From IMG/VR virus record IMGVR_UViG_3300025168_017676, positions 1 through 36,828 of that record: a DNA stretch of 36,828 nt. One strand, given 5' to 3'. The translations under genes and the position numbers were made by a program. The number at the start of each line of letters is the position of its first letter. The stretch's first letter is position 1. Source of the DNA: a virus. The notes beneath the pieces were generated by a model that did not search any database, was not told the DNA's origin, and worked only from the letters and a program-made list of their open reading frames with translations. Below are positions 1-36,828 of this stretch, piece after piece.

Positions 1-579
1 TGATTTGACGGTAGTAAACATAGGAATAGTGAAACCGGTTTTATCTTTGGTAGTACAGGGAGATCCTTGGCCAATACCAACCTTAACTATATCTGCACCC
101 CAATTAGATAGAGCAACAACCGCATCGGGAGTAGTGACATTTCCTGCGATTACAATAGTATTGGGAAGGCTCTTCTTAATATGCTCAATCATTACTCTCA
201 TTCGCTCACAATATCCATGAGCAATATCAATAGTAAGAAAATCAAGCCTTAAAGAAGGGGTTTTACTGATATTCATCACTTCAATTTTATCCTTCATTTT
301 AACACCCGTGCTGAAGGAAATGGTTTTCCAATCTTCTGAATTAGCTAAACCTACATCATCTGATAGCTTCCTGTCAAATCTGTGCATGATATAGAAATGA
401 TCATTATTACTCATCCATCTTGCAAGATTCATGTCGATCACGGACTTCATATTAGCGGGAGCAATAGGAAGCTTAAACTTATGATTAGCAACCTTAATTG
501 ATGCGTCACAATCTATTCGACTATGAACATCACTATACTTAGGAACTAAAGATATATCGGAATACTTAAACGCTTTCAT
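1..579 (-). CDS. guaC: GMP reductase (GuaC), C-terminus beyond the window
   Basis: The frame opens with ATG at 579 and stays open to the left edge, giving about 193 residues. The product would reduce GMP to IMP with NADPH, feeding purine interconversion during infection. The start (FKYSDISLVP), PANM near residue 43, FYIMHRF near 63, TIDIAHGY near 118, IAGN and the active-site loop VKVGIGQGSPCTTK all match the IMPDH/GMPR family. There is no CBS-domain insertion, and the order of motifs resembles the Bacillus/Staphylococcus-type GuaC more than E. coli GuaC or GuaB. The loop cysteine is the expected catalytic thiol. The start overlaps the end of the upstream PHP gene by 14 nt, so translation is probably coupled. 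IMP dehydrogenase activity is less likely but cannot be excluded without the C-terminus. Confidence 0.88.
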   Translation of the reverse strand, partial: MKAFKYSDISLVPKYSDVHSRIDCDASIKVANHKFKLPIAPANMKSVIDMNLARWMSNNDHFYIMHRFDRKLSDDVGLANSEDWKTISFSTGVKMKDKIEVMNISKTPSLRLDFLTIDIAHGYCERMRVMIEHIKKSLPNTIVIAGNVTTPDAVVALSNWGADIVKVGIGQGSPCTTKDKTGFTIPMFTTVKS

Positions 580-1339
580 GATCTAAGTAACTTTCAAAAC
601 AAAATTCTGGACTAGCGCAATGATCTAAGTTTGGCATATCTAAACTCTTAGCTTTAGTAGAGAAGCCTCTACTGCAAATACATTTATAGGTCTGATAAGC
701 TTCGAAATCTTCTCTGTTTTCATAATATATACTTTTGACCTCTTGAGTTTCAAACCCATTCTCTAAGCAGTAATTTTCTAAGATCTCACGCAGCACAATA
801 TCAAACGGAAGACAGTTATCTTCTAGAAAATAAACTGGATCAAAAAAAGAATCATCTAGCATGCATGGCTCTTTATAAGAAAAAGAGTTATGGAATATAA
901 AAGAGTCATAAAAAGGGATCGCTATTTTCAGATCTTCCTTATTGTAAAACTCTTTTAAGTTTTTAAAGTCTATCTTTCCTGAACCTTTGGTGAAAGCGCA
1001 ACTGTATATTTTGTTTAAGAGTTTACATCCAGAGGAATTTTTGGCGAAAACAATTATTTTATGAACGCATGTCGTGCAGTTCTTTTTTATTTCTGCCTCC
1101 ATATTATCACAGACATCAATTCTTAAGCCGAAAATTAACTGAATGCCTAAAGACTCAGAAATCTTTTTAGCCTCTAAGAATCCTACTAAAGAGTCTTCGG
1201 TAATAAAAACCTGCTTTAGATCGTTCTTCTTTGCTATATCAAATACGCTAGAAGGTCCGCCTTCGGAAGTCTTATCAGGGTGGTTAAGAGTAAGTATGCT
1301 TTTTCCTATACTATAGTGCGACTTGAATAATGGTAGCAT
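566..1339 (-). CDS. Stand-alone PHP-domain protein related to DNA polymerase III alpha (DnaE)
   Basis: This 257-residue protein looks like the N-terminal PHP domain of bacterial DnaE without the polymerase part. The pattern KSHYSIGKSIL near residue 7, FITEDSLVGFLEA near 45, FGLRIDV near 70 and HKIIVFAKNSSGCKLLNKIYS near 93 follow the DnaE PHP order. The C-terminal stretch resembles the DnaE segment that follows the PHP domain. Residues that bind metal in active PHP domains appear replaced (the HSD-type motif reads KSH, and TDH reads TED), so nuclease or pyrophosphatase activity is doubtful. It may be a structural or polymerase-associated subunit; no palm domain is present in the window. A sigma-70-like promoter lies directly upstream. 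The family call is fairly sure; the role is inference. Confidence 0.7.
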   Translation of the reverse strand: MLPLFKSHYSIGKSILTLNHPDKTSEGGPSSVFDIAKKNDLKQVFITEDSLVGFLEAKKISESLGIQLIFGLRIDVCDNMEAEIKKNCTTCVHKIIVFAKNSSGCKLLNKIYSCAFTKGSGKIDFKNLKEFYNKEDLKIAIPFYDSFIFHNSFSYKEPCMLDDSFFDPVYFLEDNCLPFDIVLREILENYCLENGFETQEVKSIYYENREDFEAYQTYKCICSRGFSTKAKSLDMPNLDHCASPEFCFESYLDHESV

Positions 1340-1346
1340 GTATTAG

Positions 1347-1375
1347 AGTATAGCACTAAACATCTATTTGGTCAA
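1347..1375 (-). promoter_or_regulatory. Sigma-70-like promoter for the PHP gene
   Basis: On the minus strand TTGACC (1375-1370) and TATACT (1352-1347) are separated by exactly 17 nt. Only 7 nt separate the -10 box from the ATG at 1339, so transcription would begin at or next to the start codon. Confidence 0.72.
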
Positions 1376-1452
1376 GAAAAAAAATAGGTTTTTGCATTAG
1401 CCCTTTGGGAGTAAAGAAACCTAAAAAACTTTCTATAAAAGCAAAGGGGCTT

Positions 1453-1989
1453 TTAAGATTTGTCTTTTTTCTTTTGTGCTTTTTTCCAAGATTTACTATC
1501 TGGGCGATCTTTATCTCCGGGCTTAGCTGGCTTATAGTTATCACCCATGCGTTTTTTCTTTTTGCGAATGTTGTCCCAAAGTCCATTTTTGCTTTCAGAT
1601 TCATCAAGAGAATCAAGCTCTTCGTCTTCTTCACTCTCTCCTTTAGTCATCTTGGTCACGCTTTTTTGAGACCACATTTTACAAGACCAGTAGCGAGCTT
1701 TCCATTTTGGGCCAGCATTATCGCAATTGTGTCTAGCGCGAAAACTTTTGCGGCGCTTGGGGTCGTCTCGCTTAATTTCCATATTTGGATCTCCAAAATT
1801 TACTTTTACGACATTCCCTTTTTCATTCTTCACGTAGACAGAGAATTTTTTGGGACCTTTGGAGGTGCGAAAAGGCTTGTTGAGCTTTTTGCCTTTTTTT
1901 TCTTCAGCAGCCCAAGCTTCGTTGGTAATATTTTCTTCAAAGCCTTCTGGCTTTTGTTTATTTATTTCGTCTGAAAAGTCTAGTTCCAT
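1453..1989 (-). CDS. Conserved basic phage protein with FGDPNMEIKRDDP motif
   Basis: A 178-residue, highly charged protein of unknown function. Its core (FSVYVKN, then VNFGDPNMEIKRDDP, RRKSFRARHNCD, and a KARYWSCKMW ending) is a block I recognise from hypothetical proteins of marine tailed phages; I know of no assigned function. It is flanked by a Lys/Glu-rich N-terminus and a long Lys-rich C-terminal tail (KKKKRMGDNYKPAKPGDKD), probably disordered. The two cysteines and a histidine in the core could bind metal. I chose the ATG at 1989 rather than the in-frame GTG at 2004, because that GTG forms the first bases of a GTGTATAAATATA promoter-like element 2 nt upstream of the ATG. A possible late or structural gene, judged by that element. 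Confidence 0.75.
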   Translation of the reverse strand: MELDFSDEINKQKPEGFEENITNEAWAAEEKKGKKLNKPFRTSKGPKKFSVYVKNEKGNVVKVNFGDPNMEIKRDDPKRRKSFRARHNCDNAGPKWKARYWSCKMWSQKSVTKMTKGESEEDEELDSLDESESKNGLWDNIRKKKKRMGDNYKPAKPGDKDRPDSKSWKKAQKKKDKS

Positions 1990-1991
1990 AA

Positions 1992-2004
1992 TATATTTAT
2001 ACAC
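1992..2004 (-). promoter_or_regulatory. GTGTATA-type promoter-like element
   Basis: Minus-strand GTGTATAAATATA immediately before the ATG at 1989. It belongs to the set of GTGTATATA-like elements in this window and contains the octamer TATAAATA, identical to the T4 late-promoter consensus. No -35 box is visible. Confidence 0.55.
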
Positions 2005-2009
2005 TAAAA

Positions 2010-2429
2010 TTAAATCAATCTTTCATTATCATAATCAAGAATTAATTTTAATATTTGATCGTCTAAATCATCTGAAAAAGATTCTAGATAATTTACTTTA
2101 AACCATCCGTATTCGGTATGCTCAAAGTTTAAGCGTGGAGTTATCAATTCATCTATTTCAAGAGTATGAAACAAATATTCGCAATCGTCCTCAATGAACC
2201 CCATGAAAAATCTAATTTTTTGAACTTTTTCAGGAATTATTTTTGTCTCTTCGTACAATTCTCGATAGGCCGCATCAAGAGGATCTTCGCCTTCTTCAAC
2301 TCTTCCAGAAAAAATAGACCAATACCCCCCAAAAGGAACTTTTTTGCGCTTATGGGTTTTTATTCTTTTCGCTAAAAGGATGCTATTTCTACAAAAAACG
2401 GCGGTCCCAACATTTTGTTTTCTTTGCAC
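2010..2429 (-). CDS. Nudix hydrolase
   Basis: A 139-residue single-domain Nudix protein. The Nudix box runs from Gly42 to Ile64 (GRVEEGEDPLDAAYRELYEE then TKI), with the metal-binding Glu57, Glu60 and Glu61 present. The usual glycine after EE-x is a lysine. Family members hydrolyse nucleoside diphosphate-linked compounds such as oxidised or excess dNTPs, NAD, ADP-ribose or capped RNA; the substrate cannot be read from sequence. The start is GTG at 2429, since no in-frame ATG lies nearby. It begins 6 nt after the stop of the upstream nuclease gene and is the last gene of the helicase-primase-nuclease operon, which fits a nucleotide-pool or RNA-decapping role during replication. Confidence 0.85.
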   Translation of the reverse strand: MQRKQNVGTAVFCRNSILLAKRIKTHKRKKVPFGGYWSIFSGRVEEGEDPLDAAYRELYEETKIIPEKVQKIRFFMGFIEDDCEYLFHTLEIDELITPRLNFEHTEYGWFKVNYLESFSDDLDDQILKLILDYDNERLI

Positions 2430-2435
2430 ACTTTA

Positions 2436-3524
2436 TTATAGGTCGAATTCATCTTCTTCTCTAGTTGAATATTGTTCATGTCGAGGGCATCCGTCATAAG
2501 TTCCTTTAATTATTTCGTCACCAGATTCTTTTATGGATTCAAGTTCTTCTTTATTATCAATATGAACTGTCTTTTTTAGAACGCCTTCAGGATCAAAGAG
2601 AGACCAATAATCAAAAGAGAATTTGAAAGGGCAGTGCCACATGACGGAGCCATCTTTTTTTAATTGTCCCGGTTTTTTTGCGAAACCGCATTGAAGTTTG
2701 CCGCAAAAACCAGCGTCAGAAGGGGGAAAACCCCCTCCGTACTGATCTACTGCAAAATTTGAAACCGCAGACTCTTCATTAAAGTTGTCTATATAATTTT
2801 GCCATTCTGTAAGTTGATACTCAAAACCTTCCAACTCTTCATTTGAAAGGGGCTCCATTTTTAAAACACCTTTACCTTCCTTTCCTAAAAGATCTGGTTG
2901 AAGATCAAATTTTAAAAAAATAAATTCTGACTGTCTGGTACTATACTCGGGAAACATATGCTTAACAGCTAAAGAGTAAAATAAATCTTGTAAATTATCT
3001 ACAGCTTCCTTACCTTCAAAGACCTTCTTGCTGGTTTTAAAATCTCTAATTATAGCTATCTTTTCTTTTTTATATAAAAATAATTTATCTATAAATCCTC
3101 TAATCGAATACCTGACACCATTTTTATCAACAATGATATTAAAATCTTTTTCTGAAAAAGCTTCTTCTAATTTGCCAGTGCTATTACCAAAGTAATCATA
3201 TTGAAGCCCATTAATAGTCATTGAATCGATGAGTTCAATATTTTCTGGATCAGAAACCTCTAGCCTTCTTGCCCAAATTTCTACCAAGCGCTTTACTGAA
3301 GGTATGCAGAAAATAGTGTTTTCTTTTATTATCTTATTGTAATATTTTTTACGATTCGGCTCGCAAAGAAGTTCTAATATTAAATGGCAGATAGTGCCTC
3401 TTGAGGATCCATCATTACCTGTGTCAGGCAATTTAAGTTTATACTTACACCAGTATATCCAAGAACACGAATCAGCAGTTTTTAACCTGCTGGCTGAAAG
3501 TTTTGTCATCTCTTCTTTAGACAT
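2436..3524 (-). CDS. PD-(D/E)XK nuclease of the RecB/Cas4 type
   Basis: This 362-residue protein has the order of a RecB-family nuclease: SASRLKTADSC at 10-20, RGTICHLILE with His47, GFID with Asp146, then the catalytic RDFKTSKK (Asp161, Lys163) and a Q-x3-Y motif (Gln179, Tyr183). Cysteines at 20 and 26 near the N-terminus and at 274, 279, 298 and 346 near the C-terminus could hold an iron-sulfur cluster, as in Cas4 and AddB; the exact ligands are not certain. It probably resects or processes DNA ends in replication and recombination. It overlaps the upstream primase gene by 8 nt and is followed by a Nudix gene, so it belongs to the replication operon read from the promoter at about 6160. 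Confidence 0.85.
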   Translation of the reverse strand: MSKEEMTKLSASRLKTADSCSWIYWCKYKLKLPDTGNDGSSRGTICHLILELLCEPNRKKYYNKIIKENTIFCIPSVKRLVEIWARRLEVSDPENIELIDSMTINGLQYDYFGNSTGKLEEAFSEKDFNIIVDKNGVRYSIRGFIDKLFLYKKEKIAIIRDFKTSKKVFEGKEAVDNLQDLFYSLAVKHMFPEYSTRQSEFIFLKFDLQPDLLGKEGKGVLKMEPLSNEELEGFEYQLTEWQNYIDNFNEESAVSNFAVDQYGGGFPPSDAGFCGKLQCGFAKKPGQLKKDGSVMWHCPFKFSFDYWSLFDPEGVLKKTVHIDNKEELESIKESGDEIIKGTYDGCPRHEQYSTREEDEFDL

Positions 3525-4587
3525 TTTCTTGGAGTATTTTGATGTTTTTTGAAAGTGATGCGGAAAGCTCTTTGGATTCCCTCATCTTAATAGCGAAATC
3601 TAAAATTGATTTTGATTTTTCATGTAAAGAGTCTCGACACTTTTGATTCCAATTTATAAAATCTTGAGAAGACATTTCTCCGAAATCAGTCTTAGTGGGT
3701 AAGCAAATGTATACCTGATCAAAACAAAAATGATTTAATAATTTCAAATAATTTTTAACGGCAGCTCTAGCGCCTCTATTTGAGGACTTGTCGTAATCAT
3801 TATTGAATGATATTATAATTTTATCAACATCTAAGCTGATTAAATGACAGATTAATGTCGGTGATATATCTAAACCAAAAGTAACTAGAACATTTTTTAT
3901 CCCTTGTTGATGGAGATTTAGTAAGTCTCCAATGCTTTCAACTAATATCACTGATTTAGATTCCTCTATCTCTTTCTCTATAGATAATTTATTATCATCA
4001 GGAACATAATAAGGATAAATCCACTTGCTTTTTCTGCCTATATGTTTCCACTTAGGTACCTTTTCGCGATTAGACATATCTCTACCAGAAAAGCCATGTA
4101 TAAGACCTTCTTCATTATATATAGGGAACACAAAGCGCTTAAGCATCTTACCCTTAGTTGCGTAACCCCCTTTTAAGAATTTTAAAATGTCATCTGTGAT
4201 ACCTTTTTTATTATAAAAATTATAATGAGGAAACAAATCCTCTAGTAAGTCTTCGCTGTACGTTTTTTCCATTACTATTCGGTCTTGCTGTGAATGAGTT
4301 TTTTCTGAAGAACGATATTCAGTTGAAAAATACTTTCCGATAACTTTCTGATCGTTTGTTCCAAGATGAACTTCTATTAACTTTGCAAAAGGTAACGCGA
4401 CTGAACCTTCAACGAAGTCACGCCAGACACCAGAATTTTTCCAAATCTGTAAAGCCGTGCCATTGTCTCCGTCCCTGTAGGCAGCATTGGAATGCCAATA
4501 TTTTCCTCGGTCAATTAGTTTATACCCAAAGTTCTCAAGGATTTCTTGAATCCTTTCTGGCGTTAAATTATAGTGAGAAATCTCCAT
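3517..4587 (-). CDS. DnaG-like DNA primase with Toprim domain, zinc site lost
   Basis: A 356-residue primase-like protein. The N-terminal section (residues about 8-75: YWHSNAAYRDGDNG, then VWRDFVEG) resembles the CHC2 zinc-binding domain of DnaG but has none of its cysteines. The middle (about 115-195) matches the DnaG catalytic core, including FPIYNEEGLIHGFSGRD. The Toprim domain has ILVES with Glu217 and the acidic pair Asp264 and Asp266 in SFNNDYDK. It would lay RNA primers for lagging-strand synthesis with the helicase, whose gene lies directly upstream and overlaps it by 20 nt. It ends in an 8-nt overlap with the nuclease gene. It lacks a typical DnaG helicase-binding domain. The primase call is strong; sequence specificity without a zinc site is unknown. 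Confidence 0.86.
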   Translation of the reverse strand: MEISHYNLTPERIQEILENFGYKLIDRGKYWHSNAAYRDGDNGTALQIWKNSGVWRDFVEGSVALPFAKLIEVHLGTNDQKVIGKYFSTEYRSSEKTHSQQDRIVMEKTYSEDLLEDLFPHYNFYNKKGITDDILKFLKGGYATKGKMLKRFVFPIYNEEGLIHGFSGRDMSNREKVPKWKHIGRKSKWIYPYYVPDDNKLSIEKEIEESKSVILVESIGDLLNLHQQGIKNVLVTFGLDISPTLICHLISLDVDKIIISFNNDYDKSSNRGARAAVKNYLKLLNHFCFDQVYICLPTKTDFGEMSSQDFINWNQKCRDSLHEKSKSILDFAIKMRESKELSASLSKNIKILQENV

Positions 4588-6151
4588 CTTCGTCAGGCAT
4601 TATATTTCCAGTCCTCATTTGCTCGGACATATCTCTTAAGTCTCCAACCTCTTCTACTCCAAAATTATCAATCCTCAAGAAGATTTGATTTTGTTCTGCT
4701 CTGTCGTTGCCGACTGTATCTCCAGCATCGTCAATAGCTGGCATGAGAACTGGCTCAGTGGCCCTAAGTCTATCTTCGCCTAGGTGCCTATTCTTTACGC
4801 ACTTTAATCTATGGGTAGCTCTAGAATAACAATCAGGCTCTGTTTGCATTTCTCGCGGTAACCTAGGTCGAAGAATAAATAGATGGGAGGAAAATTGAGT
4901 GATTTGGTCAGAAAGAGAAACTATACTTTCATCATCGATAATTGAATCAGGATTTCTGTTGCCAGTAATTCCAGTACGATTACTTTGAACACTAGTAATC
5001 ATTGATATCATTGGCCTATTGTTAAAAGTGATATCACGATGTACGAATTTTTTAAGCTCATCCACTAGTTTGCCGACAGTTTCCCAAGACTGTGAATTTT
5101 TATCGGTATTATTTGTTGATTTAATATAATCAAAACTAAATATCATTGGGTTTCCCCTTCCTACCCTTGCGTAATAATGCCTAGTAGCAATTTGAATCAT
5201 TTCCTTACTAGATAAACCTCCTACATTATAGTACTGAAAGGATCGGCCTTTCATGTCTTTGATAGCTTTGTAGACTTTAGATCTAGTTTGCTCTTCAGAA
5301 ACTTCTTGTCCATTGAGTGGGTCTATGTAACTTGAAGACTTCCATTTACCACTTTCAATAAGATACATTGGCACTCCAGATAAGGCAGAAGCTTGCCTCA
5401 TTTGAAGTTCAAGTTTGCTCATCTCGCCATTATCAAAATGGAGGACAGGGACATCGTTGTGAACATGAGAAATTTTAGTAACAAAATCTAAACAAAAAGT
5501 AGTTTTTCCAACGCCAGTTCTAGCGCAAACAACTGTCACGTTTCCGGGCCTCAATAAAGAACCATACATTCGATTCATATATGGCATGTGTGGAGTCATC
5601 ATTCCGGGATCCCTAGGATTCTCCGCTAAATCTTCTAGAACCTCCTCAATGTCTTCGTATATATCTTCAGGAGATAAACCATCTTGGGAATAACAACTCA
5701 TTGAATGGTTGTAAGACTGATCGGCTTTAGAGATGATATCTGGCACAGAGCCTGAACTGTCACTCTTCATATCCTTGATTATTTTTTCACAAGATGCCGT
5801 GATGTTTCTTCGAACAGAGTAGCTTTTAAGCTCTTTCGCTATTGATAGAACTGCTTTTTCGGAAACTTTTCTATTAAGTAGGCTTTTTATATATTCGCCT
5901 ATATCAATATTATCTAAGAAAGCTATATTAGATGCTCGTAACCTTTCGATCAAAACTATGGAATCTATGTCAGAGCTTTCTCCAGAGCTTTGTATTCTTT
6001 TTATAAGTTTAAATATAGTCCTATGGACATAACTATCATTGGATACGTTAAAATCTGACTCATCAATTAAACCAGCTATATCCGCATATGCATTTGGATA
6101 CTTTATGAGCACAGCAAGCAACTGCTCTTCTATTCTCCTAGAGTCAATCAT
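4568..6151 (-). CDS. Replicative DnaB-like helicase
   Basis: A 527-residue DnaB-family helicase. Residues 1-100 resemble the DnaB N-terminal domain (EEQLLAVLIKYPNAY, then DFNVSNDSYVHRTIF). A linker follows to about 190, then the RecA-like ATPase: Walker A ARTGVGKTT at 210-218, HFDNGEMSKLELQMR at about 238 (H1a type), FSFDYIK as Walker B, and a C-terminal segment with HRLKCVKNRH. It unwinds the fork as a hexamer and should act with the primase encoded next to it. It is the first gene of a helicase-primase-nuclease-Nudix operon. The promoter upstream puts the likely transcription start at the ATG itself. The acidic C-terminal tail is a possible partner-binding segment. Confidence 0.93.
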   Translation of the reverse strand: MIDSRRIEEQLLAVLIKYPNAYADIAGLIDESDFNVSNDSYVHRTIFKLIKRIQSSGESSDIDSIVLIERLRASNIAFLDNIDIGEYIKSLLNRKVSEKAVLSIAKELKSYSVRRNITASCEKIIKDMKSDSSGSVPDIISKADQSYNHSMSCYSQDGLSPEDIYEDIEEVLEDLAENPRDPGMMTPHMPYMNRMYGSLLRPGNVTVVCARTGVGKTTFCLDFVTKISHVHNDVPVLHFDNGEMSKLELQMRQASALSGVPMYLIESGKWKSSSYIDPLNGQEVSEEQTRSKVYKAIKDMKGRSFQYYNVGGLSSKEMIQIATRHYYARVGRGNPMIFSFDYIKSTNNTDKNSQSWETVGKLVDELKKFVHRDITFNNRPMISMITSVQSNRTGITGNRNPDSIIDDESIVSLSDQITQFSSHLFILRPRLPREMQTEPDCYSRATHRLKCVKNRHLGEDRLRATEPVLMPAIDDAGDTVGNDRAEQNQIFLRIDNFGVEEVGDLRDMSEQMRTGNIMPDEDGDFSL

Positions 6152-6157
6152 GGGTAA

Positions 6158-6186
6158 ATCCTAACACGCTAACGCGTAAATGTCAA
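6158..6186 (-). promoter_or_regulatory. Sigma-70-like promoter for the helicase operon
   Basis: On the minus strand TTGACA (6186-6181), 17 nt, then TAGGAT (6163-6158). Six nt separate the -10 box from the ATG at 6151, which predicts a leaderless transcript. The spacer holds a short dyad, CGCGTTAGCGTG. Confidence 0.75.
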
Positions 6187-6192
6187 GTAAAA

Positions 6193-6456
6193 TTATAATA
6201 TAGGGTCGTTTCCGTTGAGAGACTCAGCGTCTTCAGATTCAAGGATGTACCTTTCAACAGCCTTGCGCAAACCCATTTCTACAATTTGATTATCAGCTTT
6301 AGTATAAATCATTGGAGACCCTTCTTGATTAACAAAAGCTAAAAAGAAACCTTTATTGCCATCTGTAGACCCAGAAAACTCGAATAACTGATTTAAAAAC
6401 GACTCTGGTAATGTAAAATTAGGGAACTCGTTTTCGTTAAAATCTTGATTATCCAT
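6193..6456 (-). CDS. Small acidic protein of unknown function
   Basis: An 87-residue acidic protein that I do not recognise. It has an Asn/Glu-rich start, a central stretch with alternating hydrophobics (GFFLAFVNQEGSPMIYTKAD) that predicts beta structure, and a helical segment near residues 62-76 (MGLRKAVERYILES). No signal peptide, membrane segment or cysteine motif is present. It has its own GTGTATATA-type element 5 nt before the ATG, so it may be read separately from the endonuclease and recombinase genes upstream. It ends before the helicase promoter. Confidence 0.65.
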   Translation of the reverse strand: MDNQDFNENEFPNFTLPESFLNQLFEFSGSTDGNKGFFLAFVNQEGSPMIYTKADNQIVEMGLRKAVERYILESEDAESLNGNDPIL

Positions 6457-6461
6457 ACAGT

Positions 6462-6470
6462 TATATACAC
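6462..6470 (-). promoter_or_regulatory. GTGTATATA promoter-like element
   Basis: Minus-strand GTGTATATA, then ACTGT, then the ATG at 6456. It matches the elements at 11656 and 25164 in sequence and in its 5-nt spacing to the start codon. No TTGACA-like box is visible at the usual distance. Confidence 0.6.
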
Positions 6471-6473
6471 TTA

Positions 6474-6881
6474 TTAAAGGTGAAGGCCTAGCTCTATAAA
6501 TTTTTCTCTATTAAGCTCACTTTCTGAATATATCTCAATAAATTTAATAGAATTTAATTCGCAGAAATCTATTTTTTGCTGATCTCTCCTGATTTGACTT
6601 ACGAAATTAGACCTTCTCTTGTGAAAAAAGGGAACAAATTTAACATGCTGTTGGCCATTTATTTCAATCACAACATTTTTATTGGCATTATAAAAATCAA
6701 ACCTAAGTCGAGTTCCAGCAACGGGAAACTCTTCAAAAACTACGTGGTTAGACCAATAGTCCTTGAGGAATTGCTTAGCATTAAATTGTATATTGCTTTT
6801 GCTTTTTGCATCCCAGTCTATCAAGTATTTCTTGGGACGCATTACTCGTTTTTGGGAACCTGTTAGAGTTTTGAATAGCAT
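6474..6881 (-). CDS. Vsr/DUF559-like endonuclease
   Basis: A 135-residue protein with a small PD-(D/E)XK-like core: FEEFPVAGTRLRFDFYN with Asp62, then VVIEINGQQH with Glu73, Gln77 and His79, and a later RRDQQKIDFCELN helix with Asp100 and Lys103. This arrangement is typical of very-short-patch-repair and DUF559-type endonucleases; the usual lysine of ExK is replaced by Asn75. It could nick DNA in recombination, repair or host DNA breakdown, or could be a homing-type enzyme. The ATG follows directly after the stop of the recombinase gene, so the two are likely co-translated, which favours a recombination role. The fold call is fairly sure; the substrate is unknown. Confidence 0.7.
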   Translation of the reverse strand: MLFKTLTGSQKRVMRPKKYLIDWDAKSKSNIQFNAKQFLKDYWSNHVVFEEFPVAGTRLRFDFYNANKNVVIEINGQQHVKFVPFFHKRRSNFVSQIRRDQQKIDFCELNSIKFIEIYSESELNREKFIELGLHL

Positions 6882-7979
6882 TTACTCGCAAACAATTTTC
6901 TTAAAATAAGAAACTAAAAACTTAGTTAGCTTTTTATCCTCTTCAAACAAAGCGCTTAATTTAGACTCTCCCTGTATTTTTTCTGGAAAATCAAGCCCGT
7001 TCTCTTTTAGTAGCTCAAGGAAGGATTCATCTGCAGCGATCCATGCCCCTCTTTTATGTATATACTCCCATCCGTAAAGCATGTCAGTCAACTCTCTTTC
7101 TACCCATATAGAATTACCTCCCACTCTGCCATGCTTAATAGGGTACTGAAGGACGTAATTTGTTTTTTCATTTGGGGATTTTTTTACTGTCATTTTTGCA
7201 TTATGTCCTAAAATTTTGTTTTTATTTACATCCACAGGTTGGGTTTGGTTTTCTAGAATTAAATCTTTTTTAAAACGGGGTTCAAACTCAAGTATATAAT
7301 TAGCAAAATGAAGAAGAGCATTGCCTCCAGTAGCAGTGGTTTGACGAACAGGAGCTTTGCTGTAGGGATCAAGCTTGATATCAGCTCTTACTTGAGAGAT
7401 GAAAATAGCCATATGACCTCGCTTAGCTAATGCTATACTCATTTTTTGCATAAATTTAGCACCAAGTAGCGCTCCTCCAGCTACTTTATGAGCGTCTTCA
7501 AAATCTTTCTTTAGATCATCTTTCATTATTAACCCATCGAGAGAATCTAAGATAAAACAATATTTAGTTTTATTCTTGTTGTCTCCGACTAGAGCCCTCA
7601 TTAAATCTAAAACAGTTTCATAGATATTACTCTCAAAAACAAAACAATTACCATCTTTCCAGTCATCCTCTTCGGTGGTAAAGTTTACCCCACTTCTTTC
7701 TTGCATCTCTGGAGAAAGCCTACCTTCAGCTTTTACATACAAGCCTCTAGACAAAGGCATCTTAAGGAAATTTTTCATAACCTCGAGAGCTTCAGAGGTC
7801 TTTCCTCCCTCGTTCATGCCTACAAACCTATGTAGTCCCGGGCCAAAACCCCCTCCTAATTCAAAGTCTACATTTAAACTTCCGCTTGAAACTTTATAGT
7901 CTATAGTCTCTTCGTAGTTATAGTGGTGCTCCTTATTTTCTTTAAGGAACGATTTTAACATTTCATTAGCTTCACTCAT
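6882..7979 (-). CDS. RecA/UvsX-like recombinase
   Basis: A 365-residue strand-exchange ATPase. Walker A is GMNEGGKT at 54-61, Walker B is YCFILDSLDG with Asp145, and the DNA-binding loop region holds RQTTATGGNALLHFAN near 214-229. FISQVRADI near 198 matches the RecA/UvsX segment with the conserved Q. Glu-Gly replaces the usual Ser in the P-loop (GxxxxGKT is kept), and sequence features suggest phage UvsX rather than cellular RecA. The ATG at 7979 (MSEANEM) is preferred; a TTG at 7985 is also in frame. It starts 2 nt after the stop of the HTH gene. It would catalyse homologous pairing for recombination-dependent replication and repair. Confidence 0.9.
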   Translation of the reverse strand: MSEANEMLKSFLKENKEHHYNYEETIDYKVSSGSLNVDFELGGGFGPGLHRFVGMNEGGKTSEALEVMKNFLKMPLSRGLYVKAEGRLSPEMQERSGVNFTTEEDDWKDGNCFVFESNIYETVLDLMRALVGDNKNKTKYCFILDSLDGLIMKDDLKKDFEDAHKVAGGALLGAKFMQKMSIALAKRGHMAIFISQVRADIKLDPYSKAPVRQTTATGGNALLHFANYILEFEPRFKKDLILENQTQPVDVNKNKILGHNAKMTVKKSPNEKTNYVLQYPIKHGRVGGNSIWVERELTDMLYGWEYIHKRGAWIAADESFLELLKENGLDFPEKIQGESKLSALFEEDKKLTKFLVSYFKKIVCE

Positions 7980-7981
7980 AA

Positions 7982-8530
7982 TCAATAAAAGTCCCAGAGA
8001 TTTTTCTTCTTCTTTTTTCTGGGTGGTTTGTTTTCGGGTTTATATTTATAATCAAACTTAGTATAGCTGTCTTTTGCCGTAAAGTCAATATATTTTTTAT
8101 CTAAATTTTGTTTGTTTTTACCAAGAAAGAAAAGTATATCATCTCTAGGCTCTCCAAAATCAACGTGTAGCCAAAAGTCTATATTTGGATATTCTTTAAA
8201 TATTTTTTTAAGAATTTTTGATTGCTTACTAATGCAGAACTTATCCCTAAGGCATTTTTTGTTTACTAATTTTTTAAGAATCTTAAACATATTGCTTGAG
8301 AATTCAAAACAGTTTATAAACTTATCAACGGTCTCTGGTGATAGAGCTATACCATCTTCAGTCTTTTTGTAATCCTTGGCCCATTTGCCTTTTTTAAAAT
8401 TGTAATACCAATTACTAACTGTATTAGGTTTATAACCCCCATGCTCAGCGCATTCTTTTAAAGAAAAAGATTTGTTCTGCTCTGATATTTTAATTACATT
8501 AAGTAATAAAGTGTTTGAAATTTTTTGCAC
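7982..8530 (-). CDS. HTH-containing basic protein, function unknown
   Basis: About 182 residues if translation begins at the GTG at 8530. An in-frame ATG at 8548 lies within the promoter region and would be upstream of the predicted transcription start. The first 50 residues look like a helix-turn-helix (FSLKECAEHGGYKPNTVSNW, then YYNFKKGKW), so DNA binding is likely. The rest is Lys-rich with no recognised domain, and it ends in a basic PPRKKKKKN segment. It is the first gene before the recombinase and endonuclease, and may regulate this operon or be a recombination accessory factor. The HTH is visible; the role is inference. Confidence 0.65.
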   Translation of the reverse strand: MQKISNTLLLNVIKISEQNKSFSLKECAEHGGYKPNTVSNWYYNFKKGKWAKDYKKTEDGIALSPETVDKFINCFEFSSNMFKILKKLVNKKCLRDKFCISKQSKILKKIFKEYPNIDFWLHVDFGEPRDDILFFLGKNKQNLDKKYIDFTAKDSYTKFDYKYKPENKPPRKKKKKNLWDFY

Positions 8531-8536
8531 TAAAAA

Positions 8537-8565
8537 AAAATACCACATATATTAAATAAAGTCAA
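8537..8565 (-). promoter_or_regulatory. Sigma-70-like promoter for the HTH-recombinase operon
   Basis: On the minus strand TTGACT (8565-8560), 17 nt, then TATTTT (8542-8537). The start of transcription would fall at about 8530, exactly on the in-frame GTG, which supports the GTG start. Confidence 0.6.
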
Positions 8566-8575
8566 GGCTTTTGTT

Positions 8576-8581
8576 TATAAT
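8576..8581 (+). promoter_or_regulatory. Possible -10 box for the plus-strand kinase fusion gene
   Basis: A perfect TATAAT lies 19 nt before the ATG at 8601 in the short divergent region. No good -35 box is present at 16-18 nt, so it would need an activator or a different contact. It is the only candidate in this 52-nt gap. Confidence 0.4.
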
Positions 8582-8600
8582 GATGTGTAATAATTAACTA

Positions 8601-9404
8601 ATGAAACGAAAAATTCTTATTATGGGTCTCCCCGGTTCAGGGAAGACAACGCTAGCTGAAAAGTTAGTATCTAAATTAAACGCAGCTTGGTTCAATGCAG
8701 ATGCAGTAAGGCAAGATATTTATTCAGAGTTGGGATTTTCTCCCGAGGATAGGCTTGCTCACGCAACCAGAATGGGTAAGCTATGCGACTGGGCTAAGAT
8801 GGGCGGCTCATATGTAATAGCAGACTTTGTGTGCCCTACGAAAGAAACTAGAGAAGCTTTTGGCGCCGACTTTACAATATGGGTAGATAGGATTGAAGAA
8901 GGAAGATACGAAGATACTAATAAAATGTTTCAGAAACCAGAAAGTTGCGATATCAAACTTAAAGAAGGTACTCCTGATGAATGGTGCGCTGAAGTTATTA
9001 AGCAGCTAAACGAAACAGAAGCTTGGGATAACCAAGCGCCAACCGCACTTCTGATTGGTAGGTATCAGCCTTTCCATATTGGTCATAAAAGCCTTGTGGC
9101 AGAAGCTGTAAGAAGAACTGGCCAATGCTGCATTGCATTAAGAGACGTAGGAGGGATAGACGAAAAAAACCCATATGATTTTGAGCAAGTCAAAAAAGAA
9201 ATCGAATCCGCTTGCATAGAATTTGGAAACAAAATAAAAATAATAGAATTACCTAATATTATGGATATATTTTATGGTCGTGGAGTAGGTTATAATATTG
9301 AAATGTTAGAGCTTAGTAAAGAACTGCAAGAAGTTTCCGCCACAAAAATTAGAGCAGGAGAAATTGGTCAAGACGGGAAAGCCCTAGGTAAAAGGCCAGA
9401 GTGA
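8601..9404 (+). CDS. APS-kinase-like domain fused to a HxGH nucleotidyltransferase
   Basis: A 267-residue two-domain protein. Residues 1-140 match adenylylsulfate kinase (CysC): P-loop GLPGSGKTT at 9-17, FNADAVR at 31-37, ELGFSPEDR at 43-51, ADFVCPTKETR and DTNKMFQKP. This enzyme phosphorylates APS to the sulfate donor PAPS. Residues 147-255 match the NadM/cytidylyltransferase group: IGRYQPFHIGHKSL with HxGH at 159-162 and SATKIRAG at 246-253. A similar fusion occurs in other marine phages. It is one of only two plus-strand proteins here, divergent from the recombinase operon and ending at a strong hairpin. The four sulfotransferases in this window make PAPS supply a plausible job. The C-terminal substrate is unknown: NMN, or sulfate in a PAPS-synthase-like pairing. 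Confidence 0.82.
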   Translation: MKRKILIMGLPGSGKTTLAEKLVSKLNAAWFNADAVRQDIYSELGFSPEDRLAHATRMGKLCDWAKMGGSYVIADFVCPTKETREAFGADFTIWVDRIEEGRYEDTNKMFQKPESCDIKLKEGTPDEWCAEVIKQLNETEAWDNQAPTALLIGRYQPFHIGHKSLVAEAVRRTGQCCIALRDVGGIDEKNPYDFEQVKKEIESACIEFGNKIKIIELPNIMDIFYGRGVGYNIEMLELSKELQEVSATKIRAGEIGQDGKALGKRPE

Positions 9405-9435
9405 TTTATACCGTTAGCAAAAGCTAACTCCCCAA

Positions 9436-9465
9436 AAGAAAAAGCCCCCTAGCAATAGGGGGCTT
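9436..9465 (-). terminator. Rho-independent terminator after the tmRNA
   Basis: Perfect inverted repeat GCCCCCTA (9444-9451) and TAGGGGGC (9456-9463) around a 4-nt loop, extended by two A-T pairs. On the minus strand it is followed by TTTTTCTTTT, so it ends the tmRNA transcript. On the plus strand it lies 40 nt after the kinase-fusion stop and may also slow that transcript, though only a weak T stretch follows. Confidence 0.88.
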
Positions 9466-9474
9466 AATTGTAAA

Positions 9475-9835
9475 TGGTGGACGTGGCGGGAATCGAACCC
9501 GCGTCTTTAAACCTTCAAGCATGCACTTCTACAAGTTTAGTTAGTTTCTTTTTGAGTTGTTGATACTAACATCGAACTCCCTATTACAATTATTTGCAGT
9601 TTATTAATAGGTAAACCTTTTCTGTCTTGCAGATAGATTACCCCTTATCCTTTTTATCTGCGTCAAAAGGTAAGAGGTAGCAGAGTTAAGCTGCTAGAGC
9701 AAGCTCAGGCTTTTGAAAGCCGAAAGCTTTGATACGTGACTTGTTGCCATGTAACGAGTTGCGCCTTTTTGAGGAGCCAGACGCGCTCCTACTTGCGATG
9801 CATCAATTCAATTTAAATCAAATCCAAACACGCCC
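9475..9835 (-). ncRNA. ssrA: Transfer-messenger RNA (tmRNA), one-piece, phage-encoded
   Basis: A 361-nt tmRNA. The 3' end (minus strand) has the T-arm GCGGGTTCGATTCCCGC and a genome-encoded CCA at 9477-9475. The 5' end GGGCGTG (from 9835) pairs with CACGTCC near the 3' end, and GGATTTGA follows, as in tmRNAs. A pseudoknot-like AGGAGC/GCTCCT stem with a GCGC loop partner follows. The tag frame ends KPELALAA then TAA (9688-9686), and that stop lies in the loop of a TAGCAG/CTGCTA hairpin, as in bacterial tmRNAs. The tag could start at GGC (9748), giving 20 residues; the resume codon is not certain. It rescues stalled ribosomes by adding a degradation tag, with SmpB from the host. It is flanked by its own promoter and terminator. 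Confidence 0.95.
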
Positions 9836-9858
9836 ATAAAATTTTAAAGAACTAAATT

Positions 9859-9887
9859 ATAGTACACCGTTTATTTATCTTTGTCAA
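9859..9887 (-). promoter_or_regulatory. Sigma-70-like promoter for the tmRNA
   Basis: On the minus strand TTGACA (9887-9882), 17 nt, then TACTAT (9864-9859). The -35 box lies inside the last codons of the lipoprotein gene. The predicted start leaves about 15-20 nt of 5' leader before the mature end at 9835, for RNase P to remove. The -10 area also reads GTGTACTATAAT, similar to the GTGTATATA elements elsewhere. Confidence 0.75.
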
Positions 9888-10143
9888 GCTTAGAACAAAT
9901 TTTATTCCAAATCTTATGAATATACTTATGCCTAGTAGAAAAAAAACAACCTAGTATAATTAATAACGTTATAAATATAAAAGGTTTCCACGCAGGAGAT
10001 TCATCGGAGATATGTAACGGAGATTCTTTTTCTTCAATTTGTTGCGCCACTTCAGCTGGTGGAACGATGAGCCTCTTTGCTTGATGCGTCTTAGAAGGCG
10101 AGCAAGCAAAAAATAAAAAACTTATTAAAAATAATTTATTCAT
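9871..10143 (-). CDS. Small lipoprotein with C-terminal membrane segment, candidate unimolecular spanin
   Basis: A 90-residue protein with a short signal sequence ([14 protein letters not shown]) ending in a lipobox-like FFAC with Cys14 as the likely lipidated residue, a polar periplasmic stretch of about 37 residues, a membrane segment (about 53-69, [15 protein letters not shown]) and a short basic tail. A lipid anchor at the N-terminus plus a C-terminal membrane helix is the layout of unimolecular spanins, which join the inner and outer membranes in lysis of Gram-negative hosts. The linker is shorter than in T1 gp11 and the lipobox has Phe at -3, so this is tentative. It overlaps the upstream membrane-protein gene by ATGA. 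No endolysin is visible nearby. Confidence 0.6.
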
Positions 10144-11501
10144 TCGGATTTAAGCCTTAATACGTTAGTTTCTGTTATGTCGTTATTAGGCTTGGGCTCT
10201 GGTTCGGGTTCTGGCTCTGGTTCGGGTTCTGGCTCTGGTTCGGGTTCTGGCTCTGGCTCAGGCTCAGGTTCGGGCTCGGGCTCAGGTTCGGGCTCAGGTT
10301 CGGGCTCGGGCTCAGGTTCAGGCTCTGGCTTAGGTTCTGGCTCTGGCTCAGGCTCGGGCTCAGGTTCAGGCTCGGGTTCGGGCTCTGGTTTGGGCTTTGG
10401 GGGAAGAAACTTAGGTTTAACGCGATCTATTATATTTTCATATGGTTCTTGGCGCTTCATTTTGAAGCTAGAGTTTGCCGCAAGCAGCATAACAACAGCA
10501 AGAGGATCGAACACAAACACTAATATAAGAATAACGATCCTGACAGCTTGTGAAAGATCAACGCTCTCAGATCCAAAATCTTCAAAAAGTTCAGCAACAT
10601 ACTTAACTGGACCGACTTCAGCCTCAAGATCCAACTGGGTATTCTTGTACTTGAACTTTTCAGCTTCCATAGCATCAATTCTTTCATAAGCTGATTTAAT
10701 ATTAACATTAAACTTCTCTTTCTTTAATGAAGTATCTTCGTCCGAGGTATCGTCCTGTCTATTGTTGATGCGGTCTCTTACTTGATCGACTTGACTTTGG
10801 GTTGAGTCACGCATTTTAGTAATTCGTGATTCAACCGCATTCATCTTTGTCTTTATATCTTGCCTTTCAAGTTTTTGTTGAGACTTTAATTCTTCAACCT
10901 TTTTCTTTTTGCTACTGAATAAACCTCCAGAACTACTGTTAAGCAACACAACTTCTTCATCAAGGGTCTTGAGCCTTGAATTAAGTCGGGCTATCTCTTC
11001 ATTATCTAATTTAATACTCTTATCTAAAGATGAATACAGTTCATCTATTTTCTTTTGTTCTAGCTCTATATTATAAACATCTTTTTCAGTAGAGTCTTCT
11101 TTCTCTATAGATAATTGATTGATGTATTCGTTCTGTCTAGATATATAATCGTTCTCTCTAATGATTTTATTATCTAGTTGAGCCATTAGGATGGCAGTTT
11201 CTTCAGCATTCTTCTGGTGTTCGATGTGAGACTTACTTAGGAAGCCAAAAATACCCATACTAGTGATGAATATAAGAACTACCACAGCAGAAGTTAGATA
11301 TATCTTTAAACTCCTAGAAGCTACCCTCCAATTATGATGTAGCCAGCTAGCGGAAACAAGTTTGCCTATCTCTAAAACGCTACCCATGATCACAATAGAC
11401 CAAAAAGCGGCAGGAAACATCGTTGTTAAGCCGATAATACTAAAATACGCAGAGACACATGATATACTAAGCGCAGAAAGTAGGATCAAATAGGACATCA
11501 T
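10140..11501 (-). CDS. Coiled-coil membrane protein with Glu-Pro repeat tail
   Basis: A 453-residue protein. Three hydrophobic helices lie near residues 3-25, 31-50 and 68-92, then a Lys/Glu-rich coiled coil (about 95-305), a fourth helix (about 320-346, [20 protein letters not shown]) and a tail of about 65 residues of Glu-Pro with a few Lys-Pro. Basic loops between helices 2 and 3 ([12 protein letters not shown]) and after helix 4 (KMKRQ) suggest that the coiled coil is periplasmic and the tail cytoplasmic. I recognise the first 100 residues as a family common in marine phages, of unknown function. It overlaps the 50-residue gene upstream and the lipoprotein downstream by 4 nt or less. Roles in lysis control, superinfection exclusion or envelope anchoring are guesses. 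Confidence 0.8.
10191..10399. repeat. Glu-Pro-coding hexanucleotide/18-bp tandem repeat
   Basis: About 200 nt of GG(C/T)TC(T/A/G) hexamers on the plus strand that encode Glu-Pro in the minus-strand membrane protein. The left part contains an 18-bp unit (GGTTCGGGTTCTGGCTCT) repeated three times nearly exactly. The right part uses a different mix of hexamers, so the array grew by duplication of longer units. The plus-strand reading of Gly-Ser is a shadow. Confidence 0.92.
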
Positions 11502-11650
11502 TGTTTCTTTTTCTTTTTATCGTATTGTGAATAACATACTCCAGCACGCTGTTTTGCGTCTGGGAATTCCTTGCGTACCTTAGGGTCGCCCATGCAGCGA
11601 GAAATAAACTTTCCCCGCTTCTCGTCTTTCGATTTTTCTGGTAATGGCAT
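11498..11650 (-). CDS. Small basic phage protein (50 aa) with KFISRCM...VCYSQY motif
   Basis: Starts [15 protein letters not shown], continues [14 protein letters not shown], and ends with [15 protein letters not shown] then TGA. I recognise this pattern (K-F-I/V-S-R-C-M, P-D-x-K-Q-R, A-V-C-Y-S) from small proteins, or small domains of larger proteins, in many tailed phages, often near structural or packaging genes. The function is unknown. The two cysteines are conserved in that pattern. Its stop overlaps the ATG of the coiled-coil membrane protein (ATGA-type). A GTGTATATA element lies 5 nt before its ATG. A longer frame across the same DNA is a shadow, because its GTG start lies within that element. 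Confidence 0.82.
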
Positions 11651-11655
11651 AGAAA

Positions 11656-11664
11656 TATATACAC
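11656..11664 (-). promoter_or_regulatory. GTGTATATA promoter-like element
   Basis: Minus-strand GTGTATATA, then TTTCT, then the ATG at 11650. Same sequence and spacing as at 6462 and 25164. It would drive the operon of the 50-residue protein, the Glu-Pro membrane protein and the lipoprotein. Confidence 0.62.
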
Positions 11665-11671
11665 TTTGATC

Positions 11672-11700
11672 TTGACAATGCCTTAAAAAACTGCCATATT
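11672..11700 (+). promoter_or_regulatory. Sigma-70-like promoter for the secreted-protein gene
   Basis: TTGACA (11672-11677), 17 nt, then CATATT (11695-11700). The predicted start falls at 11707, the A of the second in-frame ATG, so this also looks leaderless. An overlapping -10 choice (TATTAT, 19-nt spacer) is possible. Confidence 0.55.
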
Positions 11701-11706
11701 ATGGTT

Positions 11707-12828
11707 ATGAAACTTATAAAATATCTAATCTTTCTCCCCGTTTTCGCCCTTGCCGATACCCTTTCTCCACAAGAGATAGATAAATTGGTTGAGCATGCTT
11801 TTTATTCGGATAATGGATATAATTCTAAGAACTTTTCAAGATGGAATAAGCCAATTCATTTGTTTGTTAACCCCTTTTGGAATGGGACAAGTGGTGATCG
11901 CACGGAGCCAACGAGAAGAGAGTTGGACGAAATTAAAAAAGTTACTGACGACATCACTCAATTAACAGGAATTCAATATATTATTCATGAAGAACCACTT
12001 ACTCTTGAGGAAGCAAGATCTTATGTTATGAATAATCCAAAAGTAGGGTCTGTTAAATTGTACTTTGTTCCTCACAATAGATATATGACTAGTGGAATGA
12101 AAGCAGAGGGAACGTTCGCAAGAAATTCTGCAAGAATTAGAATCAATACCCAATATAGAAAATCAAATGGACAAGATCTAGAATTTGTTATTCATAATAT
12201 TAGGGAAGAATTGACAAACGCAATAGGGTTGCCCGGAGATACTTATAACAGAGTCGATAAATTTTCAGCATTAGAAGGTGTGTCTGAGCATTTTGGGCAT
12301 GAGTTCAGCTTGATGGACAGAAGAAACATTTATGCTTACTATGCGATGGACAAGGGTAGTGGACACGAATATCCACCAAGTTATACCGAGGCAGAATTTC
12401 GCGAAAGAATTGCGAAGGTCGAGATCAATGACGAAATCGTAAACGGTGGAAGGTTCGAAGGAATGGTCGATCCAGAATTTACATCTCAAGAGCAATTTTA
12501 CATCGATAACCCACATTACTTGAGTATTGAGGAAAGAGAAAAGAGTGATTTGCCATTACCTAAAGGTAACCTACTAGCCGAAACAAAAGAAGAAAAAGAT
12601 CCTGAGCCCACACTCGAACCAGAAGAAGAAACAAAGGAAGAGGTTCAAGAGAAGGCCGAGCAAGCTGCTTTAGATGCTGATTGGCTTTACTTTAAGCATT
12701 ACCCTTGGGTTTACTCAAGCAAGACAGGTTCTTGGTACTATCTCGTACCCAGAAACGAAGGAATGATCGTCTGGAGTCAACTATCCAACCAATGGCAAAT
12801 GATGTCAGATGCCTTTGGAATGAATTAA
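11707..12828 (+). CDS. Secreted protein with DUF2927-like region and Trp-rich C-terminus
   Basis: About 373 residues from the ATG at 11707; an ATG at 11701 adds two residues. A signal peptide (MKLIKYLIFLPVFALA) precedes the mature start. Residues about 45-230 resemble DUF2927-type secreted proteins, with IHNIREELTNAIGLPGDTYN near 175 as the key block; the HNIREE resembles but does not match a zinc-protease HExxH. A Glu-rich linker (about 285-325) leads to a Trp/Tyr-rich end (PWVYSSKTGSWYYL), a pattern seen in surface proteins of some marine bacteria. It could modify the host envelope or be a morphogenesis or cell-surface factor. It converges with the tail fibre gene, with a 24-nt overlap at the 3' ends. 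The signal peptide and blocks are visible; function is unknown. Confidence 0.72.
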   Translation: MKLIKYLIFLPVFALADTLSPQEIDKLVEHAFYSDNGYNSKNFSRWNKPIHLFVNPFWNGTSGDRTEPTRRELDEIKKVTDDITQLTGIQYIIHEEPLTLEEARSYVMNNPKVGSVKLYFVPHNRYMTSGMKAEGTFARNSARIRINTQYRKSNGQDLEFVIHNIREELTNAIGLPGDTYNRVDKFSALEGVSEHFGHEFSLMDRRNIYAYYAMDKGSGHEYPPSYTEAEFRERIAKVEINDEIVNGGRFEGMVDPEFTSQEQFYIDNPHYLSIEEREKSDLPLPKGNLLAETKEEKDPEPTLEPEEETKEEVQEKAEQAALDADWLYFKHYPWVYSSKTGSWYYLVPRNEGMIVWSQLSNQWQMMSDAFGMN

Positions 12829-14193
12829 AGTCTTAAGCTCGTCGATTTGTTTTTGCTGTTCCTTAATACATTCAATCAAAAGAGGAACCATCTTCTCATA
12901 ACGAACAGCTAACATATCATCTTCCCTGACCTTAACGGCCTCAGGAAGGACTTTCTGCACGTCTTGAGCTATAACCCCTATGTCATGACCCTTAAGGTGA
13001 TCGTAGGCGTTTTCAGACCAATCAAATTCAACGCCATTTAATTGATTAATTTTTTCAATTGGATCGGAAATGTTAGTAATGTTTTCTTTAAGGCGCTTGT
13101 CAGAAGAAGCGTAAGCAACGACATCTCCGTTCTGAGAAGTGATTGTTCCAAGAGCAGTAAGCGCATTAGTGGTTTTATTAAAAACTAAACCTGCAGTGCC
13201 ACCAAAAGCGCCACCATCATTAAATTGAACATTAGTGTCATTGCCACCGGGCTCAGCAGTTTGTGGCTGCTCGCTTTCCCAATAATTATTCGTGCTATTA
13301 TACGTAAGAATATCACCATCATTAAATACATCACCAGTATTATAGGGTATACCAACAACAGTACCAGTAAAATACTCACAACTTTTAGTAGCGGCGCAAT
13401 CTAGCTTTTCAAAACCGTTTCCTAAATCAATATAACCAGTTTCAGTGTAAGTTTCTCCAGCAACATGAAGTAAGCCGCTAGGATTAGTTATCCCTATTCC
13501 AACTTCACCAGCAGAGTCAATTCTCATTGATGGCTGACTTAGCGCTTTAGTAGCTATAACTACGTCGCCACCATTGTTATTGCTATTATTGGTAATCCTT
13601 AATTCGTCATACGGATTTACCCAAAGTGTAGCGCGACTTTGACCGTTAGTATCTTCCCAGTGAATCCTGCCGTCATTTTTAAAATAAATATAACCAGTGT
13701 TTTCAAGGTAAATATCGCCAGTAGCATATAAGCTTTTAATCTTAAGATCTTCATAGCTCGTAATTGCTACATTGCCAAGTGTGGAGCCGTCGTCAGTAGT
13801 TGAAACCAAAGCAAACTGATTAGTGCTTTCGTCCCATATATTTGCGACATTTATCGTGCCGTTTCCACGGTCGCCCACCCAGCCAATATCATAAGTATTT
13901 GGATTAGAAACACCACTATTTAAAGTAATTAATGGGTCACCAACATATAAATCTCGCGCATGTTCAATATATTGAACGCCAGTAACAGTAAGGTCCTTAA
14001 TGATAACATGATCAACAAAGCTCTTTTCTCCAGAAATTATTTGACCTCCAAACGTCCTTACTACTGTACTATCTACTGCGACAGTAGCATCAATCCTACC
14101 GTCAAATTCAAAAGGGATAATCCCACCGCCGTCTTCTAAAGTGCTTAGCGTGCCAGCTCCGGGCTTAACGGGGTATATACTACACTGGCTCAT
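12805..14193 (-). CDS. Tail fibre/spike with C-terminal S74 intramolecular chaperone
   Basis: A 462-residue fibre protein. The N-terminal half has repeated beta-type segments (VVRTFGGQIISGEKSF, VQYIEHARDLYVGDP, SMRIDSAGEVGIG), a pattern shared by phage tail fibres. The C-terminal 99 residues form a peptidase S74 chaperone: SDKRLKENI with the catalytic pair Ser364 and Lys369, then GVEFDWSENAYDHL and DIGVIAQDVQKVLPEAV, ending in a coiled-coil helix. This domain trimerises and folds the fibre and then cleaves itself off. The stop overlaps the secreted-protein gene on the other strand. It follows the partner gene at 14196 by 2 nt. It is likely a receptor-binding or baseplate-linked fibre and a possible target of the glycosylation island, though nothing shows this directly. 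Confidence 0.9.
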   Translation of the reverse strand: MSQCSIYPVKPGAGTLSTLEDGGGIIPFEFDGRIDATVAVDSTVVRTFGGQIISGEKSFVDHVIIKDLTVTGVQYIEHARDLYVGDPLITLNSGVSNPNTYDIGWVGDRGNGTINVANIWDESTNQFALVSTTDDGSTLGNVAITSYEDLKIKSLYATGDIYLENTGYIYFKNDGRIHWEDTNGQSRATLWVNPYDELRITNNSNNNGGDVVIATKALSQPSMRIDSAGEVGIGITNPSGLLHVAGETYTETGYIDLGNGFEKLDCAATKSCEYFTGTVVGIPYNTGDVFNDGDILTYNSTNNYWESEQPQTAEPGGNDTNVQFNDGGAFGGTAGLVFNKTTNALTALGTITSQNGDVVAYASSDKRLKENITNISDPIEKINQLNGVEFDWSENAYDHLKGHDIGVIAQDVQKVLPEAVKVREDDMLAVRYEKMVPLLIECIKEQQKQIDELKTLIHSKGI

Positions 14194-14195
14194 TT

Positions 14196-14546
14196 TTAGT
14201 AAAGGTGACGCTCGTTAATCAAATATTCACCAGCAGCTCCAGTAATAACAGGCCTTGCATAAGCAAAAGCCCAGCTGTCTGAGTAAGCTATATGGCCATC
14301 AGAGCCGCTCAAAGGTAGGCAAGATATACTAGTATAATTTACTCCATCGTTTGATATTTCTACTTTAAAGGTTGCGTCCCAGTCTGGACCATCCCCTATT
14401 GGTAAAACTTGATAAGTGTGAATTGTATAATCATCTACCTGAGTAGCGTCCCCAGTAAGATTCAGGTTTCCACTGGTTTGTATAGTTTCGGTTCCAAAGT
14501 TTACCCTATCGGCTTTGCCGCGAAGTCTTCTATAAGTTGGTTTCAT
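14196..14546 (-). CDS. Small fibre-associated structural protein
   Basis: A 116-residue beta-rich protein. It starts with a basic stretch (MKPTYRRLRGKADRVNFG), then TETIQTSGNLNLTGDATQVDDY, FKVEISNDGVNYTSI and a C-terminal AGEYLINERHLY. The segment ISNDGVNYTSI resembles beta-sandwich domains found in phage fibre and baseplate proteins. No membrane or signal segment is present. It lies 2 nt before the fibre gene and is probably expressed with it, as a fibre adaptor or accessory. A GTGTATATT element and a perfect inverted repeat spanning the start codon lie just upstream. The family is not certain. Confidence 0.65.
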   Translation of the reverse strand: MKPTYRRLRGKADRVNFGTETIQTSGNLNLTGDATQVDDYTIHTYQVLPIGDGPDWDATFKVEISNDGVNYTSISCLPLSGSDGHIAYSDSWAFAYARPVITGAAGEYLINERHLY

Positions 14547-14572
14547 TCTAATGAGTGTGTTATCATTAGAAT
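14545..14572. promoter_or_regulatory. Perfect 10-bp inverted repeat over the fibre-operon start codon
   Basis: ATTCTAATGA (14545-14554) and TCATTAGAAT (14563-14572) around an 8-nt loop. It covers the first base of the minus-strand start codon and joins the GTGTATATT element. It could be an operator or an RNA hairpin that hides the start codon. AT-rich and without a following T run, so not a terminator. Confidence 0.6.
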
Positions 14573-14578
14573 ATACAC
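14570..14578 (-). promoter_or_regulatory. GTGTATATT promoter-like element
   Basis: Minus-strand GTGTATATT, 23 nt upstream of the ATG at 14546. It is the only member of this set with a long gap to the start codon, and that gap holds the inverted repeat. Confidence 0.5.
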
Positions 14579-14606
14579 TTGTTTTTGGATCCTTGGATTT
14601 TTTTTA

Positions 14607-15620
14607 TTAAAAGTCGTCTTCTAAAGAACCGCTTTGTTGGTATTCTCTAGGGCGTCTTTCGAAGAAGTTACCCATAGCTTGTACATCTACTACCTCACCT
14701 AGCCAAGGAAAAGGGTTCTTATTGCTTGGAAACCTATAATCTAAACCTATCCCTTCAAGCCTTCTGTTTCCTATATAATACATATAATCAATAAACATTT
14801 CTGCATTTAATCCTAAGATACCAGTAGGAAGAACATCATGAGCGTAGGCAATTTCTAGCTCTACTGCTTTTTTCATGTGCTCTACAAATTCATCTTGAAT
14901 CTTTTTGGTCCAAATCTCTGGGTTCTGATCAATTAAAGTATTAATTAAATATGTGCCAAAAGCAATATGAGAACTTTCGTCCCTTAATGTATACTTAATT
15001 TGATCTGAAATTCCTTGAAGTTTATTTTGGCGACCAAGAGCAAGAAGCATAGCAAAACCGCTAAAGAAAAATGTACCTTCACAAATAATCCAATAACTTA
15101 AAAAGTTACGTAGTATTTCTTGCTTACCCGCCTTAGTATTTGCATTAAAATCGGGCGCACTAATATCATTAGTGATATCCATTAGAAAATCATCTTTAGC
15201 TTTTATGCTAGGAATGTTTTCGTAAGCAGCAAAAACCTCTTCAATATCTAGGTCTAAACTGTCGCAAACATAAACTACCGTAAGGTTGTGAAGGCTTTCT
15301 TCAAACGCTTGACGCAAGATGTACTGGCGGCACTCAGCGTCAGTAACGTATTTAAAGGCAGAAAGCAAAAGATTATTACCAACCAGAGACTCACTTCCAG
15401 CAAAAAATCCAAGACAGCGTTTAACCAAAAGTTTTTCATCATCACTAATTTCTCCATTTTTCCATTGAGCAATATCATTCTGCATGCCTATTTCTGTGGG
15501 CATCCAATTGTTTGCGCAACTTGTAAGGAATAAATCCCATGCAAATTTATGTTTATGAGGTAAAATGCGGTTGACGCCAGCAATATTAGGTGTTAGTAGT
15601 TCTCCAGTTTTATCATCCAT
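14607..15620 (-). CDS. nrdB: Ribonucleotide reductase small subunit, class Ic-like (NrdB)
   Basis: A 337-residue R2 protein that makes the radical for ribonucleotide reduction with a large subunit NrdA, which is not in this window. Metal ligands line up as Glu77, Glu108, His111 (FEESLH), Glu181 (CEG), Glu215 and His218 (RDESSH). The spacing 31, 73, 34 equals that of the Chlamydia R2. The first ligand is Glu rather than the usual Asp, and the site of the radical tyrosine holds Val115 (HNLTV). Both features mark class Ic enzymes, which use a Mn/Fe cofactor and no tyrosyl radical. The C-terminal tail (SGSLEDDF) is the usual NrdA-docking peptide. A sigma-70-like promoter is upstream, unlike the fibre genes nearby. 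Confidence 0.93.
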   Translation of the reverse strand: MDDKTGELLTPNIAGVNRILPHKHKFAWDLFLTSCANNWMPTEIGMQNDIAQWKNGEISDDEKLLVKRCLGFFAGSESLVGNNLLLSAFKYVTDAECRQYILRQAFEESLHNLTVVYVCDSLDLDIEEVFAAYENIPSIKAKDDFLMDITNDISAPDFNANTKAGKQEILRNFLSYWIICEGTFFFSGFAMLLALGRQNKLQGISDQIKYTLRDESSHIAFGTYLINTLIDQNPEIWTKKIQDEFVEHMKKAVELEIAYAHDVLPTGILGLNAEMFIDYMYYIGNRRLEGIGLDYRFPSNKNPFPWLGEVVDVQAMGNFFERRPREYQQSGSLEDDF

Positions 15621-15636
15621 AATTAATATATAACGA

Positions 15637-15665
15637 ATGATATCATAGAGTTAGATCAAAGTCAA
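15637..15665 (-). promoter_or_regulatory. Sigma-70-like promoter for nrdB
   Basis: On the minus strand TTGACT (15665-15660), 17 nt, then TATCAT (15642-15637). The start would leave about 10 nt before the ATG at 15620, with no Shine-Dalgarno site. Confidence 0.68.
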
Positions 15666-15672
15666 GAAATAA

Positions 15673-16107
15673 TTATCTCTTTTTACTAGGTATAGCGTAA
15701 AAGCCAACCACCATAAAGCAAAGATCCATGAAAGAAGAGAGCATTAAACCACCAGTAAGCTGAACGACTTCCCATTCTTTTCCTCCCATTATCCAGCTAA
15801 AAAATCCCCATCTAGAGTTCTCTCCCTTAGGGACGATAATTTCATATGAAATATCAGGATTATGAGCATAAAAAATCATGAGATAACACATGGTAAACGT
15901 GATACTCATGAATAAAACCCGACGAGTAATCTTAACGAAAGGATCACTTGCCTGCTTAGCCTGATTATCTATCATAGCCTTAAGCATTTCGTTATCTCTT
16001 GCCGCTAAGATCATCTGATCTTGACGTTTTTGCTCAAGCCAAGAGTTTATAAGGTTGCAACCCAGCTTAATGCCGGCCCCAATAATTGTATTGAGGATGG
16101 GACCCAT
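15673..16107 (-). CDS. Holin-like membrane protein
   Basis: A 144-residue protein: an amphipathic or hydrophobic N-terminus (GPILNTIIGAGIKLGCNLINSW), a charged helix (about 25-55), a membrane helix near 62-82 (RRVLFMSITFTMCYLMIFY), a polar loop with WGFFSWIMGG, and a last helix near 116-139 (LTGGLMLSSFMDLCFMVVGFY), ending PSKKR. This plan (DPFVKITRRVL before the first helix) resembles three-helix phage holins, including those of GTA-like systems. Holins open the inner membrane at lysis time. It lies 5 nt after a small gene with a GTGTACATATA element, so it may be late. It could also be another phage inner-membrane protein; no endolysin is seen nearby. Confidence 0.6.
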   Translation of the reverse strand: MGPILNTIIGAGIKLGCNLINSWLEQKRQDQMILAARDNEMLKAMIDNQAKQASDPFVKITRRVLFMSITFTMCYLMIFYAHNPDISYEIIVPKGENSRWGFFSWIMGGKEWEVVQLTGGLMLSSFMDLCFMVVGFYAIPSKKR

Positions 16108-16112
16108 GATCC

Positions 16113-16304
16113 TTAAGCTAACTTATCGTGATCAGCTTTGCTGCAGAACTTTGTAAGTTTGGTGCCATCTTCGTCTACAGCTTTAAGGGCATATCTGGTT
16201 GACTTCTTGCCGCTTTTTGTGGTAGTCTCGTAGGAGTGTGTCTTGACATCAGACTCGTTAATTTGAACTTTTTTCTTTTTTCTTACGTTATAAAATTCGA
16301 TCAT
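16113..16304 (-). CDS. Small basic protein of unknown function
   Basis: A 63-residue protein (MIEFYNVRKKKKVQI, then SGKKSTRYALKAVDEDGTKLTKF, ending SKADHDKLA). It looks like a short beta-rich domain with one cysteine; I recognise the start as similar to small conserved phage proteins but know no function. It is the first gene of a two-gene unit with the holin-like gene. A GTGTACATATA element lies 6 nt before its ATG. Confidence 0.72.
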   Translation of the reverse strand: MIEFYNVRKKKKVQINESDVKTHSYETTTKSGKKSTRYALKAVDEDGTKLTKFCSKADHDKLA

Positions 16305-16310
16305 AGTAAC

Positions 16311-16321
16311 TATATGTACAC
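16311..16321 (-). promoter_or_regulatory. GTGTACATATA promoter-like element
   Basis: Minus-strand GTGTACATATA, then GTTACT, then the ATG at 16304. A variant of the GTGTATATA set with two extra bases. It sits in the 17-nt gap after the epimerase stop and separates the glycan island from the small-protein/holin-like pair. Confidence 0.55.
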
Positions 16322-17314
16322 TTAATAACCTTCAGATTCACCACAATTTTGCATTTGATTATAGATCCATGCGTAGGTTTTTTCTAAACCGTCCTCGAGG
16401 GTAATGGAAGGAGCCCATCCAAGAACTTCTTTGATCATGTCGTTATCGCTATTACGACCACGAACACCTTGCGGGGCGTCGAGGTTATAATTTCTTTTTA
16501 GTTTAACGCCGCCAATGTTTTCGGCAATGTCAACAAGCTGATTAATAGAAACCATTTGATCGCTGCCAAGATTCAAAGGTCGAGCATCTCCCTTTTCCCA
16601 CATTAAATCCATGCCAGTAATGCAATCGTCAATATACATAAAAGAACGAGTCTGCTCTCCATCTCCCCAAATTTCAATCTCATGCTTGCCGCTCATTTTA
16701 GCTTCGATAACCTTGCGACAAATAGCTGCGGGAGCTTTTTCTCTACCCCCACGCCATGTTCCATAGGGACCATAAACATTATGATAGCGACAAACCCTAG
16801 AATCAATATTAAAATCCTTACCAAAGTAATCGGTTAAAATTTCACTAAACAGCTTCTCCCATCCATAACCGTCTTCAGGGTTAGCTGGGTAGGCTGTATG
16901 CTCCTTAAGTCCTTGAGAGGCTGCATCCTTGATGTCAGATTGGATTTCTTGAGGATAAACACAGGCAGAGGAGCTATAAAGAATCTCCTTAACTCCGTTG
17001 TCTCTGGCGGCCATTAACATGTGGGTCTGTATAAGAACAGATTCCATACAAAGAGCGTGATTGTTTTGAATAAAACCCATTCCGCCCATATTGCAAGCTA
17101 GATTATAGATTCGATCAACGCCTTCTGATAACTCATAGCAATTGGATTTTTCGCCTAAATCGCAATCAGGATGATTTTCTGCGTTATCAAAAGTTTGATA
17201 CCACATATTTGCCGGTTTAATATCGGCGGCCACAACTTCATGACCTTGCGCTAATAAATCTTTAACTAAATAACCGGCAATAAAGCCGCCTGCTCCTCCA
17301 ACTAGTATTTTCAT
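16322..17314 (-). CDS. gme: GDP-mannose 3,5-epimerase
   Basis: A 330-residue SDR epimerase, closely matching plant GME. GGAGGFIAG at 6-14 binds NAD. NMGGMGFIQNN (about 75), SSACVYP with Cys118, YGWEK (Tyr150, Lys154), YGPYGTWRGGREKAPAA with Lys193, GDGEQTRSF, and QGVRGRNSDN all fit the family, and the Cys, Tyr and Lys residues correspond to known catalytic ones. It turns GDP-D-mannose into GDP-L-galactose or GDP-L-gulose, so it supplies an unusual L-sugar donor. It is the last gene of the island; its start overlaps the GT47 gene by ATGA. The GDP-mannose must come from the host, as no mannose enzymes are here. Confidence 0.93.
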   Translation of the reverse strand: MKILVGGAGGFIAGYLVKDLLAQGHEVVAADIKPANMWYQTFDNAENHPDCDLGEKSNCYELSEGVDRIYNLACNMGGMGFIQNNHALCMESVLIQTHMLMAARDNGVKEILYSSSACVYPQEIQSDIKDAASQGLKEHTAYPANPEDGYGWEKLFSEILTDYFGKDFNIDSRVCRYHNVYGPYGTWRGGREKAPAAICRKVIEAKMSGKHEIEIWGDGEQTRSFMYIDDCITGMDLMWEKGDARPLNLGSDQMVSINQLVDIAENIGGVKLKRNYNLDAPQGVRGRNSDNDMIKEVLGWAPSITLEDGLEKTYAWIYNQMQNCGESEGY

Positions 17315-18144
17315 AATTCTTTTTTAATTTTTTCTATCCAATAATTAAAATCTAAAGTTTTGTAATATGGTTTTATTTTTTTTGACAATATATTATATTG
17401 TTCATTTAGAAAATTTTCAGTAATTTTTTGATAATCTTTTTGGTGTTCAAGGAACAGAATAGGTAATTCTGAATGGTCAAATTGATTATACATAGAATGT
17501 TTGATTACAATAGGTATGGCCCCAGAATAAAGAGCGTCATAAAATCTAAAAGAATCTGGGGCGCTACCCCTAGGGCAAATCACAAACTTACTAGATTGAA
17601 GACGCGAGAAAAAATCATTATTAGACATAGTCCAGCTTCTCTTGGATCCTTTTCTTCTTTCTCCAATATTCTCTTTTTTAATAAAAGGCTTATCTTGGAC
17701 AAATAAGTTAATAGCTTTTCTAGTCCAATGGGTATTTAAAGAAAAATTACAATAAGCAAGTATGTCTCGTTTTAAATCTTTAGAGTGAATATGAAATGAT
17801 TTCCTAGCTCTAAAGTCCCTGCCCATAGGTAGAAACTTTATGATTTCGTGTTCAAAATCAATATTGTTACAATATATTGATTTGACATTTTTAGGGATAA
17901 ACATATCGGGCGGAAAACCTTGATCTGTCTTTCCGCAAATGATAGAATAACTATAAGGTTTTTTTGAAATTAAATCCAAATACTCTGGGAGATATTTGTT
18001 TGGATTAGTGGTGCACTTATGGTTTCCGATAAAAAGAATAGAATCGCTCTCAGGGATATCCGAAGCTTTATTTACTGTAGCGATACCATGTTTGTCGAAA
18101 AATTTCCTGTTAAAAATTAACAGTATATCCTCCATTCTTTTCAT
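17311..18144 (-). CDS. Exostosin-like glycosyltransferase (GT47 type)
   Basis: A 277-residue protein. The C-terminal block SSKFVICPRGSAPDSFRFYDALYSGAIPIV (about 185-215, given here in its recognisable parts: CPRG, DSFRFYDAL, GAIPIV) is the signature of exostosin/GT47 transferases, which use a nucleotide-sugar donor. The N-terminal part (SDSILFIGNHKC and SYSIICGKTDQG) has a Rossmann-like look. No signal peptide or membrane helix is present, so it would act in the cytoplasm. The ATG at 18144 lies 4 nt after the methyltransferase stop. It sits directly before the GDP-L-galactose enzyme; whether it uses that donor is unknown. Confidence 0.78.
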   Translation of the reverse strand: MKRMEDILLIFNRKFFDKHGIATVNKASDIPESDSILFIGNHKCTTNPNKYLPEYLDLISKKPYSYSIICGKTDQGFPPDMFIPKNVKSIYCNNIDFEHEIIKFLPMGRDFRARKSFHIHSKDLKRDILAYCNFSLNTHWTRKAINLFVQDKPFIKKENIGERRKGSKRSWTMSNNDFFSRLQSSKFVICPRGSAPDSFRFYDALYSGAIPIVIKHSMYNQFDHSELPILFLEHQKDYQKITENFLNEQYNILSKKIKPYYKTLDFNYWIEKIKKEL

Positions 18145-18148
18145 GGAG

Positions 18149-18712
18149 TTATTGTTTTTCTATAATATATTGGGGGACTTCAGTGCGAAAATCTTTTATT
18201 GAAGAATGGTTGTCGGTAACGAACTCATCCACAGCAGGAACGACTCCGAAATCTAAAACTTCTATCTGATAAGAGTTATTTTGATATGCGTTTCCGCAAA
18301 TGAAACCACCAGATTTTATTTTAGGCCACCAATCATTAAGGTCGCGCTTAACATGTTCATAAGAATGATTAGCGTCGATGTAAATAAAATCAAAGTACCC
18401 ATCTTCGAAGTCCTGAACAGCATCAGTCGAAAACTTTTCAGATATTTCAACAGCAGGGTTGCTGGAGAACCTGCTAACAGTAGAAGATTTTATATAATCC
18501 ATGTCTGCTTGAGGAGCGGCATGCCAACGAGAAGGAATGTCACCGATACTTTTCCAAGGATCAATCAAATGAAGCTTTGCTGGGCCTTTTCTAAGCATTT
18601 CATTAGCAAAGTCTCCTTTGTAGACTCCTATTTCTGCGCAGATATCTCCTTCAGAAATCAAATTAATAACCTCTTGACGTTCAAATCCAAAATAAAATTG
18701 ATAATTTTCCAT
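18149..18712 (-). CDS. Class I SAM-dependent methyltransferase
   Basis: A 187-residue methyltransferase. AEIGVYKGDFA (about 26-36) is motif I for AdoMet, LHLIDPW follows at about 47, and FDFIYIDANHSYEHVKRDL (about 108-126) with GGFICG is the Methyltransf_24 pattern. Such enzymes O-methylate sugars or small molecules, and the neighbours suggest a sugar hydroxyl. The ATG lies 2 nt after the stop of the sulfotransferase gene upstream, and a GT47 gene follows. The acceptor is not known. It is similar in type to the second methyltransferase at 23555. Confidence 0.85.
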   Translation of the reverse strand: MENYQFYFGFERQEVINLISEGDICAEIGVYKGDFANEMLRKGPAKLHLIDPWKSIGDIPSRWHAAPQADMDYIKSSTVSRFSSNPAVEISEKFSTDAVQDFEDGYFDFIYIDANHSYEHVKRDLNDWWPKIKSGGFICGNAYQNNSYQIEVLDFGVVPAVDEFVTDNHSSIKDFRTEVPQYIIEKQ

Positions 18713-18714
18713 GA

Positions 18715-19305
18715 TTAAAATTCGTAATTATATTCTTCTATATCTTCCTTGTATATATTATACACTATATTCTTTGATTCTTCTATATATAATTGCCTAT
18801 AGTTCTGCTGCTTTGTCGAATTTATTTTTGGCACTATTTTTAGAGGAAGATTTAGGCGTGATCTTATGCTCATGTAATCGTGATTAATGCCTTCTACTTT
18901 TCCAACGAAATCAACTCGAGCATCTAAAAAATAGGAAAAGGGCTGGAAGTGAATACCAGACCGAACAGAACCCTCTTCGCGGATCATCATCTTCTGAAAT
19001 TCGGGGATTCTTCTAACGAATTCGTCAAAAGAAATTTGCTTAGCTAAATCGGCGAGCTTTTGATTTCCTTTATGCCATCTATCTTTAGGGCTCATGGATT
19101 TGAAGTAACGATAACAAGAAGCTATACGATCCCACGGGTTACGAACGAAAGAAAAAGAAAAATACCCCTGATCTAAAAACTCAGAATGCTTTGATGCTGG
19201 AGCATGCCCCGAACCTAAAAAATCTAAATTAAGACTTTTGTAAACTGAGGTTCCAGCACATTTAGGTATGTGAATAAAGACGCATTTTAAATCATGAGAT
19301 ATCAT
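18715..19305 (-). CDS. Sulfotransferase (family 2 type), copy 1
   Basis: A 196-residue cytosolic sulfotransferase. CVFIHIPKCAGTSV (about 8-21) is the 5'-phosphosulfate-binding loop and FSFVRNPWDR (51-60) the 3'-phosphate motif for PAPS. The C-terminal EEYNYEF follows a VYNIYKED helix as in carbohydrate sulfotransferases of the HNK-1/chondroitin group. It would move sulfate from PAPS to a sugar. It overlaps the GT25-like gene upstream by ATGA, so the two are translated together. One of four paralogues in the island. Confidence 0.88.
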   Translation of the reverse strand: MISHDLKCVFIHIPKCAGTSVYKSLNLDFLGSGHAPASKHSEFLDQGYFSFSFVRNPWDRIASCYRYFKSMSPKDRWHKGNQKLADLAKQISFDEFVRRIPEFQKMMIREEGSVRSGIHFQPFSYFLDARVDFVGKVEGINHDYMSIRSRLNLPLKIVPKINSTKQQNYRQLYIEESKNIVYNIYKEDIEEYNYEF

Positions 19306-20069
19306 AGCCTTGTTAATTTTCTCCAGTCAACCTTGCCTGTTGTCGAATTCTTATATATTAAGCTTCCGAAATTTTTATCAGCCTCTTCTAATCTAGTCGC
19401 GCCACTATATGTAAAAAAATCTTGTTTGTATGCAACCCCATTTAACTTTTCAAAAACTGGGGAATCCATTAATAATAAATCTAAATGATCGCTCCATGGA
19501 ACTACAGACAGGATAGCTTCAATAGCTTCAATATGAAATATCTGAGCCCAGTTACCCCAAGAAGGAATAAGATTGTAGAAATTATCTTTAATGTGATATT
19601 TTTCTGAAAATTGAATGTCTGGCGAAAACTCGACAATCCCATTTTTTAACCTTTCTTTACCAGAACCAACCAAAAACTTTACGAAAAAACTATTTAAACT
19701 TTCCGCCTCTTTGATTATGACAGAAATTTTATCTTCGATATTTTCCTCTAATAATTCAGTATCATCTTCCATGATCAAAAACCATTTAGGAAACTCAGGA
19801 TTAAAAGAATAATTTAATTGTATTTTTTTGAATAAAATTAACCAAGATAAATTGCAACCTAATTTTCCCGGCAGCCATTTCCATTTATCTAAATATTCTT
19901 TTGTATGAAATCCAAACTTCCTGTCCATTGAGTCAAGATAATCATAATTGTCGATTGCATTGGCGGCCTCAAATAATTCCAATCCATTGAGTTTAGATTT
20001 TGTATCATTAAAATTAGAAAGACGACGAGGGTCTTTCGTAAATGTTATCATGTAAGATTGAAAGTTCAT
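19302..20069 (-). CDS. GT25-like glycosyltransferase
   Basis: A 255-residue protein with a GT25 layout: YMITFTKDPRRLSNF at the start, GLELFEAANAID, then GKLGCNLSWLILFKKI, and WFLIMEDDTEL near 97 with the acidic metal-binding pair. The end SWGNWAQIFHIEAIEAIL and LDLLLMDSP also fit. Family members add galactose or related sugars from nucleotide donors. It has no membrane segment. It starts 1 nt after the stop of the GT61 gene and overlaps the sulfotransferase that follows, so sugar addition and sulfation may be paired. The donor is unknown. Confidence 0.75.
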   Translation of the reverse strand: MNFQSYMITFTKDPRRLSNFNDTKSKLNGLELFEAANAIDNYDYLDSMDRKFGFHTKEYLDKWKWLPGKLGCNLSWLILFKKIQLNYSFNPEFPKWFLIMEDDTELLEENIEDKISVIIKEAESLNSFFVKFLVGSGKERLKNGIVEFSPDIQFSEKYHIKDNFYNLIPSWGNWAQIFHIEAIEAILSVVPWSDHLDLLLMDSPVFEKLNGVAYKQDFFTYSGATRLEEADKNFGSLIYKNSTTGKVDWRKLTRL

Positions 20070-20070
20070 T

Positions 20071-20862
20071 TTATAAAGAATCTATATATTTTAATAAATC
20101 AAAGATATTATTCTTTTCAATTTTCTGTTGATTTAAATTTAGAACACGACAAATCGTATCAAAGAAAGGGTAATGTCCAGCCCTCGTTTTTTTATCTTCA
20201 AGGGTTTGCGCATTAACTTCAATAACAATAGTTTTGGGTCGGCAAAAAAACAGATTAGCCATACAGGCTCCGTGCGCGCACACGATTATTTTAGCATTAC
20301 AAAAATACAACACCTGATCTTCAAAGGCCATATCTTCTAGAACTATGGCCTCGAATTTATCTCCGTACTTTTCTGACAACCTTTTTTCTACCCTTTCGAT
20401 ACTTAAAATTTCTCTGCGCTCTTTGCCGTTAGTTATGTTTTTGTTTTGTTTCTTTAAGTGTGGATCAGAAATCAATTCCATTCTTTCACCTCTCTTTATT
20501 AAAAGCACTTCTGGGTAAGAAGGGTCAGGCTCGCTCTCCAAACTCAAAGACGTAAAAATAAAATTAACAAATTTTTTAAAGTCTTGAGCGTTTTCATGGG
20601 AAGGTAGCCTTTCTATAACTTGTTCTCGGTAGTCAACATTATTGAATTTGGCTTTATTCATTTCCACATTAAGGCAGTCAAATATTTTTTCATATATTTT
20701 TCCAAAATTACCCAGTGTTTGATTTAAATTCTTAAGTCTCAAAACACGATCAAATTTATACACATCATGTAAAACCTCTGGAAAAAGACAGTCGCAAATA
20801 AAATGAGCATAGTGAAATAAACTACCGCCCTGCCTTTGGTTTTTAACTTTTATCGTATTCAT
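20071..20862 (-). CDS. GT61-like glycosyltransferase (DUF563)
   Basis: About 263 residues from the ATG at 20862; a TTG at 20868 lies in frame upstream. The N-terminus has GGSLFHYAHFICDCLFP, and the C-terminus has LEDMAFEDQVLYFCNAKIIV, then CAHGACMANLFF and KTIVIEVNA, a clear GT61 block. This family transfers xylose, arabinose or N-acetylglucosamine in eukaryotes and various sugars in bacteria. It overlaps sulfotransferase copy 2 by 20 nt at its start and is followed 1 nt later by the GT25 gene. It has no membrane segment. Confidence 0.83.
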   Translation of the reverse strand: MNTIKVKNQRQGGSLFHYAHFICDCLFPEVLHDVYKFDRVLRLKNLNQTLGNFGKIYEKIFDCLNVEMNKAKFNNVDYREQVIERLPSHENAQDFKKFVNFIFTSLSLESEPDPSYPEVLLIKRGERMELISDPHLKKQNKNITNGKERREILSIERVEKRLSEKYGDKFEAIVLEDMAFEDQVLYFCNAKIIVCAHGACMANLFFCRPKTIVIEVNAQTLEDKKTRAGHYPFFDTICRVLNLNQQKIEKNNIFDLLKYIDSL

Positions 20863-21415
20863 AACCAAACAATTCTATGTCTCTTGAAAACTTTTCTGCA
20901 ACCATATTTACACTACGATCATTATAGAAATAAGAATAATGCAGACCCTTAGGTTTAGGAAAAACTTTTTCTCCGTTTGTCCCAGTAGTTATAGGTTTAG
21001 AATTTTCATACGGAAGTTTGGTTTTGACCTTCCCTATCTTGCTGCATACAAGATTAAAGTCTTGTTGTAACTTTTCAAATCTACCTATAAAATCAATATC
21101 AAGATCAAAGTAATCATTATGAATGCAGCTATGACTTGTTGTGAATTTCTCACCATTATACCATTGGATGATGTATTCGTTAAAATCTTTTGTATAGCAT
21201 TGGCCGTTATAAAAATATTGAGAAACCATCTTGTCCCAAGGGTTTCTTGTGAATGAAAAAGTAAAATAATCATCCCATTTGTCTTTTGTTATCGATTTAA
21301 TATCAGAAGCTGGAGCATGAAATTGTTTTTTTCTCATGTTCAAAGCGGAACAAACAGAGACGCCTCCTGTTTTAATCACATGAATAAAAATACATTTATA
21401 TTGATGATTAATCAT
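20843..21415 (-). CDS. Sulfotransferase (family 2 type), copy 2
   Basis: 190 residues from the ATG at 21415, chosen because it overlaps the stop of the GT31-like gene by ATGA and because the other copies begin the same way (M-I-x-H). CIFIHVIKTGGVSV (8-21) is the PAPS loop, with Pro replaced by Ile and Ala by Gly, and FSFTRNPWDK (53-62) is the 3'-phosphate motif. The end reads ELFGYEYDKS. The longer frame to 21484 is not supported. Substrate unknown; the neighbours imply a glycan. Confidence 0.87.
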   Translation of the reverse strand: MINHQYKCIFIHVIKTGGVSVCSALNMRKKQFHAPASDIKSITKDKWDDYFTFSFTRNPWDKMVSQYFYNGQCYTKDFNEYIIQWYNGEKFTTSHSCIHNDYFDLDIDFIGRFEKLQQDFNLVCSKIGKVKTKLPYENSKPITTGTNGEKVFPKPKGLHYSYFYNDRSVNMVAEKFSRDIELFGYEYDKS

Positions 21416-22065
21416 TTGTTGATATCTAATCTTAATACTCCCTTGTCTGACCAAGGATTGATTTCTTTTGGGACAATTCCACATTTTTTCAAAAATTTTG
21501 CAACAGCTAAATCTTCATATATATGGTGATACCTAATTTCAGAAAGTTGGTAAAAATTTTTAAATTTTTTAATAGCTTCAGAGCTTAGAAAATAAGTGGC
21601 TCCCCCAGCAGCCCAATGAACATAATCACCATTATATCTTTTATTATACCAAGGAGAATCTTCTCTTACCCTGCCAATATGCCAACCTCGCTTTCCTTCT
21701 TTAATTTTAATTTGAAAACCTGCATAATCATATCCTTGGAGAGAATTGATTAAATCATTTTCTCTGTCTGTATTCCATCTTAACCAATCAATGTCATCAT
21801 CTATTTTCCAGAAGTAATCATATTGATCCGCATAATTGTTATTTGCTAAATATTCATAAATGGCAAACATTTTTTCTGGAAGATCCTCATATAAGTCGCG
21901 ACATTTTAATTGGATAACATTCTCTTCCAGTTCCTTTTCCTCTTCTCCACCAGTAAAGATCAAATAGTCACCAAGATTCCATTTTTCAACTCGAGCTTTA
22001 ATTTCCTTAACTCGATGAATATACTTTTGACAGCATACAAAAACTTTAAGTATTCCACTTTTCAT
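21412..22065 (-). CDS. GT31-like glycosyltransferase
   Basis: A 217-residue protein that fits the beta-1,3-galactosyltransferase/fringe (GT31) pattern: KVFVCCQKY at the start, EKMFAIYEYL, YDYFWKIDDDI (about 82-92) with the metal-binding DDD, and VHWAAGGATYFLSSEAI with HIYEDLAVAKFLKK (about 180-193), which matches the EDV motif. It starts with an ATG that overlaps the GT2 gene upstream by 20 nt and ends in an ATGA overlap with sulfotransferase copy 2. No membrane anchor is seen, unlike eukaryotic GT31 enzymes. It would act in the cytoplasm on a sugar acceptor. Confidence 0.78.
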   Translation of the reverse strand: MKSGILKVFVCCQKYIHRVKEIKARVEKWNLGDYLIFTGGEEEKELEENVIQLKCRDLYEDLPEKMFAIYEYLANNNYADQYDYFWKIDDDIDWLRWNTDRENDLINSLQGYDYAGFQIKIKEGKRGWHIGRVREDSPWYNKRYNGDYVHWAAGGATYFLSSEAIKKFKNFYQLSEIRYHHIYEDLAVAKFLKKCGIVPKEINPWSDKGVLRLDINK

Positions 22066-22777
22066 TAAAATAACCTTTACCTATTGATCGACTTTCATTT
22101 CTATTAACTTTTTCGTGATCCAGATGATAACCTTCGCAGTTAACATTAATTATGATTTCGTTGCCAGCCATCTTTGCTCGCTTTGCGAAATCAAAATCTT
22201 CACCACCCCAACCTTTGAATCCTTCATCTAAACCTTCAATCTCATTAAATACATGAGCGGGACACGACCAATTTCCACCATACATATACCGAGGGGGTAT
22301 TGGTTTTTCATGGATTAAATAGGGACGCTTAATTTTATCTATGAAATCTTGACGGCGATCACCATTTTTAAGCGAATCAATATAGTTGAAATCATTATGT
22401 ATTTTTTCAACAGTAACTTTTGGAACATCATTAATTGCTATGGACAAACAAAGACCTGCAATTAATTTATCGCCATACTTCAAATGCTCAGATACAAAAT
22501 CTGGACCCCAAATAACATCAGAGTTGCCAAAGATAAAGCGATCACCAGAAGCTAAGTCAGCGCCTCGATTCCAAATATATGCAAGCCTATAGCCTTCATT
22601 TGGGCGGCTAAAATATTTTACACCTTTTTTTTCTAAGTATTCTATAGTCCCGTCTGTTGACCCGTCGTCTGATATAATAAGCTCAAAATCTTTTTCCGTT
22701 TGAATCTTTAATGTTTCAACACTCAACTTTAACGCTGGCAAATTATTATAAGCCGATAATATTACTGAAGCTTTCAT
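22046..22777 (-). CDS. GT2 glycosyltransferase with GT27-like C-terminus
   Basis: About 243 residues from the ATG at 22777, which overlaps the upstream stop by ATGA. ASVILSAYNNLPAL, ELIISDDGSTDGT (donor site) and RFIFGNSDVIWGPDF are GT2 signatures, and GFKGWGGEDFDFAKRAKMAG near 198 is the C-terminal galactosyltransferase-type block. It inverts at the sugar and probably adds Gal or GalNAc; the donor is not certain. A longer frame to 22816 has no support. No membrane segment. Confidence 0.88.
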   Translation of the reverse strand: MKASVILSAYNNLPALKLSVETLKIQTEKDFELIISDDGSTDGTIEYLEKKGVKYFSRPNEGYRLAYIWNRGADLASGDRFIFGNSDVIWGPDFVSEHLKYGDKLIAGLCLSIAINDVPKVTVEKIHNDFNYIDSLKNGDRRQDFIDKIKRPYLIHEKPIPPRYMYGGNWSCPAHVFNEIEGLDEGFKGWGGEDFDFAKRAKMAGNEIIINVNCEGYHLDHEKVNRNESRSIGKGYFNEKWNT

Positions 22778-23577
22778 ATTTGATGAATTTTTTCTTCTGG
22801 GAATTGAAAATGGCAAACACCAGAAATCATCATATTTTTATGAGCTGGATCAAGTATTCGCCTTCCTCTTACGAATTTACACAATTTAATATGATGTTCC
22901 TGATTTAATAGATAATGTTTTTTAAGATCGTTTCTTTCAACACATTGTTTTAAAAAGTTTTCGCAAGACCATTCATCAATATAATCCCATGTACAATTAT
23001 TATAATCTTTAATTGTCTTTATGTATTCATAGGTTTCATTTATATAATCTTCATTGTATAAATAATCAATCTTGTCGGCGCGAATAAAATAAAAATTTGT
23101 TTGAGGGTAAAAGTAATTATTATAATGTCTCGTATAATTGAAGTTATAAGCTTTTAGATCTTCAACCTTAAATCCATTTAAGTAAATAAAATCTACATCA
23201 GGCACATTGATATTAAGTATTGACTCATTAAATATAACATCATTTGAACTTTTTAACGCCCATTTTCCACCTTTTGATTTGCATAAATTAATTAATACAT
23301 TTTCGCTATCAGCGATTCCAAAACCATGACCGCGATTTTTTTCTATATCAATGACATGACAATCCGGAAAATATTTCTTCCATAAAGAATGATTTTTCTG
23401 AACTAAAGAGTCGGATAAATGGGAATAAGTTGTAGCTACTGCAATATGTTTGAATTGCTTTAAGGTAGGTAAATTATACTGAATATATTTTTGCTCAAGT
23501 AAATCTATAGAAGAAGTTGAATCTATATAACCATTGGATAAAAACCAACTTTCATTAATTATTTCTTTTAAATTCAT
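22774..23577 (-). CDS. Unknown protein in the glycan island, GT-A-like features
   Basis: A 267-residue protein that I do not recognise by family. FKHIAVATTYSHL near 43, a fairly conserved KWALKSSNDVIFNESI near 106, FIYLNGF, TNFYFIRADKIDYL and a C-terminal cluster of aromatic residues suggest a glycosyltransferase with a GT-A-type acidic site (NDV). Its start lies inside the methyltransferase gene (23-nt overlap) and its stop overlaps the GT2 start by ATGA, so it is part of the same translated chain. The glycosyltransferase call rests mainly on position and the fold-like pattern. Confidence 0.5.
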   Translation of the reverse strand: MNLKEIINESWFLSNGYIDSTSSIDLLEQKYIQYNLPTLKQFKHIAVATTYSHLSDSLVQKNHSLWKKYFPDCHVIDIEKNRGHGFGIADSENVLINLCKSKGGKWALKSSNDVIFNESILNINVPDVDFIYLNGFKVEDLKAYNFNYTRHYNNYFYPQTNFYFIRADKIDYLYNEDYINETYEYIKTIKDYNNCTWDYIDEWSCENFLKQCVERNDLKKHYLLNQEHHIKLCKFVRGRRILDPAHKNMMISGVCHFQFPEEKIHQI

Positions 23578-24172
23578 CTACAGAGATAAGCGAAAGTAAT
23601 TTAGCCCTATTTTCGCAAAAGAAATCCCAAGAATCGATACCTTTTTGAATGAAGTTTTTATCAAAATTTTCATCTTTTTGATTTTTGCATATAACTCCAA
23701 CTCCCCAATCAGTATCAACAACAAAATGTTTGTATTGCGGATTATTTAATCTTGAGCGAAGGAAGGATTTGTAAACATCCCCCATCCAGTCTACTTGAGA
23801 ACCACGAGGTACTTGAGCGTGTTTTTTAGTCGGAGGGCTACAATCATGCAACAGTACAAAACCATTATCTTCTGTTGAGATTAAGGAATTTTTAATATCT
23901 TTATCTACCTGATGTGATTCGTGCAGACCATCTATGAAAATTAGATTATACAACTTGACCGACATGCCATGAAAAAAGCCAGAGAAGAATTGACAAGAAG
24001 TCATATTGTAGTTTACCATTCTATGCATCTCTTTTTCATGACCCGGATCGACGCCATCTTTATGTTGAACGTTTATTTTTTCTATACATTCACCTTTAAA
24101 TACGCCAATTTCTAAATACCTAGACAAATTGTGTTGGTTTATGAATCGGTTAATTATGTCGTACCTTTTCAT
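23555..24172 (-). CDS. SAM-dependent methyltransferase, second copy
   Basis: 205 residues from the ATG at 24172, which overlaps the epimerase stop by ATGA (a TTG at 24178 is in frame). YLEIGVFKGECIEKI is AdoMet motif I, DGVDPGHE follows, then LIFIDGLHESHQVDKDI and FVLLHDCSPP complete a Methyltransf_24 domain. The middle (VPRGSQVDWMGDVYKSF) has the pattern of bacterial sugar O-methyltransferases. Probably methylates a hydroxyl on the glycan. Confidence 0.82.
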   Translation of the reverse strand: MKRYDIINRFINQHNLSRYLEIGVFKGECIEKINVQHKDGVDPGHEKEMHRMVNYNMTSCQFFSGFFHGMSVKLYNLIFIDGLHESHQVDKDIKNSLISTEDNGFVLLHDCSPPTKKHAQVPRGSQVDWMGDVYKSFLRSRLNNPQYKHFVVDTDWGVGVICKNQKDENFDKNFIQKGIDSWDFFCENRAKLLSLISVDEFKRNN

Positions 24173-25158
24173 TTCCAAAAATCATATATGCCTTTGTCAA
24201 TCTCGTACTTTTCCCATTTAAAAATCTCACGGACTGGTTGTGTTTGAGCCCATTTCCACATTTTTGCTAAACCATCTTGCAGAGAAACGGTATGCTTGAA
24301 GCCTAAAATATCAACAGATTTTTTATAAGTAGGGATGGAATGCTTAACTTCGTGACGAGCCTCTTTATATATAGACTCTCCATCCTCGATGATTTTAAGT
24401 AAAATTTCATTAGCTTCATTAATGGAATGCTCTTCGACCCCACCAAGATTTATAATTTCTTTTGAAGATTCTTTTTTGATTGCAGCATTATATAGTGGCT
24501 GCAAAATATCATCAACGCAACTAAATGCCCGCGTTTGCTCACCATCTCCAAAAATAGACATTGGTAAACCTTGCATATACTGAAACATCCAGATGCCTAA
24601 AACGTTTCTATATCTATCCCAAATATTTTGCTTTGCGCCATATACATTATGGGGTCTGATAATACACCAATCTAATCCATGTTGCTCGCCAGCAATTTGA
24701 ATATCCATTTCGCAAGCATATTTTGCAACTCCATATGGATCAATTGGAACTGGAGTCTGCTCTTCTTTAAAGATTCCTCCATCTCCATGACCATAAACAG
24801 CTAAAGAAGAAGTAAAAACCAATCTGCTGACATTATGAGTAATGCATCCATTAATAATAGCCGCAGTCGAAACAGTATTATTTAGGTAGTTAAATTTTCT
24901 AATAAAGGGACTTAATCCTTCTGCTGCATAAGCCGCCAAATGAAAAACATAGTCTATTTGATGCGTTTTGAAAATTTCATCTATATCATCCTTGTGCAAA
25001 TTAGCTTGATAAAAAATCACTCTTTCATCTACATTCTCCATATAACCGCCGCTAAAATCGTCAATCCCGATAACATTCACATTTGAAATGTTTTCTAAAA
25101 GCCAATCGGCTAGCCTACTTCCAATGAGGCCCGCAACACCAGTAATTAATACATTCAT
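24169..25158 (-). CDS. NAD-dependent sugar epimerase/dehydratase (UDP-glucose 4-epimerase type)
   Basis: 329 residues from the ATG at 25158. GVAGLIG at 7-13 binds NAD. SSLAVYG at 117-123, the Tyr142-x3-Lys146 pair (PYGVAK), RPHNVYGAKQ and GDGEQTRAFSCVDD follow the extended-SDR pattern for nucleotide-sugar epimerases such as GalE or UDP-glucuronate epimerase. It could make UDP-galactose for the galactofuranose and galactose branches. The exact substrate is unknown. The longer frame to 25347 lies in another gene; the GTGTATATA element 5 nt upstream supports this start. Confidence 0.86.
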   Translation of the reverse strand: MNVLITGVAGLIGSRLADWLLENISNVNVIGIDDFSGGYMENVDERVIFYQANLHKDDIDEIFKTHQIDYVFHLAAYAAEGLSPFIRKFNYLNNTVSTAAIINGCITHNVSRLVFTSSLAVYGHGDGGIFKEEQTPVPIDPYGVAKYACEMDIQIAGEQHGLDWCIIRPHNVYGAKQNIWDRYRNVLGIWMFQYMQGLPMSIFGDGEQTRAFSCVDDILQPLYNAAIKKESSKEIINLGGVEEHSINEANEILLKIIEDGESIYKEARHEVKHSIPTYKKSVDILGFKHTVSLQDGLAKMWKWAQTQPVREIFKWEKYEIDKGIYDFWK

Positions 25159-25163
25159 AGTCC

Positions 25164-25172
25164 TATATACAC
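25164..25172 (-). promoter_or_regulatory. GTGTATATA promoter-like element
   Basis: Minus-strand GTGTATATA, then GGACT, then the ATG at 25158. It fits exactly in the 16-nt gap between the sulfotransferase stop and the epimerase start, and matches those at 6462 and 11656. It would restart transcription within the island. Confidence 0.62.
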
Positions 25173-25174
25173 TC

Positions 25175-25738
25175 TTATTCCCCAAATCTATACCCAAAAT
25201 ACTCGATATCTTTTGCATATTTTTTCGAAACAATCTCACGAGTTTCGTCATCATAGTATGCTGTATAGTGTTCGTGGCCATTTCTGTTTTTATGAGGTAA
25301 CTTCGCTTTAGGGACCTTAAGCTTATCAAAAACTTTATCCATACCATCGGGATCTTCTAGTTTAAAAACATAATCCATTAACAAATTGTTGTCTTCATCA
25401 GAAAGCCAATTAAATTGAGGGGATGCTGGATAATGCCTGACGAAATCTTTAAATTCAGTATGGTTATGTTGGTTTTTTTTAAGCCTATATGCCCATGATG
25501 AAACCCGTCTTTCCCAAGGGTTTCGTACTACAGAAAATTTATAATAACCATTCCAGTCCCAATCTTGAGATTTGAAATGAGATTTTAGATTAAGTGCTGT
25601 TGTGTGATGTTTATATGGTGAATTTCCATCATTAACACTTACTATATCGCTATATGGATCGATAACAGATCTGACTGATGTACTGCCAGTTTTCGGAACA
25701 GCGATAAAAACAAATTTATATTTGTGAGATATTCTCAT
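25175..25738 (-). CDS. Sulfotransferase (family 2 type), copy 3
   Basis: A 187-residue sulfotransferase with FVFIAVPKTGSTSV (9-22) for the 5'-phosphosulfate and FSVVRNPWERR (68-78) for the 3'-phosphate. The end reads EYFGYRFGE, like the other copies. This copy has an extra segment (HHTTALNLKSHFKSQDW) between the motifs. Its start overlaps the upstream glycosyltransferase-like gene by 23 nt. Acceptor unknown. Confidence 0.87.
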   Translation of the reverse strand: MRISHKYKFVFIAVPKTGSTSVRSVIDPYSDIVSVNDGNSPYKHHTTALNLKSHFKSQDWDWNGYYKFSVVRNPWERRVSSWAYRLKKNQHNHTEFKDFVRHYPASPQFNWLSDEDNNLLMDYVFKLEDPDGMDKVFDKLKVPKAKLPHKNRNGHEHYTAYYDDETREIVSKKYAKDIEYFGYRFGE

Positions 25739-26399
25739 AACTTATCGATTCGTTTTGTTTCGATTTTTTCCATTTTTTGACATTGTTTTTATCATTCCAT
25801 TCTCTACCAACGTGATTAAATACTCCATTAAAATGAACGCGTTTAATATTTTTGAAATGTGTACGATCTTCTTTTCGTTTGTTCCGATGGTAGTCAATTA
25901 ATAACTGTTCTGGGTCTTGCTTCTTTGAGTTGATTGAGTAAGGATAATAAACTTGATCTATAAAAAACTGCTTGCTCCACATAGACGGATGAAATGAAAA
26001 ATCAAAAAGATGATTTGGATGAAAACCAATATAATCATAATCGCTGTCTATTAGCTCTTTTATGTCATAACTGATATCATGCTTCTTGTCATCTTCAAGC
26101 CAAAAGACATATCCTTGGTCGCTAAGTTCATTAATGCTATTTTGGCATGAATTAATACAATTACTGGCGGCAGTGAAAAAACAAGGCTCAGGAGCGCAAG
26201 TTATCGTATGATTAATATCTTTTAGGATGTATGAAAAATTTTTATGAGTTTCAGATTGATCTCCAAGTGCAGGATCTATATTAACAAACCAATGGCATTT
26301 AATTTTTTGCTCCCTTAAATCGTTAGCAAAAGACATGAGGCATTCGGTGTGCAATTCGGGGCGGCAAATTGCTGTAGTTATTATATATAAATCATTCAC
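25716..26399 (-). CDS. Glycosyltransferase-like protein
   Basis: A 227-residue protein starting at GTG (26399), since no ATG in the frame is near. LYIITTAICRPELHTECL and KCHWFVNIDPAL resemble GT-A donor-domain starts, and VFWLEDDKKHD near 99 has an acidic EDD motif that could bind the metal of a nucleotide sugar. The C-terminus has FNGVFNHVGREW. No membrane segment. Its end overlaps sulfotransferase copy 3 by 23 nt, the same kind of pair as elsewhere in the island. The family is uncertain. Confidence 0.6.
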   Translation of the reverse strand: MNDLYIITTAICRPELHTECLMSFANDLREQKIKCHWFVNIDPALGDQSETHKNFSYILKDINHTITCAPEPCFFTAASNCINSCQNSINELSDQGYVFWLEDDKKHDISYDIKELIDSDYDYIGFHPNHLFDFSFHPSMWSKQFFIDQVYYPYSINSKKQDPEQLLIDYHRNKRKEDRTHFKNIKRVHFNGVFNHVGREWNDKNNVKKWKKSKQNESISYENISQI

Positions 26400-26420
26400 T
26401 TTTTACATAATCATTACCAT

Positions 26421-27353
26421 TTAAGAATCAATTATGGTTTTATACCATTTTTTATTTACAGCCTCTACGGAAAAATGTTCTAAGCTAAAATTGAAAGCGT
26501 TATCTATGATAGCTTGACACTCTTTTGGGTGATCATTTGCCCATTCAATTTTTTTAATCAAGTCAGAAAGATCTTTCTTAATAGGAATATAATGGACCAT
26601 AGGTATAAGATATTCTTCGTAGTAAGCTTTGTGAAACCTTTCTTGTAAAAAAGTCAACCTATTAGATTGAAGAAAATATTTTACCCGAGGGCTCCATCCT
26701 GAAGCCTGTAAATCAATAAAGTACTTAAAATTGACAACAGCGTCCTCTAGGGATAGAAAATTAGGATCATTAGGATTTGGCTTTGCAAATTTAGCATCAA
26801 TCAAATCAGGGTGAGACAAAGAAAGATCAACTAGTGGGCCTCTTAATTTAGGATATTTAGTTCCTCTCCAAAACATTTTTGAAGATTTTGCGGGTAGTTT
26901 TCCTGCTGAGCGAATTTTTGGAAAATACTTATCGTATTTCATAGCGCACCAGTTCCAGAATGTGAAATCAGGACAGCAAATAAAATCAGGATGCCTCTTT
27001 AATTTAGGAGGACATTCTGGCTCGTCTTTGTCAATATATGATTGAAAGAAAATAGGCTCTTTTGATTCATTTATTATCCTGTCTAAAGGAGGGACATCAA
27101 TAAAATAAATCTTTACAGCTTTAAAATTCGGTAGAGATAAGGAATTGTCGGCTCTTTCAATCTGTTTGATAAAACTTATTGCTTTTGAGTTTCGAGATTC
27201 AAACTTCCAAGGAGAGTGATCATAATAATGAAAGGCAATCTTTCCCGAAACTTTTTCAATCACAACACGACCAAACCTAAAACGATCCTCCTCGAAAGGA
27301 AGATCGTAAAGATGGGGGTTTCCAATAATTCTAGTTGGTTTAAGCTTATCCAC
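26421..27353 (-). CDS. GT90-like glycosyltransferase (CAP10 type), copy 1
   Basis: A 310-residue protein with a GT90/CAP10 pattern: FWRGTKYPKLRG near 162, YFIDLQASGWSPRVKYFLQSN (in parts: FIDLQASGWSPR, KYFLQSNR) near 210, and MVHYIPIKKDLSDLIKKI near 250. Related fungal enzymes transfer xylose to capsule; bacterial ones add sugars to lipopolysaccharide. It starts at GTG (27353) within the end of the GHKL gene (8-nt overlap). It is a paralogue of the protein at 35700, sharing IIGNP, CCPDF, WRG, HYIP and DLSDL-type blocks. It has no membrane segment. Confidence 0.8.
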   Translation of the reverse strand: MDKLKPTRIIGNPHLYDLPFEEDRFRFGRVVIEKVSGKIAFHYYDHSPWKFESRNSKAISFIKQIERADNSLSLPNFKAVKIYFIDVPPLDRIINESKEPIFFQSYIDKDEPECPPKLKRHPDFICCPDFTFWNWCAMKYDKYFPKIRSAGKLPAKSSKMFWRGTKYPKLRGPLVDLSLSHPDLIDAKFAKPNPNDPNFLSLEDAVVNFKYFIDLQASGWSPRVKYFLQSNRLTFLQERFHKAYYEEYLIPMVHYIPIKKDLSDLIKKIEWANDHPKECQAIIDNAFNFSLEHFSVEAVNKKWYKTIIDS

Positions 27354-29067
27354 TTTTACGTTTTAAGTTATCATATTGATTGTCATAAAATTGACTGATG
27401 CTTTCATCCAAATCTGGAGCTCTAGCCAAAGGATTTTTGGCCAATGTAATTTCGCGTATCAATAGCTCGGAAATATGAAGGGCTAGTAAGAAAGGCCACC
27501 TCTCACTAGAAAAGTTTTTAAATTTTGGGTTGCCGCTATTAATTAACACAGTAAAATCTGAAATGTCATCGACTCTTGACATAACATTTTTTTGATCTTC
27601 TCCAAAATCAATAATTCTATACCTGATTCTTTTAGACTTGTCTTTCTTTTTATTAGCGAAACGACGCCAAGGGTTATTGCGTGGCGGAGGAGGCGGAGGA
27701 GGCTTTTCTTGATCCTCTTCTGGACTTGGGTCAAAATCATCTTTCCTAAGCATAGCAAAGACAGCCTTTCCTTTCAAGTCTTCTTTTTCGAGATCAGGTT
27801 TATCTTCATCATCGTCATCATTTTCAGACCCATCCTCATCGTCCCATAAGTCAGAGAAATTATCTTCATTAAAATACTCAGCGAGCATTTTAGAAACCTC
27901 AGAAGCCAATGCATCAAGAATATCCATCTTCTCTTCTTCGTTTAATTTAATATACTCTATAATCCATTCAAGAATTACCTCATAGCAAACTTTTAAAAAT
28001 GGAATAGTGATAGGATGATCATCTCTTAAGCCGTGATGAGATAAATCTTTCGCAGGCATTCCTGTATCATCAAGAACTTCAGAAAGGTCATTGCAGGAAA
28101 TAAATCCAATGAGCTTATGAAAAATATCATGGACTTTACCTTCGTTTTCAAGAGCTTCATCACCTTTAGAATCAAGCCAAGTTAACACGCTTTTGACTAG
28201 ATCAGGGTCAGAAAGATGAAGTGGGCAAATTTTAACTTTAGATACGATATCTATATTTTTAAGAGGATGGTTTTTTATTACAGACCTGTCATAAACCAGA
28301 GAAAGTCTGAATTCTGCATTTGACTCGCGCTCTTCTCCATAGTAATCGTATTTAAATTTTCGATTAATTATTGGTATGTTAGAGCCCGGAAGTTTATATG
28401 AAAAATCCAAGCTTTCGCCGTTAACAAGTAATTTAAATTGCTTGCCTTCTTTTTCTAATTGAGGCACAAGAAACCCAAAAAAAGTAGAAAGCTCAGAATC
28501 AATAGCTTTTTTATTCCATCCAGTTGACTCTATATGGCTTTTCGTGGAATGTATAATTACTTTTGTTCCTGAAGGGGTTTTGATAGAGCAATTTTCAGCA
28601 TTTATCTCTTTTAAGGAGGGAGAGTACTCATTTAAGAACTCAGAATCAGATGGGCAATATTCTACAATAAAGCAACGCCCATGCTTATTTTTAGTTTCAA
28701 TAGACCAATGTATATCGATTTCACTAGAAAGTTTGTCATTAGCTAGTTTTCCACCTATACCCATCTGTCCTAGTCTTATCCCTTGGCCTTCAGTTAAGTC
28801 ATAAGAATTACCAAAAACAAAGTACTTCTCAAACGCATTCATGTTACTCTCTGGGTCTTTTTCGTGATTAAACCCCTGCCCGTCATCCGTAATTATAGCA
28901 GAGCAAGCACTATCACCAAAAGATTTATGCTTTAACTCAATAGAACAAAAAGTCGCAAAATTTTGAATAGAATTTTTAACAAGCTCAGTAAATGCCTGAG
29001 GGATATTAACGGTAGACTGAAGAAGCCGACTAAGATTTGCTCCTGTTTTGATTTGTATATTGTCCAT
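27346..29067 (-). CDS. GHKL-type ATPase (Hsp90/MutL/MORC fold), unknown role
   Basis: A 573-residue protein. The Bergerat ATP-binding fold is clear: ELVKNSIQN (28-36) with Glu28 and Asn32, DDGQGF (61-66), FGNS (85-88) and GQMGIGGK (100-107). From about 140 to 310 it has a beta-rich transducer-like region. An acidic linker (about 405-430, DDEDGSENDDDDEDK), a run of seven prolines near 466 and a basic segment (RRFANKKKDKSKR) follow. It is neither a histidine kinase (no H-box) nor clearly HtpG, MutL or a topoisomerase. It sits alone among sugar genes with a GTGTAATATA element 6 nt upstream. Possible jobs: chaperone for the large glycan or virion machinery, DNA-linked ATPase, or anti-defence protein. 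Confidence 0.78.
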   Translation of the reverse strand: MDNIQIKTGANLSRLLQSTVNIPQAFTELVKNSIQNFATFCSIELKHKSFGDSACSAIITDDGQGFNHEKDPESNMNAFEKYFVFGNSYDLTEGQGIRLGQMGIGGKLANDKLSSEIDIHWSIETKNKHGRCFIVEYCPSDSEFLNEYSPSLKEINAENCSIKTPSGTKVIIHSTKSHIESTGWNKKAIDSELSTFFGFLVPQLEKEGKQFKLLVNGESLDFSYKLPGSNIPIINRKFKYDYYGEERESNAEFRLSLVYDRSVIKNHPLKNIDIVSKVKICPLHLSDPDLVKSVLTWLDSKGDEALENEGKVHDIFHKLIGFISCNDLSEVLDDTGMPAKDLSHHGLRDDHPITIPFLKVCYEVILEWIIEYIKLNEEEKMDILDALASEVSKMLAEYFNEDNFSDLWDDEDGSENDDDDEDKPDLEKEDLKGKAVFAMLRKDDFDPSPEEDQEKPPPPPPPRNNPWRRFANKKKDKSKRIRYRIIDFGEDQKNVMSRVDDISDFTVLINSGNPKFKNFSSERWPFLLALHISELLIREITLAKNPLARAPDLDESISQFYDNQYDNLKRKSG

Positions 29068-29072
29068 GATAA

Positions 29073-29570
29073 TTATATTACACTATACAAGAACTCTGTT
29101 CTGTTTTGTTTTACAAAATCAGCCTTGTCCCGCATGAATTCTTGTATATTCTTACGGTTTTGCTTGAAGTTCTTTTCTTTTAGCGGGTTAATTGATATAA
29201 TAAAATGTTTTATCTTGTGTTTTGAAAAGTCAATCTTCTGAAGAAACTCAAGAGCATGATCGGGGTCTATTATAGAAAACAAATCAATTTCGTCATGCAT
29301 GTACATAAGCGAGCACAAAGGATTCTGTAGTGACCTAATAACTCTATGCCCTAAATATTTTTCACCGACAAAAACATTAGAATCTCTTTCTGGATTCCTG
29401 AACGGGCTGATTTCGACACATTTTAAATTCTTCTGAAATTTTGTTTGTCGCAAAAACCAACGATCACTCAGCCATTTACTGGGCGAATTTACAACTTCAT
29501 TGCTTGGAAGCTTTATTAAGTTAATAACCTGCTTGCTTGGGTTGTCGATACGTGAAATTAAACTTTCCAT
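29073..29570 (-). CDS. Unknown protein, perhaps a reduced FkbM-type methyltransferase
   Basis: A 165-residue protein of uncertain family. The stretch from about 95 (DLFSIIDPDHALEFLQKIDF, then IKHFIISINPL and NRKNIQEFM) follows the late part of FkbM methyltransferases (D-x-D/E-G-x-E then L-x-x-I-D-F), but the acidic pair is altered to DPD and no clear AdoMet motif I is seen. It may be an inactive relative or a different fold. It overlaps the GT77-like gene upstream by 13 nt. Confidence in coding is high, in function low. Confidence 0.55.
   Translation of the reverse strand: MESLISRIDNPSKQVINLIKLPSNEVVNSPSKWLSDRWFLRQTKFQKNLKCVEISPFRNPERDSNVFVGEKYLGHRVIRSLQNPLCSLMYMHDEIDLFSIIDPDHALEFLQKIDFSKHKIKHFIISINPLKEKNFKQNRKNIQEFMRDKADFVKQNRTEFLYSVI
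29074..29083 (-). promoter_or_regulatory. GTGTAATATA promoter-like element
   Basis: Minus-strand GTGTAATATA, then ATTATC, then the ATG at 29067. A variant of the GTGTATATA set. It overlaps the stop region of the gene upstream and would give the GHKL gene its own transcript. Confidence 0.48.
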
Positions 29571-30304
29571 TTTTTCCTATCAATAAATGACTGTTTTTTG
29601 TGTTCAGCTTCTTTTCTTGTGTTAGGGTGCCAAACATATGTTTCGTCTTCAATTGGGCCGCGCTTAACAAGAGGCTTGCTTAAAGCTAGCAAAGACAGCT
29701 CGTTATAATTATAGTCCTGATCTGCAGTATTATCAATAGTTAATTGGTTTCCAAATTCATGTAGTTGAGAGGAAGGTCGATTGTTTAGCAAAAATTTATT
29801 GAAATTTTTCTGATCAGAACCTTTGATTTCACGTGTGTTTAAAAAACGATCCAAGTAACCAATTGTTTTATAATTGCTGCGAAAAAATATCCAACCCATG
29901 CAGCACGTGAATCCAAAAGCTTCGCGAACTTCTGGCGGAAACGCTTCACTGTGGCGGACAGTCGATACAATAATATCGTGATTATTAGATTCAATTAAAT
30001 CGGGTATTGGATTCTTAAGCCAAAGAGCGTCAGTATCAGAATGAATAATATCATAACCTTCATCAAGATACTTCTTGAAAATCAATGTTCTGCGCATTGT
30101 ATGTTTGCACCCAGAGATCCAATCGTCGTTGAATTCATCTAAAACTCTAGAATGACAGCCATGAGATTTTAAATACTCATCAGATTCAGGGTCTAAGCAC
30201 AAAACCTCATAGTTATCTATAGATAACTCTTCTAAATGCTTGACCCAGTTCAGGGCTACTTCTCTATAAGGATAGTTGCAAAATGATATGATTTTAAGAT
30301 TCAT
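29558..30304 (-). CDS. GT77-like glycosyltransferase
   Basis: A 248-residue protein with the GT77 (nucleotide-diphospho-sugar transferase) pattern: EVLCLDPESDEYL near 33, then DIIHSDTDALWLKNPIP near 86 with the D-x-D metal site, and MGWIFFRSNYKTIGYLDRFL near 136. Plant relatives add arabinose or galactose to cell-wall glycans. It has no membrane anchor. It overlaps the GT32 gene by 11 nt at its start and the unknown gene at its end. Confidence 0.82.
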   Translation of the reverse strand: MNLKIISFCNYPYREVALNWVKHLEELSIDNYEVLCLDPESDEYLKSHGCHSRVLDEFNDDWISGCKHTMRRTLIFKKYLDEGYDIIHSDTDALWLKNPIPDLIESNNHDIIVSTVRHSEAFPPEVREAFGFTCCMGWIFFRSNYKTIGYLDRFLNTREIKGSDQKNFNKFLLNNRPSSQLHEFGNQLTIDNTADQDYNYNELSLLALSKPLVKRGPIEDETYVWHPNTRKEAEHKKQSFIDRKKWKV

Positions 30305-30992
30305 TTAAAATAATTGGAGATTTTAATTTGCTATAATGAGTGGTGTAGTATTTTTTATGAGAGCTTAAGTTTGGCAACGAAGATGGTTCTAGATCTCCTG
30401 CGTAATTTTTAGGTCTAAAAGTAAATTTATAATCGCCGTTTTGCATCATTGGATGGATTACGGATGTATACATTAACGGGCCAGTCATTAAGGTTACGGC
30501 AAACTTTCCAATAGCTTTTTTAGATGCTATATTTATATTATGAATACATTGTTTAATTACAGCTGATAAAAAATCATGATTTGGTACGCATCCAATAAAT
30601 AGATTTTGATATTCGCCATGACCAGTCTTTAATCTAGGCTCCCAGTATGCGTCAGGCCAAGAAGAAACTAGATATTCATCATTATCAGAAACAATTTCTC
30701 GAATAGGCCTTTTGAATCCAGCCTTAAGATCAATATAAATTCCACCGAGTTTATAAAGTAAAAGGTATCTAAATAAGTCAGATCTTGCTGGGCCGTACTC
30801 TGGATTGATTTTATGGTAAGCCCGATTTATTTCTTCATCATAATTTGATGATATGAAATCTTTAATATCATCGTTATCATAAAGTATGTACTGATATTCT
30901 GGGTTGTCGGATTTTAATTTGTCAATTAAATTAATTAATTCATTTGGTAGATCCTTTTTAGGAAATGATTGATGTATGATTTTGGGAATCAC
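30294..30992 (-). CDS. GT32-like glycosyltransferase (OCH1/capsule type)
   Basis: A 232-residue protein with a GT32 signature: IPKIIHQSFP at the start, YQYILYDNDDIKDFI, and ARSDLFRYLLLYKLGGIYIDLK (in parts: ARSDLFRY, LYKLGGIYIDL) near 69-89 with the acidic metal site. Family members transfer mannose, galactose or glucosamine. The start is GTG at 30992 in a GTGA overlap with the GT25-like gene upstream. No membrane segment. Confidence 0.88.
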   Translation of the reverse strand: MIPKIIHQSFPKKDLPNELINLIDKLKSDNPEYQYILYDNDDIKDFISSNYDEEINRAYHKINPEYGPARSDLFRYLLLYKLGGIYIDLKAGFKRPIREIVSDNDEYLVSSWPDAYWEPRLKTGHGEYQNLFIGCVPNHDFLSAVIKQCIHNINIASKKAIGKFAVTLMTGPLMYTSVIHPMMQNGDYKFTFRPKNYAGDLEPSSLPNLSSHKKYYTTHYSKLKSPIILNES

Positions 30993-31609
30993 TTTTTGAT
31001 ACTATTGTAAAAGTAATCATCTAAATTATCACACTTTAGTATATCACCTTCGTTTGTTTTTACCCATTTTCTATAAAAAGCCTTAAAGTTAAGCTTTAGT
31101 TCAGGCCCAGACATTTCTCTTAATTGATTATCTATATTATCAACAACACCAGTGTCTTTTATGATAGAGAGGAGTCTTTTTGCGCTTGAAAGAGAGGTTA
31201 TATAGCCCTCTCCCCATTGAAAAAGCCTTACTATGTTGATATTATTATCAAGTAGACTCCACTTGTCCGACATTATGTCATTTAAGGAGTCGAAAAAGCC
31301 GGGGAGAAGCTTAGCATCATCCTCAAGAAAAAGAGCGTAAGGAATTTCATTATCTATTTGAAATTTTAAAAACTTAACCTTGGTTATCCAACAAGCAAGT
31401 GTACCGTAGGTATTGAAATCATTTTTAGGGCCAATCTTTAGTTTGTGAAATTCCAGATCTAGATTAATAAATTCATTGATGGTTTCGTTTTTATCGTAGC
31501 CATTGACCGATTTTACAATATTGACAAAAGGAAAAAGCTTGGTTGTTTTGTTGACATATTGCAGCCTATCTTCAGTTAAGAGTGAAAGAATGTATGTTTT
31601 ATATTTCAT
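30989..31609 (-). CDS. GT25-like glycosyltransferase, second copy
   Basis: A 206-residue protein with TYILSLLTEDRLQYV at the start, FVNIVKSVNGYD, GTLACWITKVKFLKF and PYALFLEDDAKLLPGF near 90 with the EDD metal site. This is the GT25 order (compare the gene at 19302). The C-terminal part (FQWGEGYITSLSSAKRLLSII) fits too. It overlaps the sulfotransferase upstream by 11 nt and the GT32 gene downstream by GTGA. Probably adds a galactose-type sugar. Confidence 0.76.
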   Translation of the reverse strand: MKYKTYILSLLTEDRLQYVNKTTKLFPFVNIVKSVNGYDKNETINEFINLDLEFHKLKIGPKNDFNTYGTLACWITKVKFLKFQIDNEIPYALFLEDDAKLLPGFFDSLNDIMSDKWSLLDNNINIVRLFQWGEGYITSLSSAKRLLSIIKDTGVVDNIDNQLREMSGPELKLNFKAFYRKWVKTNEGDILKCDNLDDYFYNSIKK

Positions 31610-32237
31610 AGCTAAAAAGCTCGAAGTCCTTCTTGTAATAATTATACACTTTTTCTTTTAATTTATCAGTCAATTCAAAGGGTCGTTTGAAAGTTTTTGA
31701 ATTATATGTATGGGGTAATTTTAATTCTGTTACGCCTATGTTAGAGCAAGCCTTATTAAAGTCTTCATTGAGATTCTCAAACTTTCCTATAAAATCGCAA
31801 GTGAATTTGGGGTTAATTTTATCTGAAAAATAATGACCACCATTTAAATGAGGAAAAAATTCAAATTGAGGCAACGTATGATATTCATCGTATTCGCTCC
31901 ATAAATTTTCATTGTCTTTGCGATAATCAAGATCAGTAGTTAGTAGTGCATATTCTTCGAATGATACCCCACATTCTTTATTGTAAAAAGGAAGGTCACC
32001 TTCTTTGGAAAATTTTAGCTCACCCCATTTCCATGCGGAAACAAAACGATCATAAGGATTACGAACAAAAGAAAATACATAATAATCCAAATGGTCATTT
32101 AGAAAATGAGAAAAACCACGTTTTCTTAAAATTTTCTGAGGTATTTCTGGGTCTACTTGCCGCAAGAACCTTTCTACCGAAGTGCCTGCCGCCTTCGGTA
32201 TGTGTAAAAAAATGCATTTATTTTTATGAGAAATCAT
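31599..32237 (-). CDS. Sulfotransferase (family 2 type), copy 4
   Basis: A 212-residue sulfotransferase, the most canonical of the four: CIFLHIPKAAGTSV (8-21) and FSFVRNPYDR (55-64) for PAPS, DFIGKFENLNEDF near 150 and a KVYNYYKKDFELFSYEI end. Its ATG overlaps the GT92-like gene by ATGA. Likely acceptor is a sugar on the glycan made by the neighbours. Confidence 0.9.
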   Translation of the reverse strand: MISHKNKCIFLHIPKAAGTSVERFLRQVDPEIPQKILRKRGFSHFLNDHLDYYVFSFVRNPYDRFVSAWKWGELKFSKEGDLPFYNKECGVSFEEYALLTTDLDYRKDNENLWSEYDEYHTLPQFEFFPHLNGGHYFSDKINPKFTCDFIGKFENLNEDFNKACSNIGVTELKLPHTYNSKTFKRPFELTDKLKEKVYNYYKKDFELFSYEI

Positions 32238-33097
32238 GGTAGTTTTTTAAGGATAGAGTCATCGTAAATTTCTGGATAACTTGACGTTTTTAAGTCGTTA
32301 AATGAAAATCTATCATTTATATACCAACCATTAGTTTTTAATTTATTTATGGAGTTTTCGTCTGAAATGTATCTATAATGATAGCATAAAAATACTCCGT
32401 TTTTTACATCTTTTTCCCTAAGATTAGAAAAAAAGTAGCATCTTCCATTAAGTCTAAGTCTGTTTTTAGTAAGGTCTGCACCATTATAAGAATCTTCTGA
32501 GTCTGGGCCGTGGTCTCGAATAGAAGCAAAAAAACTTGGTCTAAAAATGCATTTACATTCTATCTCCTTAAATCTACATCTAAACTTACCAACTGGATGT
32601 GGGTGTTTTTTATCATTATCATGTCTATACAAAATATTCTTTAAGACGCTTTTTGGATTATTTTTTAAATTTGCTCCAGACATAAAAACCCATGGAACTC
32701 TTATACATTCAATATGCTTATGGTTCTCATCGATATCTTTCAGCTCTTCCCGTATTGTTTTATCAAAATTTTTTTTAGTAACAATAAATTCATCAATATC
32801 AACATAAATTAACCATTCATATTCATTTTTGATTTTTTTATACAATTTATTAGGTTCATCGGTATCGCTAAAAGAAGAAACATGCTGCCCAGTAGACTTG
32901 TCTGAATACATTCTGGAAACGTATTTTATTTCGACTGACTTATAATTTTCGCTTTTTGAAAAATTATATATTGATTTGTCCTCAGAGTCATCATCAATAA
33001 TATAGATTTTATCCACACCCTGAGACAAGTAATAATCGCAAAATTCTTGAACGTAAAATTCATCTCTGCATCGACTTAATACTCCCAAATATTTCAT
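32234..33097 (-). CDS. GT92/GT2-like glycosyltransferase
   Basis: 287 residues from the ATG at 33097; a TTG at 33109 also lies in frame. LGVLSRCRDEFYVQEFCDYY at the start, IYIIDDDSEDKSI (donor site), WLIYVDIDEFIVT near 95 with D-x-D, and GKFRCRF with a later DHGPD match the GT92 (DUF23) and related GT2 families, which include beta-1,4-galactosyltransferases. No membrane segment. It starts 8 nt after the pyruvyltransferase stop and overlaps sulfotransferase copy 4. Confidence 0.82.
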   Translation of the reverse strand: MKYLGVLSRCRDEFYVQEFCDYYLSQGVDKIYIIDDDSEDKSIYNFSKSENYKSVEIKYVSRMYSDKSTGQHVSSFSDTDEPNKLYKKIKNEYEWLIYVDIDEFIVTKKNFDKTIREELKDIDENHKHIECIRVPWVFMSGANLKNNPKSVLKNILYRHDNDKKHPHPVGKFRCRFKEIECKCIFRPSFFASIRDHGPDSEDSYNGADLTKNRLRLNGRCYFFSNLREKDVKNGVFLCYHYRYISDENSINKLKTNGWYINDRFSFNDLKTSSYPEIYDDSILKKLP

Positions 33098-33105
33098 GAC
33101 AAAAA

Positions 33106-33915
33106 TCAATCAAAAAATTTAACAGAACTATATTTATGAAGCGAATATTCATATATAGCCTTAGACTTATAGTAATAATTGGCATAAAGATGAACAGGCT
33201 TATTGATTAAGGCGCAAGCTATTGCCACGTGAAGTCTGTCAGTCTTTACGAGGGCATAGTCAGAAACGAATTGAAAGATTTTATCATAAGTTGCGTCAAG
33301 AACTTTTAAATCTGATTTCTTCCACCAATCTGGATTGTTGCATTCATTCGATAGGTCTATGTTGTCATCTGGTAAGATATTGCGCCCGCTGGATTCGCGG
33401 TCAGTCCTGAATGCATGCAGAACATCGAAGCGAGGAGTTTTATCAGAATATAAAGATAGGTCGTTCAAATAAAAAGCCATGTCCTGTGATAGGAAAACAT
33501 TAGACTTGAAATTAAATTTATCAGAGACATATTTATAAGATATATTTTCTCTGCATATGAATTTGATATTTTCAGGTAAACTTGATAATAAAGAGTCTTC
33601 GTTAGTTATTGTATGAGGAAGAATAACAATTTCATTTCTTCTAATATTATTATTGATAAAATTGTGACAGCTCATGCCGGACTTTTTTCCGTTCATTGAT
33701 TTGCCAACCAAATTACCACCCCCAGCATAAAACAATATTTTGTTCGAAAACTTATCTAGATGCGAACCTATCTTATATGATAATCCTAAATCATTAAAAA
33801 CTTGGAAAGTGCCCTTTACTATTAAAGCGTCGCCCCCGTTTCCCGGATTCATTATGTATATAATTTCTTTACATGAATATGAATCTAGAAAATGCTTTAT
33901 ATTTATTTCATTCAT
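33106..33915 (-). CDS. Polysaccharide pyruvyltransferase
   Basis: A 269-residue protein with the pyruvyltransferase pattern: IMNPGNGGDALIVKG near 22, YAGGGNLVG near 64, VILPHTITNEDSLL near 97, SQDMAFYL near 143, and KTDRLHVAIACALINKPVHL near 223-242. The enzyme moves a pyruvate ketal from phosphoenolpyruvate onto a sugar, giving the glycan a negative charge. Its ATG overlaps the gene upstream by ATGA. It lies next to the GT92-like and sulfotransferase pair. Confidence 0.87.
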   Translation of the reverse strand: MNEINIKHFLDSYSCKEIIYIMNPGNGGDALIVKGTFQVFNDLGLSYKIGSHLDKFSNKILFYAGGGNLVGKSMNGKKSGMSCHNFINNNIRRNEIVILPHTITNEDSLLSSLPENIKFICRENISYKYVSDKFNFKSNVFLSQDMAFYLNDLSLYSDKTPRFDVLHAFRTDRESSGRNILPDDNIDLSNECNNPDWWKKSDLKVLDATYDKIFQFVSDYALVKTDRLHVAIACALINKPVHLYANYYYKSKAIYEYSLHKYSSVKFFD

Positions 33916-34715
33916 ATTTTATATTCATATTCGCGACACAAATTTTCAAAATCTTTTGGCTTAATAAGGTTCCCTGAAAAATTAAGGCTCCCGTTATTTT
34001 TACAGAAAAATTGAAAACAGCATTCCTGTCTATTTAAGGAAAAATCAGATTCAAGCCATTCATCTGCAATCTTATCGAGATCGAAATGAAAACTATTGAT
34101 TATTAATTTCATATGGTCAAGCGTTGAGCAAAAAAAATTATCACAACCGACTTCTTTATAAAGAGTATGAGTCGAGGAAAGGTCGTTGTACGACTTTAAG
34201 GAGATAATCCTTTTGATTAAATCTAAATGCTCAAGAGGCATCAACCATTCTCTATTTCTTGGCATCCTACAAAATTTATTCAAATCATTGTTAAATATAT
34301 CAAATCTAGTATTAATGGCGAAATCATAATCGCCTGAAACTTGTGAAATATTTCGACGCATACCAGCCCACATGCGTTTCCAAGAAATAGTAGGACATTT
34401 AGTTTTCCCAATATTGCCCTTTAAGTTGCCATGTAAATAAAGCTGAGAGTCATCCGAGTCATCTAAAACTGACAAATCTTTAATTTTAGATTTAACTGGC
34501 TCACTAAAATATGATAAGACTTGTTGATCGTCAACTAAAAATCTTTTAATTTTTAAATCTCTCCAAGATTGAGAAGCTTCTTTTTTATCCCATGTTTGAA
34601 TGTATAAATCAAAATCAATTATATCTTGACATGACAATAAAAAATCATTAAGCTTCCGATTTTCTAAAGAGTCTCGAATGTGACCTCGAATTAAAAATGC
34701 TACTTTGGGTTTCAT
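33912..34715 (-). CDS. Glycosyltransferase-like protein of unknown family
   Basis: A 267-residue protein. KVAFLIRGHIRDSLENRKL and FDLYIQTWDKKEASQSW at the start, and DYDFAINTRFDIFNNDL near 129 with a possible acidic site, are typical of proteins in capsule and phage glycan clusters, probably with a GT-A fold. I cannot assign a family. No membrane segment is seen. It shares one base with the stop of the mutase gene (TAATG overlap) and overlaps the pyruvyltransferase by ATGA. Confidence 0.6.
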   Translation of the reverse strand: MKPKVAFLIRGHIRDSLENRKLNDFLLSCQDIIDFDLYIQTWDKKEASQSWRDLKIKRFLVDDQQVLSYFSEPVKSKIKDLSVLDDSDDSQLYLHGNLKGNIGKTKCPTISWKRMWAGMRRNISQVSGDYDFAINTRFDIFNNDLNKFCRMPRNREWLMPLEHLDLIKRIISLKSYNDLSSTHTLYKEVGCDNFFCSTLDHMKLIINSFHFDLDKIADEWLESDFSLNRQECCFQFFCKNNGSLNFSGNLIKPKDFENLCREYEYKI

Positions 34716-35710
34716 TATTTTAATTTAGTCATTACTTGCTTTATTGCCATCCACATATCTAGATATTTATATGTTGCAAGCCTACCAAGAAATATCACAT
34801 TCTTTTCTGCACTTGCGGCTTTTTTGTATTTATCATATATTTCTGTTCCCCCATTAAATGGCTTTGGGTAAATGGGTTCATTTTTGCCTTTTTCATATTC
34901 CTCTGGATAATCTTTGGTTAGTATAGTATATTCTGGTTTTTCATTTAAGTATACAGCACTATCCATAGTTCTATTGAAGGGTTTTTTATTGCACTCATTT
35001 ATGACCGCGCCTAGTTCGTATGAAAACTTTGTTCCATCTCTTTTGGTTTTTGTATGCTCAAATCTAAGCGATCTATAGGGCAAGTGGCCAAATGAGTCAT
35101 TGAAATATTGAGATACCGTTCCTGTCCAAACCATCATATCTCCCTTCAGATTTTTATAGCATTCTTTATCAACTCCAAGATTAACCTTTATGCCATCAAG
35201 CATTGACTTAAACATTTCAGTATACCCATTTTCAGGTATTCCTTGATATTTGTCTGTAAAATAGCGATCATCATAGTCATCTCTCTTGTTAGGCACCCTA
35301 CGACTTATGCTTTTAGGCAAATCTGACCAAGGTATTCCCCAGTGCCTTTCTGAATAATCTACAAATAATAACTCTTTAATTTCTTCTGGAGTCAAGTCCC
35401 TACCTAATTGCTTTTCTGTTTTTTTGCTAAAAGGTATTGAGAGCAAACCTTCTTTAGTATTCGCTCTTACCTTATGTTTATAGTCATTGAATTTAGTATA
35501 CCTATTTAGAAATTCCCAAGCATCTTCATCATTTGTGTGGAATATATGAGATCCATACTTGTGAAGAGTAACACCATCTTGTTTCTCGTCATAACAATTC
35601 CCTGCTATATGATTTCTGGTTTCAAATATTTCTATATCATGACCCTGTTCTTTCAGTAAAATTGCTGCGGTCACGCCTGAAAGTCCACACCCTATGATAT
35701 TAATCTTCAT
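34715..35710 (-). CDS. glf: UDP-galactopyranose mutase (Glf)
   Basis: A 331-residue flavoenzyme that turns UDP-galactopyranose into UDP-galactofuranose. IIGCGLSGVTAAILL (4-18) binds FAD, GNCYDEK at 37-43 and HKYGSHIFHTN at about 50-60 are family hallmarks, and PENGYTEMFKSML, VWTGTVSQYF, YRSLRFEH and FLGRLATYKYLDMW complete the pattern. It is somewhat shorter than the common 370-residue form; the WGIPWSDLPKSISRRVP segment stands in for the usual mobile loop region. It overlaps the GT90 gene upstream by 11 nt. UDP-Gal must come from the host or from the epimerase at 24169. Confidence 0.93.
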   Translation of the reverse strand: MKINIIGCGLSGVTAAILLKEQGHDIEIFETRNHIAGNCYDEKQDGVTLHKYGSHIFHTNDEDAWEFLNRYTKFNDYKHKVRANTKEGLLSIPFSKKTEKQLGRDLTPEEIKELLFVDYSERHWGIPWSDLPKSISRRVPNKRDDYDDRYFTDKYQGIPENGYTEMFKSMLDGIKVNLGVDKECYKNLKGDMMVWTGTVSQYFNDSFGHLPYRSLRFEHTKTKRDGTKFSYELGAVINECNKKPFNRTMDSAVYLNEKPEYTILTKDYPEEYEKGKNEPIYPKPFNGGTEIYDKYKKAASAEKNVIFLGRLATYKYLDMWMAIKQVMTKLK

Positions 35711-36617
35711 TATTTAATAAATTTTTCCAGATTTGATTAATGTTTGATATCGAGAAAGTTGAGCGAGCAAAAGATAATGCGTTTGATATGATCTTTTTAC
35801 ACTCTTCTTCGTTAGATTTAGCCCGTTTAATTTTTTCAATAATGTCAGAAAAGTCATATGCTACTGGAATATAATGAACCCATGGTTCAAGGCTTTTTTC
35901 AAAAAAGCATTTATGATAATGACATTGTAAGAATAGCAATCTGCCACTTAATAACAAATACTTTAATCTACCACTAAAACCAAACGCTTGGGTGTCTATT
36001 ACGTACTTATAGTTTTCAAAGGTATCAACAAGACTCATTCTGTGTTGTTGATTTTGACCTCCAACATGATGCGCATCAATATAAAATGGATATTTTTTAG
36101 TTAATTCACAAAGATTTTTCCTGCTTTCTATCCTTGCTGCACCTCTCCAGCAAATTTTAGCCATTGCATCGTCTCGAAGTTTTAAATTCAAAAGATCATC
36201 ATACATTTTAGCGTGATTAAAATTTAACCAATTAGAAAAATTAAAGTCGGGGCAGCAAACTAAATCTTTATGATACTGCTCCATTTTAAAAGTATTCGGA
36301 TAACATTCAGCCTCTTTATCAATATAACATTGCGATAGAACGCGCTCTGGACTGCATTCAACCATGTCGTGTCCGGGGTTATTATCCGTTGTATATAATC
36401 TTACATAATCAAAATCATCAAAAACAACATCTTTATCCGCCCGTTTGATTTGAGAAATAAAGATCAGTGGTCTATAATCTGCGCCATATGTATGGAATTC
36501 TAATTTACCATTTTGTTTTCTGAAAACCAATCTAGTATTTCTAAACTTCTGTCCCCAAGGAGTGTCGGGGCATTCTGATTTGTTGTCAAAACGTTCTGGA
36601 TTACCTATTATTTTCAT
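35700..36617 (-). CDS. GT90-like glycosyltransferase (CAP10 type), copy 2
   Basis: A 305-residue paralogue of the protein at 26421. Shared blocks are MKIIGNPERFD at the start, CCPDFNFSNWL near 136, ICWRGAARIESR near 161, YVIDTQAFGFSGRLKYLL near 206, and WVHYIPVAYDFSDIIEKI near 245. These fit GT90 (CAP10). Its ATG overlaps the partial gene at the right edge by ATGA. It may act before the galactofuranose step, as the mutase gene follows directly. Confidence 0.8.
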   Translation of the reverse strand: MKIIGNPERFDNKSECPDTPWGQKFRNTRLVFRKQNGKLEFHTYGADYRPLIFISQIKRADKDVVFDDFDYVRLYTTDNNPGHDMVECSPERVLSQCYIDKEAECYPNTFKMEQYHKDLVCCPDFNFSNWLNFNHAKMYDDLLNLKLRDDAMAKICWRGAARIESRKNLCELTKKYPFYIDAHHVGGQNQQHRMSLVDTFENYKYVIDTQAFGFSGRLKYLLLSGRLLFLQCHYHKCFFEKSLEPWVHYIPVAYDFSDIIEKIKRAKSNEEECKKIISNALSFARSTFSISNINQIWKNLLNNED

Positions 36618-36828
36618 TTTATAGACAAGAACCTATTTAGAGATTTTTTCATAGCTTTTATTTTATAAGAATTATCTTTATCTACCCTGAATCCACTTTT
36701 ATCTTTTACACCTACATTAATTGCATGATAGGCAACGGATTCAGCGTAAATCAAATCAGGCCTTCTGCTTACAACAGAATGGGGAAAAGTCATGTAGCTG
36801 CGAAAAGCAGAATCTAAAATATCTTGCA
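36614..36828 (-). CDS. C-terminal end of an unknown protein, cut by the window edge
   Basis: The frame is open from the right edge to a TGA at 36616-36614, which overlaps the ATG of the GT90 gene. Seventy residues are visible, including HSVVSRRPDLIYAESVAYHA and a basic end (KAMKKSLNRFLSIK). It does not match a family I know. The position suggests one more glycan-island enzyme. Confidence 0.7.
   Translation of the reverse strand, partial: QDILDSAFRSYMTFPHSVVSRRPDLIYAESVAYHAINVGVKDKSGFRVDKDNSYKIKAMKKSLNRFLSIK

Follow-up and report, generated by a model that had tools for sequence, protein, structure and literature searches.

The viral DNA considered here, a stretch of 36,828 nucleotides from IMG/VR record IMGVR_UViG_3300025168_017676 (hereafter the window), encodes a protein that joins a domain resembling APS kinase (CysC) to a nucleotidyltransferase-like domain with an HxGH motif. 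The question raised by this locus is what such a fusion does for a marine phage. The first-pass annotation had offered two answers, namely that the protein makes PAPS from APS, or even from sulfate, for the sulfotransferases of the phage, or that it serves NAD metabolism. Our preferred reading, to which we assign a probability of about 0.6, is that the fusion is a miniature bifunctional sulfate-activating enzyme, a PAPS synthase, supplying PAPS to phage sulfotransferases. PAPS supply, even from sulfate, is accordingly the better of the two original options and has gained partial support, as the APS pocket is kept in the kinase half and the nucleotidyltransferase occupies the slot of ATP sulfurylase (Sat) in SAR11 bacteria.

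The fusion gene is the only plus-strand gene in its immediate surroundings, and both flanking genes lie on the minus strand (Table 1). The tmRNA gene was picked up by Rfam, while ARAGORN reported no tRNA or tmRNA in the window. Also on the minus strand, at 10140-11501, is a gene for a 453-residue membrane protein with a long (PE)n repeat close to its C-terminus. About 25 minus-strand genes at 16322-36617 encode glycosyltransferases, epimerases, a UDP-galactopyranose mutase and four sulfotransferases, and a gene for an HSP90/MORC-like ATPase (27346-29067) lies inside this glycosyltransferase block. PHROG 10255 'kinase' represents the same family over both halves, covering residues 4-252 of the fusion (E 1.4e-51), and its annotation names neither substrate nor pathway. 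Because relatives down to about 37-45% identity, five isolated phages among them, preserve both halves in the same order, and a single PHROG covers both, a chance joining is excluded.

Table 1. Features of the fusion gene, its 3' flank and the sulfotransferase genes, in window coordinates
Feature	Position	Strand	Basis or remark
APS-kinase-like / HxGH nucleotidyltransferase fusion CDS	8601..9404	+	one ORF, ATG to TGA, 267 aa
CysC (APS kinase)-like P-loop kinase domain, residues 1-138	8601..9014	+	Pfam APS_kinase; PDB fold matches
P-loop GLPGSGKT, residues 9-16	8625..8648	+	K15 invariant, 155/155
APS-pocket segment N32-A-D34..R37..F46..R51	8694..8753	+	alignment with M. tuberculosis CysC
DFVCP, residues 75-79; counterpart of CysC strand end with phosphosulfate-binding backbone	8823..8837	+	F76 155/155, P79 154/155
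Shortened lid RIEEGRYEDTNKMFQKP, residues 97-113, in place of APS-kinase lid of about 30 residues	8889..8939	+	conservation
HxGH nucleotidyltransferase domain, residues 144-267; separate gene in SAR11 and SAR86	9030..9401	+	profiles, model
GRYQPFHIGH, HxGH ATP-binding motif, residues 153-162	9057..9086	+	G153, R154, Q156, P157, H159, G161, H162 invariant
YGRGVGY (YGR[DGK]VGY), family-specific loop	9273..9293	+	Y225, G226, R227, V229, G230, Y231 invariant
SATKIR, S[GA]TxxR phosphate/pyrophosphate motif, residues 246-251	9336..9353	+	S246, A247, T248, R251 invariant
Terminator-like hairpin, between fusion gene and convergent tmRNA gene	9442..9465	.	full-length stem scored on - strand
tmRNA gene, converging on fusion gene	9475-9835	-	Rfam RF00023, 114 bits
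Sulfotransfer_2 protein, proposed PAPS consumer	18715..19305	-	PF03567 50.2 bits
Sulfotransfer_2 protein, proposed PAPS consumer	20843..21484	-	PF03567 33.4 bits
Sulfotransfer_2 protein, proposed PAPS consumer	25175..25738	-	PF03567 48.1 bits
Sulfotransfer_2 protein, proposed PAPS consumer	31599..32237	-	PF03567 67 bits

The kinase half probably acts on APS. Pfam APS_kinase matches residues 5-87 of the fusion at 47.6 bits (cut-off 21.1; E 2.4e-12); the match stops at residue 87, leaving the C-terminal third of the profile (the lid) unmatched, and the score against the NCBIfam equivalog for APS kinase, TIGR00455, is 41.9 bits, below its cut-off of 138.7. AlphaFold2 modeled the fusion with a mean pLDDT of 86, and the top 50 PDB fold matches of the kinase half (E 8.7e-9 to 2e-6) are APS kinases or APS-kinase-containing enzymes, save for one sugar kinase at rank 39. 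APS kinases also rank first when this half is used in a sequence-profile search.

The residues of the substrate pocket point the same way. CysC of Mycobacterium tuberculosis holds the phosphosulfate of APS with Arg483, Arg497 and the backbone of residues 523-524, the adenine with Phe492 and Phe576, and the ribose with Asp480 and Lys562 (PMC4373884). Asp480, Arg483, Phe492 and Arg497 align gap-free, at a constant offset, with D34, R37, F46 and R51 of the fusion; among 155 family proteins D34 and R37 are conserved in all, and F46 and R51 in 154 each. The same offset carries the 523-524 backbone to V77-C78 of the window protein. The fusion therefore resembles APS kinase (CysC, PF01583) in its fold, in its P-loop and in the APS pocket, which keeps DxxR, F, R and the conserved F and P, but it has N32-A-D34 where CysC has DGD, and the strongly conserved GRYEDTNKMF stands where the usual lid would bring in Lys562 for catalysis and Phe576 for stacking on adenine. 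Within this short lid D105, N107 and F110 are each kept in 154 of the 155 proteins, R102 in 150 and K108 in 144, and R102, K108 and F110 may take over the roles of Lys562, Arg559 and Phe576.

The early description of a CysC-like P-loop domain joined to an HxGH domain with HIGH and SATKIR is borne out, both motifs being present (Table 1). Calling the second domain NadM-like, as was also done, is correct for its first 65-75 residues or so, the ATP-binding part (profile E 4e-9), and incorrect for the remainder. NadM and CTP_transf_like models match residues 148-226 weakly, alignments to the top NadM chains end at profile position 67-75 of 118 with the nicotinamide-binding half unaligned, and the NadM-type model NF002243 scores 22.5 bits against a cut-off of 127. 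Beyond the NadM-like part the sequence is the family's own, PNIxNIxYGR[DGK]VGY..[VI]SATxxR, and 23 columns of this half are invariant among 31 diverse sequences. What the fusion shares with the NadM-type NMN adenylyltransferases (NadM/Nudix, 2qjt, 2qjo, 1f9a, 1ej2) is the GRFQPFHxGH motif and the ATP-binding half, whereas its second half is about 50 residues shorter and bears YGR[DG]VGY. Structure prediction, which the first-pass annotation had recommended, gave the kinase half an APS-kinase fold and did less for its partner: a separate model of the nucleotidyltransferase half (pLDDT 87) gave no PDB fold match reaching E 0.001, with NadM and phosphopantetheine adenylyltransferase the closest.

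ATP sulfurylases carry HxxH, a GRD loop and SGTxxR, and their sulfate is bound by a QTRN loop (PMC3779200). The nucleotidyltransferase half has the corresponding HxGH and SATxxR, and its GRD-like loop is suggestive, but the sulfate-binding motif QxRN / QTRN(P) is absent and GR[YWF]QP is found there instead, which places this half outside the ATP-sulfurylase family. A shortened canonical Sat was considered and rejected, as PF01747 (Sat) has no match in the fusion at cut-off; the best of four members scanned, L035, reached 14.9 bits against 24.3. Judged by its motifs, the nucleotidyltransferase half is equipped with the parts for the chemistry of the HxxH superfamily, and we infer that it uses sulfate as its second substrate, or, running in reverse as in SAR11 sulfite oxidation, APS. 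The analogy once drawn with animal PAPS synthase is one of function only, the C-terminal half being closest to NadM. Like PAPSS1/2 of animals and the Sat-APS kinase of Aquifex, the fusion combines an APS kinase domain with an HxxH-superfamily nucleotidyltransferase and would carry out the same two steps. Unlike these enzymes of 546-630 residues it has 267, with a short kinase lid and a NadM-like nucleotidyltransferase that lacks QxRN and accessory domains.

The family extends well beyond this phage. Scanning IMG/VR turned up 138 relatives, of which 80 were kept, and tblastn against 50,697 phage records gave nine matches, five of them full-length, in Stenotrophomonas phages Bhz60, DLP6 and Suzuki, Clavibacter phage 33 and Xanthomonas phage AhaSv. 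Domain order is constant in the fused relatives, and the representatives chosen are 37-79% identical to the window protein. A further 513 relatives were found in bacterial genomes, the best 80 of the 513 mainly in Pelagibacteraceae (SAR11), SAR86 and other marine proteobacteria. In bacteria the kinase (about 135 residues) and the nucleotidyltransferase (about 124-130 residues) are mostly encoded by two adjacent, overlapping genes in the order of the fusion, and about a dozen Pelagibacteraceae have the fused form. That the split halves overlap and adjoin in the same order in SAR11 and SAR86 argues, as a Rosetta stone, for one common pathway. The family is near-universal in SAR11, with a strong match, above threshold, in 157 of 198 genomes, and is also found in SAR86. 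In the open-licence papers that we searched, neither the fusion nor a substitute for Sat in SAR11 is described.

Some relatives differ in form or setting. A lone kinase half of 144 residues is encoded on a phage contig related to the lineage of the window (L080, 10001-10435). At about 15 freshwater-type phage loci (L036-L044, L049, L052, L054, L060, L061, L073, L075) a small DUF2061 membrane protein is encoded directly 3' of the fusion. DUF2061 was dropped as a marker of sulfate assimilation after 13 DUF2061 loci from alphaproteobacteria were read and none showed an APS kinase gene three genes away or closer. Directly upstream of the SAR11 fused gene a further protein gene is found in L100, L101, L267 (5530-6495) and L268 (5034-6014), its product in the latter two consisting of a pyruvate-kinase barrel domain only, and a TauE/SafE sulfite exporter is encoded near the fused gene in L267.

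The genomic context of the nucleotidyltransferase in SAR11 links it to sulfur metabolism. In 10 SAR11 genomes it is encoded alone, directly upstream of aprM-aprB-aprA, in a cluster of the order MetC-like / MFS transporter / CADD / nucleotidyltransferase / aprM / aprB / aprA, a few of these clusters having one additional gene inserted upstream. The aprA and aprB of the SAR11 cluster are identified at equivalog level (995 and 189 bits), and the apr-linked nucleotidyltransferases are 49-53% identical to the C-terminal half of the window protein. The fused gene (L088, L089) or the split pair (L130) also occurs inside this cluster, and on another contig (L091) the cluster begins likewise with the fused gene before the contig ends short of apr. 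Since the nucleotidyltransferase is the sole family match in 8 of the 10 genomes, it has a role independent of the kinase. The aprMBA clusters L256-L265 of SAR11 contain, besides the CADD-family and MetC-like genes, a gene for a 116-residue protein after aprA.

Allochromatium has sat in this position, immediately upstream of aprMBA and co-transcribed with it (PMC3779200). The SAR11 nucleotidyltransferase shares with that Sat (PF01747) its slot, the HxxH and S[GA]TxxR motifs and a GRD-like loop, but is only about 125 residues long, has no QxRN and reads SAT in place of SGT. Among 49 genomes with the family, PF01747 is missing from 46 and CysD from 48. ATP sulfurylase is absent from most SAR11 (PMC10356861), and for Candidatus Pelagibacter ubique HTCC1062 cysC and aprA / AprBA are listed, without sat or cysDN (PMC5069961). 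The family is associated with aprA across the 198 SAR11 genomes (two-by-two counts 145/12/14/27, odds ratio 23, Fisher p 3e-14), a p-value that is optimistic because these genomes are related and incomplete.

A broader role must be weighed against this sulfur context. The nucleotidyltransferase might adenylylate some other anion or metabolite, with the kinase then phosphorylating the product at its 3' position, as CoA synthesis does, or the kinase might provide the nucleotidyltransferase with a phosphorylated substrate, and the sulfur neighbors would be incidental. The acceptors of HxGH enzymes are diverse, the fold matches include phosphopantetheine adenylyltransferase, many SAR11 split pairs have, in place of apr, neighbors related to CoA, dimethylglycine and one-carbon metabolism, and SAR86 genomes with the split pair never had aprA above cut-off. 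By eye, the sequences around the SAR11 split pair (L114-L162) often look like one-carbon and sulfur genes, including dimethylglycine-dehydrogenase/GcvT-like, MetF-like, SBP56 methanethiol-oxidase-like and YeeE/YedE-like ones. The specific conservation of the APS pocket, the aprMBA slot and the association with aprA make this alternative improbable, although we rank it first among those considered.

In the phages, co-occurrence with sulfotransferases is the relevant comparison. The four sulfotransferases that had been noticed in the window are confirmed, with PF03567 scores of 33-67 bits, above cut-off; they are encoded 9-23 kb from the fusion gene, in the minus-strand glycosyltransferase island, and do not adjoin it. 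A sulfotransferase is found in 28 of 50 fusion records, 22 with Sulfotransfer_2 proteins (up to 11 per record) and six others with Sulfotransfer_3. Both genes are rare, with the full fusion in 5 and sulfotransferase matches in 48 of the 50,697 phage records, and DLP6, one of the five fusion isolates, has both; it gave the best isolate match to a window sulfotransferase, and its annotation reads sulfotransferase. Among records of at least 100 kb from the lineage of the window, the mean number of sulfotransferases is 4.9 with the fusion and 2.0 without (Mann-Whitney p 0.04, with kinship ignored and some records incomplete). As sulfotransferases are present in this lineage both with and without the fusion, the four copies in the window prove little by themselves, and no recognized sulfotransferase accompanies the fusion in Bhz60 or Clavibacter phage 33. 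The co-occurrence proposed in the first-pass annotation therefore holds across lineages, in the 28 records and in DLP6, and is weak within that of the window: the link is real across records.

Bhz60 also bears on the NAD option, in which a NadR-type salvage enzyme would use its kinase to turn nicotinamide riboside into NMN and its HxGH half to turn NMN into NAD, during infection or against NAD-depleting defenses. A NADAR gene (PF08719, 92.6 bits; L082 7565-8008) overlaps the start of the Bhz60 fusion, and this is the main support for NAD salvage because NADAR has been found beside NAD salvage genes in phages (PMC9503650). The label 'riboflavin biosynthesis protein' carried by this neighbor was rejected, as the gene is NADAR; Clavibacter phage 33 (L084) has an equally sized gene in the equivalent position. 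NadR joins the same two kinds of domain, NMN adenylyltransferase and ribosylnicotinamide kinase, in one chain (PMC9503650), and the HxGH half of the fusion is nearest to NadM. However, the order of the domains is reversed relative to NadR (TIGR01526, 22.9 against 341 bits), the kinase half fits APS kinases rather than NadR kinases by fold and pocket residues, and the NadM similarity stops after the ATP-binding half. In SAR11 the nucleotidyltransferase moreover occurs in the aprMBA cluster, with or without the kinase, and the portions of the Bhz60 genome that were read carry no annotated NadV or NadM companion; those of DLP6 likewise contain no NadV annotation. We consider NAD salvage, the second-ranked alternative, unlikely.

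Adenylyltransferases that convert APS and phosphate to ADP and sulfate exist, and any APS adenylyltransferase would fit the SAR11 slot, where only an APS-consuming step after AprBA is needed. That the nucleotidyltransferase is such an APS consumer and not an ATP sulfurylase, with the kinase drawing on host APS, is nevertheless the least likely of the three alternatives, given that the conserved HxGH and S[GA]TxxR are the ATP/pyrophosphate motifs of the superfamily (PMC3779200) and that recurrent fusion or pairing with an APS kinase is easiest to understand for a partner that makes APS.

All these contexts are most simply explained by a single enzyme system that handles sulfate, APS and PAPS. 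In the bifunctional PAPS synthase that we favor, the C-terminal nucleotidyltransferase would form APS and pyrophosphate from sulfate and ATP, and the N-terminal kinase would phosphorylate the 3'-OH of APS to give PAPS, pulling the unfavorable adenylylation of sulfate forward. We infer that PAPS flows to the phage sulfotransferases, which would probably use it to decorate sugars made by the neighboring glycosyltransferase island. In SAR11 the nucleotidyltransferase together with AprBA would run APS and pyrophosphate to ATP and sulfate, and together with the kinase would yield PAPS; phages would carry the fused form for sulfation. The fullest version of this proposal, in which the C-terminal domain is the first of a new, NadM-derived class of ATP sulfurylase, supplying the step missing from sulfite oxidation through AprBA in SAR11, and the phage fusion is a PAPS synthase driving glycan sulfation, we regard as evenly poised between true and false.

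If the proposal is true, the annotation of a widespread family, whose members are now called 'kinase', 'adenylyl-sulfate kinase' or 'NMN adenylyltransferase', would be corrected, and a very small PAPS synthase, of use as a biocatalyst, would be at hand. The virus would bring its own sulfate activation, feeding its sulfotransferases. SAR11 are among the most abundant bacteria of the ocean, and the missing step of their AprBA-dependent sulfite oxidation would be filled; the nucleotidyltransferase of 125 residues that stands in place of sat offers a candidate for it that can be tested directly.
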